DNA of 45,625 bases from Chthoniobacter flavus (GTDB lineage: Bacteria > Verrucomicrobiota > Verrucomicrobiia > Chthoniobacterales > Chthoniobacteraceae). A program made the translations under genes and the position numbers. The stretch covers positions 1 through 45,625 of the forward strand of contig CAMAUX010000044.1 of the NCBI GenBank assembly GCA_945861435.1, read 5' to 3'. This document shows positions 1 through 45,625 of the stretch, piece by piece (the first letter of the stretch is position 1; every line of letters begins with the position of its first letter). Below the pieces are notes generated by a model. That model was given only the letters and a program-made list of their open reading frames with translations. It ran no database searches and was not told where the DNA came from.

Positions 1-3000
1 CGCTCGACTGCGGAGGACACGGCGCTCGCCCTCACCCTCGCGGGATCGGATCCTGAGAACAATCCGCTCACGTACGCGGTGGCGGTCGGCCCGCTGCACG
101 GCACGCTGAGCGGCACGGGCGCCGCGCTCATTTACACGCCGGAACTCAACTACAACGGCGCCGACAGCTTCACCTTCACCGTGAACGATGGGGCGTCGAC
201 ATCGGATCCCGCCACGGTGCTGCTCACCGTGACGCCGGTGAACGATGCACCTGTGGTTGCCACGCCGATCCCCGCCCAGGGAATCGCCTTTGGTGCGTCG
301 TTCAATTATCAGGTCCCTGCAGTCACCTTCTCCGATGTGGATGCGGGCGACACACTGACCTTGAGTGCGAGCGGGTTGCCGGCTGGAGTCACGTTCGCCG
401 CAGCCACGAGAACGTTCAGCGGCACGCCGACCGCTTCCGGGATGTTCACGATCACGGTCGCCGCCACGGATTCCGCCGGGGCGAGCGTGAGCACTTCCCT
501 GATGTTGGGCGTGGGCAATGGCGCGCCGAGCGCGCTGGCGCAGAACCTCTCGACGGCGGAAGACACGCCGCTGGCCATCACCCTCACTGGCACGGATCCT
601 GAGAACAACCCGCTCACGTACTCGGTGGTGACCAGTCCGCTGCACGGCACGCTGACAGGCACCGGTGCCGCGCGCACCTACACGCCGGCGCTCAACTACA
701 ACGGGCCCGACAGCTTCACCTTCCGTGCGAACGATGGCGCGACCAATTCGTTGCCGGCCACCGTGACGATCAACGTCACCTCAGTGAACGATGTGCCGGC
801 GGTTTCCTCTCCGATCCAGAACCGGAGCATCGTTTTTGGATCGGCCTTCAACTACCAGATCCCCGCAGGCACCTTCTCCGATGCGGATGCGGGCGACGCG
901 CTGGTGCTGAGTGCGAGCGGGTTGCCCGCCGGAGTCACCTTCAACGCAGCCACGGGCACGTTCAGTGGCACGCCCACGGTTGCGGGCGCATTCACGATCA
1001 CGGTCACCGCGACGGACTCCGTCGGTGCGAGTGTGAGCAGCCCCTTCACCCTCACGATCAGCAACACGGCTCCGAGCGTGCAGGGCCAGAACCGCTCGCT
1101 GGCGGAAGACACTGCGCTGGCGATCACCCTTGTGGGTTCTGATGCTGAGAACAACCCGATCACCTACACGATGGTGACCAGTCCGCAGCATGGGACGTTG
1201 AGCGGCAGCGGCGCCTCGCGCACCTACACGCCGGCTCCCAACTACAACGGCCCGGACGGCTTCACCTTCACCGCCAGCGACGGCGCGTCGACCTCCGTGC
1301 TCGCGACCGTGTTGATCACCGTGACCCCTGTGAATGATGTGCCGGTGGTGCTGACGCCGATCCCGGACCAAGGCATTGCCTTCGGTGCAAACTTCGACTT
1401 CCAAGTGCCGGCAGACACCTTCTACGACGCTGATATCGGCGACACCCTCACCCTCAGTGCGAGCGGGTTGCCTGCTGGTGTGACTTTCACCCCGGCGACA
1501 GGCAGCTTCAGCGGAAAGCCCACTGTTCCGGCCACGTACATCATCACGGTCCGTGCGACAGATTCCGCTTCCACGAGCGCGAGCAGTTCCCTCCAGCTGA
1601 TTGTGGGTAATGCCGCGCCGACTGCACAGGCACAGAGCGGCTCGACGGCGGAAGACACGCCGCTAGCAATCACCCTCGTGGGGGCCGATCTTGAGGATAA
1701 TCCGCTCACCTACACGGTGGTGACCAATCCGCGGCATGGCACGCTGAGCGGCACTGGTTCCACCCGCACCTACACGCCGGCGCTCAACTACAACGGGACC
1801 GACAGCTTCACCTTCCGAGTGAACGATGGCGCGACCAACTCGGCTCCCGCCACCGTGTCGCTCACCATCACCCCAGTGAACGATGCACCGGTGGTCGCCA
1901 CGCCCATCCAGGTCCCGAGCATCGCCTACGGATCGCCCTTCAATTATCAGGTGCCCGGCAGCACATTCTCCGATCCGGACGCGGGCGACACGCTGGCGTT
2001 CAGTGCGGTCGGGATGCCCGCCGGCGTGCTGTTCAACGCGGCCACGGCCACGTTCAGTGGAACACCGGTGGCGCCCGGTGTGTTCACGATGACGGTGACC
2101 GCGACTGACTCTGCATCGGAGAGCGTGAGCAACTCCTTCAACCTTGAGGTCACCAACACTGCACCGGTCGCGCAGGCTCAGAATATCTCCATGTCGGAGG
2201 ACGACGAACTCCCGCTGGGCATCACGCTGAGGGCCACCGATCACGAGAACAATCCGCTCACTTACCAGGTGGTCACCCGCCCGCGGCACGGCACGCTCAG
2301 CGGCACCGATGCTGCCCTCACCTACACGCCGTTCCCGGATTTCCACGGCACCGACCGGTTCACCTTCACCGCCAATGACGGAGCTGCCACCTCCACGGCC
2401 GCGACGGTGACGATCACGGTGAACGGCGTCAACGACACCCCCACGCTCGGCAGCGTGCTCGAGGGCACACCGCAGTTGGTGGGTGCCGTCGCTTCGGGCG
2501 CGGGTGCATCGGGAGTAGCGGTTGCTGGTGGGCGTGCCTATGTGGCGGCGGGCGACGAGGGGTTGCGGATCGTCGACATCACCAGCTCCACCCATCCCGT
2601 TCTCCTTGGCGTCGCCGTCGGGAGCGGATTTCCCGAGCGCGTGGCAGTCAGTGGCAACTACGCCTATGTGACCGGCGCCTCCGGCCTCGATGTGTTCAAC
2701 ATCGCCGATTCCACCCTGCCTTCCCTTGTCGGCCACATCAGCCTCGGCGGGTATGCCCGTGGCATTGTGGTGCGCGGCACCCTCGCCTACATCGCCGCCG
2801 GCAACGCAGGCCTCCAGATCGTGGATGTCAGCACTCCCGCCGCTCCAATCCTGCGGGGCACCTGCGACACCACCGGTCTGGCATGGGGAGTCGCATTGAA
2901 GGGCAACACCGCCTTCGTCACTGCCTTCCTCTCGGAGGCCACCGGGTCGGGTGCGGCAGGCCTCCGTGCCATCAACATCAGCAACCCTGCAAGCCCCGCG

Positions 3001-4971
3001 CTCGTGGGTTCCGCAGCGATCGGCGTTCCGGGCACCGCTTCGAGCGCCATCGCATGCAGCGGCAATCGCGTCTTCGTGGTGGACACCGGCGGATCGCTCC
3101 ATGCATTCGACGCCACCAATCCTGCGGTCCTCACCGAGGTGTCCACGCTAGCCGGCCTCGGAACCCCGCTGGGCCTCGCCGTCAACGGGCGTTACGCCTA
3201 TGTGGCCGACTTCGGCGGCACGGTTCGCGTGATCGATGTGAGCGCTCCTGCGACGCTCGCATTGAAGGCCAGCGTGCCCTCTGGCGGCCAGCCCTCCGAC
3301 CTCGTGCTTCGCGGCAACCGCGTCTATGTGGCGGCATTCGCCCAGGGCCTGGAAGTGATCGAAAGCGCCTTCGCATTCGACGACATCGTGATCGACGAGG
3401 ATGCCCCTGAACAGGTGGTGACCCTCTCCGGGGTCGGCGATGGCGATGACGGACTTCAGGAGCTCTCCTTCGCCATCTCCACCAGCGACGCGAACCTGCT
3501 CAGCAACCTCTCGGTGACCGCGGGCGAAATCCGATTCACGCCCGTCCCGGATGCGAACGGGACGGCGACCATCACCGTGCGAGCGTCGGACGACAGCTCC
3601 ATCGGCGGCCTCGGTTCCACGCTTTACGTTCAGCGTTCCTTCACGGTCGTTGTGAACTCGGTGAACGACACGCCCGTGCTCACGGCACCCGCGTCGATCA
3701 CGGTGCAAAAAGGATTCCGCGAGGACCTCGCAGCGGGGCTCGCCGGCTTGAGCGTAACGGACGCCGATCCTTTGCAGACGCTCACGCTCACCGCCACTGT
3801 CGATGCGGGATCCCTGCAGGCTTTCACGGCAGGGGGCGTGACCGCGGTGCAGGTGAATTCGACAACAACCAGCCTTACCGGCACCGCCACCCAGATCGCT
3901 GCATATCTCGCAGCAGGCCGCCTCCGGTACGTGATGCCGGAGCAGGGGACCGCGACGCTCGGCGTTCATGTCGAAGATTCCGACGGCGCGGCACCGGCTG
4001 ACCAATCGGTGCCGCTCGTCATCCTTGAGTCCTCGCCTGTGAAATCCGTGTTCATGTCGGGTCTCACCGAGATGTCGTTCAATGCATGGGATCATCCCGA
4101 TGCTCCCACAAACGATGGCACGTGGACTGTGAGCCTCTCCCCGTGGACCCTCTTCTACGGCAGCGCGACTCGCATCGAAGCCAGTCGTTTCCGTTACCGC
4201 CCCTCCCGTCAGTTCCTTGGGAAGGTGCTTTATGAGGCAGTACCGGTGACCTTTACCCGCAACAATGGCGAGGTCGTGGAGGTCGTGTTCATGATGCGTC
4301 CCTACGCGGATATCGCGGGTCCCTTCCAGGCGCTGGTGGGCGATGACAGCGGAACCCGGGGGCGGCTCACGCTCACGCTCACGCGTCTGGGCTCCGCCAC
4401 CGGGCAGATCGAGATCGACGGCCAGACCATTCCCTTCCTCTACGACATGAAAAAGCCCAAGACCGTGAGTCTGAGGGTGGCGGGGAAGACGGCTGGCCTT
4501 CAGCTCGGATACGATGAGCGTGAAGATGCGTGGTCCGCCACACTCACCGCCCCGGGTTCGGCCAGCGTTCCGGCGCTTTCTGTGAGGGATTCCGGTGGGC
4601 TGCAGCGCTGCGCCACCCGCGCCGAAGACTTCGTGACGGGGAGGCATGTGCTCACGCTCGCGGATGAGGGTTCCTCTTTGGGCAGCGCAACGCTGACAGT
4701 CTCGTCGCGTGCTGCTGTTTTCATTCTCGGAAAACTTCCTGATGGCCGCAGCTTCAGCTCCTCCCTCCGGATGCGCGAAGCAGACCTCGGCATTTCCGTC
4801 TACCGCTGGCAGGGGATCGCCGCCACGCCGAGACGGTGGCTCTCGGGAGAGCTTGAGGTGGCCCCTGTGAGCGGAGATATCTCCGGCCTCCTCAAGGTGC
4901 GCACAGGCATCGGCCCCGCTTCCGAGGTGAGCGTCTCGGAGCCCGTCCCGCCTCCGGTCCAAAAGCCTTGA
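1..4971 (+). CDS. Giant repeat surface protein, 3' part (5' end outside window)
   Basis: The frame is open from base 1, so the true start lies upstream; 1656 codons are visible. Up to about codon 810 it alternates cadherin-like/Big_9-type modules (each with AEDT, ENNPLTY, HGTLSG, YTP, FTF and DG motifs) with putative-Ig (He_PIG-type) modules (GLPAGVTF, FSGTP, TDS). Codons about 821-1124 hold LVIVD-type repeats (AYVA, GL.IVDIS) expected to form a beta propeller. More Ig-like modules follow, then a C-terminal beta-rich region around codons 1430-1640. There is no membrane anchor or obvious sorting signal at the C-terminus, which ends in VQKP. Seen: the repeats and domain order. Known: such proteins are usually secreted or cell-surface adhesins. 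Inferred: an extracellular adhesion or matrix role; the ligand is unknown. Confidence 0.9.
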   Translation, partial: RSTAEDTALALTLAGSDPENNPLTYAVAVGPLHGTLSGTGAALIYTPELNYNGADSFTFTVNDGASTSDPATVLLTVTPVNDAPVVATPIPAQGIAFGASFNYQVPAVTFSDVDAGDTLTLSASGLPAGVTFAAATRTFSGTPTASGMFTITVAATDSAGASVSTSLMLGVGNGAPSALAQNLSTAEDTPLAITLTGTDPENNPLTYSVVTSPLHGTLTGTGAARTYTPALNYNGPDSFTFRANDGATNSLPATVTINVTSVNDVPAVSSPIQNRSIVFGSAFNYQIPAGTFSDADAGDALVLSASGLPAGVTFNAATGTFSGTPTVAGAFTITVTATDSVGASVSSPFTLTISNTAPSVQGQNRSLAEDTALAITLVGSDAENNPITYTMVTSPQHGTLSGSGASRTYTPAPNYNGPDGFTFTASDGASTSVLATVLITVTPVNDVPVVLTPIPDQGIAFGANFDFQVPADTFYDADIGDTLTLSASGLPAGVTFTPATGSFSGKPTVPATYIITVRATDSASTSASSSLQLIVGNAAPTAQAQSGSTAEDTPLAITLVGADLEDNPLTYTVVTNPRHGTLSGTGSTRTYTPALNYNGTDSFTFRVNDGATNSAPATVSLTITPVNDAPVVATPIQVPSIAYGSPFNYQVPGSTFSDPDAGDTLAFSAVGMPAGVLFNAATATFSGTPVAPGVFTMTVTATDSASESVSNSFNLEVTNTAPVAQAQNISMSEDDELPLGITLRATDHENNPLTYQVVTRPRHGTLSGTDAALTYTPFPDFHGTDRFTFTANDGAATSTAATVTITVNGVNDTPTLGSVLEGTPQLVGAVASGAGASGVAVAGGRAYVAAGDEGLRIVDITSSTHPVLLGVAVGSGFPERVAVSGNYAYVTGASGLDVFNIADSTLPSLVGHISLGGYARGIVVRGTLAYIAAGNAGLQIVDVSTPAAPILRGTCDTTGLAWGVALKGNTAFVTAFLSEATGSGAAGLRAINISNPASPALVGSAAIGVPGTASSAIACSGNRVFVVDTGGSLHAFDATNPAVLTEVSTLAGLGTPLGLAVNGRYAYVADFGGTVRVIDVSAPATLALKASVPSGGQPSDLVLRGNRVYVAAFAQGLEVIESAFAFDDIVIDEDAPEQVVTLSGVGDGDDGLQELSFAISTSDANLLSNLSVTAGEIRFTPVPDANGTATITVRASDDSSIGGLGSTLYVQRSFTVVVNSVNDTPVLTAPASITVQKGFREDLAAGLAGLSVTDADPLQTLTLTATVDAGSLQAFTAGGVTAVQVNSTTTSLTGTATQIAAYLAAGRLRYVMPEQGTATLGVHVEDSDGAAPADQSVPLVILESSPVKSVFMSGLTEMSFNAWDHPDAPTNDGTWTVSLSPWTLFYGSATRIEASRFRYRPSRQFLGKVLYEAVPVTFTRNNGEVVEVVFMMRPYADIAGPFQALVGDDSGTRGRLTLTLTRLGSATGQIEIDGQTIPFLYDMKKPKTVSLRVAGKTAGLQLGYDEREDAWSATLTAPGSASVPALSVRDSGGLQRCATRAEDFVTGRHVLTLADEGSSLGSATLTVSSRAAVFILGKLPDGRSFSSSLRMREADLGISVYRWQGIAATPRRWLSGELEVAPVSGDISGLLKVRTGIGPASEVSVSEPVPPPVQKP
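4..2187 (+). repeat. Four 546-bp coding tandem repeats
   Basis: The segment coding S-T-A-E-D-T or a variant recurs at bases 4, 550, 1096, 1642 and 2188, a constant spacing of 546 bp (182 codons). Each unit carries one cadherin-like plus one He_PIG-like module. A partial fifth unit follows 2188. The absence of any indel across four units points to relatively recent amplification or to gene conversion, although the units have diverged in sequence. Confidence 0.9.
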
Positions 4972-5169
4972 GTACGTTGTGGTCTGTCGCCGGGGCTTCT
5001 TTCCGGGCGGGTTGCCAGCCTGCGGGGATCGGGTTTGAGAGGTGATATTTCGATGCATTCGCGCGGGGGATGTGGGAGGATGCCAGGCTTGTCCAACCCA
5101 CCCTTGCCACCCCGCTGCGGAGAATTCGCTACAACCGTTTAGAACCGTCTCGAGATCCTGAGAACTCCC

Positions 5170-8100
5170 ATGGCTGCTCCCAAAAACCCAACTTCCCAAC
5201 TCATCGAGCGAGCCGTTGCCTTGCAAGCCGATGGGTCCGGAGATGAGGCGGCTTCCCTCTACCGGAAGGTGCTCAAGACGGAGCCCAAGAACGCGGTGGC
5301 TCTTTATTCCCTCGCGGCGATCGGACTCAACAAGGGCAGGCTCTCACAGGCACTGGAATTCGCCGAACGTTGCTCTGTGGCCGCCCCGCACGCCGCTCTG
5401 TCTTGGTACATCAAGGGCGTGGCTCTGAAGTCCGCGGCCCGTAGGCGCGAGGCGCTCGAATCCTTTGAGCGTGGGCTCGGGATCGACCCCCTGCACATCG
5501 ACACCCTCATGGCGCTGGGTGTGCTGCAGGCGGAAATGCAGGATCCCGCGCGGGCTCTTGCGCAGTTCGAGAAGATCCTCGCAATTCATCCTGCTCATGA
5601 GGGGGCCGCTCGTGGGAAGGCCGCCCTTGCCGAAGGTCGTGGCGCAGCTGCGGTCCCCTCGAGTTCCGGCGGTGTGCCGTTGGAACTCGTCCACTCTGGG
5701 CTGGAGTTGCAGGCGGCCGGACAGATCGCCGATGCGCAGGCAGTGTTCCATCAGATCCTTGGGGTGAACCCAATGCACTTCATCGCCCTGTATTCGCTGG
5801 CGGCGATGGAGGTCAATCAGGGCAAGGTGCAGGAGGGACTCGGCCACGCCCAGCGGTGTATCGATTCCGAGCCGGGCTCTGCTTTCGCGTGGTACATCTG
5901 CGGTTGTGCGCTCAAAGCGAACCGCCGCTTCGAGGAGGCCGTGCGTCACCTCGACCGGGCTCTTGAGATACACCCTGAGTACAAGGAGGCGCTCTTTGAA
6001 AAGGGCCTCGTTTATGGGGAGGTGAAGGACTATTTCCAGTCGCTCGATCAGTTCGAGAAGGTGTTGGCAATCGATCCGGTGCACCGGCTGGCACTCGTCA
6101 ACCGCGCCACCTCGCTCACCATCATCCAGCGTTATGAAGATGGCGCCAAAGCCTTCGAGGATCTTCTCGCCGTGGACCCCGAACACGATTACGCGCTCTC
6201 CCAACTCTCCCATGCCCGGCTTCACTGCTGCGACTGGACCGGCTTCCACAAGAACCGCCAGGCCATCATCGAAAGGGTTCGGGCGGGCAAGCGCGCTGCC
6301 AAATCCCTCTCCTTTCTCTCCATCTCGGATTCGCCCGAGGACCAGCTCACCTGTGCGCGCGTCTTCAGTGAGCAATCGTACCCGCAGCGGGCCGATCCAC
6401 TCTGGAAGGGGGAGAACTACGGGCACGCGAAGCTACGCATCGGTTATGTGTCGCCGGATTTACGGGAGCATCCCGTCGGTCACGTGATGGTCGGCGTTTT
6501 CGAGGAGCACAACCGCGACAAGTACGAGCTCCATGCCTTCTCCATGGGGGTTAACGACAACAGTTCCCTGCGCAGCCGGTTCATGGCCGCCAGCCATCAC
6601 TTCCACGATGTTCGCGGCAGGAGCTCGCGCGAGATCGCCGAGTTGATCCGACAATGCGAGATCGACGTGCTCATCGACCTCGCCGGGCCCACAATGGATG
6701 CGCAGCCCGACATCTTCGCTTCCCGGCCCGCGCCCATCCAAGTCGGCTACCTCGGGTATCCCGGCACGAGTGGCGCCTCCTACTTCGACTTCATCCTCGC
6801 CGACGAGCACGTCATCCCGGAGGAGAGCCGCAAGTTTTACAGCGAGGAGGTCATCCCTCTTCCGGGCTCCTACATGCCCACGGACTCGAAGCTGAGTCCC
6901 GCAGCCGAGACCCCCACCCGCGCCGAGATGCAGTTGCCGGAAGAGGGCTTTGTCTTCTGCTCCTTCAACCACGACTACAAGATCAACCCCGACGTCTTCG
7001 ACGTCTGGATGCGGCTCCTCAAGCAGGTGGAAGGCAGCGTCCTCTGGCTGATGAAGCTCAACGAGGCCGCTGAGCGCAACCTGCGTAAGGAGGCCGAGGC
7101 GCGTGGCGTCTCCGCATCCCGGCTCATCTTCGCCAAGAGGGTCCCGTCCGTCGCCGCACACCTCGCGCGGTACCGCCTGGCGGGCCTTTTCCTCGACACG
7201 CATCCGTACAACGCCCATTCCACGGCGACAGATGTGCTGCGCGTTGGCCTGCCGGTGGTCACCATGGCGGGCGCGAGTTTCCAGAGCCGCGTGGCTACGA
7301 GCATCCTGCGCACCATTGGCATGCCGCAGCTCTCCGTCACCACTCTCGCCGAGTACGAGCGGCTCGCGTTGGAACTGGCGCTCTTCCCCGAAAAACTCGC
7401 GGCCGTCCGCCGGGAGCTTCAGGACAAAATCCCCACCGCGCCGATCTTCGACTCCGCCCGCACCGCGCGCGGCATCGAGGCGGCCTTTGAGTTGATGGTG
7501 GCAAAGCACCGGGCTGGGGGAGCAAAGCCTGAGACGGTTCCGGCTCCGAAGACCTTCCCTGCCGCGTTGCCCGCTCCGCCAGCATCCGCGCACTCTGCCG
7601 AGCCCCCATCTCCTGTTCAGCTGGCCGTGATCGCTACGGGATTCCCATTGGGAGGGCCTGCGATGACGTTGCGCTATTGCTCGCTCACGCAGGCTTCGGT
7701 GCCGTTCGTGGTGGTGGGTATGTTCACTGCCTCGCACGAGCCCACGGCACAGCGTCTGCTAGCCTCACTCAAGGAGTGGTCACTGCCTCACCTGCTCTTC
7801 GAGGTGCCCGTCGTGCATTGCTCCACCAGTCCGAAGGGCGTGCCCGATCCGGCTTACACGAAGGCCAATTTCATCGCGCACGTCATGGGCCTCGTCCGTT
7901 GTCCCGTTCTCTATGTGGATGTGGACGTGGTCTTCCATGGCAGGCCAGTCCTCATTGAGGAACTCGCGGCGCAGGGCCGGGACTTCGCGATCCTCAACTG
8001 GCTCGCCCTCGATCGGAACGACGCCTATCTGCCCGTCCCCGTACAAGGAGCTTCCGCAGAGTCCGAATTCGGTCGCCGTTTTTTCCGTTACTCACATCAG

Positions 8101-8568
8101 GTGGCCTTCAGTTCCCGCGAACAACTCCTGTGCAGTGGCGCGGTTCAATTCTGGGGGCGGAGCCCTTCCGCGTTCGCGCTGCTCCGGCAGTGGCACGAGG
8201 CCGTGGTCGGCAATCCGGGCGCGCAGGATGATCATTGCCTGGACTTCGCCCACAACAACCTCTCGCTTCCCAATCTCCCTCCGTTGAATGCGGACTGGCT
8301 GCCGAAGTCTTACGCCCGTTACGCATGGTGGCTCTTTGATGAACCCGTGATCGATCACCCGGACTTCCCGTACGCCGGCGGTGGATGGGCTCAGGTGCAG
8401 GATTCCTTGGGTCGCCCGCGCATTCACCAAGAGCGGGTCGCCGCCCGTTTTGAGCAGGCCGAGATTGCCGCGGGCCAGATGCTCGACGCCATGACCGGCC
8501 GCGTGTACCGGCTCGAAGGTGGTTCGATGAAGGAGGAGGGTGGCGTGATCCGGAGGACATGGGTTTGA
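5170..8568 (+). CDS. TPR / SPINDLY-type O-GlcNAc transferase (GT41) fused to a second glycosyltransferase-like domain
   Basis: 1132 aa. Residues about 8-340 are TPR helices in two similar blocks (both contain ALYSLAA and a WYI..G.ALK motif), so the TPR half is internally duplicated. Residues about 395-780 match the GT41 catalytic region: RIGYVSPDLREHPVGH, VGYLGYPGTSG, FCSFNHDYKI, and HPYNAHSTATDVL for UDP binding. After an Ala/Pro linker (about 785-815), residues 816-1090 form a separate domain with YVDVDVVF, a DxD-like motif expected for a GT-A nucleotide-sugar transferase. Known: bacterial GT41 proteins glycosylate proteins in the cytoplasm. Inferred: a bifunctional enzyme adding two sugars, or a GT with its own target-recruiting TPR arm. 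It lies just upstream of the polysaccharide locus; a 198-bp gap precedes it. Confidence 0.85.
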   Translation: MAAPKNPTSQLIERAVALQADGSGDEAASLYRKVLKTEPKNAVALYSLAAIGLNKGRLSQALEFAERCSVAAPHAALSWYIKGVALKSAARRREALESFERGLGIDPLHIDTLMALGVLQAEMQDPARALAQFEKILAIHPAHEGAARGKAALAEGRGAAAVPSSSGGVPLELVHSGLELQAAGQIADAQAVFHQILGVNPMHFIALYSLAAMEVNQGKVQEGLGHAQRCIDSEPGSAFAWYICGCALKANRRFEEAVRHLDRALEIHPEYKEALFEKGLVYGEVKDYFQSLDQFEKVLAIDPVHRLALVNRATSLTIIQRYEDGAKAFEDLLAVDPEHDYALSQLSHARLHCCDWTGFHKNRQAIIERVRAGKRAAKSLSFLSISDSPEDQLTCARVFSEQSYPQRADPLWKGENYGHAKLRIGYVSPDLREHPVGHVMVGVFEEHNRDKYELHAFSMGVNDNSSLRSRFMAASHHFHDVRGRSSREIAELIRQCEIDVLIDLAGPTMDAQPDIFASRPAPIQVGYLGYPGTSGASYFDFILADEHVIPEESRKFYSEEVIPLPGSYMPTDSKLSPAAETPTRAEMQLPEEGFVFCSFNHDYKINPDVFDVWMRLLKQVEGSVLWLMKLNEAAERNLRKEAEARGVSASRLIFAKRVPSVAAHLARYRLAGLFLDTHPYNAHSTATDVLRVGLPVVTMAGASFQSRVATSILRTIGMPQLSVTTLAEYERLALELALFPEKLAAVRRELQDKIPTAPIFDSARTARGIEAAFELMVAKHRAGGAKPETVPAPKTFPAALPAPPASAHSAEPPSPVQLAVIATGFPLGGPAMTLRYCSLTQASVPFVVVGMFTASHEPTAQRLLASLKEWSLPHLLFEVPVVHCSTSPKGVPDPAYTKANFIAHVMGLVRCPVLYVDVDVVFHGRPVLIEELAAQGRDFAILNWLALDRNDAYLPVPVQGASAESEFGRRFFRYSHQVAFSSREQLLCSGAVQFWGRSPSAFALLRQWHEAVVGNPGAQDDHCLDFAHNNLSLPNLPPLNADWLPKSYARYAWWLFDEPVIDHPDFPYAGGGWAQVQDSLGRPRIHQERVAARFEQAEIAAGQMLDAMTGRVYRLEGGSMKEEGGVIRRTWV

Positions 8569-8688
8569 GCATGCGTCCATCCATCCTGCTTTCTTTGTCG
8601 ACTTCGCGCCTGCCCGGCGGCGGAGATTTGGCGCCGTGTTTGTCAGTCATGTCCCGTTGATTCCCGTTTCTTAACCACCCCTCTGCTG

Positions 8689-9777
8689 ATGTTCTCGCAA
8701 ACCTTCCATCACAAGCGCGTCTGGCTCTCTGGTCACACTGGATTCAAGGGGGCGTGGCTCGCTGAGTGGCTTCTCCAGCTCGGCGCCGAGGTGCACGGTT
8801 ACGCGCTCGCTCCGGAGACCAACCCTTCCCTCTTTCAGCAGCTCGGCCTCGCCTCGCGCATGCACCATGCGGTGGCGGACGTGCGTGACCCGAAGAGTGT
8901 CCGGGCTTCATTGATTGAGGCGCGTCCGGACTTCGTCTTCCACCTCGCCGCGCAACCGCTGGTCCGCCGTTCCTATGCGCAGCCCGTCGAGACTTATGAG
9001 ACCAATGTGATGGGGACGGTGCACGTGCTTGAGGCCCTGCGTTCCCTCGATGCTCCGTGCACTGCGGTGTTCGTCACCACCGACAAGTGCTACGAGAACC
9101 GCGAACACGGCCTTCCCTATCGCGAGGAGGATCATCTTGGCGGACACGATCCCTACAGTTCCAGCAAGGCCATGGCGGAAATCGCCATCGCCGCCTATCG
9201 CCGCTCTTACTTCGACGAGCCGGGCAGCCGCGTGCGCATCGCCAGTGCCCGCGCCGGCAACGTCATCGGCGGCGGCGACTGGGCCGAGGACCGCATCGTC
9301 CCCGACAGCATCCGCGCCCTGCAGTCCGGCGCGCCCATCGGGGTCCGCAACCCTTACGCCACCCGGCCATGGCAGCATGTGCTCGAACCGCTGGGGGGCT
9401 ATCTGGCGCTCGCCGCCGCGCTTGCCGCCGACGTCTCCAGCCCGCGCGCCCTCAATTTCGGTCCGGATCCCGAGTGCAATCGTGCGGTGGGGGATCTCGT
9501 CGTGGAGGTCCTCCGGCACTGGCCGGGCGCATGGAAGGATCACAGCGACCCGAACGCCGTCCACGAGGCGAAACTGCTCAGCCTCTCGATTGAGAAAGCC
9601 GCATCCACCCTGGGCTGGAGGCCGGTCTGGGGCTTCGCGAAAACCATCGAGCACACCGTGGGCTGGTACCGGGCGGTCCACCGCGATCCTGCCGCGAGTC
9701 TTCCCCTGACGCGCGAACAGATTCGTGCTTATTGTGCCGATGCAAAAGCCGCGGGCGTTGCCTGGGGTTCGATCTGA
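8689..9777 (+). CDS. rfbG: CDP-glucose 4,6-dehydratase
   Basis: 362 aa, the usual RfbG length. It converts CDP-D-glucose to CDP-4-keto-6-deoxyglucose, the entry step of CDP-linked 3,6-dideoxyhexose synthesis. The Rossmann motif GHTGFKG is at residues about 16-22, followed by TTDKCYEN and the catalytic YSSSK with a preceding Thr/Asp pair, all typical of extended SDR CDP-glucose dehydratases. It is followed 36 bp later by rfbH; the cognate cytidylyltransferase rfbF is on the minus strand at 26838-27605. No clear Shine-Dalgarno site precedes the ATG. The family call is firm. Confidence 0.95.
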   Translation: MFSQTFHHKRVWLSGHTGFKGAWLAEWLLQLGAEVHGYALAPETNPSLFQQLGLASRMHHAVADVRDPKSVRASLIEARPDFVFHLAAQPLVRRSYAQPVETYETNVMGTVHVLEALRSLDAPCTAVFVTTDKCYENREHGLPYREEDHLGGHDPYSSSKAMAEIAIAAYRRSYFDEPGSRVRIASARAGNVIGGGDWAEDRIVPDSIRALQSGAPIGVRNPYATRPWQHVLEPLGGYLALAAALAADVSSPRALNFGPDPECNRAVGDLVVEVLRHWPGAWKDHSDPNAVHEAKLLSLSIEKAASTLGWRPVWGFAKTIEHTVGWYRAVHRDPAASLPLTREQIRAYCADAKAAGVAWGSI

Positions 9778-9813
9778 AATCCGCCAAACTCTTTCCTTTC
9801 TTCATCCATTCTC

Positions 9814-11316
9814 ATGCCATCCACCCCTGCAGAGATGAAAGCCGAGATTCTCCGGCTCACGCGCGCTTACTCCGAAGCCATGCACAAGGCCAACCGGCCC
9901 GGCGTGGAAAACGCGCACGCGTTCACTCCTGGTGTCTCCACCGTGCCTTACGCGGGGCGGGTGTTTGATGCCGATGAAGTCGAGGCGGCCGTGGGCAGCA
10001 CGCTGGATTTCTGGCTGACGCTCGGGCCGGAGGGCGAGGCCTTCGAGAAGGAGCTCGCCCAGTGGATGGGGGTGAAGCACTCGCTGCTCGTCAACTCCGG
10101 CTCTTCCGCCAACCTCGTCGCATTCTCCGCGCTCACCACGCACAAGCTGCCTGCGCACCGACGCATTCAGCCCGGGGACGAAGTGATCACCGTCGCGGCC
10201 GGTTTCCCGACCACGGTCGCTCCGATCCTTCAGAGCGGCGCGGTGCCCGTGTTCCTCGACAACAACCCGGTCACCGGCAACATCGCGACGGATCGGTTGG
10301 AGGAGGCGTTTGTTCCTGGAAAGACGAAGGCCGTGATGCTCGCGCACGCGCTGGGCAATCCATTCGACGTCGGCACCGTGCTCGAGTTTTGCAGGCGGCA
10401 CGAGCTCTGGCTCATCGAGGACAACTGCGATGCGCTGGGCTGCACCTACTCCATGCCTGTCGAACGCGCGAAGGCGCTCGGGTTCACCGAGAACTCACCG
10501 GGCATCCCGTCCAACGGCACCCATATCACCCGTTACACAGGTGCCTGGGGGGACATCTCCACCCAGTCCTTTTATCCACCGCATCACCTCACGATGGGAG
10601 AGGGGGGCGCGGTGAACATCGTGTCGCGGCCGCCTCTGAAATCGTATGCGGAGAGCTTCCGCGACTGGGGTCGCGACTGCTGGTGCGCCTCTGGGAAGGA
10701 CGACACCTGCGGCAAGCGCTTCGCATGGCAACTGGGCGAACTCCCGCAGGGTTACGACCACAAGTACATCTACAGTCACCTCGGCTATAACCTCAAACCG
10801 CTCGACCCGCAGGCCGCCATCGGCCGTCAGCAACTGCGCAAGCTCCCGGCTTTCATCGAGGCTCGCAAACGCAATTGGGAGATCCTCCGCTCGGGGCTTG
10901 AGGACATGGGTGAATTCTTCGAGTTCAGTCTGCCCACGCACGCCACGGGATGGACCAGCGGCGGCGGGTTTGACTGGGACTCCACCCATTGCCGCACGGA
11001 CTGTTCGTGGTTCGGGTTCATGCTGCGGGTGAAGGCTGGTGCGCCATTCACCCACACCGACCTCGCTCGAAACCTCGATGAACACAAGATCGGCAACCGG
11101 ATGTTCTTCGGGGGCAACCTGCTCCGGCAGCCCGCGTTTGTGCAGCTCCGGAAGGATCGTCCGGAGTCTTTCCGGGTGGTGGGCGAGATGCGCGGGGCCG
11201 ATGAGATCATGCGCAGCGCGTTGTTCCTCGGCACTTATCCGGGGCTCACAGGGGCGATGCTGGACTACGAGATCGAGTGTGTGAAAGCCTTCGTCAAAAG
11301 CGTGAAATCCAAATGA
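9814..11316 (+). CDS. rfbH: CDP-4-keto-6-deoxyglucose-3-dehydratase (PMP/[2Fe-2S] enzyme, RfbH/DdhC/AscC-like)
   Basis: 500 aa, longer than the roughly 437 aa usual for RfbH. It is a DegT/DnrJ aminotransferase fold in which the PLP-anchoring Lys is replaced by His (FYPPHHLTMGEGG, His257-His258), the signature of the PMP-dependent 3-deoxygenase. The [2Fe-2S] cysteines are present in DWGRDCWCASG and DDTCGKRF. Extra length comes mainly from an insertion of about 25 residues before GAWGDIST and a Cys-containing insertion near FDWDSTHCRTDC. It acts after RfbG with a ferredoxin-type reductase (RfbI/DdhD) that is not in this window. Its stop overlaps the next start as ATGA. Confidence 0.95.
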   Translation: MPSTPAEMKAEILRLTRAYSEAMHKANRPGVENAHAFTPGVSTVPYAGRVFDADEVEAAVGSTLDFWLTLGPEGEAFEKELAQWMGVKHSLLVNSGSSANLVAFSALTTHKLPAHRRIQPGDEVITVAAGFPTTVAPILQSGAVPVFLDNNPVTGNIATDRLEEAFVPGKTKAVMLAHALGNPFDVGTVLEFCRRHELWLIEDNCDALGCTYSMPVERAKALGFTENSPGIPSNGTHITRYTGAWGDISTQSFYPPHHLTMGEGGAVNIVSRPPLKSYAESFRDWGRDCWCASGKDDTCGKRFAWQLGELPQGYDHKYIYSHLGYNLKPLDPQAAIGRQQLRKLPAFIEARKRNWEILRSGLEDMGEFFEFSLPTHATGWTSGGGFDWDSTHCRTDCSWFGFMLRVKAGAPFTHTDLARNLDEHKIGNRMFFGGNLLRQPAFVQLRKDRPESFRVVGEMRGADEIMRSALFLGTYPGLTGAMLDYEIECVKAFVKSVKSK

Positions 11317-13007
11317 AGAATTCAGAAAGCGGCTCTGTGTTTTCGTGCTCGGTCCGGTCGGACTTCGCTTTTCTGAAGCAAACGCCCGATCTGGAGAGCC
11401 TGTCGGTGCGCGGCATCAATTTGGAGGGTTCGCGCGGGATGCTTTTCCCGGTCTGCGGATTCCAAGCGGGCGACCGGCAGTTGATGTCGCTGTTGAGCAC
11501 ATGGGGCGATGGCGGTTCGGCTGAGGAGGCTGCGCAGTGGCTGGTCCGCGAGGTTGTGGAGGTGCCGGAACGGGTTTTGTTTCTGGTGAAAGACCTCTAT
11601 GGGAATCCTATGGGGCAGGTGGGACTCCGCGAAGAAGCCGGCCGCGAGGGGTGGTTGGAGGTGTGCGATGTGGCGTCTGTGAACTCTCCGGATGCCGAGG
11701 TGCTGATAAGCGATGCGCTGGCGGCTTTGATGCGGTGGGCGAGGACCACTTTGTGGCCTGAAGGATTCATCACGCGACTGGGCTCTTCTTCCGCACGTGC
11801 CCCCCAGTTTTATGGGAAGCTTGGATTTGTGGAGAAGGGCGGGGCGGACGGTGGGAGTTCCCACGTGGTGATGGAGGCCGAGTCGGATCCGGTCTGCAAT
11901 CCGGGTGAGAAGATGATTCTCACGGCTGGGCCATCCATCTCGGCAAGGGAAGCGAGTTACGCTTATGACGCTGCCCGGTATGGTTGGAATGCGCAGTGGA
12001 GCAAGTACCTGAAGACATTTGAGAAGGGCTTCGCGGAGTACGTGGGTGCCAAGTATGCGATGGCCACTTCGAGTTGCACGGGCGCGCTGCACATCGCGCT
12101 GGCTGCTCTGGGCATCGGTCCCGGGGACGAGGTGATCGTTCCTGACATCACCTGGGTCGCGACTGCCAACGCGGTTTTGTATGTGGGTGCGACACCGATC
12201 TTCGCCGATATTGACCCGGAATCCTGGCTGCTTTGTCCGAAGTCGGTGCGTGAGAAAATCACCAGCCGGACCAAGGCGATCATGCCGGTGCATCTGTACG
12301 GGCATGCCTGCGACATGGATGCGATCATGGCGGTGGCCCATGAGCACGGGCTCTACGTCGTGGAAGATGCGGCCCCCTCGGTAGGCGCCGAGTACCATGG
12401 GAAACGCACGGGGAGCTTTGGTCATTTTTCGTGCTTTAGTTTTCAGGGCGCCAAGCTGGCGGTCACGGGCGAGGGGGGCATGCTGTTGACGAGTGATCCG
12501 GCGCTTTATGAGAAGGCGTATGTGATCTGGGACCAGGGGAGGAAGCCGGGGACGTTTTGGATCGAGACGAACGGCCTCAAGTATAAGATGTCAAATGTCC
12601 AAGCGGCGGTTGGGCTCGGACAGTTGGAGCGCAACGACGCGATGGTTGCTGCGAAGCGGCGCATTTTCCGGTGGTACGAGGAGGGGCTCGCAGGGGTGCC
12701 GCACGTGCGTTTGAACCGAGAGCCCGAAGGCACTCGGAGCATCTACTGGATGTCGAGCATCCTTGTGGAGGAGAGCTCTCCCGTGAGCCGGGATGCGTTG
12801 GGCGTCGCCTTGAAGGCCCGGAATATCGATACGCGGCCGGTGTTCCCCGCCATCAGCCAGTATCCCGTGTGGCCGCTGAAGCAGAGCGCGCTGCCGATGG
12901 CGAAGTTCGTGGGAGACCACGCGATGAATCTGCCCTCCGGGGTGTGCCTCGCTCGGGAGGAAGTTGCTTACGTGTGCAGGGAAATCCGCCGCGCTGTGGG
13001 TGGCTGA
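11313..13007 (+). CDS. GNAT-like domain fused to DegT/DnrJ sugar aminotransferase (perosamine-synthase type)
   Basis: 564 aa from the ATG that overlaps the rfbH stop. Residues about 30-190 resemble a GNAT N-acyltransferase (LVKDLYGNPMGQVGL, then FYGKLGFVEKG). Residues about 200-560 are a complete PLP aminotransferase with NSGT-like TSSCTGALHIAL, VVEDAAPSVGA and the Schiff-base Lys381 in FQGAKLAVTGEGG. Known: this family makes 4-amino-4,6-dideoxy sugars from 4-keto sugars. Inferred: the fused enzyme may both aminate and acylate, or the GNAT part may only be structural. The other GNAT gene (18638-19306) could then be the real acyltransferase. The exact nucleotide sugar cannot be told from sequence. 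Confidence 0.85.
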   Translation: MKNSESGSVFSCSVRSDFAFLKQTPDLESLSVRGINLEGSRGMLFPVCGFQAGDRQLMSLLSTWGDGGSAEEAAQWLVREVVEVPERVLFLVKDLYGNPMGQVGLREEAGREGWLEVCDVASVNSPDAEVLISDALAALMRWARTTLWPEGFITRLGSSSARAPQFYGKLGFVEKGGADGGSSHVVMEAESDPVCNPGEKMILTAGPSISAREASYAYDAARYGWNAQWSKYLKTFEKGFAEYVGAKYAMATSSCTGALHIALAALGIGPGDEVIVPDITWVATANAVLYVGATPIFADIDPESWLLCPKSVREKITSRTKAIMPVHLYGHACDMDAIMAVAHEHGLYVVEDAAPSVGAEYHGKRTGSFGHFSCFSFQGAKLAVTGEGGMLLTSDPALYEKAYVIWDQGRKPGTFWIETNGLKYKMSNVQAAVGLGQLERNDAMVAAKRRIFRWYEEGLAGVPHVRLNREPEGTRSIYWMSSILVEESSPVSRDALGVALKARNIDTRPVFPAISQYPVWPLKQSALPMAKFVGDHAMNLPSGVCLAREEVAYVCREIRRAVGG

Positions 13008-13011
13008 AGCC

Positions 13012-13836
13012 ATGGGCGTGCAGGACTCGCTTCAGTTGGCCCGAGGAATCCGTGCGCAGGCGCTGCGGATGGTGTTCCGCGCGAAGGCCTCCCACGTGGG
13101 GGGAGCTCTGTCGATGGCTGATCTCCTGGCTGTGCTTTACTCGGAGATCCTGAAGGTTCGCCCGCACGAGCCGGCATGGAGCGAGCGCGATCGCTTGATT
13201 CTGAGCAAGGGCCACTCCTGCACGGGACTTTACGCCGCACTCGCGCTCCGCGGTTTTTTCCCGATGGAGGAACTCGAAACCTATGGCCGCGACCATTCCC
13301 GGCTCATGTCGCATATTAGTCACAAGGTTCCGGGAGTGGAGTTTTCCACGGGCTCGCTTGGGCACGGCCTGCCCTTTGGATGCGGCAAGGCGCTTGCGGC
13401 AAAGCGGCTGGGCCACGCGTGGAGGACATTCGTGATTTTGAGCGACGGGGAGCTCAACGAGGGATCCAACTGGGAGGCGATCCTCTTTGCGGGTCATCAC
13501 CGGCTCGACAACCTTGTCGCGCTGGTGGACTACAACAAGATCCAGAGTCTCGGGGGTGTGGAGGAAGTGATGGGGCTGCATCCGCTGGCGGAGAAGTTCC
13601 GTGCGTTTCGCTGGGTGGTGCGGGAGGTGGACGGGCACGATCACGCCGCGATTCGAGGTGCGCTTGGCGAATTGCCGGACAACACAGGGGCCCCTGTGTG
13701 TGTGCTTGCGCATACCGTGAAGGGCAGCGGGGTGTCGTTCATGGAGAACCAACTTCTCTGGCATTATAAGTCGCCCACTGCGGAGCAACTGGCTGCGGCC
13801 TTGAGTGAACTCGGCGAAGCGGGGGCGGGCTTATGA
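13012..13836 (+). CDS. Transketolase, N-terminal (ThDP-binding) subunit
   Basis: 274 aa from the ATG 4 bp after the preceding stop. It matches the first half of transketolase: SKGHSCTGLYAAL, SLGHGLPFGCGKAL, and a ThDP motif SDGELNEGSNWEA ending in DYNK. The first Gly of the usual GDG motif is Ser here. The C-terminal half is the next gene, overlapping by ATGA, so the pair forms a split transketolase. Known: split transketolases occur in central metabolism of some bacteria and also in sugar-modification clusters. Inferred here: transfer of a two-carbon unit onto a keto sugar to give a branched sugar. A housekeeping role cannot be excluded. Confidence 0.9.
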   Translation: MGVQDSLQLARGIRAQALRMVFRAKASHVGGALSMADLLAVLYSEILKVRPHEPAWSERDRLILSKGHSCTGLYAALALRGFFPMEELETYGRDHSRLMSHISHKVPGVEFSTGSLGHGLPFGCGKALAAKRLGHAWRTFVILSDGELNEGSNWEAILFAGHHRLDNLVALVDYNKIQSLGGVEEVMGLHPLAEKFRAFRWVVREVDGHDHAAIRGALGELPDNTGAPVCVLAHTVKGSGVSFMENQLLWHYKSPTAEQLAAALSELGEAGAGL

Positions 13837-14729
13837 GAACGGCGTTCATCGAGGAGTTGATCCGGCTCGCCGCTGAAAATCCGCGCATCTTTCTTATCGT
13901 GGGCGACCTCGGGTTTTCCGTGGTGGAACCCTTTGCGAAGGCGTTTCCCGAGCGGTTCCTGAACGCGGGTGTGGCGGAGCAGAACATGACCGGCGTGGCC
14001 GCGGGCCTTGCATCGGAGGGATGGCAGGTCTTCACGTACTCGATCGCCAACTTTCCCACCCTTCGCTGTTACGAACAGATCCGCAACGACGTCTGTTATC
14101 ACAACCTCCCCGTCACCATTGTGGCAGTGGGGGCGGGGCTGAGTTATGGGAATCTCGGCTACAGTCACCATGCGGTTCAGGATCTGGCGGTGTTCAGGCC
14201 GCTTCCCAATCTCACGCTGCTGAGTCCCGCCGATCCTGGCGAGACGCGCTCGTGCCTGCAGTATCTCTCTGCCAATCCGGGGCCGGCCTATCTGCGGATC
14301 GGCAAGGCGGGCGAGCCCGTTCTGCACCCGGACATGCCGCTTTCCAGGGAGCCGATTCGGGTGTTGGGAGATGGGGATGCGGCGACAGCCATCGTTGCCA
14401 CCGGGGCGATTTTGCAGCAGGCGTTGGAGGCCGGGCGGGCGGCGGTGGTTGAGGGGCTGAGTGTGGCTGTGTATTCGCTTCCATGGGTCAGCCCCTTGGG
14501 CGCGACTGATCTGGCGGTGCTCTGGTGTCACCAGCGCGTGGTCACCGTGGAAGAGCACGTGGGGGCGGGCGGGATAGGCGAACTCATCGCCGCGCGCCGT
14601 CCCGGAACCGTGGAGGTGCATTCGCTTCATGCGCAGGAGCACCTTGCGGGGCAGGTGGGTTCGCAAACCTGCCTGTGGGGGCAGCATGGAATCGATGCAG
14701 CGGGAATCCGCAGGGCGCTTCGCGTATGA
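13833..14729 (+). CDS. Transketolase, C-terminal subunit
   Basis: 298 aa. It contains the pyrimidine-binding domain with NAGVAEQNMTGVAAG (catalytic Glu of transketolase-type enzymes), SIANFPTLRCYEQIRNDV, and the C-terminal domain with VEEHVGAGG. It is translationally coupled to the N-terminal subunit by a 4-base overlap and together they make one complete ThDP enzyme. It ends the first run of polysaccharide genes; a predicted promoter for the next genes follows at 14836. Confidence 0.9.
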   Translation: MRTAFIEELIRLAAENPRIFLIVGDLGFSVVEPFAKAFPERFLNAGVAEQNMTGVAAGLASEGWQVFTYSIANFPTLRCYEQIRNDVCYHNLPVTIVAVGAGLSYGNLGYSHHAVQDLAVFRPLPNLTLLSPADPGETRSCLQYLSANPGPAYLRIGKAGEPVLHPDMPLSREPIRVLGDGDAATAIVATGAILQQALEAGRAAVVEGLSVAVYSLPWVSPLGATDLAVLWCHQRVVTVEEHVGAGGIGELIAARRPGTVEVHSLHAQEHLAGQVGSQTCLWGQHGIDAAGIRRALRV

Positions 14730-14835
14730 TGATTGCTAATGTCTTAGCTTCAGCGGGTGCGGGAGGTTTTGCGAAGGATTCCGGGCGAGTGAGGTTTGTG
14801 ACTATGGGAGGTCGACTCGCGAGGTCCCGGTCCTG

Positions 14836-14864
14836 TTGACACAACGGCCTGCCCATCATCCAAT
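14836..14864 (+). promoter_or_regulatory. Predicted sigma70-type promoter for the ACP-FkbH module
   Basis: A perfect -35 hexamer TTGACA (14836-14841) is followed after exactly 17 bases by TCCAAT (14859-14864, four of six matches to TATAAT). Transcription would begin near 14871, about 20 bases before the ATG at 14890. The upstream 14730-14835 contains no other gene. This supports the ACP start at 14890 rather than the in-frame TTG at 14836. It is a sequence prediction only. Confidence 0.5.
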
Positions 14865-14889
14865 GCAGCGACTTGGACCGGACATTCAC

Positions 14890-15189
14890 ATGCAAACCAC
14901 CCATCAGATCACTGAGATTGTTTTCGAGGCCATCGACGAAGTGAACCAGTTGCTCCCCAGAGATCGCCGGATCCCGAAGTCCGAGGATGCAATGTTGTTC
15001 GGCCCCAGCGGCATGTTGGACTCCATGGGCGTCGTGAACCTGAGCGTGGCCGTGGAGGAAAAGGTTGAGAAGAAGTTTGGTGTTTCAGTGAGCCTGATCG
15101 GGGACGAGGCGATGGGGGAGGAAGTATTCCCCATGGAGTCCGTGCAGAGCCTCATTGGATATCTGGCAAAGAGTATTAAGAAGGACTGA
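14890..15189 (+). CDS. Acyl carrier protein-like protein
   Basis: 99 aa, acidic. The motif GMLDSMGVV places Ser45 as the phosphopantetheine attachment site (consensus DSL/M). Length and helical pattern fit a discrete ACP. It is followed with no gap by the FkbH-like gene (stop TGA then ATG), the usual pairing in which FkbH charges a dedicated ACP with a glyceryl unit. The start at 14890 was chosen because a promoter covers the upstream alternatives. A role in fatty-acid synthesis is less likely given the neighbours. Confidence 0.85.
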   Translation: MQTTHQITEIVFEAIDEVNQLLPRDRRIPKSEDAMLFGPSGMLDSMGVVNLSVAVEEKVEKKFGVSVSLIGDEAMGEEVFPMESVQSLIGYLAKSIKKD

Positions 15190-16881
15190 ATGAGTGCCGC
15201 GCCCAAGATATTGCTGATATCTGATTTTAATATCGCGAATCTTGCAGCGCTGATCAGTAACGACGAGAGCGAGCCGAGTTGCGCCGTCACCATCGCCCCT
15301 TTCGGACAGGTTGATCAGACCCTGATTGATCACCGGTCCGCCTCTTGGATGGAGACGCCTGATGCGGCGTTTGTGTGGACACAGCCGCACGTGGAAATTC
15401 CCTCGTTCGCGCGTTTGGTTGCGAACCAACCGGTGGAGCAGGAGGTGCTCGTGGGTGAGGTGGAGCAGTTCGCCCGTTTGCTCATCGCGGCCAGTGGGCG
15501 CCTGAAGCACCTCTTTGTGGCAACATGGGCCGTCCCGCCGTGGGTGCGGGGGTTGGGTCCTCTGGACATGCGTTCCAGCGGGGGGATTGGCGCTGCCCTG
15601 CTGCTGATGAACCACAGCCTTGTTCAGGTGCTTGAGAAAGAGGCCGGCATTCATGTGCTCGATGCACGGAGATGGATCGAGGTGTGCGGGGGGGGCAGCT
15701 TCAGTCCCAAGCTCTGGTACAATTCCAAGACGCCATTCAACACGGCCGTGTTCATGCAAGCCGCGGTGGAGTTGAAGGCGTCTTTGAGGGCTCTGGCTGG
15801 CGGTGCCCGGAAGTTGATCGTCACCGATCTGGACGACACATTGTGGGGGGGAGTGGTGGGGGATGTCGGTTGGGAAAACCTCTCGGTCGGCGGGCATAGC
15901 GCCGAGGGTGAAGCCCGTGTGGATTTCCAACGGGCCCTCAAGGGGCTTTCCAACCGCGGCATCCTGCTGGCCATCGCGAGTAAGAATCAGGAGTCGGTTG
16001 CACTCGAGGCCTTGGAACGACATCCGGAGATGGTCCTTCGATCAGCTGATTTCGCCGGCTGGCGCATCAACTGGCAGGACAAGGCAGCCAACATTGCATC
16101 GCTCGCCCAAGAGTTAAATCTCGGTCTCCAGTCGGTGGTGTTCATCGACGACAACCCGGCCGAAAGAGGGAGGGTGAGGGAAGCGTTGCCGGAAGTCTTC
16201 GTGCCGGACTGGCCCGAGTCGCCTCTTCTTTACCCCAGCGCCCTCGGATCTCTCACGTGCTTTGACCCGGGATCGATCAGTCAGGAGGATCGCGACCGCG
16301 CGGGGAGTTACCAGCAGGAGCGGCAAAGGCGGTCCTCGAATCCGTTGGTGGGATCGATGGACGAGTGGCTTTTGAGTCTGGAACTGCGGGTGGTTGCCGA
16401 GGAGTTGAGTGCCGCCAATCTGCAGCGGGTGACGCAGTTGCTCAACAAGACCAACCAGATGAACATGTCCACGCGGCGGCTCTCGGAAAAGGAGCTTTCG
16501 CAATGGGTGGAATCCGAGGGGAATCGGTTGTGGGCTTTCAGGGTCATGGACAGGTTTGGCGATTCAGGGTTGACGGGGATCGTCAGCGTTACGACCGCGG
16601 GGGGGGCGGCGGGGATTGTCGATCTCGTGTTGAGTTGCAGAGTCATGGGAAGGAACGTTGAGGACGCGATGCTGCACTTCGTTGTGTCCCAACTCCGGGG
16701 GAGTCCCAACCCGCCCGCGCTTCTCAAAGCCCGGTATGTGCCGACGGCGAAGAATGCTCCGTGCCTTGAGTTTCTGAGCAGGTCGCAGCTTTTGCGGAGC
16801 GAAGGCGACCCTCATGATTTCTCATGGGCTTGCGAGGATGAGTACAAGTGCCCCGCGCATGTTTCGCTCACCTGTCATTAG
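15190..16881 (+). CDS. FkbH-like HAD-superfamily protein (acyl/glyceryl-ACP synthase type)
   Basis: 563 aa. Residues 1-205 are the N-terminal SGNH/alpha-beta region. Residues about 208-350 form the HAD-IIIC domain with the catalytic DLDDTLWGG (Asp213, Asp215) and the distal IDDNPAERGRVRE. The C-terminal third (about 410-530) resembles a GNAT fold (LLNKTNQMN, FRVMDRFGDSG). Known: FkbH proteins take the three-carbon unit of 1,3-bisphosphoglycerate, dephosphorylate it and load glyceryl onto an ACP. An AAGGA-like Shine-Dalgarno site lies 6 bases before the ATG. Inferred: it charges the ACP encoded immediately upstream, giving a small hydroxyacyl group for sugar N-acylation. Confidence 0.9.
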   Translation: MSAAPKILLISDFNIANLAALISNDESEPSCAVTIAPFGQVDQTLIDHRSASWMETPDAAFVWTQPHVEIPSFARLVANQPVEQEVLVGEVEQFARLLIAASGRLKHLFVATWAVPPWVRGLGPLDMRSSGGIGAALLLMNHSLVQVLEKEAGIHVLDARRWIEVCGGGSFSPKLWYNSKTPFNTAVFMQAAVELKASLRALAGGARKLIVTDLDDTLWGGVVGDVGWENLSVGGHSAEGEARVDFQRALKGLSNRGILLAIASKNQESVALEALERHPEMVLRSADFAGWRINWQDKAANIASLAQELNLGLQSVVFIDDNPAERGRVREALPEVFVPDWPESPLLYPSALGSLTCFDPGSISQEDRDRAGSYQQERQRRSSNPLVGSMDEWLLSLELRVVAEELSAANLQRVTQLLNKTNQMNMSTRRLSEKELSQWVESEGNRLWAFRVMDRFGDSGLTGIVSVTTAGGAAGIVDLVLSCRVMGRNVEDAMLHFVVSQLRGSPNPPALLKARYVPTAKNAPCLEFLSRSQLLRSEGDPHDFSWACEDEYKCPAHVSLTCH

Positions 16882-16883
16882 CC

Positions 16884-18617
16884 ATGAACACGACCGAAGG
16901 TTTTGCTGAAGCGATCCGGAACCGTGCGGCGGGCACCGTTTCCGTCTGCATTACCGAGGAGCTTGTGGGGATGTTTGCACGGTTGTCCGGGGACCGCAGT
17001 TCACTCCACGTGGACGAGGCATTTGGGCGTCGTTCGTTGTTCAGGCGCAATGTGGCTCATGGGATGTTGCCGGTCCTGATGCTCATGGTATTGCCAGTTG
17101 CGCGCGTGCCTGGATGGCAGTGCCGCGTGAGGTCTCTCGGAGCACGGTTTGCAAAGCCCTGCTTCGCGGGGGATGCGTTGTTGGTTTCCTGCTCCGTCTC
17201 CGGGATGGACGAGGCGGCCCTGACCGTGGATTTGGAATTTGCGATTCGGAGGCTGGGTGGTGATGCAGAGGTGACAACGGGGACGCTGACCCTCGGCTAC
17301 CGAAGGACTGAGGCGCCGACCCATGCGGCAGGCCTTTCATCGGAAGGAGAGGACGGGGATGCGGCGGAGATGGAGTCCGTCGCTTGCGTGGAGGCAGGGG
17401 AGAATGCAGGTGGCATTCATGATTTTGCGAAGGGAGATTCGGAGGCCCTTGCCTTGGATCTCCGACGCCGGCATGCGCGGGCTCTTTTTGATTTGTTGTC
17501 TGCAGGGGTGCCGGACGGTCCCGGCCCCTCCAGCCTTGGGGATTGGCTGGCGTGCTGCCGACCTCAGGAGATGCTGGTGGCGTCTGCTGTTTCCACTCTG
17601 GTCGGAATGCGGTTGCCCGGACGCAACGCCACCTTCATGGACTTTTCAGTGTCGTTTGGTCCCACGGCCATGGAGTGGGGCGAGTATTATCTTTCTGGCA
17701 CGGTGTCCCATGTTTCGGTTCCCGCCGCTACTCTGCGGGCCGCTATTGGCGTCGCGAAACGGTGCGACGGGGTGGAGGCTGCCAGCGGTGCGCTCACAGT
17801 GCGCGTGAATCCGGCTTCTCTGACCATGCCTTCCATGGAAGCACTCAGGGCTGAGGCGTTGGATCTTGGCATTGCAGGCAGGGTGGTTCTTGTGACCGGC
17901 GCGAGCCGGGGGATCGGGGAAACCACCGCCAAGTTGTTTGCCGTGCACGGGGCGAAGGTGGTGGTGAATTACAACAAGGGCAGGGAGGATGGAGAGCGGG
18001 TGGCCTCGGAAATCCGGGCATCCGGCGGAGATGCCATTGCCATTCAGGGAGACGTCACCGACAGGCAGGGTGTGAAAGAGATGGTTGCCGGTGCGGTGAC
18101 GCATTACGGGAGGATCGACGTTCTCGTGAACAATGCCGCTCATGATTTTCTTCAGATTCCCTTCATGGAACTGACGTGGGGCGACATGCAGCGGGAGATG
18201 GATGTCACGATTCAGGGGGCGTTCCACTGCGCGCAGGAAGTGATCCCTCTCATGATCCAAAATGGTGGTGGGCGGATCATCAACGTTTCCACTGTGGCCA
18301 CCGACGTGCCGCCTAGGGACTCCTTGAAGTACATTGTTGCCAAGAGCGGTCTGACGGGTCTGACCCGCTCCCTTGCCGTCGATTTCGGCCGCCATAACAT
18401 CCTTGTGAATGCGGTCTGTCCGAGCATGGCGCAGACCGACCTGACGCAGCATGTGCCGAGGATGGCGTTCGAGAAGGCCAGAAGGGATACGCCTGTGGGC
18501 CGTGTTGCGGAGCCCCTTGATGTGGCGAGGACAATTCTCTTTCTGGCCTCGTCGCTCAGTTCTTACACAAGCGGGCAGCGCGTGAACGTGGCGGGAGGGG
18601 GGCTGCCGCTCTCTTAG
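16884..18617 (+). CDS. MaoC/hot-dog plus short-chain dehydrogenase (3-oxoacyl-ACP reductase-like) fusion
   Basis: 577 aa from the ATG 2 bp after the FkbH stop. Residues about 12-145 are a MaoC-type hot-dog hydratase (SGDRSSLHVDE, VAHGML). Residues about 200-315 look like a second hot-dog (LVGMRLPGRNATFMDF). Residues about 328-577 are an SDR with TGASRGIG, NNAAHD, catalytic Ser in NVSTVA and YIVAK, and the C-terminal tail VAGGG. Known: these two activities interconvert 3-keto-, 3-hydroxy- and enoyl-ACP. Inferred: it tailors the acyl group on the upstream ACP. The N-terminal domains could also only recognise the carrier. Confidence 0.85.
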   Translation: MNTTEGFAEAIRNRAAGTVSVCITEELVGMFARLSGDRSSLHVDEAFGRRSLFRRNVAHGMLPVLMLMVLPVARVPGWQCRVRSLGARFAKPCFAGDALLVSCSVSGMDEAALTVDLEFAIRRLGGDAEVTTGTLTLGYRRTEAPTHAAGLSSEGEDGDAAEMESVACVEAGENAGGIHDFAKGDSEALALDLRRRHARALFDLLSAGVPDGPGPSSLGDWLACCRPQEMLVASAVSTLVGMRLPGRNATFMDFSVSFGPTAMEWGEYYLSGTVSHVSVPAATLRAAIGVAKRCDGVEAASGALTVRVNPASLTMPSMEALRAEALDLGIAGRVVLVTGASRGIGETTAKLFAVHGAKVVVNYNKGREDGERVASEIRASGGDAIAIQGDVTDRQGVKEMVAGAVTHYGRIDVLVNNAAHDFLQIPFMELTWGDMQREMDVTIQGAFHCAQEVIPLMIQNGGGRIINVSTVATDVPPRDSLKYIVAKSGLTGLTRSLAVDFGRHNILVNAVCPSMAQTDLTQHVPRMAFEKARRDTPVGRVAEPLDVARTILFLASSLSSYTSGQRVNVAGGGLPLS

Positions 18618-18637
18618 GCGGGTAGGAAAACTTTCAT

Positions 18638-19306
18638 ATGACAACTCCGATGAATGCGTTTGAAGCCAAGGTGTCTGCTGTTTTCTCCCGCCTGAAGACG
18701 GGCGGTTCGCCCGAAAACTGGATACCCGTTTTCGAGCAGGGCGTGGCGGTGGCGAATCTGAGGCCGCTTGCGACCGGTGGATACACGGAGGCAGACATCG
18801 CGCTGCTGACCCAGTGGCGGATCGAGAATCAGCACTGGTTTCCCACTCAGTTCAATGTCACGCACGAAGGAACCAAGGTCTGGCTGGACCGGCAGGTGAT
18901 TGGAAAGCCCGACCGGATCCTGTTCATGATTCAGGACATGGAGGGAGTCGCAGTCGGCCATGTGGGGCTGTGCAGCTTCAATTACGTAGAGCTGACTTGT
19001 GAAATGGATAACGTCATCCGGGGCCGTAACGATGTGCTGCCGAACGGAATGGTGCTCGCATACAAGACACTCGCCGAGTGGGCGATGAACGAGCTGGGGG
19101 CGCAGGAAATATTCGCCCGCTTGTTCGCGGACAACCGGCATTCCGTTCTCCTGCAGCTGGCGGCCGGGTTCCGGCGGCACAGGAAGATTCCGATGCGCAA
19201 GGTGGAGAAGGACGGCGCCGTCCACTGGGTGGAGATGGAGGCCGGATCGGGCGAGGAACCCGAGCGGTACTTCCTCGTGGCTGCCCGGTCGCGTCGGACG
19301 CTATGA
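18638..19306 (+). CDS. GNAT-family N-acyltransferase
   Basis: 222 aa. It has a GNAT core with ILFMIQDMEGVAVGHVGL (beta4-like strand and bulge) and then VLAYKTLAEWAMNELG and a conserved Asn (ADNRHSVLL), the layout of RimJ/RimL-like acyltransferases. It lies 20 bp after the MaoC/SDR gene with AGGA 10 bases upstream, so it belongs to the ACP operon. Inferred: it transfers the ACP-borne acyl group to the amino group of the 4-amino sugar made by the 11313-13007 product. It shares the LFMIQD/LFLVKD-type core motif with the N-terminal domain of that fusion protein. Confidence 0.8.
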   Translation: MTTPMNAFEAKVSAVFSRLKTGGSPENWIPVFEQGVAVANLRPLATGGYTEADIALLTQWRIENQHWFPTQFNVTHEGTKVWLDRQVIGKPDRILFMIQDMEGVAVGHVGLCSFNYVELTCEMDNVIRGRNDVLPNGMVLAYKTLAEWAMNELGAQEIFARLFADNRHSVLLQLAAGFRRHRKIPMRKVEKDGAVHWVEMEAGSGEEPERYFLVAARSRRTL

Positions 19307-19395
19307 GGACGATGAGGATGGGTGGTGATGGAGTGCCTCTGTGCGTTCCGTTGTCTTCGCGGTGCGCCATGGTTTGGCGCGTGCGTGTGTGCTGT

Positions 19396-19453
19396 GCCAT
19401 GCAGTGCAGTCGAATACACCCATGAAATTTGAACGTGAAATTCTTCCGGGAGC
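19396..19453 (+). repeat. Truncated direct repeat of the epimerase 5' end (copy 1)
   Basis: 58 bp matching 20542-20599 with two mismatches, at an offset of 1146 bp. It covers the leader and the first ten codons plus two bases (MKFEREILPG) of the RmlC-like epimerase gene, then breaks off into unrelated sequence. Confidence 0.9.
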
Positions 19454-19594
19454 CTGCCGTTCACGGAGGTCGCGTGGAGGTGTGTGGAGATGTTCTCCCT
19501 TGCTCGGGTGGACGATGCGCTGAAGCAGAGTCTCATCTTCGCGCGGTTTTCAGGGTGGCGTGTGCGGGACCGCCCGTTGACCCGGAGGCAATAA
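19422..19594 (+). pseudogene. Chimeric gene scar: epimerase start joined to glycosyltransferase tail
   Basis: The first 32 bases are the epimerase start (ATG at 19422). From about 19454, in another frame, the sequence encodes PFTEVAW, then VEMFSLARVDD and LKQSLIF, ending at TAA 19592-19594. This resembles PFTDMAWGHAEMFSLAGVDD in the GT2 protein encoded at 27969-29048. Codons differ, so the tail derives from a paralogue rather than a fresh copy. The two pieces are out of frame, giving only a 33-codon remnant ending at 19523. Inferred: an internal deletion removed everything between an epimerase start and the end of a GT2 gene. Confidence 0.75.
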
Positions 19595-19604
19595 AGCTGT
19601 AATT

Positions 19605-19835
19605 ATGGTGAAAGTGAAAACCACGATCGACCTTCCCGATGCCATTTTAGAGCGGACGAAGATCGCAGCGGCACGGCGCCGGACTTCGATTAAAAATCTC
19701 GTGATTCAGGGACTTGAGGCGGTGCTTCGGGAGGAGGTGCCCGTTGAGCCGCCCGCGGATGCCCTCGCCCGTCTTCAGAAGGGATATCATCTCGGCGGGA
19801 AGCCGCTTACGCGCGCCGAAGCTCATGCCCGCTGA
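19605..19835 (+). CDS. Antitoxin, VapB/ribbon-helix-helix-like
   Basis: 76 aa. The N-terminus KTTIDLPDAILERTK followed by RRRTSIKNLVIQGLE has the strand-helix-helix pattern of small Arc/CopG-like or VapB antitoxins. It overlaps the downstream PIN-domain gene by 11 bases, the classic antitoxin-toxin order. GGAGG lies upstream but 16 bases from the ATG. Known: such antitoxins bind their toxin and repress their own promoter. No operator could be identified with confidence. Confidence 0.85.
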   Translation: MVKVKTTIDLPDAILERTKIAAARRRTSIKNLVIQGLEAVLREEVPVEPPADALARLQKGYHLGGKPLTRAEAHAR

Positions 19836-20238
19836 GTGGTTTCTGGACACGAACGTCCTCTTGTACGCCTATGATCTGGACGCCCCGGTCAAACGGGCGG
19901 TTGCGCAGTCGCTGATCGAGCGGGCTTGGCTTCAGCCGGGGCACACAGCGGTCAGCGTGCAGGTGCTCCAAGAGTTCCACGTCAACTTCGTCCGTAGCGG
20001 GCATTCGTCGTCGGAGGCAGCGGTCTTGGCGGGGGATTTTTCAATCTGGCCGGTGATGGACAATTCTCTGGCCCTTTTCCGTCTTGGCCTGTCCCTGCAG
20101 GCACGCTGGCAGTTGTCTCTCTGGGATGCCATGATTGTGGCTGCAGCGAAGGCGAGCGGTGCTCACTCGCTGCTGACGGAAGATCTCAATCACGGGCAGG
20201 ATTACGGGGGAGTGCGTGTGGTGAATCCGTTTCGGTGA
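19825..20238 (+). CDS. PIN-domain toxin, VapC-like ribonuclease
   Basis: 137 aa from the ATG inside the end of the antitoxin gene. The acidic PIN residues are all present: Asp8 in FLDTN, Glu50 in VLQEF, Asp101 in LWDAMI and Glu119/Asp120 in LLTEDL. Known: VapC toxins cleave tRNA or rRNA and are neutralised by the paired VapB. The pair lies between the two copies of the epimerase-start repeat, which suggests it came in with, or stabilised, a rearrangement of the polysaccharide locus. Confidence 0.9.
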   Translation: MPAEWFLDTNVLLYAYDLDAPVKRAVAQSLIERAWLQPGHTAVSVQVLQEFHVNFVRSGHSSSEAAVLAGDFSIWPVMDNSLALFRLGLSLQARWQLSLWDAMIVAAAKASGAHSLLTEDLNHGQDYGGVRVVNPFR

Positions 20239-20541
20239 ACAATCCGGACCAAAGTGGTGCAGCAGGAAGCAAATCGATGAGCGCGCGACGATCGCTGCAG
20301 CGACAACGATCTGGAGTTCGCGGTTGGGAACGTGAGGTGCTGGGACGCCGAAGGAGGCATGGGATTCGGAATCCATCGCCCCTTACCCGCGTGAGGTGCA
20401 GCGGAGTTCCCGCTGGAATATCCCCTCAGACAAACTAAATCACAATTGAGCCTGCAGACTCGCATTACAACCTGTGTAGTTGCGGGTGAACTATCCCTGC
20501 TTCGGTCGAGACACACTGAGATGCTTTCCTCCACCTGTTTC
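20239..20541. other. 303-bp non-coding gap
   Basis: No convincing coding frame, RNA or terminator was seen between the PIN toxin stop and the second copy of the epimerase-start repeat. Short open frames here have no recognisable motifs. It is probably rearranged DNA associated with the toxin-antitoxin insertion. Confidence 0.5.
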
Positions 20542-20599
20542 GCCATCCAGTGCAGTCGAATACACCCATGAAATTTGAACGTGAGATTCTTCCGGGAGC
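20542..20599 (+). repeat. Direct repeat, intact-gene copy (copy 2)
   Basis: Partner of 19396-19453 (56 of 58 bases identical). Here it runs into the complete epimerase gene starting at 20568, so this copy is the source or intact version. Confidence 0.9.
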
Positions 20600-21104
20600 G
20601 TGGGTGATCCGCCCTCGGACGCACGCCGACCACCGCGGACACTTTGTCAAAACCTACGCCCGTTCGCTCCTCGTCGGGCAGGGAGTTTCCTTCGATTTCG
20701 CCGAGGAGTTTTACTCCATCTCGGGGCGTCATGTGGTGCGTGGGATGCACCTCCAGCTGCCGCCCCATGATCATGTGAAGATGGTGTACTGCGTGGCAGG
20801 CGTTGCGCGGGATGTGCTGCTGGACCTGCGCAAGGGCCCCGGTTATGGGCGGGTGGCTGAGGTCGATTTGACTGCCGATGAGCCTGCCGTCCTTTTGATC
20901 CCGTCCGGTGTGGCGCATGGCTTCGCAGCTTTGGAGGATCACACGCTTCTCATTTACAAGACCTCGAGCGAGCACGCTCCGCAGGCCGACACGGGGGTCC
21001 GCTGGGACAGTTTCGGACACGACTGGCGCCTCGGTGGAGCGGTGACGCTCTCGGAGCGCGATGCGACGCTGCCCGGATTCGCGGAGTTTGTAAGCCCATT
21101 TTAA
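20568..21104 (+). CDS. RmlC-like nucleotide-sugar 3,5- (or 5-) epimerase
   Basis: 178 aa, the usual length of dTDP-4-dehydrorhamnose 3,5-epimerase relatives. Expected RmlC residues are visible: the catalytic His in VRGMHLQ, a Lys in HVKMVYCV, DLRKGPGYG, IPSGVAHGF, Tyr-Lys in IYKT, and Asp in DTGVRWD. There is no dTDP-rhamnose gene nearby, but CDP-dideoxyhexose genes are, so a role like AscE (C5 epimerisation in CDP-ascarylose synthesis) is an attractive inference. The start at 20568 matches the conserved N-terminus and the repeated leader. The next gene begins 3 bp later. Confidence 0.85.
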   Translation: MKFEREILPGAWVIRPRTHADHRGHFVKTYARSLLVGQGVSFDFAEEFYSISGRHVVRGMHLQLPPHDHVKMVYCVAGVARDVLLDLRKGPGYGRVAEVDLTADEPAVLLIPSGVAHGFAALEDHTLLIYKTSSEHAPQADTGVRWDSFGHDWRLGGAVTLSERDATLPGFAEFVSPF

Positions 21105-21107
21105 TCC

Positions 21108-21956
21108 ATGCGTCTTCTCGTCACAGGTGCCACGGGGTTTGTTGGGTCTCACTTTGTGGAGCAGGCGCTGGCGCTCGGGCATGAGGTGATCGGTATCCGT
21201 CGTCCGGGCAGTGTGCCGAGGATTCCCCTGCCGGAGGATGTGCGCTGGGTGGATGCGGCGTTGGACGCTGATTTTGCGGGAGAGTGGGAAGGGGTGGACT
21301 GCCTTGTGCACATGGCTGCGCACACCGCCAACGTTCCCTATGCACCGCTGCCGGAATGCCTTTACTGGAACGTGTATGCGTCTGCGCGATTGGTGCACGC
21401 GGCTGCACTCGCAGGTGTGACGCGGGTGCTCGTGGCTGGGACCTACTTTGAATACGGAATGGCGGCGGAGGGGCAGGAGTTCGTGCATCCTGCCACCGAG
21501 CTGCGGCCGATGCTGAGCTACCCGATTTCAAAGGCTGCGGCTTCGGCTGCACTGCTCGGAGCGGCTCGCGAACTGGGTTTGAGGATGCAATTACTGCGGA
21601 TTTTCCAGGTCTATGGCCGGGGCGAGTCTGCGAAGCGGTTCTGGCCTTCGCTGAAGGCTGCTGCGCAGGAGGGGCGTGATTTTCCCATGTCAGCGGGAAC
21701 TCAGGTGCGGGATTTCATCGACGTGGTCGATGTGGCGGGGGCGTTTGTGAGGGCGTTGAGTTTTGAAGGGGTGGAGGCAGGGCGTCCGCACGTGAGGAAC
21801 GTGGGGACGGGCCGCGGGCAGAGCCTGCTGGAGTTTGCGCGGTATTGGTGGGGGCAGTGGGGTGGGGGCGGGCGATTGCTCCCCGGAGAGGTGCCCGCGC
21901 GTCCGGGGGAACTCCAAAGGCTGGTGGCCGATGTGGAGTCGGTGCACGTCGGGTGA
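21108..21956 (+). CDS. NAD(P)-dependent sugar epimerase/reductase, RfbJ/AscF-like, possibly 3'-truncated
   Basis: 282 aa. It is an extended SDR with GATGFVGSH at the N-terminus, VAGTYFEYG, and catalytic YPISK. It resembles CDP-abequose/ascarylose synthases, which reduce the 4-keto group as the last step of CDP-3,6-dideoxyhexose synthesis. The protein stops at DVESVHVG, just where relatives usually continue with LGW(R/K)P and a final helix. No continuation was seen in the other frames downstream. Inferred: about 25-30 C-terminal residues were lost at a recombination junction before 22173. It may still be active. Confidence 0.75.
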   Translation: MRLLVTGATGFVGSHFVEQALALGHEVIGIRRPGSVPRIPLPEDVRWVDAALDADFAGEWEGVDCLVHMAAHTANVPYAPLPECLYWNVYASARLVHAAALAGVTRVLVAGTYFEYGMAAEGQEFVHPATELRPMLSYPISKAAASAALLGAARELGLRMQLLRIFQVYGRGESAKRFWPSLKAAAQEGRDFPMSAGTQVRDFIDVVDVAGAFVRALSFEGVEAGRPHVRNVGTGRGQSLLEFARYWWGQWGGGGRLLPGEVPARPGELQRLVADVESVHVG

Positions 21957-22172
21957 CCGTTGATGGACCCGTATGCGACGGAGGGCGGAGTCATCCTCCC
22001 TTGATTCCGCGTGAGGCAACCTATATTAGACAGGAGCCGTCAGCGTCCCTTGGTTATGTTTCCCGGGGAAGAGTCTGGCGGCAAGTGAGGCGGTCGGCCC
22101 CAGATGGTGTGGAGAGCCCGAGAGATTGTCGTGCAGGCCCCTTCGGGAGTCGCCCTCAAATCAGATTTAATA

Positions 22173-23213
22173 ATGAGCGTAATTTACAACCCACCCGGAT
22201 CGCACGACACCATCACCAGTCGGTTTAGTGCTGCAGAGTTCAAAGCGGCCGGGATAGAAATTGCATCGGATCCCAGCGAGGCCTCAGTGATCGTAGCTGC
22301 GCTCGCCGAGGAGTTGGCGCCCCTTGTCAAGCAGTTCGGCGGACGCAAGAGGTATCTCATCTGGTGCGACGAACCGTTGTGGTCGCACATGTTTCAGTGC
22401 TTTCCCGCGGCGCGGACGCGGATCGGCAATCCGGCCCCATCCGGCCCCGACGACCGGGTGTTGAACATCGATGCAATGAACTGTTTTACGGGCGACGTGT
22501 TCTTCTCCAATCATCATTTCTTGAACAAGGGATACCACCTCACTCTGGAACGGTTCCGAAAGGAGATCTCCGGAGGGGTGGTCGATCACTCGAAACGGCC
22601 GTCGAAGGGGAAGATCGCGGCATTCCTCACATACCGGAATTCGAAGCGTTGGGACTTCGTGCACCCCACTGGCGGGCAGGCGCTGAACAACCTGAGGACA
22701 AGGCTTGCGCTTGAGGGGCGTATATTCAACAAGGTCGACGTGTATGGTCAGGGATGGCCTCAGGGTCTGGTTACCGCGGAGGACCGCGGTGGGAGGGACG
22801 GCCGGGATCCCTTTGATCTCAAGCTTGAATACTATCGGAACTATCAGTTCGCCGTGGCGATCGAGAATGTGTGGAGTCCCTACTGGGTCACTGAAAAAAT
22901 TTGGCACCCGATTCTCGTGGGATGTCTGCCGATTTATTATGCGGGGCCTCAGCACACTATTTACCGAGACTTCCCGGCGGGATCGTTTGTGGATTACTTT
23001 GACTTCCGAGATCCTTCGGCGCTGTTTGAGTTCCTCGAAGGGATGAGCGGCGAGGAGTTTGAACGTCGCATGATTCTGTGCCGGATAGCCTTGGAGCAGG
23101 CCCTTTATCGATCGATGGATGGCGAAACGACCAGGACTATTCAGATGCAGATGTTCGCGCATCGCGTTGGGAATTTAGTATGGGAGTCGCACAACTCCGG
23201 CCCTTCAGTGTAG
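22173..23213 (+). CDS. GT10-family glycosyltransferase (alpha-fucosyltransferase-like)
   Basis: 346 aa from the ATG at 22173; an upstream in-frame start at 22104 is less likely. The GT10 signature is at residues about 226-260: FAVAIEN, then WVTEKIWHPILVGCLPIYY. Known: GT10 enzymes transfer L-fucose from GDP-fucose. Its downstream neighbours are a ColC/Fcl-like reductase and a ColD-like dehydratase that would make GDP-L-colitose (3-deoxy-L-fucose). Inferred: it may be a colitosyl- or fucosyltransferase. The preceding 216 bp (21957-22172) contain no recognisable gene. Confidence 0.8.
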   Translation: MSVIYNPPGSHDTITSRFSAAEFKAAGIEIASDPSEASVIVAALAEELAPLVKQFGGRKRYLIWCDEPLWSHMFQCFPAARTRIGNPAPSGPDDRVLNIDAMNCFTGDVFFSNHHFLNKGYHLTLERFRKEISGGVVDHSKRPSKGKIAAFLTYRNSKRWDFVHPTGGQALNNLRTRLALEGRIFNKVDVYGQGWPQGLVTAEDRGGRDGRDPFDLKLEYYRNYQFAVAIENVWSPYWVTEKIWHPILVGCLPIYYAGPQHTIYRDFPAGSFVDYFDFRDPSALFEFLEGMSGEEFERRMILCRIALEQALYRSMDGETTRTIQMQMFAHRVGNLVWESHNSGPSV

Positions 23214-23358
23214 TAGTCAGCTTCGGTGGGGTCAGCATACTCAAATGTCCTGCGGGCATTGGTGCTTTCCGGCGCGTTGGCCGTCGCTGGCTATTGTTCG
23301 CGCTGATTTCCCGCAGTTGCCAATGGGCTGTCAACGTGGTTGATGTGTCAGATTAGGT

Positions 23359-24303
23359 ATGAACAAGGGCTCTCGCATCTATATCTCCGGGCACACGGGT
23401 ATGCTTGGGCGTGCCGTTCAGGCGCTGCTTGAGTTGGAGGGCTACGGCAATCTTCTCGTAGCCACGAGTCGTGAGCTGGACTTGCGGGAGCAGGTGGCTG
23501 TGCAGGCTTTCTTTGAGAAGCACAGGCCGGAGGTGGTCGTCTTTTGCGCCGCCAAGGTGGGGGGGATTCAGGCCAACATCGATAGTCCGGCGGTGTTTCT
23601 GCATGACAATCTTGTGATGCAGAGCAACGTGATCCATCAGGCCTTCCTGTCTGGGGTCAAAAAGCTCGTTTTTGTGGGGAGTTCCTGTGTTTACCCGAGG
23701 GAATGCCCGCAACCAATGCGAGAAGAGTTCCTTCTGTCAGGGGGGTTGGAACCCACGAACGAGGGATACGCGGTGGCCAAGATCGCAGGCCTGAAGATGT
23801 GCGAGTTTTACTACAAGCAGTATGGATTCAGGTCCATTGCCGTCATGCCTTGCAACCTCTATGGGGAGCATGATCTTTTCGACGCCCGTCGATCGCATGT
23901 GCTTTCGGCGCTTGTGAAAAAGATGTGCGATGCGAGGAAGGCGGGGCTGGACTCCATTGAATTGTGGGGGACGGGTGTGGCAAGGCGTGAGTTCATGCAT
24001 GCGGATGACTGCGCTCGGGCGGTTTTGTTCATGCTGCTGGAGTATTCTGACTACGGAAACCCTATCAATATTGGGTGGGGAGAGGATGTGAGTATTCTTG
24101 AGCTGGCCGGGATGGTTCGCAGGATTGCGGGCTTTGAGGGGAGTTTGGAGTGGGATCCTTCCCGGCCCGATGGCATGTTGCGCAAATGCCTTGATGTTGG
24201 GAGGATGAGGGCGATGGGTTTTGAACCACGTGTCGCACTTGAGGAGGGGGTATGTCGCGTGGTCGGGAGTTATGTGAGGAGATTATCCGCAGAAGCCATT
24301 TGA
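23359..24303 (+). CDS. GDP-L-fucose synthase / GDP-L-colitose synthase-like (Fcl/ColC)
   Basis: 314 aa, typical for Fcl. It is an extended SDR with SGHTGMLG, FVGSSCVYPR, catalytic YAVAK, and MPCNLYGEHD. In Fcl it epimerises C3/C5 and reduces C4 of GDP-4-keto-6-deoxymannose; the close homologue ColC does the C5 epimerisation and reduction after ColD. Because a ColD-like gene follows 12 bp later, colitose is favoured over fucose, but sequence alone does not separate them. No Gmd or GDP-mannose genes are in the window. Confidence 0.85.
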   Translation: MNKGSRIYISGHTGMLGRAVQALLELEGYGNLLVATSRELDLREQVAVQAFFEKHRPEVVVFCAAKVGGIQANIDSPAVFLHDNLVMQSNVIHQAFLSGVKKLVFVGSSCVYPRECPQPMREEFLLSGGLEPTNEGYAVAKIAGLKMCEFYYKQYGFRSIAVMPCNLYGEHDLFDARRSHVLSALVKKMCDARKAGLDSIELWGTGVARREFMHADDCARAVLFMLLEYSDYGNPINIGWGEDVSILELAGMVRRIAGFEGSLEWDPSRPDGMLRKCLDVGRMRAMGFEPRVALEEGVCRVVGSYVRRLSAEAI

Positions 24304-24315
24304 GGGTTTGAGATT

Positions 24316-25488
24316 ATGATTCCATTAATGAAGAACGCTTTCTTGAATGAGTTCGACACCAAGAGGGCGTTGGCCGATTTCATATTGCGGGCGGAAAAGC
24401 TCAGCATGCATGAGCAATGCCTCCGTTTTGAGGCTGCTTTTTCCGCGAAGCAGGGGCGGCGGGACTCGGTCCTCTTCAACAGCGGGGGAAGTGCCAATCT
24501 GGCAATGCTTCAAGCGTTGAAGAATCTGGGCAGGCTGAACGATGGCGACCGGGTCGGGTTTTCTGGGTTAACGTGGTCGACGAATGTGATGCCCATCATC
24601 CAGCTGGGCCTTGTTCCCGTCGCCGTCGACTGCGAGGTGGACACTCTGAACGTGAGTTCCAGAGCCTTGACTGAGACAATTAAAAAAGTGGAGTTGAAGG
24701 CTCTATTTCTGACCAATGTGCTGGGGTTCGTGGGGGACATTGGAGCGATTCAAAAAATCTGCGCGGATCGGGGTGTCATCCTGATCGAGGATAACTGCGA
24801 GTCTTTGGGTACGGAGTGTGAGTGGGGCAGGGCTGGTAACTTCGGGCTGGGGGCGAGCTTTTCGTTTTTTGTCGCCCATCACATGTCAACGATCGAGGGG
24901 GGGATGGTGTGTACCGACGACGAAGACCTTGGAGAGATGCTGAGGATTGTACGGGCGAATGGCTGGGACAGGAATCTCGCTGCTGGCCAGCAGGTGAAAT
25001 GGCGCAAGCGGTTCGGAGTCACTGCCGAGTTCGATGCCAAGTACACGTTTTACGACCTCGGATTCAACTTCAGGCCCACTGAGATCACGGGATTTTTGGG
25101 GCTTTATCAGCTGCAGTTTCTTGATGAAAACATCCGTGCGAGGCAGGCGAATTATCTGCAGATCGAGAAGGTAATGCAGGCAAACCCCGACCTGATCTGC
25201 ATGCGGCACGAACATATCAGTTTGCTTTCTACGTTCGCCCTGCCGGTGGTTTGCAAGAGCGCAGAACTTAGAAAGCACTATCTGGCGCAGTTTTCCGGGG
25301 CCGGCATCGAGGTGCGGCCGATGATTGCCGGCAACATGCAGAAGCAGCCGTTCTATAAGAAATATGTGAAAGAGGAGTATGAGCTCCCGAATACAGACTT
25401 CCTCCATCACGCCGGGTTTTACTGCGGTAATTATCCCGAACTCACTACCGGGGACTTAGAGGTTATCACGAGCTGTCTGCTGCGCTGA
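24316..25488 (+). CDS. colD: GDP-4-keto-6-deoxymannose 3-dehydratase-like (ColD)
   Basis: 390 aa. DegT/DnrJ fold with NSGGSANLAML, LIEDNCESLGTE and, at the Schiff-base position, His instead of Lys (FFVAHHMSTIEGG, His188). This is the mark of the PLP-dependent C3 deoxygenase ColD, in which His188 is also the reported active-site base. Other ColD-like segments are FNFRPTEITG and GIEVRPMIAGN. It lacks the [2Fe-2S] cysteines of RfbH, so it is the single-component GDP-sugar type. Together with the preceding gene it would yield GDP-L-colitose. It ends the plus-strand run and faces the minus-strand gene at 25592. Confidence 0.85.
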   Translation: MIPLMKNAFLNEFDTKRALADFILRAEKLSMHEQCLRFEAAFSAKQGRRDSVLFNSGGSANLAMLQALKNLGRLNDGDRVGFSGLTWSTNVMPIIQLGLVPVAVDCEVDTLNVSSRALTETIKKVELKALFLTNVLGFVGDIGAIQKICADRGVILIEDNCESLGTECEWGRAGNFGLGASFSFFVAHHMSTIEGGMVCTDDEDLGEMLRIVRANGWDRNLAAGQQVKWRKRFGVTAEFDAKYTFYDLGFNFRPTEITGFLGLYQLQFLDENIRARQANYLQIEKVMQANPDLICMRHEHISLLSTFALPVVCKSAELRKHYLAQFSGAGIEVRPMIAGNMQKQPFYKKYVKEEYELPNTDFLHHAGFYCGNYPELTTGDLEVITSCLLR

Positions 25489-25591
25489 GGCAACATCAGG
25501 ACCGCCGGTCCTGTGTTTCAAAGGAACGCCGGATACGCCGGTCGCGCTGACCAGTCTTCCGGATCGGGTGGGTAAACGAGTCCAGCCGGCT

Positions 25592-26800
25592 TTACAGCAT
25601 CAGGTAGGAGGTGACCGGGAAGAGGCGGGAGGTGTGCACCGTGCGTTCGGCGCCGATGCGGAAGTGGTGGGCGGCGTTGACCAGATTGGAGGAGGGGCAG
25701 GCAGCGCACACCGGTGCGTCGCACAGGAGGAGGAAGTTCTCAAGAATCTCGATGACGTCCCTGACGCTCCGGTTGTTGGTGATGGTGTGGCCCGTCATGG
25801 AGGGACGGGTGAGGTTGCGCACATTGGGGAATCTGGAGGTGATCGCCGTGGCAAGATTCCAGTCGTCGGAGAGCACGCAGACCTCACCGCCCACGCCGGG
25901 CTGCTGTTCCAGCAGGGATCGGACTTCCGCGTCGATCAGCGACTGGGGGAAGGGCACGGTTTCCTGGGCAAACTTGTCGCCGCCGCGCAGGTAAAGGACC
26001 GAGCCGGTTTCTGGCGCGAATGGTGGGACGCCGCGGGAGGAAAGGAATTGGCGGGAGAGGTGGTGGATCTGCTGGTAGCGGGCGCACTTGAAATCGAAGA
26101 ACGATTTCTGCGCGTCGGGGCCGGCGGTTTCGAGCCAGTGGGCAACGGACTGCCGGTCGAAGAAGGTGACGCCCTGCGAAGCCTCGGGCGGCAGGACATC
26201 GAACAGGGGCGCGTAGATTTCGCGGAAGGGCACCTCGTACTTCCACCAGTGCTGCTCAGGGGCGAGGACGAGGCGGCCGCCAGCGATGGTGCTGGCGTAG
26301 AAGTCCATGAGGAGGACGGCCTCCATCATGGAGAAGAAGCCCGAGTAGGAGGGGAGAAAGTAGACCGGCTGACGATGAGAGTCCGGCGGAGGGAGGGTGG
26401 TGGCAGGCGGGGGCTGAAGCGGGGTGGGACGCTGGGTGTGTACGCCGAGAGCGAAGGACTGGAGGGGCAGGGAGTTGTTCTCGAAGAACTCGCGGCCCAG
26501 AATACCGAGGGTTTCTTGCTGGAAGAAGTGGGGGCGTGGCGGTGTCAGATGCCGCTGGAAGATCTGGAGGAAGTCCTGAGAAATGTTCGAGGGGAACCCG
26601 GGTTGATCGGTCCACGACAGGGCCCGCAGGCACATGAGGAGGAGCTTTGGATGGTCCGGGAAGCTGGCGAGGACGGTGGTGAGGCCGAGGGTGAAGCGCT
26701 GGAGGTCGCCTGTGGATTGGAAGTAGGCGCAGAGTCTGGAGCAGGCCTCGTTGAGGTCAGCGGGATCGGCCTGACTATAGTAGCGGTTGAATTGGATCAT
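25592..26800 (-). CDS. Unknown protein, possible fucosyltransferase-superfamily glycosyltransferase
   Basis: 402 aa from the ATG at 26800, 37 bp downstream of the rfbF stop in the same orientation. I do not recognise the family with certainty. The C-terminal half has SVLYLRGGDKF, VCVLSDDW, and IEILENFLLLCDAPVCAACPSS. This order (basic RxGDK motif, SDD, then an 'ill-regarded acceptor' segment ending in SS) resembles the three motifs of GT11/GT23/O-fucosyltransferase-type enzymes. The N-terminal 150 residues are helical with a Pro-rich stretch. The operon with rfbF supports a sugar-transfer role. Treat as a hypothesis. Confidence 0.6.
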   Translation of the reverse strand: MIQFNRYYSQADPADLNEACSRLCAYFQSTGDLQRFTLGLTTVLASFPDHPKLLLMCLRALSWTDQPGFPSNISQDFLQIFQRHLTPPRPHFFQQETLGILGREFFENNSLPLQSFALGVHTQRPTPLQPPPATTLPPPDSHRQPVYFLPSYSGFFSMMEAVLLMDFYASTIAGGRLVLAPEQHWWKYEVPFREIYAPLFDVLPPEASQGVTFFDRQSVAHWLETAGPDAQKSFFDFKCARYQQIHHLSRQFLSSRGVPPFAPETGSVLYLRGGDKFAQETVPFPQSLIDAEVRSLLEQQPGVGGEVCVLSDDWNLATAITSRFPNVRNLTRPSMTGHTITNNRSVRDVIEILENFLLLCDAPVCAACPSSNLVNAAHHFRIGAERTVHTSRLFPVTSYLML

Positions 26801-26837
26801 GCGCGGGCAGTGGTGCTGTCTGCCAATCTCCCCTCGC

Positions 26838-27605
26838 CTACCAAGACTTCCACGGGGCGCTTTCCTTCTGCCAGAGTTCCTCAAGGAGCAGCTTGTCGCG
26901 CAAGGTGTCCATGGGTTGCCAGAAGCCGCGGTGGTAATAAGCGCGCAACTGGTCGAGTTCCGCCAGTTTCTGCATGGGCTCGCGTTCCCAGACCGTTGCG
27001 TCCGAGGCGATGAAGTCCAGAACGGAGGGTTCGAGGACGAAGAAGCCGCCGCTCACCCAACCGCCGTCGCCTTCGGGTTTCTCGATGAACCCCCGGACCA
27101 CTTCCTCGCTGACGTCGAGCGCTCCGAAGCGGCCGGGTGGCTGGACAGCGGTGACGGTGGCCATGCGACCGTGTGCGCGGTGATGGGCGATGGAGGCGGT
27201 GATGTCCACGTCGCTCACCCCGTCGCCGTACGTGAAGCAGAAGGTGTCTTTGCCGATGTACGGCGCGACGCGTTTGAGGCGTCCGCCGGTCATGGTCTGT
27301 TCACCCGTGTCGATGATGGTGATTCTCCAAGGTTCCGCGTGCTTTTCATGCACCTGAATGGAGTTGTCGCGCATGTCGAAGGTGACGTCCGACATGTGGA
27401 GGAAGTAATTGGCGAAGTATTCCTTGATGACGTAGCCCTTGTAGCCCGCGCAGATCACGAAATCGCAGATCCCGTGGGCCGAATACATCTTCAGAATGTG
27501 CCACAGGACGGGGCGGCCGGCGACCTCCACCATGGGTTTTGGACGGGAGGCTGTTTCCTCGCTGATCCGGGTGCCGAGGCCTCCGGCTAGGATGACACAT
27601 TTCAT
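26838..27605 (-). CDS. rfbF: Glucose-1-phosphate cytidylyltransferase
   Basis: 255 aa, matching the usual 257. It makes CDP-glucose from CTP and glucose-1-phosphate, the substrate of RfbG. Motifs: [48 protein letters not shown] and [12 protein letters not shown], all in RfbF order. The start at 27605 was chosen because it gives the conserved [10 protein letters not shown]-terminus. It is separated from rfbG/rfbH by about 17 kb and is on the opposite strand, an unusual split of the rfbFGH set. Confidence 0.95.
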
Positions 27606-27968
27606 GGGCAGGGTGGTTTTTCTGAAGGCTGGCGCGCGGGATTCCGACGCGAACGCGCAGGCCCCGAGGAATCCGCCATAAAGGCTGCAGGGAGGCAACG
27701 GTTTTCACGGGAAACATTTCAGGCGCGGCCTCAGGTCGATAGCTCGTTCGAGCCGAACTCGCGCTCTTTGCTTTCCCAGCTCCAGCCTATTCGCCTTGCC
27801 AGTTTCCAAACCTCGCTCCCGATTTTTGTGGCAGTGCATCCTCCATCCCGTATCCGACGCGTGATCGGGTTCATTAGTTTGGAGGATTCGTGCGGGCAGT
27901 TCTGAATCTCTGGTTGGAAGCGGGATCCGTTTGAGTGTAGAGAGACGCCGCCCCTCTGGGGACTCATC
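27606..27968. other. Divergent intergenic region, 363 bp
   Basis: It lies between the divergent rfbF and GT2 genes and must carry promoters for both. No convincing -35/-10 pair was found; TTGGAA followed after 16 bases by TGTAGA near 27920 is a weak candidate for the GT2 gene. No RNA gene or repeat was recognised. Confidence 0.4.
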
Positions 27969-29048
27969 ATGGCAATCCTCCAAATTCACGTTCCGGCTTA
28001 TAATGAGGAGGAACATATTGAGTCGGTGATTGAGGGGATCCTTGGGCAGAGCTTCACGGATTTCTCGCTCGTCATTCATGACAACAAGTCCACGGACGGG
28101 ACCTTGGAGATCTGCCGGCGCTTGGCGGCGCGCGACAGGCGGATCCTTCTGGACGAGGGTTCCGTCAATGTGGGCGGACTCGCGCAGATGCCGAAAATGC
28201 GCTGCGGATTTGACGCGAAGTATGTGGCGATGCGTTCGGCCAACGATCAGATGCATCCGGACTATCTGCGGCATGCGGTGGGTATGCTGGAGGCTGATCC
28301 CTCGGTGGGTTTGGCATACAGTCACGGATCGGAGTTCGCACAAACGGTGGAGCAGGCTGTGCCTTCTCCCGCTGAGTTCAGGATCGACACGCGGGGGATG
28401 AGTCCGGTCGATTCCGCGCTGGAGGTGGTGAGGCGGTACACGGTGTCTTTTGCCCTCTGGGGGGTTTACCGCCGGGAGGTGTATGAGAGGTGCCGGCCGT
28501 ACCAGTTCATCTACGGGGGAGACCATGTGTTTATTGCCGAGGTGGCATTGTATGGGGCGGTGGCGGCGATGGAACTCCCGCTCGACTACCGGCGTTCAAA
28601 CCCCACCGACTGGCGGAAGGTGATGGCTTCCAACACCAAGTCTCAGTTGGAGGAGCATGTCCGCCAGATCGCGGAGAACAGTTACTTTTACGGGTTGAAG
28701 CAGCGTGCGCCTTTCACCGACATGGCTTGGGGACATGCGGAGATGTTCTCCCTCGCTGGGGTCGACGATAATTCAAAGAACAGGCTCATCCTGCTTTCGG
28801 CCGAGATTTTGAAGGCCCGCTTCGGTGCGTTCATGCGCGAGGAGGCTTCCGGCATGGTGACCCTGCTCACCTCTGTGCTCGCCGGGTTGAAGGACCAGTC
28901 GATCAAGCACAGCGCTCATATTTTGTTCTGGCTGCAAAAGGCCAGAAGGGAACTCGAGAAAATCAGGTTTTTGAACATGCACCCGCTTCCGGAGATTCTT
29001 GAGCTGGAGGCTCGGATTTCCAGTTTGCTGGGCACCCTCCACTCCTGA
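27969..29048 (+). CDS. GT2-family glycosyltransferase
   Basis: 359 aa. N-terminal GT-A domain: IHVPAYNEEEHI, VIHDNKSTDGT, then RSANDQMHPDY in the DxD position and YGGDHVFIAEVAL around the catalytic acidic region. The C-terminal 120 residues are helical. There is no membrane segment, so it is a soluble or peripheral inner-membrane enzyme acting on a lipid-linked saccharide. GGGGAC lies 5 bases before the ATG. A degraded paralogue of its C-terminal region lies in the scar at 19454-19594, evidence that the locus once held two such genes. Confidence 0.9.
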   Translation: MAILQIHVPAYNEEEHIESVIEGILGQSFTDFSLVIHDNKSTDGTLEICRRLAARDRRILLDEGSVNVGGLAQMPKMRCGFDAKYVAMRSANDQMHPDYLRHAVGMLEADPSVGLAYSHGSEFAQTVEQAVPSPAEFRIDTRGMSPVDSALEVVRRYTVSFALWGVYRREVYERCRPYQFIYGGDHVFIAEVALYGAVAAMELPLDYRRSNPTDWRKVMASNTKSQLEEHVRQIAENSYFYGLKQRAPFTDMAWGHAEMFSLAGVDDNSKNRLILLSAEILKARFGAFMREEASGMVTLLTSVLAGLKDQSIKHSAHILFWLQKARRELEKIRFLNMHPLPEILELEARISSLLGTLHS

Positions 29049-29318
29049 CCGAGGACCTCCCTTCGGTGTGCTTTTTGAGCACCTGAAGCGCGGGCATCGC
29101 GATCGCGCGTGGATGAGTGGCTTTCTGCAGGATTCGCTCTGAAAGTAATCGCAGAGGCGATGCCGCCCAGCCTGCAAGACTCTGTTTGGCGGCGGAAGAG
29201 GTTGGCGCTTTTTCCCACCAAAAGAACCACGCTCTCGCTCGGTTGGCCCTCTTCGGCCCCCGTCGGCTGGGTTTGTCACCCCATCGAGAGCGGGGGTGGG
29301 CGGTGGTAGTGGTCACGC

Positions 29319-30140
29319 ATGGAAAACATGCGCGATCCCGGGGACGCTTTTGCGCCGCAGGAGGTGGCGCGCCGGGTCGCACAACTCGGCGTGGCGAAGG
29401 TTCGCGGCAGCTCCCTCACCCTCTTCGTGCTGGCGGTGCTCGCGGGCGCGTTCATCAGCCTCGGTTCGTTGCTGTTCGCAGTGGCTATCACCGGATCCAT
29501 GCTCGGCCTCGGGCCCACGCGTCTGCTCGGGGGGGCGGCATTCAGTCTCGGGCTTGTGCTCGTCCTCATCGCAGGGGCCGAGTTGTTCACCGGCAATAAT
29601 CTCGCCGTGATGGCATGGGCCTCGCGGCTCGTCTCCCTACGCGAACTGCTCCGTGCATGGGGCGTCGTTTATGTCGGTAACCTTTGCGGGGCCCTTCTCA
29701 CGGCCGGAGCTTGCCACACCGCGCAGGCGCATGCGCTCGGAGGTGGGGCGGTGCGCGAGACCCTCCTAGGGATCGGTCGCCACAAGGCAGCGGCCGCCGC
29801 CGATCCGCTGGCCCTTTTCTTACTCGCCGTGCTGTGCAACGCCCTTGTCTGCCTTGCCGTCTGGCTCGCGCAGGCCGGCCACACCGTCACGGATCGGATT
29901 CTCGGGATCGCCTTTCCCGTCACCGCATTCGTTGCCCTGGGCTTTGAGCATTCCATCGCGAACATGTTTTTCCTTCCGTACGCGATGCTGTTGGAAGGAG
30001 GGACGGGCCTGCTTGCACGTTCCCTGCTCAATCTCCTCGTGGTGACTGCGGGGAACATCCTCGGCGGATCGGGTCTCGTGGCCGGGGTGTACTGGCTTGC
30101 GTACCTGCGTCCCGGCGCTGTCCCAAGGAAGCTTCCATGA
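29319..30140 (+). CDS. Formate/nitrite transporter family channel (FocA-like)
   Basis: 273 aa with six hydrophobic segments typical of the FNT family, including GAELFTGNN and GFEHSIANMFFLPYAM, both characteristic FNT loops. Its stop overlaps the start of the NuoE/F-type formate dehydrogenase subunit as ATGA, which points to formate rather than nitrite. Inner membrane; likely imports formate (or exports it, depending on gradient). It is preceded by a 270-bp gap (29049-29318) with a small imperfect hairpin near 29067-29081 but no gene. Confidence 0.92.
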   Translation: MENMRDPGDAFAPQEVARRVAQLGVAKVRGSSLTLFVLAVLAGAFISLGSLLFAVAITGSMLGLGPTRLLGGAAFSLGLVLVLIAGAELFTGNNLAVMAWASRLVSLRELLRAWGVVYVGNLCGALLTAGACHTAQAHALGGGAVRETLLGIGRHKAAAAADPLALFLLAVLCNALVCLAVWLAQAGHTVTDRILGIAFPVTAFVALGFEHSIANMFFLPYAMLLEGGTGLLARSLLNLLVVTAGNILGGSGLVAGVYWLAYLRPGAVPRKLP

Positions 30141-31642
30141 AACGCAGCGCCCTGCTCGAAACAGCGACTCGCACTGCCTGCGTGCACGACGACGCCACGG
30201 TGATCGATGATCTGCGCGCGGGCCTCAGCGTGACGGACTGCTCCAAACGTCGCGGCCTCTCGCCGGCGGCTGTCAGCGGGGTGCGCAGCTTCTACTCATT
30301 CTTGGATGGTGGCGCGGGCGTGCGGCGGTGCACCGGCGCCGCATGCGCGTTCGCACAAGGATCCCTTCCCTCGACGGTGGCCGCTGGAGCCGGCATCGCT
30401 CCGAGCGTTGCAACCAATGAGCCGGATTCACCTGCGCATCCACCGCATCCCGTGCGTTGCGTGGGCCGCTGCTATGAGGCGCCCGTGGTTCTTGAACCGG
30501 GGCACTTTCCGATCCCTCGCAGGTCTCTTGTGGATCCTCCGATGATCTTCCGAAATCTCATGGGGACACCGCCTGACCTCCGCGAACTCTATGCCCTGAA
30601 CGATCCGGAATGGATCCTCCAGATTCTCGATCAAGTGGGTCTGCGGGGGCGTGGAGGAGCGGCCTATCCCACGGGAGCGAAATGGCGCGCCGCGCGCGAT
30701 GCGCACGGTTCGTCGAAGGTGGTGGTCGCAAACGGCGATGAGGGGGATCCGGGTTCCTTTGTCGACCGGTTGCTGCTCGAGGAGGATCCGCACGCGATCC
30801 TCGCTGGCATCCAGTGCTGTGCGCGTGCGATCGGTGCGCAGCATGCGGTGGTGTACATCCGGGGTGAGTATCCGCGCGCGGCCGAGGTGATGCGCGGCGC
30901 GATCGGCGAGGCGGCGGCGCACGGAATGCTGGCTGACGGGCTGCATGTCGAGGTGCATGTCGGCGCGGGCTCCTATGTCTGTGGCGAGGAGACTGCACTG
31001 CTCCGTGCCATCGAGGGGCTTCGCGCCGAGCCGCGCCCGAAACCGCCTTATCCAGCACAGGAGGGCCTCCATGGCAGACCCACGGTGGTGCAGAACGTGG
31101 AAACGCTCGCGGTTGTTCCGGAGCTGCTGCGCGCGCGGCGGCGTCCGTCCACCAAAGCGTTCTCGCTCTCGGGCGCAGTGGCCCTGCCAGGTGCGGTGGA
31201 GGCGGAGCTGGGCATCCCGTTGATGGAACTTCTTGAACGCGGCGCAGACGGCGCCCGCAGCGGTGCACGCTGGAAGATGGCGCTGATCGGCGGGCCGATG
31301 GGCCGCGTGATCCCCGTCGCCGATTTCGATGTGCGCATGGGCTACGACACCCTGCCGGGGCTTGGGCACGGAGGCGTGGTGGTGCTCGATGCATCGGTCG
31401 GTGCGCGGGACCTCGCGGAGCATCTCTTCGCCTTCGCTGCATCGGAATCCTGCGGTTCGTGCACGCCGTGCAGGGTTGGGACATCGCTGCTGAGTACGCG
31501 CCAGAGCCGTGCGGAGTTGGAGCGCCTGCTCGAGACTCTGGAAATGGGGAGTCTTTGCGGTTTCGGGCTCGGTGTGCCGCGGCCCATCCGCGATCTGCTC
31601 GCGCACTTCCCGGAGGAGATGCAGGGAGGTGCGTCCGTATGA
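30137..31642 (+). CDS. NAD-dependent formate dehydrogenase, diaphorase subunit (NuoE-NuoF fusion)
   Basis: 501 aa. Residues 1-125 are a thioredoxin-like [2Fe-2S] NuoE domain with Cys65, Cys70, Cys108 and Cys112. Residues about 140-501 are NuoF: FMN-binding GRGGAAYPTGAKW (171-183), NGDEGDPG, GEETALL, and the [4Fe-4S] set Cys439, Cys442, Cys445 and Cys474 (CGSCTPC, CGFG). It passes electrons from the molybdenum subunit to NAD+. It is coupled by 4-base overlaps to the gene before and the gene after. Known relatives are the FdsBG-type or hydrogenase-linked diaphorases; here the two subunits are fused. Confidence 0.9.
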   Translation: MKRSALLETATRTACVHDDATVIDDLRAGLSVTDCSKRRGLSPAAVSGVRSFYSFLDGGAGVRRCTGAACAFAQGSLPSTVAAGAGIAPSVATNEPDSPAHPPHPVRCVGRCYEAPVVLEPGHFPIPRRSLVDPPMIFRNLMGTPPDLRELYALNDPEWILQILDQVGLRGRGGAAYPTGAKWRAARDAHGSSKVVVANGDEGDPGSFVDRLLLEEDPHAILAGIQCCARAIGAQHAVVYIRGEYPRAAEVMRGAIGEAAAHGMLADGLHVEVHVGAGSYVCGEETALLRAIEGLRAEPRPKPPYPAQEGLHGRPTVVQNVETLAVVPELLRARRRPSTKAFSLSGAVALPGAVEAELGIPLMELLERGADGARSGARWKMALIGGPMGRVIPVADFDVRMGYDTLPGLGHGGVVVLDASVGARDLAEHLFAFAASESCGSCTPCRVGTSLLSTRQSRAELERLLETLEMGSLCGFGLGVPRPIRDLLAHFPEEMQGGASV

Positions 31643-34302
31643 TCCGTGTCGATGGCCAGTCGGTGGCTGCGCAGGGGACGGTGCTCGAGGTGTGCCGTGC
31701 TACAGGGGCCAGCGTGCCGGCGCTTTGTTTCGATGCGCGGACCACCACCGGCGCGCACTGCCGGAGTTGTGTGGTGGAGCTGGATGGGCGCTCCATTGCG
31801 GCCTGCAGCACCCCGTGTCCGCCAGAGGGGGATATCACCACGGCTTCGCCCGCGATCCTTGCCTACCGGCGGGATCTTGCGGAGTTGATGCTGGCAGAAG
31901 CAGTGCCAAAGGGCGTGGCAGGTCGGTGGTGCAGCCAGGCGGGGGCGACCGGAAGCCGATACGGAAGCGGCCTGCTCCGCGTTGGAGGCGGATCGCGCAC
32001 CGATGCGAGTCATCCCTACCTGCGTCTGGATCTCTCGGCCTGCATCCGCTGCCGCCTCTGCGAGGCTGCCTGCGACGAGATCCAGGGCCAGCACGTCTTT
32101 GCCTTTGAAAACCGGGCCGCCGCGACCGCGCTCACGTGGGGGCCGGATACCTTCGCGGAAACGCAGTGCGTGGGCTGTGGGGCGTGCGCGAGCGTGTGTC
32201 CGAGTGGCGCCATCACGGATGTGGACAGGTTGCACGTGGAGACGATCCGCGCCGCGAAACCGGAATGCGCGGGAGATGCGGACGAGTTGGGGTGCGAGGT
32301 GCGCACCACGTGCGGATATTGCGGGGTCGGCTGTCAGATGAGTGTGCAGGCTACTTCCGAGGCGGTGGTGCAAATCGATGGAACGCGCGGTGCCGCGGTG
32401 AACGACGGGCACCTCTGCGTGAAGGGCCGTTACGCACACCAGTTTGCACGCCATCGGGACCGGCTCACCAATCCGCTGATCCGCAGGGACGGCGTGCTCG
32501 TGGAGGCCAGTTGGGACGAAGCCCTCTCGCTGGTTGCCGCGAAACTCGTGGAACACCGCGGGCGCGTGGGCGGGCTTTCCTCAAGCCGCTGCACCAACGA
32601 GGAGAATTACCTGTTTCAAAAATGGATGCGGGCCGGACTGGGCACTAACAACGTCGACTGCTGCGCGCGCGTCTGTCATGCCCCCACCGCCGCCGGAATG
32701 CGCCGCGTATTCGGGACCGGTGCCGCCACCAACTCCCTGAGGGACATTGGCTGCGCGGATCTCCTCTTGGTCGCGGGTGCGAACGTCACGGAAGCCCATC
32801 CCATCACCGGTGCGCGGATCAAGCGGGCGCTGTCCAGGGGCGCGGGTCTCATCGTGATTGACCCGCGGCGGACCGAGCTCGCAGCCCTCGCCGATATTCA
32901 CCTGCAGCTCCGGCCCGGTTCCAATATCCCACTGCTCAACAGTCTTGCTGCGGTGCTGTTTGAAGAGGGCTTGGTGGATCGCGCTTTTCTTGCCCAGCGC
33001 GCCGAGGGGGTTGCGGAACTCGAGGCCTTCGTGCGTCATCATCCGCCGGAGTTGACGGCCGCTCTCACGGGACTGCACCCGACACTGGTGCGGCGCGCTG
33101 CACGGATGTGGGGCGGAGCTGCGCGTCCGCTCAGTGTGCACGGGCTTGGGATGACGGAGCATTACCAGGGCAGCGAGTCGGTGATGCTGCTGTGCAATCT
33201 CGCGGTGCTTGTGGGAGCGGTGGGGCGCGAGGGCGTCGGCATCAATCCGCTCCGTGGTCAGAATAATGTGCAGGGCGCTGCGGACATGGGTTGCCAGCCG
33301 GATGCGCTGGCAGGTTATGTGCCAGTCACGGAGGCCCGGCACGTGGAGGAGGTCTGGGGCCGCCCTATCCCGTCCGCTGCGGGGCTCACGATTCCCGGGA
33401 TGTACGAGGCTGCACGCCGTGGATCGTTGCGCGCACTCTTTATCATGGGGGAGGACGTGGTGCAGACCGATCCGGCCGCGCATGTGGACGATGCGCTCGC
33501 AGCCCTCGACTTCCTCGTGGTGCAGGAGCTCTTCCTCTCCAGCACAGCGGCGCGCGCCGATGTCGTCCTCCCGGGTGCGAGTTTCCTTGAGAAGGACGGC
33601 ACATTCACCAATGGCGAACGCCGGATCCAGCGCGTGCGCAGGGTGATTGATCCGCCGGGTAACGCGCGTGCTGACTGGCGGATTCTCCTCGAGTTGATGC
33701 AGCGCACGGGAATCCCACAGTCCTTTGAAAGCCCGGCCGAAGTGATGGATGAGATTGCCCGCGTGGCGCCGCCGTTTGCGGGAGTGAGCTACGCGCGCTT
33801 GGAGCCGGAGGGGCTGCAGTGGCCGGTGCCGGAGGCGCTGCATCCCGGAACACCGATCCTGCACACGGCTTCCTTCGCGTATCCGGACGGACGGGCGCGG
33901 CTGCAGTGCGTGGCCTATGAGCCATCGCCGGCGCTCGTGCATGCGACCCGTGGCACGCTGCTTATGGTCACCGGACGCGTCCTCGCACACTACAACTGCG
34001 GGACCATGACACGGCGGACGGACAACCTGCGCCTTGGAGCCCGAGACTACCTTGATATTCATCCCGACGACGCTTTTGCGCGCGGCATCCGCGATGGGGC
34101 GCTCGTCGCGCTGACGAGCGCGTGGGGGACCACCTGCGCGCACGCCCGCCTCACCGCGAACGTCGGCGCGGGCACGGTCTTTCTCTCATTCCACTTTCCT
34201 GAGACCGCCACCAACACGCTCACGAGCACGGTGCTGGACCGGATCGCAGACTGTCCCGAGTACAAGCTGACCCCGGTGCACATCGTGCCTGTCGAGGGCT
34301 GA
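31639..34302 (+). CDS. fdhA: Formate dehydrogenase alpha subunit, Cys-type molybdopterin enzyme
   Basis: 887 aa from the ATG overlapping the previous stop. N-terminal [2Fe-2S] domain (Cys30, Cys41, Cys44, Cys56/60), a two-cluster ferredoxin domain (CIRCRLC, CVGCGACASVC), then the [4Fe-4S] CGYCGVGC motif and the bis-MGD catalytic domain. The catalytic residue is Cys346 (TGT) followed by His347 in CARVCH, so it is not a selenoprotein. Arg and His expected near the Mo site are present (GTNNVD, RGQNNVQGAADMG). The usual His-Cys3 [4Fe-4S] segment after the [2Fe-2S] domain is degenerate: only RWCSQAG remains. Cytoplasmic, NAD-linked via the upstream subunit; no Tat signal. Confidence 0.92.
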   Translation: MIRVDGQSVAAQGTVLEVCRATGASVPALCFDARTTTGAHCRSCVVELDGRSIAACSTPCPPEGDITTASPAILAYRRDLAELMLAEAVPKGVAGRWCSQAGATGSRYGSGLLRVGGGSRTDASHPYLRLDLSACIRCRLCEAACDEIQGQHVFAFENRAAATALTWGPDTFAETQCVGCGACASVCPSGAITDVDRLHVETIRAAKPECAGDADELGCEVRTTCGYCGVGCQMSVQATSEAVVQIDGTRGAAVNDGHLCVKGRYAHQFARHRDRLTNPLIRRDGVLVEASWDEALSLVAAKLVEHRGRVGGLSSSRCTNEENYLFQKWMRAGLGTNNVDCCARVCHAPTAAGMRRVFGTGAATNSLRDIGCADLLLVAGANVTEAHPITGARIKRALSRGAGLIVIDPRRTELAALADIHLQLRPGSNIPLLNSLAAVLFEEGLVDRAFLAQRAEGVAELEAFVRHHPPELTAALTGLHPTLVRRAARMWGGAARPLSVHGLGMTEHYQGSESVMLLCNLAVLVGAVGREGVGINPLRGQNNVQGAADMGCQPDALAGYVPVTEARHVEEVWGRPIPSAAGLTIPGMYEAARRGSLRALFIMGEDVVQTDPAAHVDDALAALDFLVVQELFLSSTAARADVVLPGASFLEKDGTFTNGERRIQRVRRVIDPPGNARADWRILLELMQRTGIPQSFESPAEVMDEIARVAPPFAGVSYARLEPEGLQWPVPEALHPGTPILHTASFAYPDGRARLQCVAYEPSPALVHATRGTLLMVTGRVLAHYNCGTMTRRTDNLRLGARDYLDIHPDDAFARGIRDGALVALTSAWGTTCAHARLTANVGAGTVFLSFHFPETATNTLTSTVLDRIADCPEYKLTPVHIVPVEG

Positions 34303-34539
34303 GAGGCGTCTTGCCGTCGGCACGCGGGGATCACTCGCTTCCAGAGTCTGACAACTTGGAAAGCGACCGCGTGATATATGGCGTTTTTCGGCAAAAGACG
34401 GCTTGCGCCGGAAAATCGCGTGCGGAACTAATCGGGGGCGTGCTTGTTGAAGCGATCCGCTGTATTACGAACTTTAGTGAAGCAGCGCGCGGAGCCCCGG
34501 ATTTCGGGCCTCCGCCACCCCATCCACCCCTCGCATGCC

Positions 34540-36009
34540 ATGAAATTCAGCTGTCCCTCCTGCAACATGCACCTCGTCGCAGAGCCTTCCCTTTCGGGCA
34601 AGCTGGTGCAGTGTCCCGGGTGCAGCCTGAAGTTTCAGGTGCCGAGCTTCGACGCCACGGAGCAGGCTGTGGACGGCTACGGCACAGGCGGTGCGCACAA
34701 GCCACAGCGCAAGGCATGGAAGGAGGAGGATCCTACAAATCCAAACGCCAAGATCAGCGTTGGGATCGGCATTGGCCTCACCTTGATCTGGTTTGCCATT
34801 GTATATCCGTTTCAAGCCGCGCCCGGGAAAGCGACGGGCCTCTACACGGGCATGGAGGTGTTCGCGAACATCTTCTACAAACACTTCACCATCAGCTTCG
34901 CCAACGTCCTCTTTTTCTGCTGGGGCGCTGCGATCCTTTTTCTCAAGCACCGCAAGCTCAAGCGCCAGCGCGATGCCATGCTGCTGGATGTTCTTCCGAT
35001 GGAACTCGGCAAGGAGATCAACGCCCAGAACGTGGGCGCCTTCATCGACCACGTCTACGGCCTGCCGGAACGGCTGCGCGACAGCATGATGGTGAACCGC
35101 ATCCGGAAGGCGCTCGAGTTCTTCGAGGTCCGCCCGAATGTCAGCGACCTCGGGACCCTGATGTCGAGCCAGTCCGGCGTCGATGGCTCGCGCATCGGCG
35201 GCAGTTACATCATCGTGCGCGCCTTTCTCTGGGCGATCCCGCTTCTGGGCTTCATCGGTACGGTCATCGGCCTCTCCCACGCCCTTTCCGGGATGAGTTT
35301 TGCGGAGGTGGAAGACGTGGGGAAGGTCGTCGCCTCCATTTCGAACGTCACGAGCGGACTGGGCACGGCATTCGACGCCACCCTGCTGGGCCTCATTCTC
35401 GCCGTCACCCTGAACTTCCCGCTCAACCAGCTTTCCAAGGAAGAGGACGAGGCTCTCAACGATATCGACGCCTACTGCAACGAGGTTCTCCTGCCGCGGC
35501 TTAATGATGGCAGCGGCGCGGGCGGCGGGGATCTCGGTGCCGTGGCGGACTCGGTGGTGCGCGCGCTCTCCAGCGCCCAGAGCCAGTTCCTCACCGATCT
35601 CAATGCGCTCTCGACCCGCATGCTTGAGTACTCGGACAACCTCGACCGTCGGACCGCCGAGCACCAGCAGGTGGCGCTTCACGAGTTCTCCACCCAGATG
35701 GCTGCGATGCGTTCCCAAGTGGAACACCTGCTCGGCGAAGCCACCCGCCTCACCAATGAGCAGCTCGGCGAATCGACGCGCCTTGCAAACCATCATCTGG
35801 GCGAGTCCACGCGCATCGCCAACGAACATCTCGGTGAATCCGCGCGCGTGGCCAACGAACACCTTGGTGAATCCGCGCGCGTGGCCTCGCTGCATCTCGC
35901 TAGTCTCGACGCCGGCATCCAGTCGCTCAACCGGGTGCTCAAGGATCTCGGCGAAAAGCAGGTGGTCATCCAGCAGGTGAAGAAGAAGGGCTGGTTCAGC
36001 CGCGACTAA
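34540..36009 (+). CDS. Zinc-ribbon plus MotA/TolQ/ExbB proton-channel protein with hendecad-repeat tail
   Basis: 489 aa from the ATG at 34540. Residues 1-32 form a zinc ribbon (Cys5, Cys8, Cys25, Cys28: CPSC and CPGC). Transmembrane segments lie near residues 69-90, 118-135, 224-249 and 277-296. The third and fourth carry the family motifs LLGFIGTVIGL and TAFDATLLGLILAV. Residues 398-452 are five 11-residue repeats (LGESTRLANEH-like) predicted to form a coiled coil or helical rod, ending in KKKGWFSRD. The two following genes encode ExbD/TolR-like partners. Inferred: the pentameric channel of an ion-driven membrane complex. A 237-bp gap precedes it, with no clear promoter. Confidence 0.85.
   Translation: MKFSCPSCNMHLVAEPSLSGKLVQCPGCSLKFQVPSFDATEQAVDGYGTGGAHKPQRKAWKEEDPTNPNAKISVGIGIGLTLIWFAIVYPFQAAPGKATGLYTGMEVFANIFYKHFTISFANVLFFCWGAAILFLKHRKLKRQRDAMLLDVLPMELGKEINAQNVGAFIDHVYGLPERLRDSMMVNRIRKALEFFEVRPNVSDLGTLMSSQSGVDGSRIGGSYIIVRAFLWAIPLLGFIGTVIGLSHALSGMSFAEVEDVGKVVASISNVTSGLGTAFDATLLGLILAVTLNFPLNQLSKEEDEALNDIDAYCNEVLLPRLNDGSGAGGGDLGAVADSVVRALSSAQSQFLTDLNALSTRMLEYSDNLDRRTAEHQQVALHEFSTQMAAMRSQVEHLLGEATRLTNEQLGESTRLANHHLGESTRIANEHLGESARVANEHLGESARVASLHLASLDAGIQSLNRVLKDLGEKQVVIQQVKKKGWFSRD
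35731..35895 (+). repeat. Five 33-bp in-frame repeats
   Basis: Units starting at 35731, 35764, 35797, 35830 and 35863 each encode an LGE(S/A)(T/A)R(L/I/V)(A/T)N-type hendecad. A degenerate sixth start (LASLDAG) is at 35896. The repeat count may vary between strains. Confidence 0.9.
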
Positions 36010-36045
36010 GCATCCGCTACAGGAATTCCCTGCGGTTCTCTTTGC

Positions 36046-37095
36046 ATGGCAAAACGCCGACACAGACCCACGGAAGAGCTGATGATGGTGCCGTTCCTGG
36101 ACATCCTCTGCTCGCTCATCGGCGTCCTCATTCTCATCATCGTCACCCTCTGTGTCGCGCAGATGCAGAAGATCAACGGGCGCACCCCGGAGGAGATCGC
36201 GCGATCCGAGGAGCACCTGCGCCTTCTGAAGAAACTGAAGGAGAACGAACAACTCGCCGCCCTTGTGCAACCGAAGCGCGAGGCTCTCGAAAAGCTCAAG
36301 CCCAAGGCCGCGGAAAAGGAGGAGAGCGCCGTCAAACTCCGCACGCTGCTCACCAGCGCGATGACCAATCAGCAGCAAAACCTTGAGCGCGAGCAGAAGC
36401 TCGTCAAGGAACTTGATAACCTCAACCTCGAGATCAACGGCCTTAAAACCCAGCCCGCGCCGCTGAGCGCGGAGATCGCCTCGCTCACCGAGGAAATCAA
36501 GAAACGCAAACCTCCGGAGCTCAAAGGCCCGGCTGTTGTGGTCCAGCCCGGCGGCTCCGGTCTTGCCAAGGGTTCCAAAGTTTTCTTTGTCGAGGCTTCC
36601 GGCGGTCGGCTCACGTACTACTACGACGAGACCAACAAGGGCACCCTCAGCGCCGCGCCAGATGTCATCGCCGCCGATGCCGGATTTAATCAGTACCTTG
36701 CCGCGGTCAAAAATGTCGCCAGCAGCAAACTCATGTTCCTCCTGCGCGAGGATGGCATGGGCGCCTACAACAACGGCGCCGGCTGGGCTCAGGCTAACCA
36801 TGGGTTCGTATCCGGTCAGGTGACCAAGCTCCCGCTTCCAGGCCGCGGAGAGATTGATCTGCGCATGTTCCGCGATTTCCTCGGGACGCTCCCTCCGCCT
36901 CCGCCTGTAGAAAAGAAACCCGCACCCCCAGCCGCACCTGCGACCGCACCTGGGACCGCACCGGCGCCGCCCGGAGCACCCCCGGTGCCGGCAGCGAAGC
37001 CCGCTGCACCACCAGTACCACCTGCCGCACCACCGGCTGCGAATCCGGCCAAACCACCCGCCCCGCCCGCCGCACCGGTGCCCAAGCAGGGCTGA
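36046..37095 (+). CDS. ExbD/TolR-like membrane protein with coiled coil and Pro/Ala tail (first)
   Basis: 349 aa. A short cytoplasmic N-terminus (MAKRRHRPTEEL) is followed by one transmembrane helix beginning VPFLDILCSLIGVLIL. The Asp at its start fits the proton-binding Asp of ExbD/TolR/MotB. Residues about 55-160 are Lys/Glu-rich coiled coil, 175-285 a globular region (VFFVEASGGRLTYYYD), and 285-349 a Pro/Ala-rich tail of the kind that spans or binds the cell wall. No OmpA-type peptidoglycan-binding domain is present. It is 36 bp after the TolQ-like gene and 14 bp before the next, so one operon. Confidence 0.75.
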   Translation: MAKRRHRPTEELMMVPFLDILCSLIGVLILIIVTLCVAQMQKINGRTPEEIARSEEHLRLLKKLKENEQLAALVQPKREALEKLKPKAAEKEESAVKLRTLLTSAMTNQQQNLEREQKLVKELDNLNLEINGLKTQPAPLSAEIASLTEEIKKRKPPELKGPAVVVQPGGSGLAKGSKVFFVEASGGRLTYYYDETNKGTLSAAPDVIAADAGFNQYLAAVKNVASSKLMFLLREDGMGAYNNGAGWAQANHGFVSGQVTKLPLPGRGEIDLRMFRDFLGTLPPPPPVEKKPAPPAAPATAPGTAPAPPGAPPVPAAKPAAPPVPPAAPPAANPAKPPAPPAAPVPKQG

Positions 37096-37109
37096 TCCCT
37101 TTTCACTCC

Positions 37110-38267
37110 ATGGCCCGCCGCAAACCCCATCACGAAGAGGAGCTGCCCTTTGTTGCCCTCATGGACACGATGACGAACGTGGTCGGTGTTCTCATCATCG
37201 TGCTCGTCGTGGTCGGCATCGGTCTTGCCAAGTCGGTGAAGAAAGTGCTCTCCGAACTCCCGCCGGTCACCGTCGAGGAGCACGAGGAGTTGAAGAAGAA
37301 GGTGGCCGACAAAACTCCGAAGGACGATCCCAGGAAGCTCGATGAAGAGCTCGCGAAGTTGGAGGAAGAACTGAAGAAGGCGACTGCGGATCTCTCTGAT
37401 CTTGAGACCACCAAGGAGAAGCAGAACATCAAGGTGATCGACTTCGATTCCCTCCAGAAGCAGATCGAGGAACGCCGCAAACAACGCGACAAGCTCAAGG
37501 AGACCGTGGCCAAGCTGCTGGCTGAGGTCGACCAGATGAAGGCGCGCTTGGACCAGACGCCGGTCTACCAACCGCCGCCGCCCACGGTCGTGAAGCTCCC
37601 GAACCCGCGTCCGATGCCCGATCAGGCGCAGTTGCAGCGGTTTCTGATCAGCGGGAAGCGCATCATCTATCTCAACGAGGAGGACACCGTGGAACTGGTG
37701 GAGCGCGAACTCAAACAGGCGGATGCTTCCATCGCCCTCAGTCATGAAACCGTCAAGGGACCCGACGGCAAACCGGCCATGCAGCGCGAGAAATCGGGTC
37801 GTCTCTCGCCGGTGCGGCGCACGGTTTACGACCTGAAAAAGTTCACTGACTACTTCACGCGGCGCCGCCTCAGCTCGCGCGATGCCGCCCTTCAGGTAAG
37901 CCAGGTTCCCAATTCGAACCGGATCCAGATGCGGATCACCCCGACACCGACAGCCGGCGAGGATTTGGAAAAAGCCCGCGTGTTCATCTCCACGTTCCAG
38001 AGTCAGCTTCGGAAGATGAAGAGCGACCCGAAGGCCGTCGCGTGGTTCATTGTCTACAAGGACTCCATTGAGACGTACCTTGCGCTGCGGGAGGTGGTGG
38101 ACCAGCTCGGCGTCCCTGCTGGTTGGGAACTCACTGGCAACGCGTTCTTCACACGCTGGCTTCCCGGCGAATACACGGTCGCCTTCACGCCGGTCGCGGC
38201 GCCTGCGGTCCCTGCAGGTGCTGCCCCCACCGTCACCATCGCCCCGCCCAAAGCCACCCTCGACTAG
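37110..38267 (+). CDS. ExbD/TolR-like membrane protein with coiled coil (second)
   Basis: 385 aa. N-terminus MARRKPHHEEEL, then a transmembrane segment ALMDTMTNVVGVLIIVLVVVG (split at the Asp) with Asp in the same place as in the upstream paralogue. Residues about 55-170 are coiled coil, then a Pro-rich hinge (QTPVYQPPPP) and a C-terminal globular domain (about 195-365; FLISGKRIIYLNE, WFIVYKDSIETYLALREVV). The N-terminal third resembles the 36046-37095 product, the C-terminal domain does not. Inferred: the two form a heteromeric pair inside one TolQ-like pentamer. The substrate or motion driven is unknown. Confidence 0.75.
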   Translation: MARRKPHHEEELPFVALMDTMTNVVGVLIIVLVVVGIGLAKSVKKVLSELPPVTVEEHEELKKKVADKTPKDDPRKLDEELAKLEEELKKATADLSDLETTKEKQNIKVIDFDSLQKQIEERRKQRDKLKETVAKLLAEVDQMKARLDQTPVYQPPPPTVVKLPNPRPMPDQAQLQRFLISGKRIIYLNEEDTVELVERELKQADASIALSHETVKGPDGKPAMQREKSGRLSPVRRTVYDLKKFTDYFTRRRLSSRDAALQVSQVPNSNRIQMRITPTPTAGEDLEKARVFISTFQSQLRKMKSDPKAVAWFIVYKDSIETYLALREVVDQLGVPAGWELTGNAFFTRWLPGEYTVAFTPVAAPAVPAGAAPTVTIAPPKATLD

Positions 38268-38270
38268 CCC

Positions 38271-38347
38271 CCCCGCGCAATCCCCGCGCAATCCCCGCGA
38301 GATCCCCGCGAGATCCCCGCGAGATCCCCGCGAGATCCCCGCAAGAT
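38271..38347. repeat. Seven-unit 11-bp tandem repeat
   Basis: Unit CCCCGCGAGAT: two leading copies are CCCCGCGCAAT, four are identical, the last is CCCCGCAAGAT. It starts three bases after the stop of the second ExbD-like gene. It sits in a 360-bp gap (38268-38627) before the 3' end of the convergent amidohydrolase gene; nothing else was recognised in the gap. Confidence 0.95.
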
Positions 38348-38627
38348 CCCGACGCGCAAGAGCCCCTCTTCGACGAGGCCATGGGCACCGTGCTGAGCCC
38401 ACAACTCCGGCATGCCGGAGGCATGAAAGAAAATTAGCCGGCGGTGGACGCAGGGAACCGCCGGTTTACCACACCCCACGCACTGCGCCCCGGATGGGGC
38501 GCGAGAAGCTGCCCCACCCCCATCCGCCGCACCTGTCTGCGACAAACCCGACCAGTGGAAATGCCCAAGCTCATATCCACAATCATCCCTCAACGAATCC
38601 ACGCAATCCAAGGCCACCCCCGCGCCT

Positions 38628-40439
38628 CTACGGCCGCTCCCACACGACCTTTCCGCCGACATAAGTGCGCAGGACGCGCGCATCCGCGATGCGTTGCTCC
38701 GGGCACGTCAGCAGATCGGTATCGAGCACGATGAGGTCCGCGAACTTCCCGCGCTCGATGCTCCCCACCTCCTCCTCGCGAAACAACACGCGCGCGTTTT
38801 GGATGGTGTAAAACCGCACCGCCTGTTCGCGCGTCAACGCCTCCTCCGGATGCACCGGCGCGTCGCACCAGCGCGCCCGCCGGGTCACCGCCGTGGCGAT
38901 CCCAAGAAACGGGCTGTACGGATTAATCCCGGCGAGCGCGTCGATCTTCTGCATGTGATCAGAGCCACCGCCCACCACAGCACCAGATTCGAAGAGGGTC
39001 CGCAGCGGGATGAGCCACCGCATCCGCTCCATCCCGAACTGGGCGAGGAGGGTGCGTGCGTCGAGATAGAGCCACGCGGGCTGCAGATCCAGCACCACAC
39101 CAATGCGCGCCGCGCGGGTGATCAGGTCGGGCCGCAGGAAGCTGGCGTGGGTGAGGCAGCACCGGTTCTCGCGCACCGGCATTCCCTCCGCCGCGAGCTC
39201 CTCATAAACAGAGAGCAACTCCTCAATCGCCCCATCGCCCTGAGCATGCGCCGTAAACTGCAGACCCGCCTCCAGCGCTGTGCGGACCATCATCCGCAGA
39301 CGTTCGCGTTGGATGAAAAGAACGCCCCGGTAAGCCGGGTCGCTGATCCCGTAGATCGTGCTCACGCCCCATGGCTGGCTCATGTAGGCGCTACCGGTCA
39401 GCATCCCACCGTCCAGAAACGTCTTCACGCCCACCACCCGCAGCCATGGATCGCGCGTGGTGTGGATTTCGGATCGGCCTGCCGCGCGGATCTGCGCCTC
39501 GGCTTTCTCCCATGGGCCGCTACCCGGCACGCCCTGCGAGCAAGTCACGCGCACCGTGAGCGCATCGCGACTGCGCAGTGCCCGATAACGCTCCAGCCCG
39601 TCGGCACTGGTGTTCCGGTCGGCCACTGAGGTGATCCCCACGGAGTTGTAATCCGTGAACAATTCTCGCAGACGCGCCTCCTGTTGCTCGGGCGTGGCGC
39701 GTTTGTCCGGGGACTTCGCCTTCACGTACCGACTGCAGTTGCGCAGGATCCCTGTGAGTTCGCCCGTCACCGGATCCTTCTCGGCAAAGCCCGTGCCGTC
39801 GTCGTCCACCTTGAACTCGCGCGTCATCCCACTGATTTCCAGTGCCTGCGAATTGACCGAAGCATCCGGGCCGGTGCTGAAGATCACGGGGTTCTTTGGA
39901 GCGGCCGCGTCCAGTTCGGCGCGGGTGGGATAACGCTGCTCCCGCAGACGGGTGATGAACACTTGGGAGATCTGGATCCATTCCCCCGGTTTAAGCGCCG
40001 AGGCTCGTTCGCGCACATGGGCAAGCACGTCGCCGATGGATTCCATCGCAGGAATTCGATGATCAAACTCCGTGAGCGCCGCGCCCGTGGGATGGGTGTG
40101 CGAGTCGATGAGGCCCGGGAGAACGAGCTTCCCGCCAAGGTTCACCATCTGCGTCGACGGCCCGCGCAACGGCATCAACTCCGCATCGGAGCCGGTTGCA
40201 AGGATCCGCCCTTCGCGCACCGCGACGGCCTGATGAATCGAAAACGGCTCATCCACGGTGACCACCTTTCCGCCGTGCAGGATGAGGTCGGCCGGCGGTG
40301 TGCGCGGCTCCTGTGCTTGCACGGCACACGTCGCTGCGATCGTCGTGACTAACCCTGCGAGTGCTCTCAAAAAAAGGCTGCGTGCGCGCGGCGAGGGGGC
40401 GTGCCAGTCGGAGCCCTTGGGGTGGAGGGGAGTGGACAA
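38628..40439 (-). CDS. Secreted YtcJ-type metal-dependent amidohydrolase
   Basis: 603 aa. Starts at TTG (40439); a signal peptide is visible at about residues 18-43 (hydrophobic FLRALAGLVTTIA, cleavage near VQAQ). Amidohydrolase-superfamily motifs: metal-binding His114 and His116 in DSHTHP, HAQGDGAIEE, CLTHASF, and GGGSDH for the catalytic/metal Asp region, then the C-terminal ADLIVLD strand. Known: the YtcJ/NfdA group hydrolyses N-substituted formamides or other amides; substrates cannot be predicted. Export to the periplasm is inferred from the signal. It is convergent with the ExbD-like operon and divergent from comM, with a 244-bp gap (40440-40683) between. Confidence 0.9.
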   Translation of the reverse strand: MSTPLHPKGSDWHAPSPRARSLFLRALAGLVTTIAATCAVQAQEPRTPPADLILHGGKVVTVDEPFSIHQAVAVREGRILATGSDAELMPLRGPSTQMVNLGGKLVLPGLIDSHTHPTGAALTEFDHRIPAMESIGDVLAHVRERASALKPGEWIQISQVFITRLREQRYPTRAELDAAAPKNPVIFSTGPDASVNSQALEISGMTREFKVDDDGTGFAEKDPVTGELTGILRNCSRYVKAKSPDKRATPEQQEARLRELFTDYNSVGITSVADRNTSADGLERYRALRSRDALTVRVTCSQGVPGSGPWEKAEAQIRAAGRSEIHTTRDPWLRVVGVKTFLDGGMLTGSAYMSQPWGVSTIYGISDPAYRGVLFIQRERLRMMVRTALEAGLQFTAHAQGDGAIEELLSVYEELAAEGMPVRENRCCLTHASFLRPDLITRAARIGVVLDLQPAWLYLDARTLLAQFGMERMRWLIPLRTLFESGAVVGGGSDHMQKIDALAGINPYSPFLGIATAVTRRARWCDAPVHPEEALTREQAVRFYTIQNARVLFREEEVGSIERGKFADLIVLDTDLLTCPEQRIADARVLRTYVGGKVVWERP

Positions 40440-40683
40440 CGTTGCAGGATGCCCCCGTCATCGCATCGGAAGCCAGCGCCGAGTCCAGATTGAGACGGGA
40501 CTGAGGCGGAATATGACCACAGGTTGAGGGGACCGGTTTCCCGCGAGCCGTTATCCTGCAATCGAGTGGCCTCCTTGGCCGCCACGATTCCCGTTCTCTC
40601 CGCCCCCCCGCCCGCCCCACCCCCACGCAAGAACCGGATAATGCCCTTCCTTACAGGATCCGCGGACGATGGAAGGGTGACGG

Positions 40684-42225
40684 GTGTTGGCGCGGGTCTA
40701 TTCGGCGGCGGTGTGCGGGGTGGAGGCGTACGAGGTGGAGATCGAGGTGAACGGTGCGCCCGGAGGCGAGCCGCGTATCGTGATCGTCGGCCTTCCGGAC
40801 GCCGCGGTGAAGGAGAGCCGCGATCGCGTGACGACCGCGATCAACAACAGCGGCTACCGTTCGCCCAAGTGCCGGACCACCATCAACCTCGCGCCGGCCG
40901 ACGTGAAAAAGGAGGGACCCAGCTTTGACCTCCCCATCGCCCTCGGCCTCATCGCCCTCGGGGAGGAGCGCGCGCTCAATGCGCCGGAACGCTGGTGTTT
41001 TGTCGGCGAACTCGCTCTCACCGGCGCTGTCCGCCCCGTGAAGGGCGTGCTCCCCATCGCTCTCGAAGCAAGGCGCAGCGGGCGTTCCCGGGTGATCGTC
41101 CCGTCGGCGAACGCGCGTGAGGCGGCGATGGTGGAGGGGATCGAAGTGTATGGGGTGCGTAGTCTTCAAGAAGCGTATGAGTTCCTCACAGGCGCACTCG
41201 TGCTGGCGCCCGTGCACGAAAATCTCGCCCGCTGTTTTCAGGAGCAGCCGCAGTACGAGTCGGATTTTGGCGATGTGCGCGGGCAGCATCAGGTGCGGCG
41301 TGCGGTGGAGGTGGCGGTGAGCGGGGGACACAACCTGCTCCTCCTCGGCCCGCCGGGTTCGGGGAAGTCGATGATCGCCAAACGCATCCCCACCATCATC
41401 CCGCCCATGTCGTTGGAGGAGGCGATTGAATCCACCAAGATCCATTCCATCTGCGGCCTGCTCGATGGTGCGGAACACGCCTTCGTCGCCACACGCCCAT
41501 TCCGTGCCCCTCACCACACCATCTCCGATGCCGGCCTGCTCGGCGGCACCATGAACCCCAGCCCGGGCGAGGTGAGCATGGCCCACAATGGAGTGCTTTT
41601 TCTAGACGAGCTTCCGGAGTTTCGCCGCTCCACCCTCGAGGTCCTCCGCCAACCACTCGAGGACGGGCGCGTCACCATCACGCGCGCCGCCGGCACCATG
41701 ACCTTCCCCGCCGAGTTCATCCTCGTCGCGGCCATGAACCCGTGCCCGTGCGGTTACTTCGGCGATCCCCGCCACACCTGCCGCTGCACCGGCCCCCAGG
41801 TCGCACGTTACCGCGACAAGATCTCCGGCCCGCTGCTGGACCGTATCGACCTCCATCTCGAGGTGCCTGCGGTGCCTTTCCGGGAGATGGCCAGCGCATC
41901 GCCCGGCGAATCGTCCGGCCCCATCCGTGCTCGTGTGGAGGCGGCGCGCGCTGTGCAGTCCACGCGTTTCAGCCAAGAACGCAGGGTGCGTTGCAACGCC
42001 CGGATGACATCGCGATTGCTCCGCCGCCATTGTGTGTTGGACTCCGCTGCCGAGAACCTCCTGGAAGCCGCCATGCACCGCCTGCGCCTCAGCGCACGCG
42101 CCTACGACCGGATCCTCAAGGTCGCCCGCACAATCGCAGACCTCGCCCCCGCAGAACGCATCGCCGCCGAACACCTCGCCGAAGCCATCCAATATCGATC
42201 GCTCGACCGGAAGGTCTGGGGCTGA
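40684..42225 (+). CDS. comM: ComM/YifB-type Mg-chelatase-like AAA+ ATPase
   Basis: 513 aa, the family's usual length. N-terminal ribosomal-S5-like domain ([23 protein letters not shown]), then AAA+ core with Walker A GPPGSGKS, Walker B-region [17 protein letters not shown] and [11 protein letters not shown], and the C-terminal Mg-chelatase domain. Known: ComM is a hexameric helicase promoting branch migration during natural transformation. The start is GTG at 40684; TTG at 40687 is equally possible. It stands alone, with no competence genes beside it. Confidence 0.95.
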
Positions 42226-42883
42226 GACGCGCAGACTCCGATCAGCGCACGCAAAGAGCGGAATTATTCACCCCGCGCGAGCCGCATCGCAACGGATCGA
42301 GAACCTCCTTCGCGCACCACTGAGGATGAGCCCGGATGCACTCAACCTAAAAACGTGAATGGACGGCCCACGGAATCCGCGGACCGCACGGAAGGAATGG
42401 AGGGAGACTGAGGGGGCTGAGAGTCTGTTGCTTGGTCCGTGCATTCAGTGCGTTCCGTGGGCCATTGGGAACGCACCGGGTTCAGGTGACTGCTGAGTCC
42501 TATCAGTGCCTCGGTGCTTGAGGGGAACAGCCCTGTCGTCACCGACTTTGAAGATCGCTTAAAGAGACTCACCCAACGGGTGAGACTGAAACGGGATGAT
42601 TTTAAGGTGCAAATTCCGTTTCCACAGAAACCCACATCAGATCCGACAAGTTTTCATCGCCGCATTCACGCTCAAAAGGATTGGGCCCCTCCTTCCCGAC
42701 GCCCAAAAACTCCAAGCGCAGATGGGGGTCAAAGGCCAACGCACCCCAACATCCTCCGCCTTGCCACGTTCATCCCGCAGGCGCTCGTTCGCTCCGCGGC
42801 ATGGCCTCCGCTGCCTTTGCTCGTTCCTCGCTGCGGCCGCTCCGTCCTCTCTGCTGCGCTCTCCTCTTCTGGGCTCAGGCTCA
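42226..42883. other. 658-bp intergenic region with inverted repeats
   Basis: It lies between convergent comM and the SUMF1-domain gene. It has an imperfect inverted repeat (GGCCCACGGAA near 42365 and TTCCGTGGGCC near 42452) and a perfect 7-bp hairpin CTCACCC-AAC-GGGTGAG at 42568-42584. No T-tract follows either, so neither is a canonical terminator. A plus-strand open frame from 42514 has no recognisable family. Confidence 0.5.
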
Positions 42884-44350
42884 TCAGGGAACTGCACTCA
42901 GAGCCAGCCGGAACCCGAGGTTGCTGGGGCAGGAGGTGGGGACTTCGATGTACCGGTTCCCCACCGCGCAGTAGCCCGCGTAGTTGAACCAGCTCCCGCC
43001 ACGGATCACCCGGGCCGCGCCCGAGCCATCGATGTCGTCAAAGCACCACTCAAACACGTTCCCGCTCATGTCATACGTCCCCAACTCATTCGCTGCCTTC
43101 GTTCCCACCACTTGCGTCGTAGTTATCGCACTTACACCCGTTTGACTCCCAGAATCGGACTTGTACCACGCCACCTCATTCACATCGTTGCTGCCGCTGT
43201 AGGTGTACCCATGCGTCTGCGTCCCTCCACGCGCCGCCCATTCCCACTCCTTATCACTCGGCAGCCGGTACCCGTTCGCTGACGCATTGACCACGGGCAC
43301 CTGATCCCCCGTTCGATACACCATCCCACCCACCGTATACACAGGCGTCTTTCCCTCCTTCTCACTGCGCGCGTTGCACCACTTCACCGCCTGATACCAA
43401 CTCACACTCGTCACGGGATAATTACTCCCAAATCCACCGCCCCCTCCAGCGATGTCATAGCCCTTGTTCGCCACACCCCAATACCGCACCTCCTGAAACT
43501 CCCCATACTGCACCTCATACTTCCCAATGTAAAACGTGCTCACAGGCACCGCTCCGAGGACAGACGACGACGGTAGCGTCCCTTCATCCACAGTCACAAA
43601 ATTCGGTGGCGCAACTGGTACTCCCCTCCCGCTCACCGCCAACTTCGCCGAGCCAGTCGCCGCATCGGAGGACACCGTAACCTCGCCCCCATAAGCCCCC
43701 TGACGAGTCGGCGCGAACGCCACCTCTACCTCCTGCAACCCTCCGGCGTAAATCGTCCCACTCCACGCTCCACTGAATCCCTCCGGATACGTGATTCCAC
43801 TCACCGTCAGCTTCCCAAATCCAAGATTCCGTATCGTCAGCATCTTCTTCACCCCAACCTCAACCGTACGCGAACCAAAATCCAAAGCCGCAGGCACCCC
43901 GATCACCCGGAACTCCGCCTTCATCGCGGCCACCTCACTCGCGAGCGCCTGCGCATCCGCGCTCTTCATCGCAAAAGGCACCGCCAGCAACCGCGTCCGC
44001 ACGCCCTGTTCCACTCCGTCCACCACCAGCGCCAAATGCCGCTCCGGCCCGTTGAGCGCTGCTGCAATCCCCGCTCCCGCCGCCCCGAACTGGAAACTGT
44101 ACACCCCGTTCGGACCCAGCGTCACCGTCCCGATCGTCTCCTCGTACACTCGGTTCCCGCCCGTCGCGGCATCGTACAACCGTACCCCCATCGCCTTCGC
44201 GCCCGCAGCAGGATTACCCGCCGCATCCGTCAACCGCCCCTGATAATTGATCTGCGCCGGCACCTGCCCCTGCACGCCCGTCACCAGCGCTAGTGCCAGC
44301 AGCCACGCCGCCAGCAAAGATCCCGCCCACCTCCCGCCGCGCGGCTTCAT
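42884..44350 (-). CDS. Secreted protein with Ig-like region and SUMF1 (formylglycine-enzyme-fold) domain
   Basis: 488 aa if started at 44350, which places a signal peptide directly at the N-terminus (MKPRGGRW then AWLLALALVTGVQG). In-frame ATG 44395 and GTG 44434 are alternatives. Order: a small beta domain (INYQGRL, residues about 35-95), an ASPM/HYDIN-like Ig region (about 155-240; LDFGSRTVEVG), and a SUMF1 domain (about 255-488; YIGKYEVQYGEF, GYRLPSDKEWEWAARGG, DMSGNVFEW, VIRGGSW). The first catalytic Cys of true sulfatase activators is replaced (GGSWFN), so formylglycine synthesis is unlikely; a binding role is inferred. It follows 44455-45087 in the same operon. Confidence 0.85.
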   Translation of the reverse strand: MKPRGGRWAGSLLAAWLLALALVTGVQGQVPAQINYQGRLTDAAGNPAAGAKAMGVRLYDAATGGNRVYEETIGTVTLGPNGVYSFQFGAAGAGIAAALNGPERHLALVVDGVEQGVRTRLLAVPFAMKSADAQALASEVAAMKAEFRVIGVPAALDFGSRTVEVGVKKMLTIRNLGFGKLTVSGITYPEGFSGAWSGTIYAGGLQEVEVAFAPTRQGAYGGEVTVSSDAATGSAKLAVSGRGVPVAPPNFVTVDEGTLPSSSVLGAVPVSTFYIGKYEVQYGEFQEVRYWGVANKGYDIAGGGGGFGSNYPVTSVSWYQAVKWCNARSEKEGKTPVYTVGGMVYRTGDQVPVVNASANGYRLPSDKEWEWAARGGTQTHGYTYSGSNDVNEVAWYKSDSGSQTGVSAITTTQVVGTKAANELGTYDMSGNVFEWCFDDIDGSGAARVIRGGSWFNYAGYCAVGNRYIEVPTSCPSNLGFRLALSAVP

Positions 44351-44422
44351 CCCACTCACAGGCTTTATCGAGTTCATCGGTTTGAAAATGTTCATAGAGT
44401 TCGTCGCGTTCTCAGGTTTCAA

Positions 44423-44454
44423 AAATCTCTGCACTTCTAAATCTCTGCACTTCT
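44423..44454. repeat. Perfect 16-bp tandem duplication
   Basis: AAATCTCTGCACTTCT occurs twice in a row (44423-44438 and 44439-44454), in the gap between the two minus-strand secreted-protein genes. The GTG alternative start of the SUMF1 gene lies inside the first copy. Confidence 0.95.
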
Positions 44455-45087
44455 TTAAGGGTTCACCTGCGCTCCCCCACCAGATGACGGTGCCGCCATC
44501 ATCGGCTCCACCTTGAGAAAATACCGACCCCCGGCCGCCGCGCTCATCGGGTAACGCCGTTCCACGCTCAACCCGCTCCCGGTCACCGTCTCAAGGGCGT
44601 TCCAGCCCGCAAGATCAAGGCTCCCCAGCACCCGGTACCAACGCCCCAGCACCGTGGGAAAACTCAACACCAACTCCCCTTCACTGCGTCCCACCGAAGC
44701 CCTCAGAACCGAACGCGCGTCCCTAGGATCCGTCCCTGCCAGATACTCCAGCAAGTTACTGGCACCATCGCCGTCATCATCTGCGCTCAACGAGCGGTTC
44801 AACACCCCAAAGAAGCGCAACTCCCATGCATCCGGGACCCCATCCCTATCTCCGTCGAAGGGATAAAACCCCTCCACCACTCCCGCAGCCACGCCTGCAC
44901 CCTCCACCCCCGTGGTAAAAGGCGACCCGACCGAAGCGTGATTAAACCCACTCCCGAGGGGCGTGAACCCGCCTCCCGCATCAATTTGCGCGGAAGCCCC
45001 GTGGACCAGCGCCCATGCACCCCACGCCACCGCGGCCAGGAATCGCGACAGGCGAAACAAACGCAGTGAGGGGGAGGTAACAGCCAT
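44455..45087 (-). CDS. Secreted protein with calcium-binding (thrombospondin-3/dockerin-like) repeats
   Basis: 210 aa. Signal peptide at residues about 8-33 (LSRFLAAVAWGAWALVHGASAQ). Residues about 72-120 have two EF-like calcium loops, DGDRDGVPDAWE and DDDGDGASNLLEYLAGTDP, a pattern common in exported Verrucomicrobiota proteins. The rest (about 120-205) is a beta-sandwich-like tail (GRWYRVLGSLDLAGW). It is the first gene of a two-gene minus-strand unit with the SUMF1-domain gene. The function is unknown; calcium-stabilised surface or matrix protein is inferred. Confidence 0.8.
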   Translation of the reverse strand: MAVTSPSLRLFRLSRFLAAVAWGAWALVHGASAQIDAGGGFTPLGSGFNHASVGSPFTTGVEGAGVAAGVVEGFYPFDGDRDGVPDAWELRFFGVLNRSLSADDDGDGASNLLEYLAGTDPRDARSVLRASVGRSEGELVLSFPTVLGRWYRVLGSLDLAGWNALETVTGSGLSVERRYPMSAAAGGRYFLKVEPMMAAPSSGGGAQVNP

Positions 45088-45143
45088 AAGATTGGCGATG
45101 TGATTTCCGCGGGTAACGCAACCATGCCACCCACAAGTGGCAC

Positions 45144-45173
45144 TGTATATATAGTTAGCTAATACTGGGTCAA
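45144..45173 (-). promoter_or_regulatory. Predicted sigma70-type promoter for the minus-strand secreted-protein pair
   Basis: On the minus strand, TTGACC (45168-45173) precedes TATATA (45146-45151, 16-base spacer) or TATACA (45144-45149, 18-base spacer). This AT-rich island stands out in a GC-rich region. The predicted leader to the ATG at 45087 is about 50 bases. Confidence 0.6.
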
Positions 45174-45276
45174 AGCATCAAAAGGGAGAAGTCCGCCCCC
45201 CCTTTCCAGGCTCTCCGCAACACCGTCTCCCCCTCCGGTGTAGAGGCGTGCGTATCCCACCCGGCACCGCCCGTGA

Positions 45277-45481
45277 GTGCCAGAGTTCCAGAGCCCGTGC
45301 ACGCTTTCCGTCGGCGCCAACGCCACCATCTCCTCCGACGCGTGCTCGCTCACTCTCAGCGGCGCCAATGCCATCACCGGCTCCGGATTCACCCTCACCC
45401 TCGCTGGTTTCAGCAGCGGCAGCCTTGCGAGCGAACCACCAAGTCGGGGGCGAGCCGATGGGGGGCGAGCCGATGGGGACA
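45277..45481 (+). pseudogene. Fragment resembling an autotransporter-type beta-repeat protein
   Basis: This plus-strand frame encodes LSVGANATISSD, LTLSGANAITGSG and FTLTLAGFSSGSL, similar in pattern to the repeats of verrucomicrobial autotransporter-associated proteins. There is no start or signal peptide and the frame degenerates near 45440, where a direct repeat of GGGCGAGCCGATGGG-type units occurs. Immediately after comes the putative group II intron boundary. It may be a relic exon. Confidence 0.35.
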
Positions 45482-45484
45482 GGC

Positions 45485-45625
45485 GTGCGCCGGTGAATGC
45501 GGTGCTCAAGCGGGTGAAAGTCCCGTCTGCCGAGTTGGCTGTATGCGGCAGTGATGGGTCGGTAACTGCGTCGCCGTGAGGCGGGGTGGGGAGCAACCGA
45601 TCCAAGACAGCCAGGCCGTAATGAA
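45485..45625 (+). mobile_element. Putative group II intron, 5' end (truncated by window edge)
   Basis: The segment begins GTGCG, the consensus group II intron 5' splice site. It continues with structured RNA-like sequence: CGGG-TGAAAGT-CCCG, CTGCC...GGCAG, and a GCC-GTGA-GGC hairpin with a GNRA-type loop, as in domain I of bacterial introns. The reverse-transcriptase ORF would lie beyond base 45625. The call rests on this 5' end only. Confidence 0.5.

Follow-up and report, generated by a model that had tools for sequence, protein, structure and literature searches.

The locus raises the question of whether an ion-driven membrane motor can turn on an axle built of two different proteins. In current 5:2 motor models, the axle consists of two like subunits, each bearing an acid. 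Within the window—the whole 45,625-nt stretch of Chthoniobacter flavus DNA analyzed here—a channel-type gene (A) is followed by genes for two single-pass partners (B and C), and an earlier note on this DNA proposed a motor that uses both. Our comparative analysis points to the same answer: The three genes probably encode an ion-driven membrane motor in which two different proteins make up the axle; the reason is that the A, B, and C membrane parts have switched together repeatedly and were never found mismatched. Operons fall into type I, the window form (B-Asp19 with C-Val15), and type II (B-Ser19 with C-Asp15). The features of the window operon are:

34540–38267, + strand: operon A-B-C, three genes with gaps of 36 nt (A/B) and 14 nt (B/C)
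34540..36009, + strand: gene A, 489 aa, MotA/TolQ/ExbB-family channel subunit (PF01618 match, homologues)
34540..34644, + strand: zinc ribbon of A, residues 1–35, CPSC...CPGC (C5, C8, C25, C28; from sequence)
34744..35427, + strand: four hydrophobic segments of A, residues 69–296, core of the exchanged tract (~41–345; hydropathy)
34882..34905, + strand: His115 to Asn122 of A, second hydrophobic segment, type-linked sites (54/54 vs. 38/38)
35731..35895, + strand: five 11-residue repeats in the C-terminal tail of A, residues 398–452 (from sequence)
36046..37095, + strand: gene B, 349 aa, putative ExbD/TolR-like axle subunit (one hydrophobic segment, AlphaFold model, conserved second gene)
36070..36180, + strand: transmembrane segment of B with Asp19 (36100–36102), the type-switching acid (Asp in type I, Ser in type II)
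36538..36840, + strand: predicted periplasmic TolR-fold domain of B, residues 165–265 (structural match to 5by4)
36892..37092, + strand: Pro/Ala-rich C-terminal tail of B, residues 283–349 (from sequence)
37110..38267, + strand: gene C, 385 aa, putative ExbD/TolR-like axle subunit (one hydrophobic segment, AlphaFold model, conserved third gene)
37140..37253, + strand: transmembrane segment of C with invariant Asp19 (37164–37166) and Val15 (37152–37154; Asp in type II)
37575..38138, + strand: predicted periplasmic TolR-fold domain of C with insertion, residues 156–343 (structural match to 5by4)
38229..38264, + strand: C-terminal peptide VTIAPPKATLD of C behind a Pro/Ala-rich linker (comparable ending in many relatives)

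The earlier description of A stands in full. The protein passes the PF01618 (MotA_ExbB) threshold at 41.3 bits (curated cut-off 22.9) and carries both the N-terminal zinc ribbon and the five-unit hendecad tail. Hydropathy places its hydrophobic segments at residues 69–94, 115–136, 219–251, and 270–296, a span that includes Thr241, Ala280, and Thr281. T241 and T281 are invariant in 91/91 sequences; by motif, we take them to be the conserved pore-lining-helix threonines of TolQ/ExbB. The zinc ribbon is present in 91/97 A sequences, most of the remainder being incomplete, and tracks overall relatedness rather than motor type.

Both window partners, B and C, have a single hydrophobic segment with Asp19 near its beginning (FLDILCSLIGVL for B, LMDTMTNVVGVL for C). 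B scores 10.4 bits against PF02472, below the curated cut-off of 25.4, and the search listed no PF02472 match for C; no OmpA-like domain was matched in either protein by the Pfam search. AlphaFold monomer models (pLDDT 81.5 for B and 77.9 for C) run from a membrane helix through long periplasmic helices to a compact domain. For both models, realignment puts the periplasmic domain of Escherichia coli TolR, 5by4, at the top of the PDB matches: Z 8.3 over 90 residues at rmsd 4.8 for B (second-best unrelated row Z 6.0) and Z 8.9 over 92 residues at rmsd 3.3 for C (second-best unrelated row Z 5.8). The match is clear only when structural matches are realigned with VIA; Foldseek alone gave no match at E < 1e-3 for either model, and searches against PDB sequence profiles returned coiled-coil noise, including weak MotB matches for B. 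The models thus argue for a common TolR fold in the two periplasmic domains, which the earlier note had described as different. Sequence similarity between them is weak (hhalign 76%, 43 columns), and the C domain bears large insertions. At the end of C, residues I377, P380, K381, and D385 are near-invariant (in A2). TolR dimerizes with swapped strands (PMC4646322), which by analogy offers a possible model for pairing of the B and C domains.

The surroundings of the operon are metabolic in character. Formate transporter, NuoF-like, and molybdopterin oxidoreductase genes lie upstream, a formate dehydrogenase-like set; amidohydrolase and ComM-like genes lie downstream. As the earlier note had stated of OmpA, TonB, and Tol-Pal, the window neighbors include no TonB, TolA/TolB/Pal, or OmpA gene, nor do they include a TPR, vWA, or Zorya effector gene. 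We rejected a role in defense: PADLOC ZorA matches merely mirror the common channel domain, and the neighbors are metabolic. The same genome encodes eight more MotA_ExbB genes elsewhere, and across the family no neighboring gene is conserved, so that conserved neighbors give no clue to function.

A scan of GTDB contigs recovered 58 loci, all in Verrucomicrobiota and many from metagenome bins. B occurs in 19/40 genomes of the family (one weakly) and in 40/384 of the class, and C in 24/388 genomes of the phylum; given these low counts, the system is accessory and patchy in distribution. The A-B-C order with short gaps recurs in 90 complete operon records, which include eight loci fetched twice and so represent ~82 (about 80) distinct Verrucomicrobiota operons. 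The three-gene arrangement reported in the earlier note is therefore present in the window, conserved in relatives, and not due to chance, and B accompanies C in every complete operon found.

Across the 90 records, residues B19/C15/C19 read D/V/D in 52 and S/D/D in 38 (46 and 36 without the eight duplicate loci), with no mixed state. C-Asp19 is invariant in the aligned operons; an Asp in both proteins is seen in the window and other type I operons, whereas B carries Ser in 38/90 records. Three positions of A differ in a fixed manner from type I to type II—H115R, N122E, and A280T, the last adjoining invariant T281. In the tree of the A core, type I forms a single clade (SH-aLRT 99) nested within type II under midpoint rooting, and type II therefore looks like the older form, conditional on that root. 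A distant three-gene set from other Verrucomicrobiota, which pairs an acid-free B-like helix (DLSSFMAILIMTIGAL) with a two-Asp C-like helix (VNLDSFLDIMTCLVGVL), agrees with this ordering.

The periplasmic parts follow a different history from the membrane parts. Periplasmic trees mix the two types, requiring 7 changes of type for B and 11 for C (at least 5 and at least 8, respectively, by starred branches), although these large trees are quick IQ-TREE runs and the counts vary with the tree used. In the operons with long C, the A core tree and the B/C helix tree each need 1 change and the joined outer parts need 4; these four outer-part switches are forced by well supported branches (34 operons). 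Within Verrucomicrobiaceae, where AU tests used careful runs, the outer parts reject type I monophyly (AU 7.2e-11 for C, 6.9e-10 for B, and 7.9e-6 for the two joined). Conversely, clades taken from the outer tree are incompatible with the membrane parts (AU ≤1.7e-7), the groups having been chosen after the data were seen. As the outer B and C trees mix types while the A core gives one clade per type, the three membrane segments appear to have been exchanged together; by this sequence comparison, such exchange took place several times and always moved all three as one set.

Pairwise comparison delimits the exchanged tract. Cross-type identity settles at ~38–45% over A 42–140, 54–56% over B 1–45, and 50–51% over C 1–40, regardless of how similar the remainder is. 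In cross-type pairs that are ≥75% identical in their periplasmic domains, identity drops sharply only over A ~41–345—including the divergent span 69–296—B 1–~100, and C 1–~105. Two loci of one genus, L135 (type I) and L136 (type II), illustrate the boundary: A is 95–100% identical over residues 1–41, 25–60% over 42–160, and mostly 65–100% in the tail. Ten loci spanning both types have common flanking genes upstream, which argues for exchange within one chromosomal site. In genome G308, the assembly places C on another contig than A-B; A and B are both type I, and so is the membrane segment of C, yet the periplasmic part of C lies nearest to the type II relatives in its family. G308 may be a draft metagenome bin and its unlinked C an assembly artifact, and we count it only as supporting evidence.

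Segments that lie apart in the DNA and yet always match must be under functional constraint, and the simplest physical reason for the matching would be that the B and C helices sit in the same A ring. We accordingly regard it as fairly probable, on the sequence evidence, that the motor is A5:B1:C1 and that its axle is an obligate B:C pair. The ring would consist of five A subunits and the axle, in keeping with the 5:2 (MotAB/TolQR/ExbBD) superfamily, of two helices that form an obligate B:C heterodimer, with ions binding carboxylates near the beginning of the axle helices. Type I would place one Asp19 on each axle helix; in type II, which looks older and is more widespread, B would contribute no acid and C both Asp15 and Asp19, with A matched by Glu122 and Thr280. 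The axle would extend into the periplasm as long helices bearing two TolR-fold domains. We infer the ring number, 1:1 pairing, ion binding, rotation, and a periplasmic or outer-membrane target, with ion species, rotation, and target resting on analogy to the superfamily. The fuller statement—a 5:1:1 motor with an obligate hetero-axle, whose older form carries both acids one helical turn apart on one helix and whose core is exchanged as one set—we hold with slightly better than even confidence.

Other readings must accommodate the loss of the acid from B. The earlier note had named loss of the Asp in one partner as grounds for abandoning the heterodimer, and such loss is literally what 38/90 records show in B. 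We rejected it as a refutation, since the loss is coupled with C-Asp15. An acid-free B could not form a homodimeric motor by the known mechanism, and its acid loss argues instead against separate homodimers. Two homodimeric motors, A5B2 and A5C2, built on a common ring protein would require no new type of axle, and joint switching would follow if each partner merely matched A; yet the A5B2 ring of a type II operon, like that of the distant family, would lack an axle acid, although B stands beside C in every complete operon found, and the tie between B-Ser19 and C-Asp15 would go unexplained. We consider this arrangement quite unlikely. Were B and C each matched to A on their own, the segments would likewise stay together without B–C contact, but this is the weaker alternative because it does not explain why B can do without its acid precisely in those operons where C has two. 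The invariance of C-Asp19, together with the acid-free B of 38/90 records and of the distant family, would also suit an A5C2 motor with C as a homodimeric axle and B as an accessory outside the ring or a regulator, like a TonB/TolA-type transducer; the Pro-rich tail of B fits such a role. Against it, the B helix motif resembles the start of ExbD and bears Asp in 52 records, the membrane segment of B changes in step with C-Asp15 and A280, no SHLS-like His motif was seen in the B helix, and both B and C have the predicted TolR fold. An accessory B is, in our judgment, unlikely.

Shared ancestry alone could also be invoked, with two old operon lineages and later recombination that by chance spared the membrane segments. 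In its favor, the membrane segments fall into two old lineages, with a single type I clade in A. Against it, exchanged DNA lies between the three segments, four switches cannot be avoided among 34 operons, and the C of G308 still matches although unlinked as assembled. We assign this explanation very little probability. The obligate B:C axle thus remains our preferred reading. For the two-partner motor as first proposed, support is strong and indirect, coming from the joint switching of the A, B, and C membrane segments with 0 mismatches in 90 records; the picture of two Asp-bearing single-pass partners is confined to type I operons such as that of the window, B carrying Ser in the others.

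The earlier view that known systems use one type of partner is too broad, being contradicted by AglRQS, Xanthomonas exbD1/exbD2, and the tolR pairs of PVC bacteria. AglRQS of Myxococcus xanthus combines one TolQ-like with two TolR-like subunits, and the choice between homo- and heterodimer is stated there to be open (PMC9389320, PMC3169522). The window operon is built likewise, from a TolQ-like gene followed by two distinct TolR-like genes, and Asp is predicted in both TolR-like helices of AglRQS. Its TolR-like proteins are short and match Pfam ExbD, whereas window B falls below and C lacks a PF02472 match, and the accessible AglRQS text does not describe a zinc ribbon, long periplasmic helices, or an acid swap. 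In PVC bacteria, a 2025 paper noted heterologous tolR-like genes in pairs, accompanied by vWA and TPR genes (PMC12204202); they resemble the window operon in adjoining a tolQ-like gene within the PVC group, but the window operon has no TPR or vWA neighbor, its relatives have no conserved neighbor gene, and the available text reports neither acid swap nor joint exchange. Xanthomonas carries tandem exbD1/exbD2 in one tonB/exbB cluster, with exbD2 dispensable for iron uptake (PMC3551730); the likeness is two ExbD genes in one cluster, and the difference is that this cluster has tonB.

Systems with a single partner type are more distant in organization. ExbBD and TolQR correspond to the window operon in the channel family of A and in the predicted TolR-fold periplasmic domain of B and C, but use one partner type, whereas the window operon has long periplasmic helices and no adjacent TonB, TolA, or Pal gene. 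ZorAB of Zorya, a 5:2 ZorA:ZorB complex with one partner type (PMC11890865), likewise combines a MotA-like channel with a cytoplasmic tail; A matches the ZorA model NF033915 weakly (26 bits, below the cut-off of 100). MotAB differs in the OmpA-like peptidoglycan-binding domain of its B-type subunit, for which window B and C gave no Pfam match. In the open-licence literature, we found no description of this zinc-ribbon family, of its acid swap, or of joint exchange among its segments.

The family offers natural variants of a motor core, in which the two acids are either split between the helices or both placed on one of them, together with matching ring residues. These variants show which residues to swap, and the prediction is that single swaps would fail and triple swaps would work. 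The question of a heterodimeric axle, and the need for two acid-bearing helices, thereby become directly testable.

Several Verrucomicrobiaceae loci within L015–L057 encode a C subunit of 512–518 aa, carrying ~130 extra residues, and this long form occurs both in type I motors (Asp19 in both ExbD/TolR-like subunits, B and C) and type II motors (Ser19 in B, Asp15 and Asp19 in C). The operon is split, as assembled, in genome G308, which may be a draft metagenome bin: A–B lie on one contig and C on another (L147 and L169). Its C is a chimera, joining a type I membrane segment to a periplasmic part of the family type. In the window, the stop codon of C is followed immediately 3′ by ~7 copies of an 11-bp tandem repeat (38271–38350; unit CCCCGCGAGAT-like).

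Elsewhere in the window, a 563-aa open frame (15190–16881) without a Pfam match sits among sugar and polysaccharide genes, a block with a local GC dip (~55% at 23–25 kb). Positions 79–4971 encode a 1630-aa protein of Ig/cadherin-like and LVIVD-repeat composition.

The channel subunit A reaches ~850–1180 aa at L047, L052, L054, L058, and L143, with cytoplasmic tails far longer than that of the window protein and reminiscent of those of ZorA, the MotA-like channel subunit of Zorya. Verrucomicrobiota also harbor a second three-gene motor family (L170, 2895–7762; L089, L091, L092, and L096), comprising a long-tailed ExbB-like protein, a B-like protein without the acid, and a C-like protein with two Asp, whose profile matches strongly in ~20 of 376 genomes.
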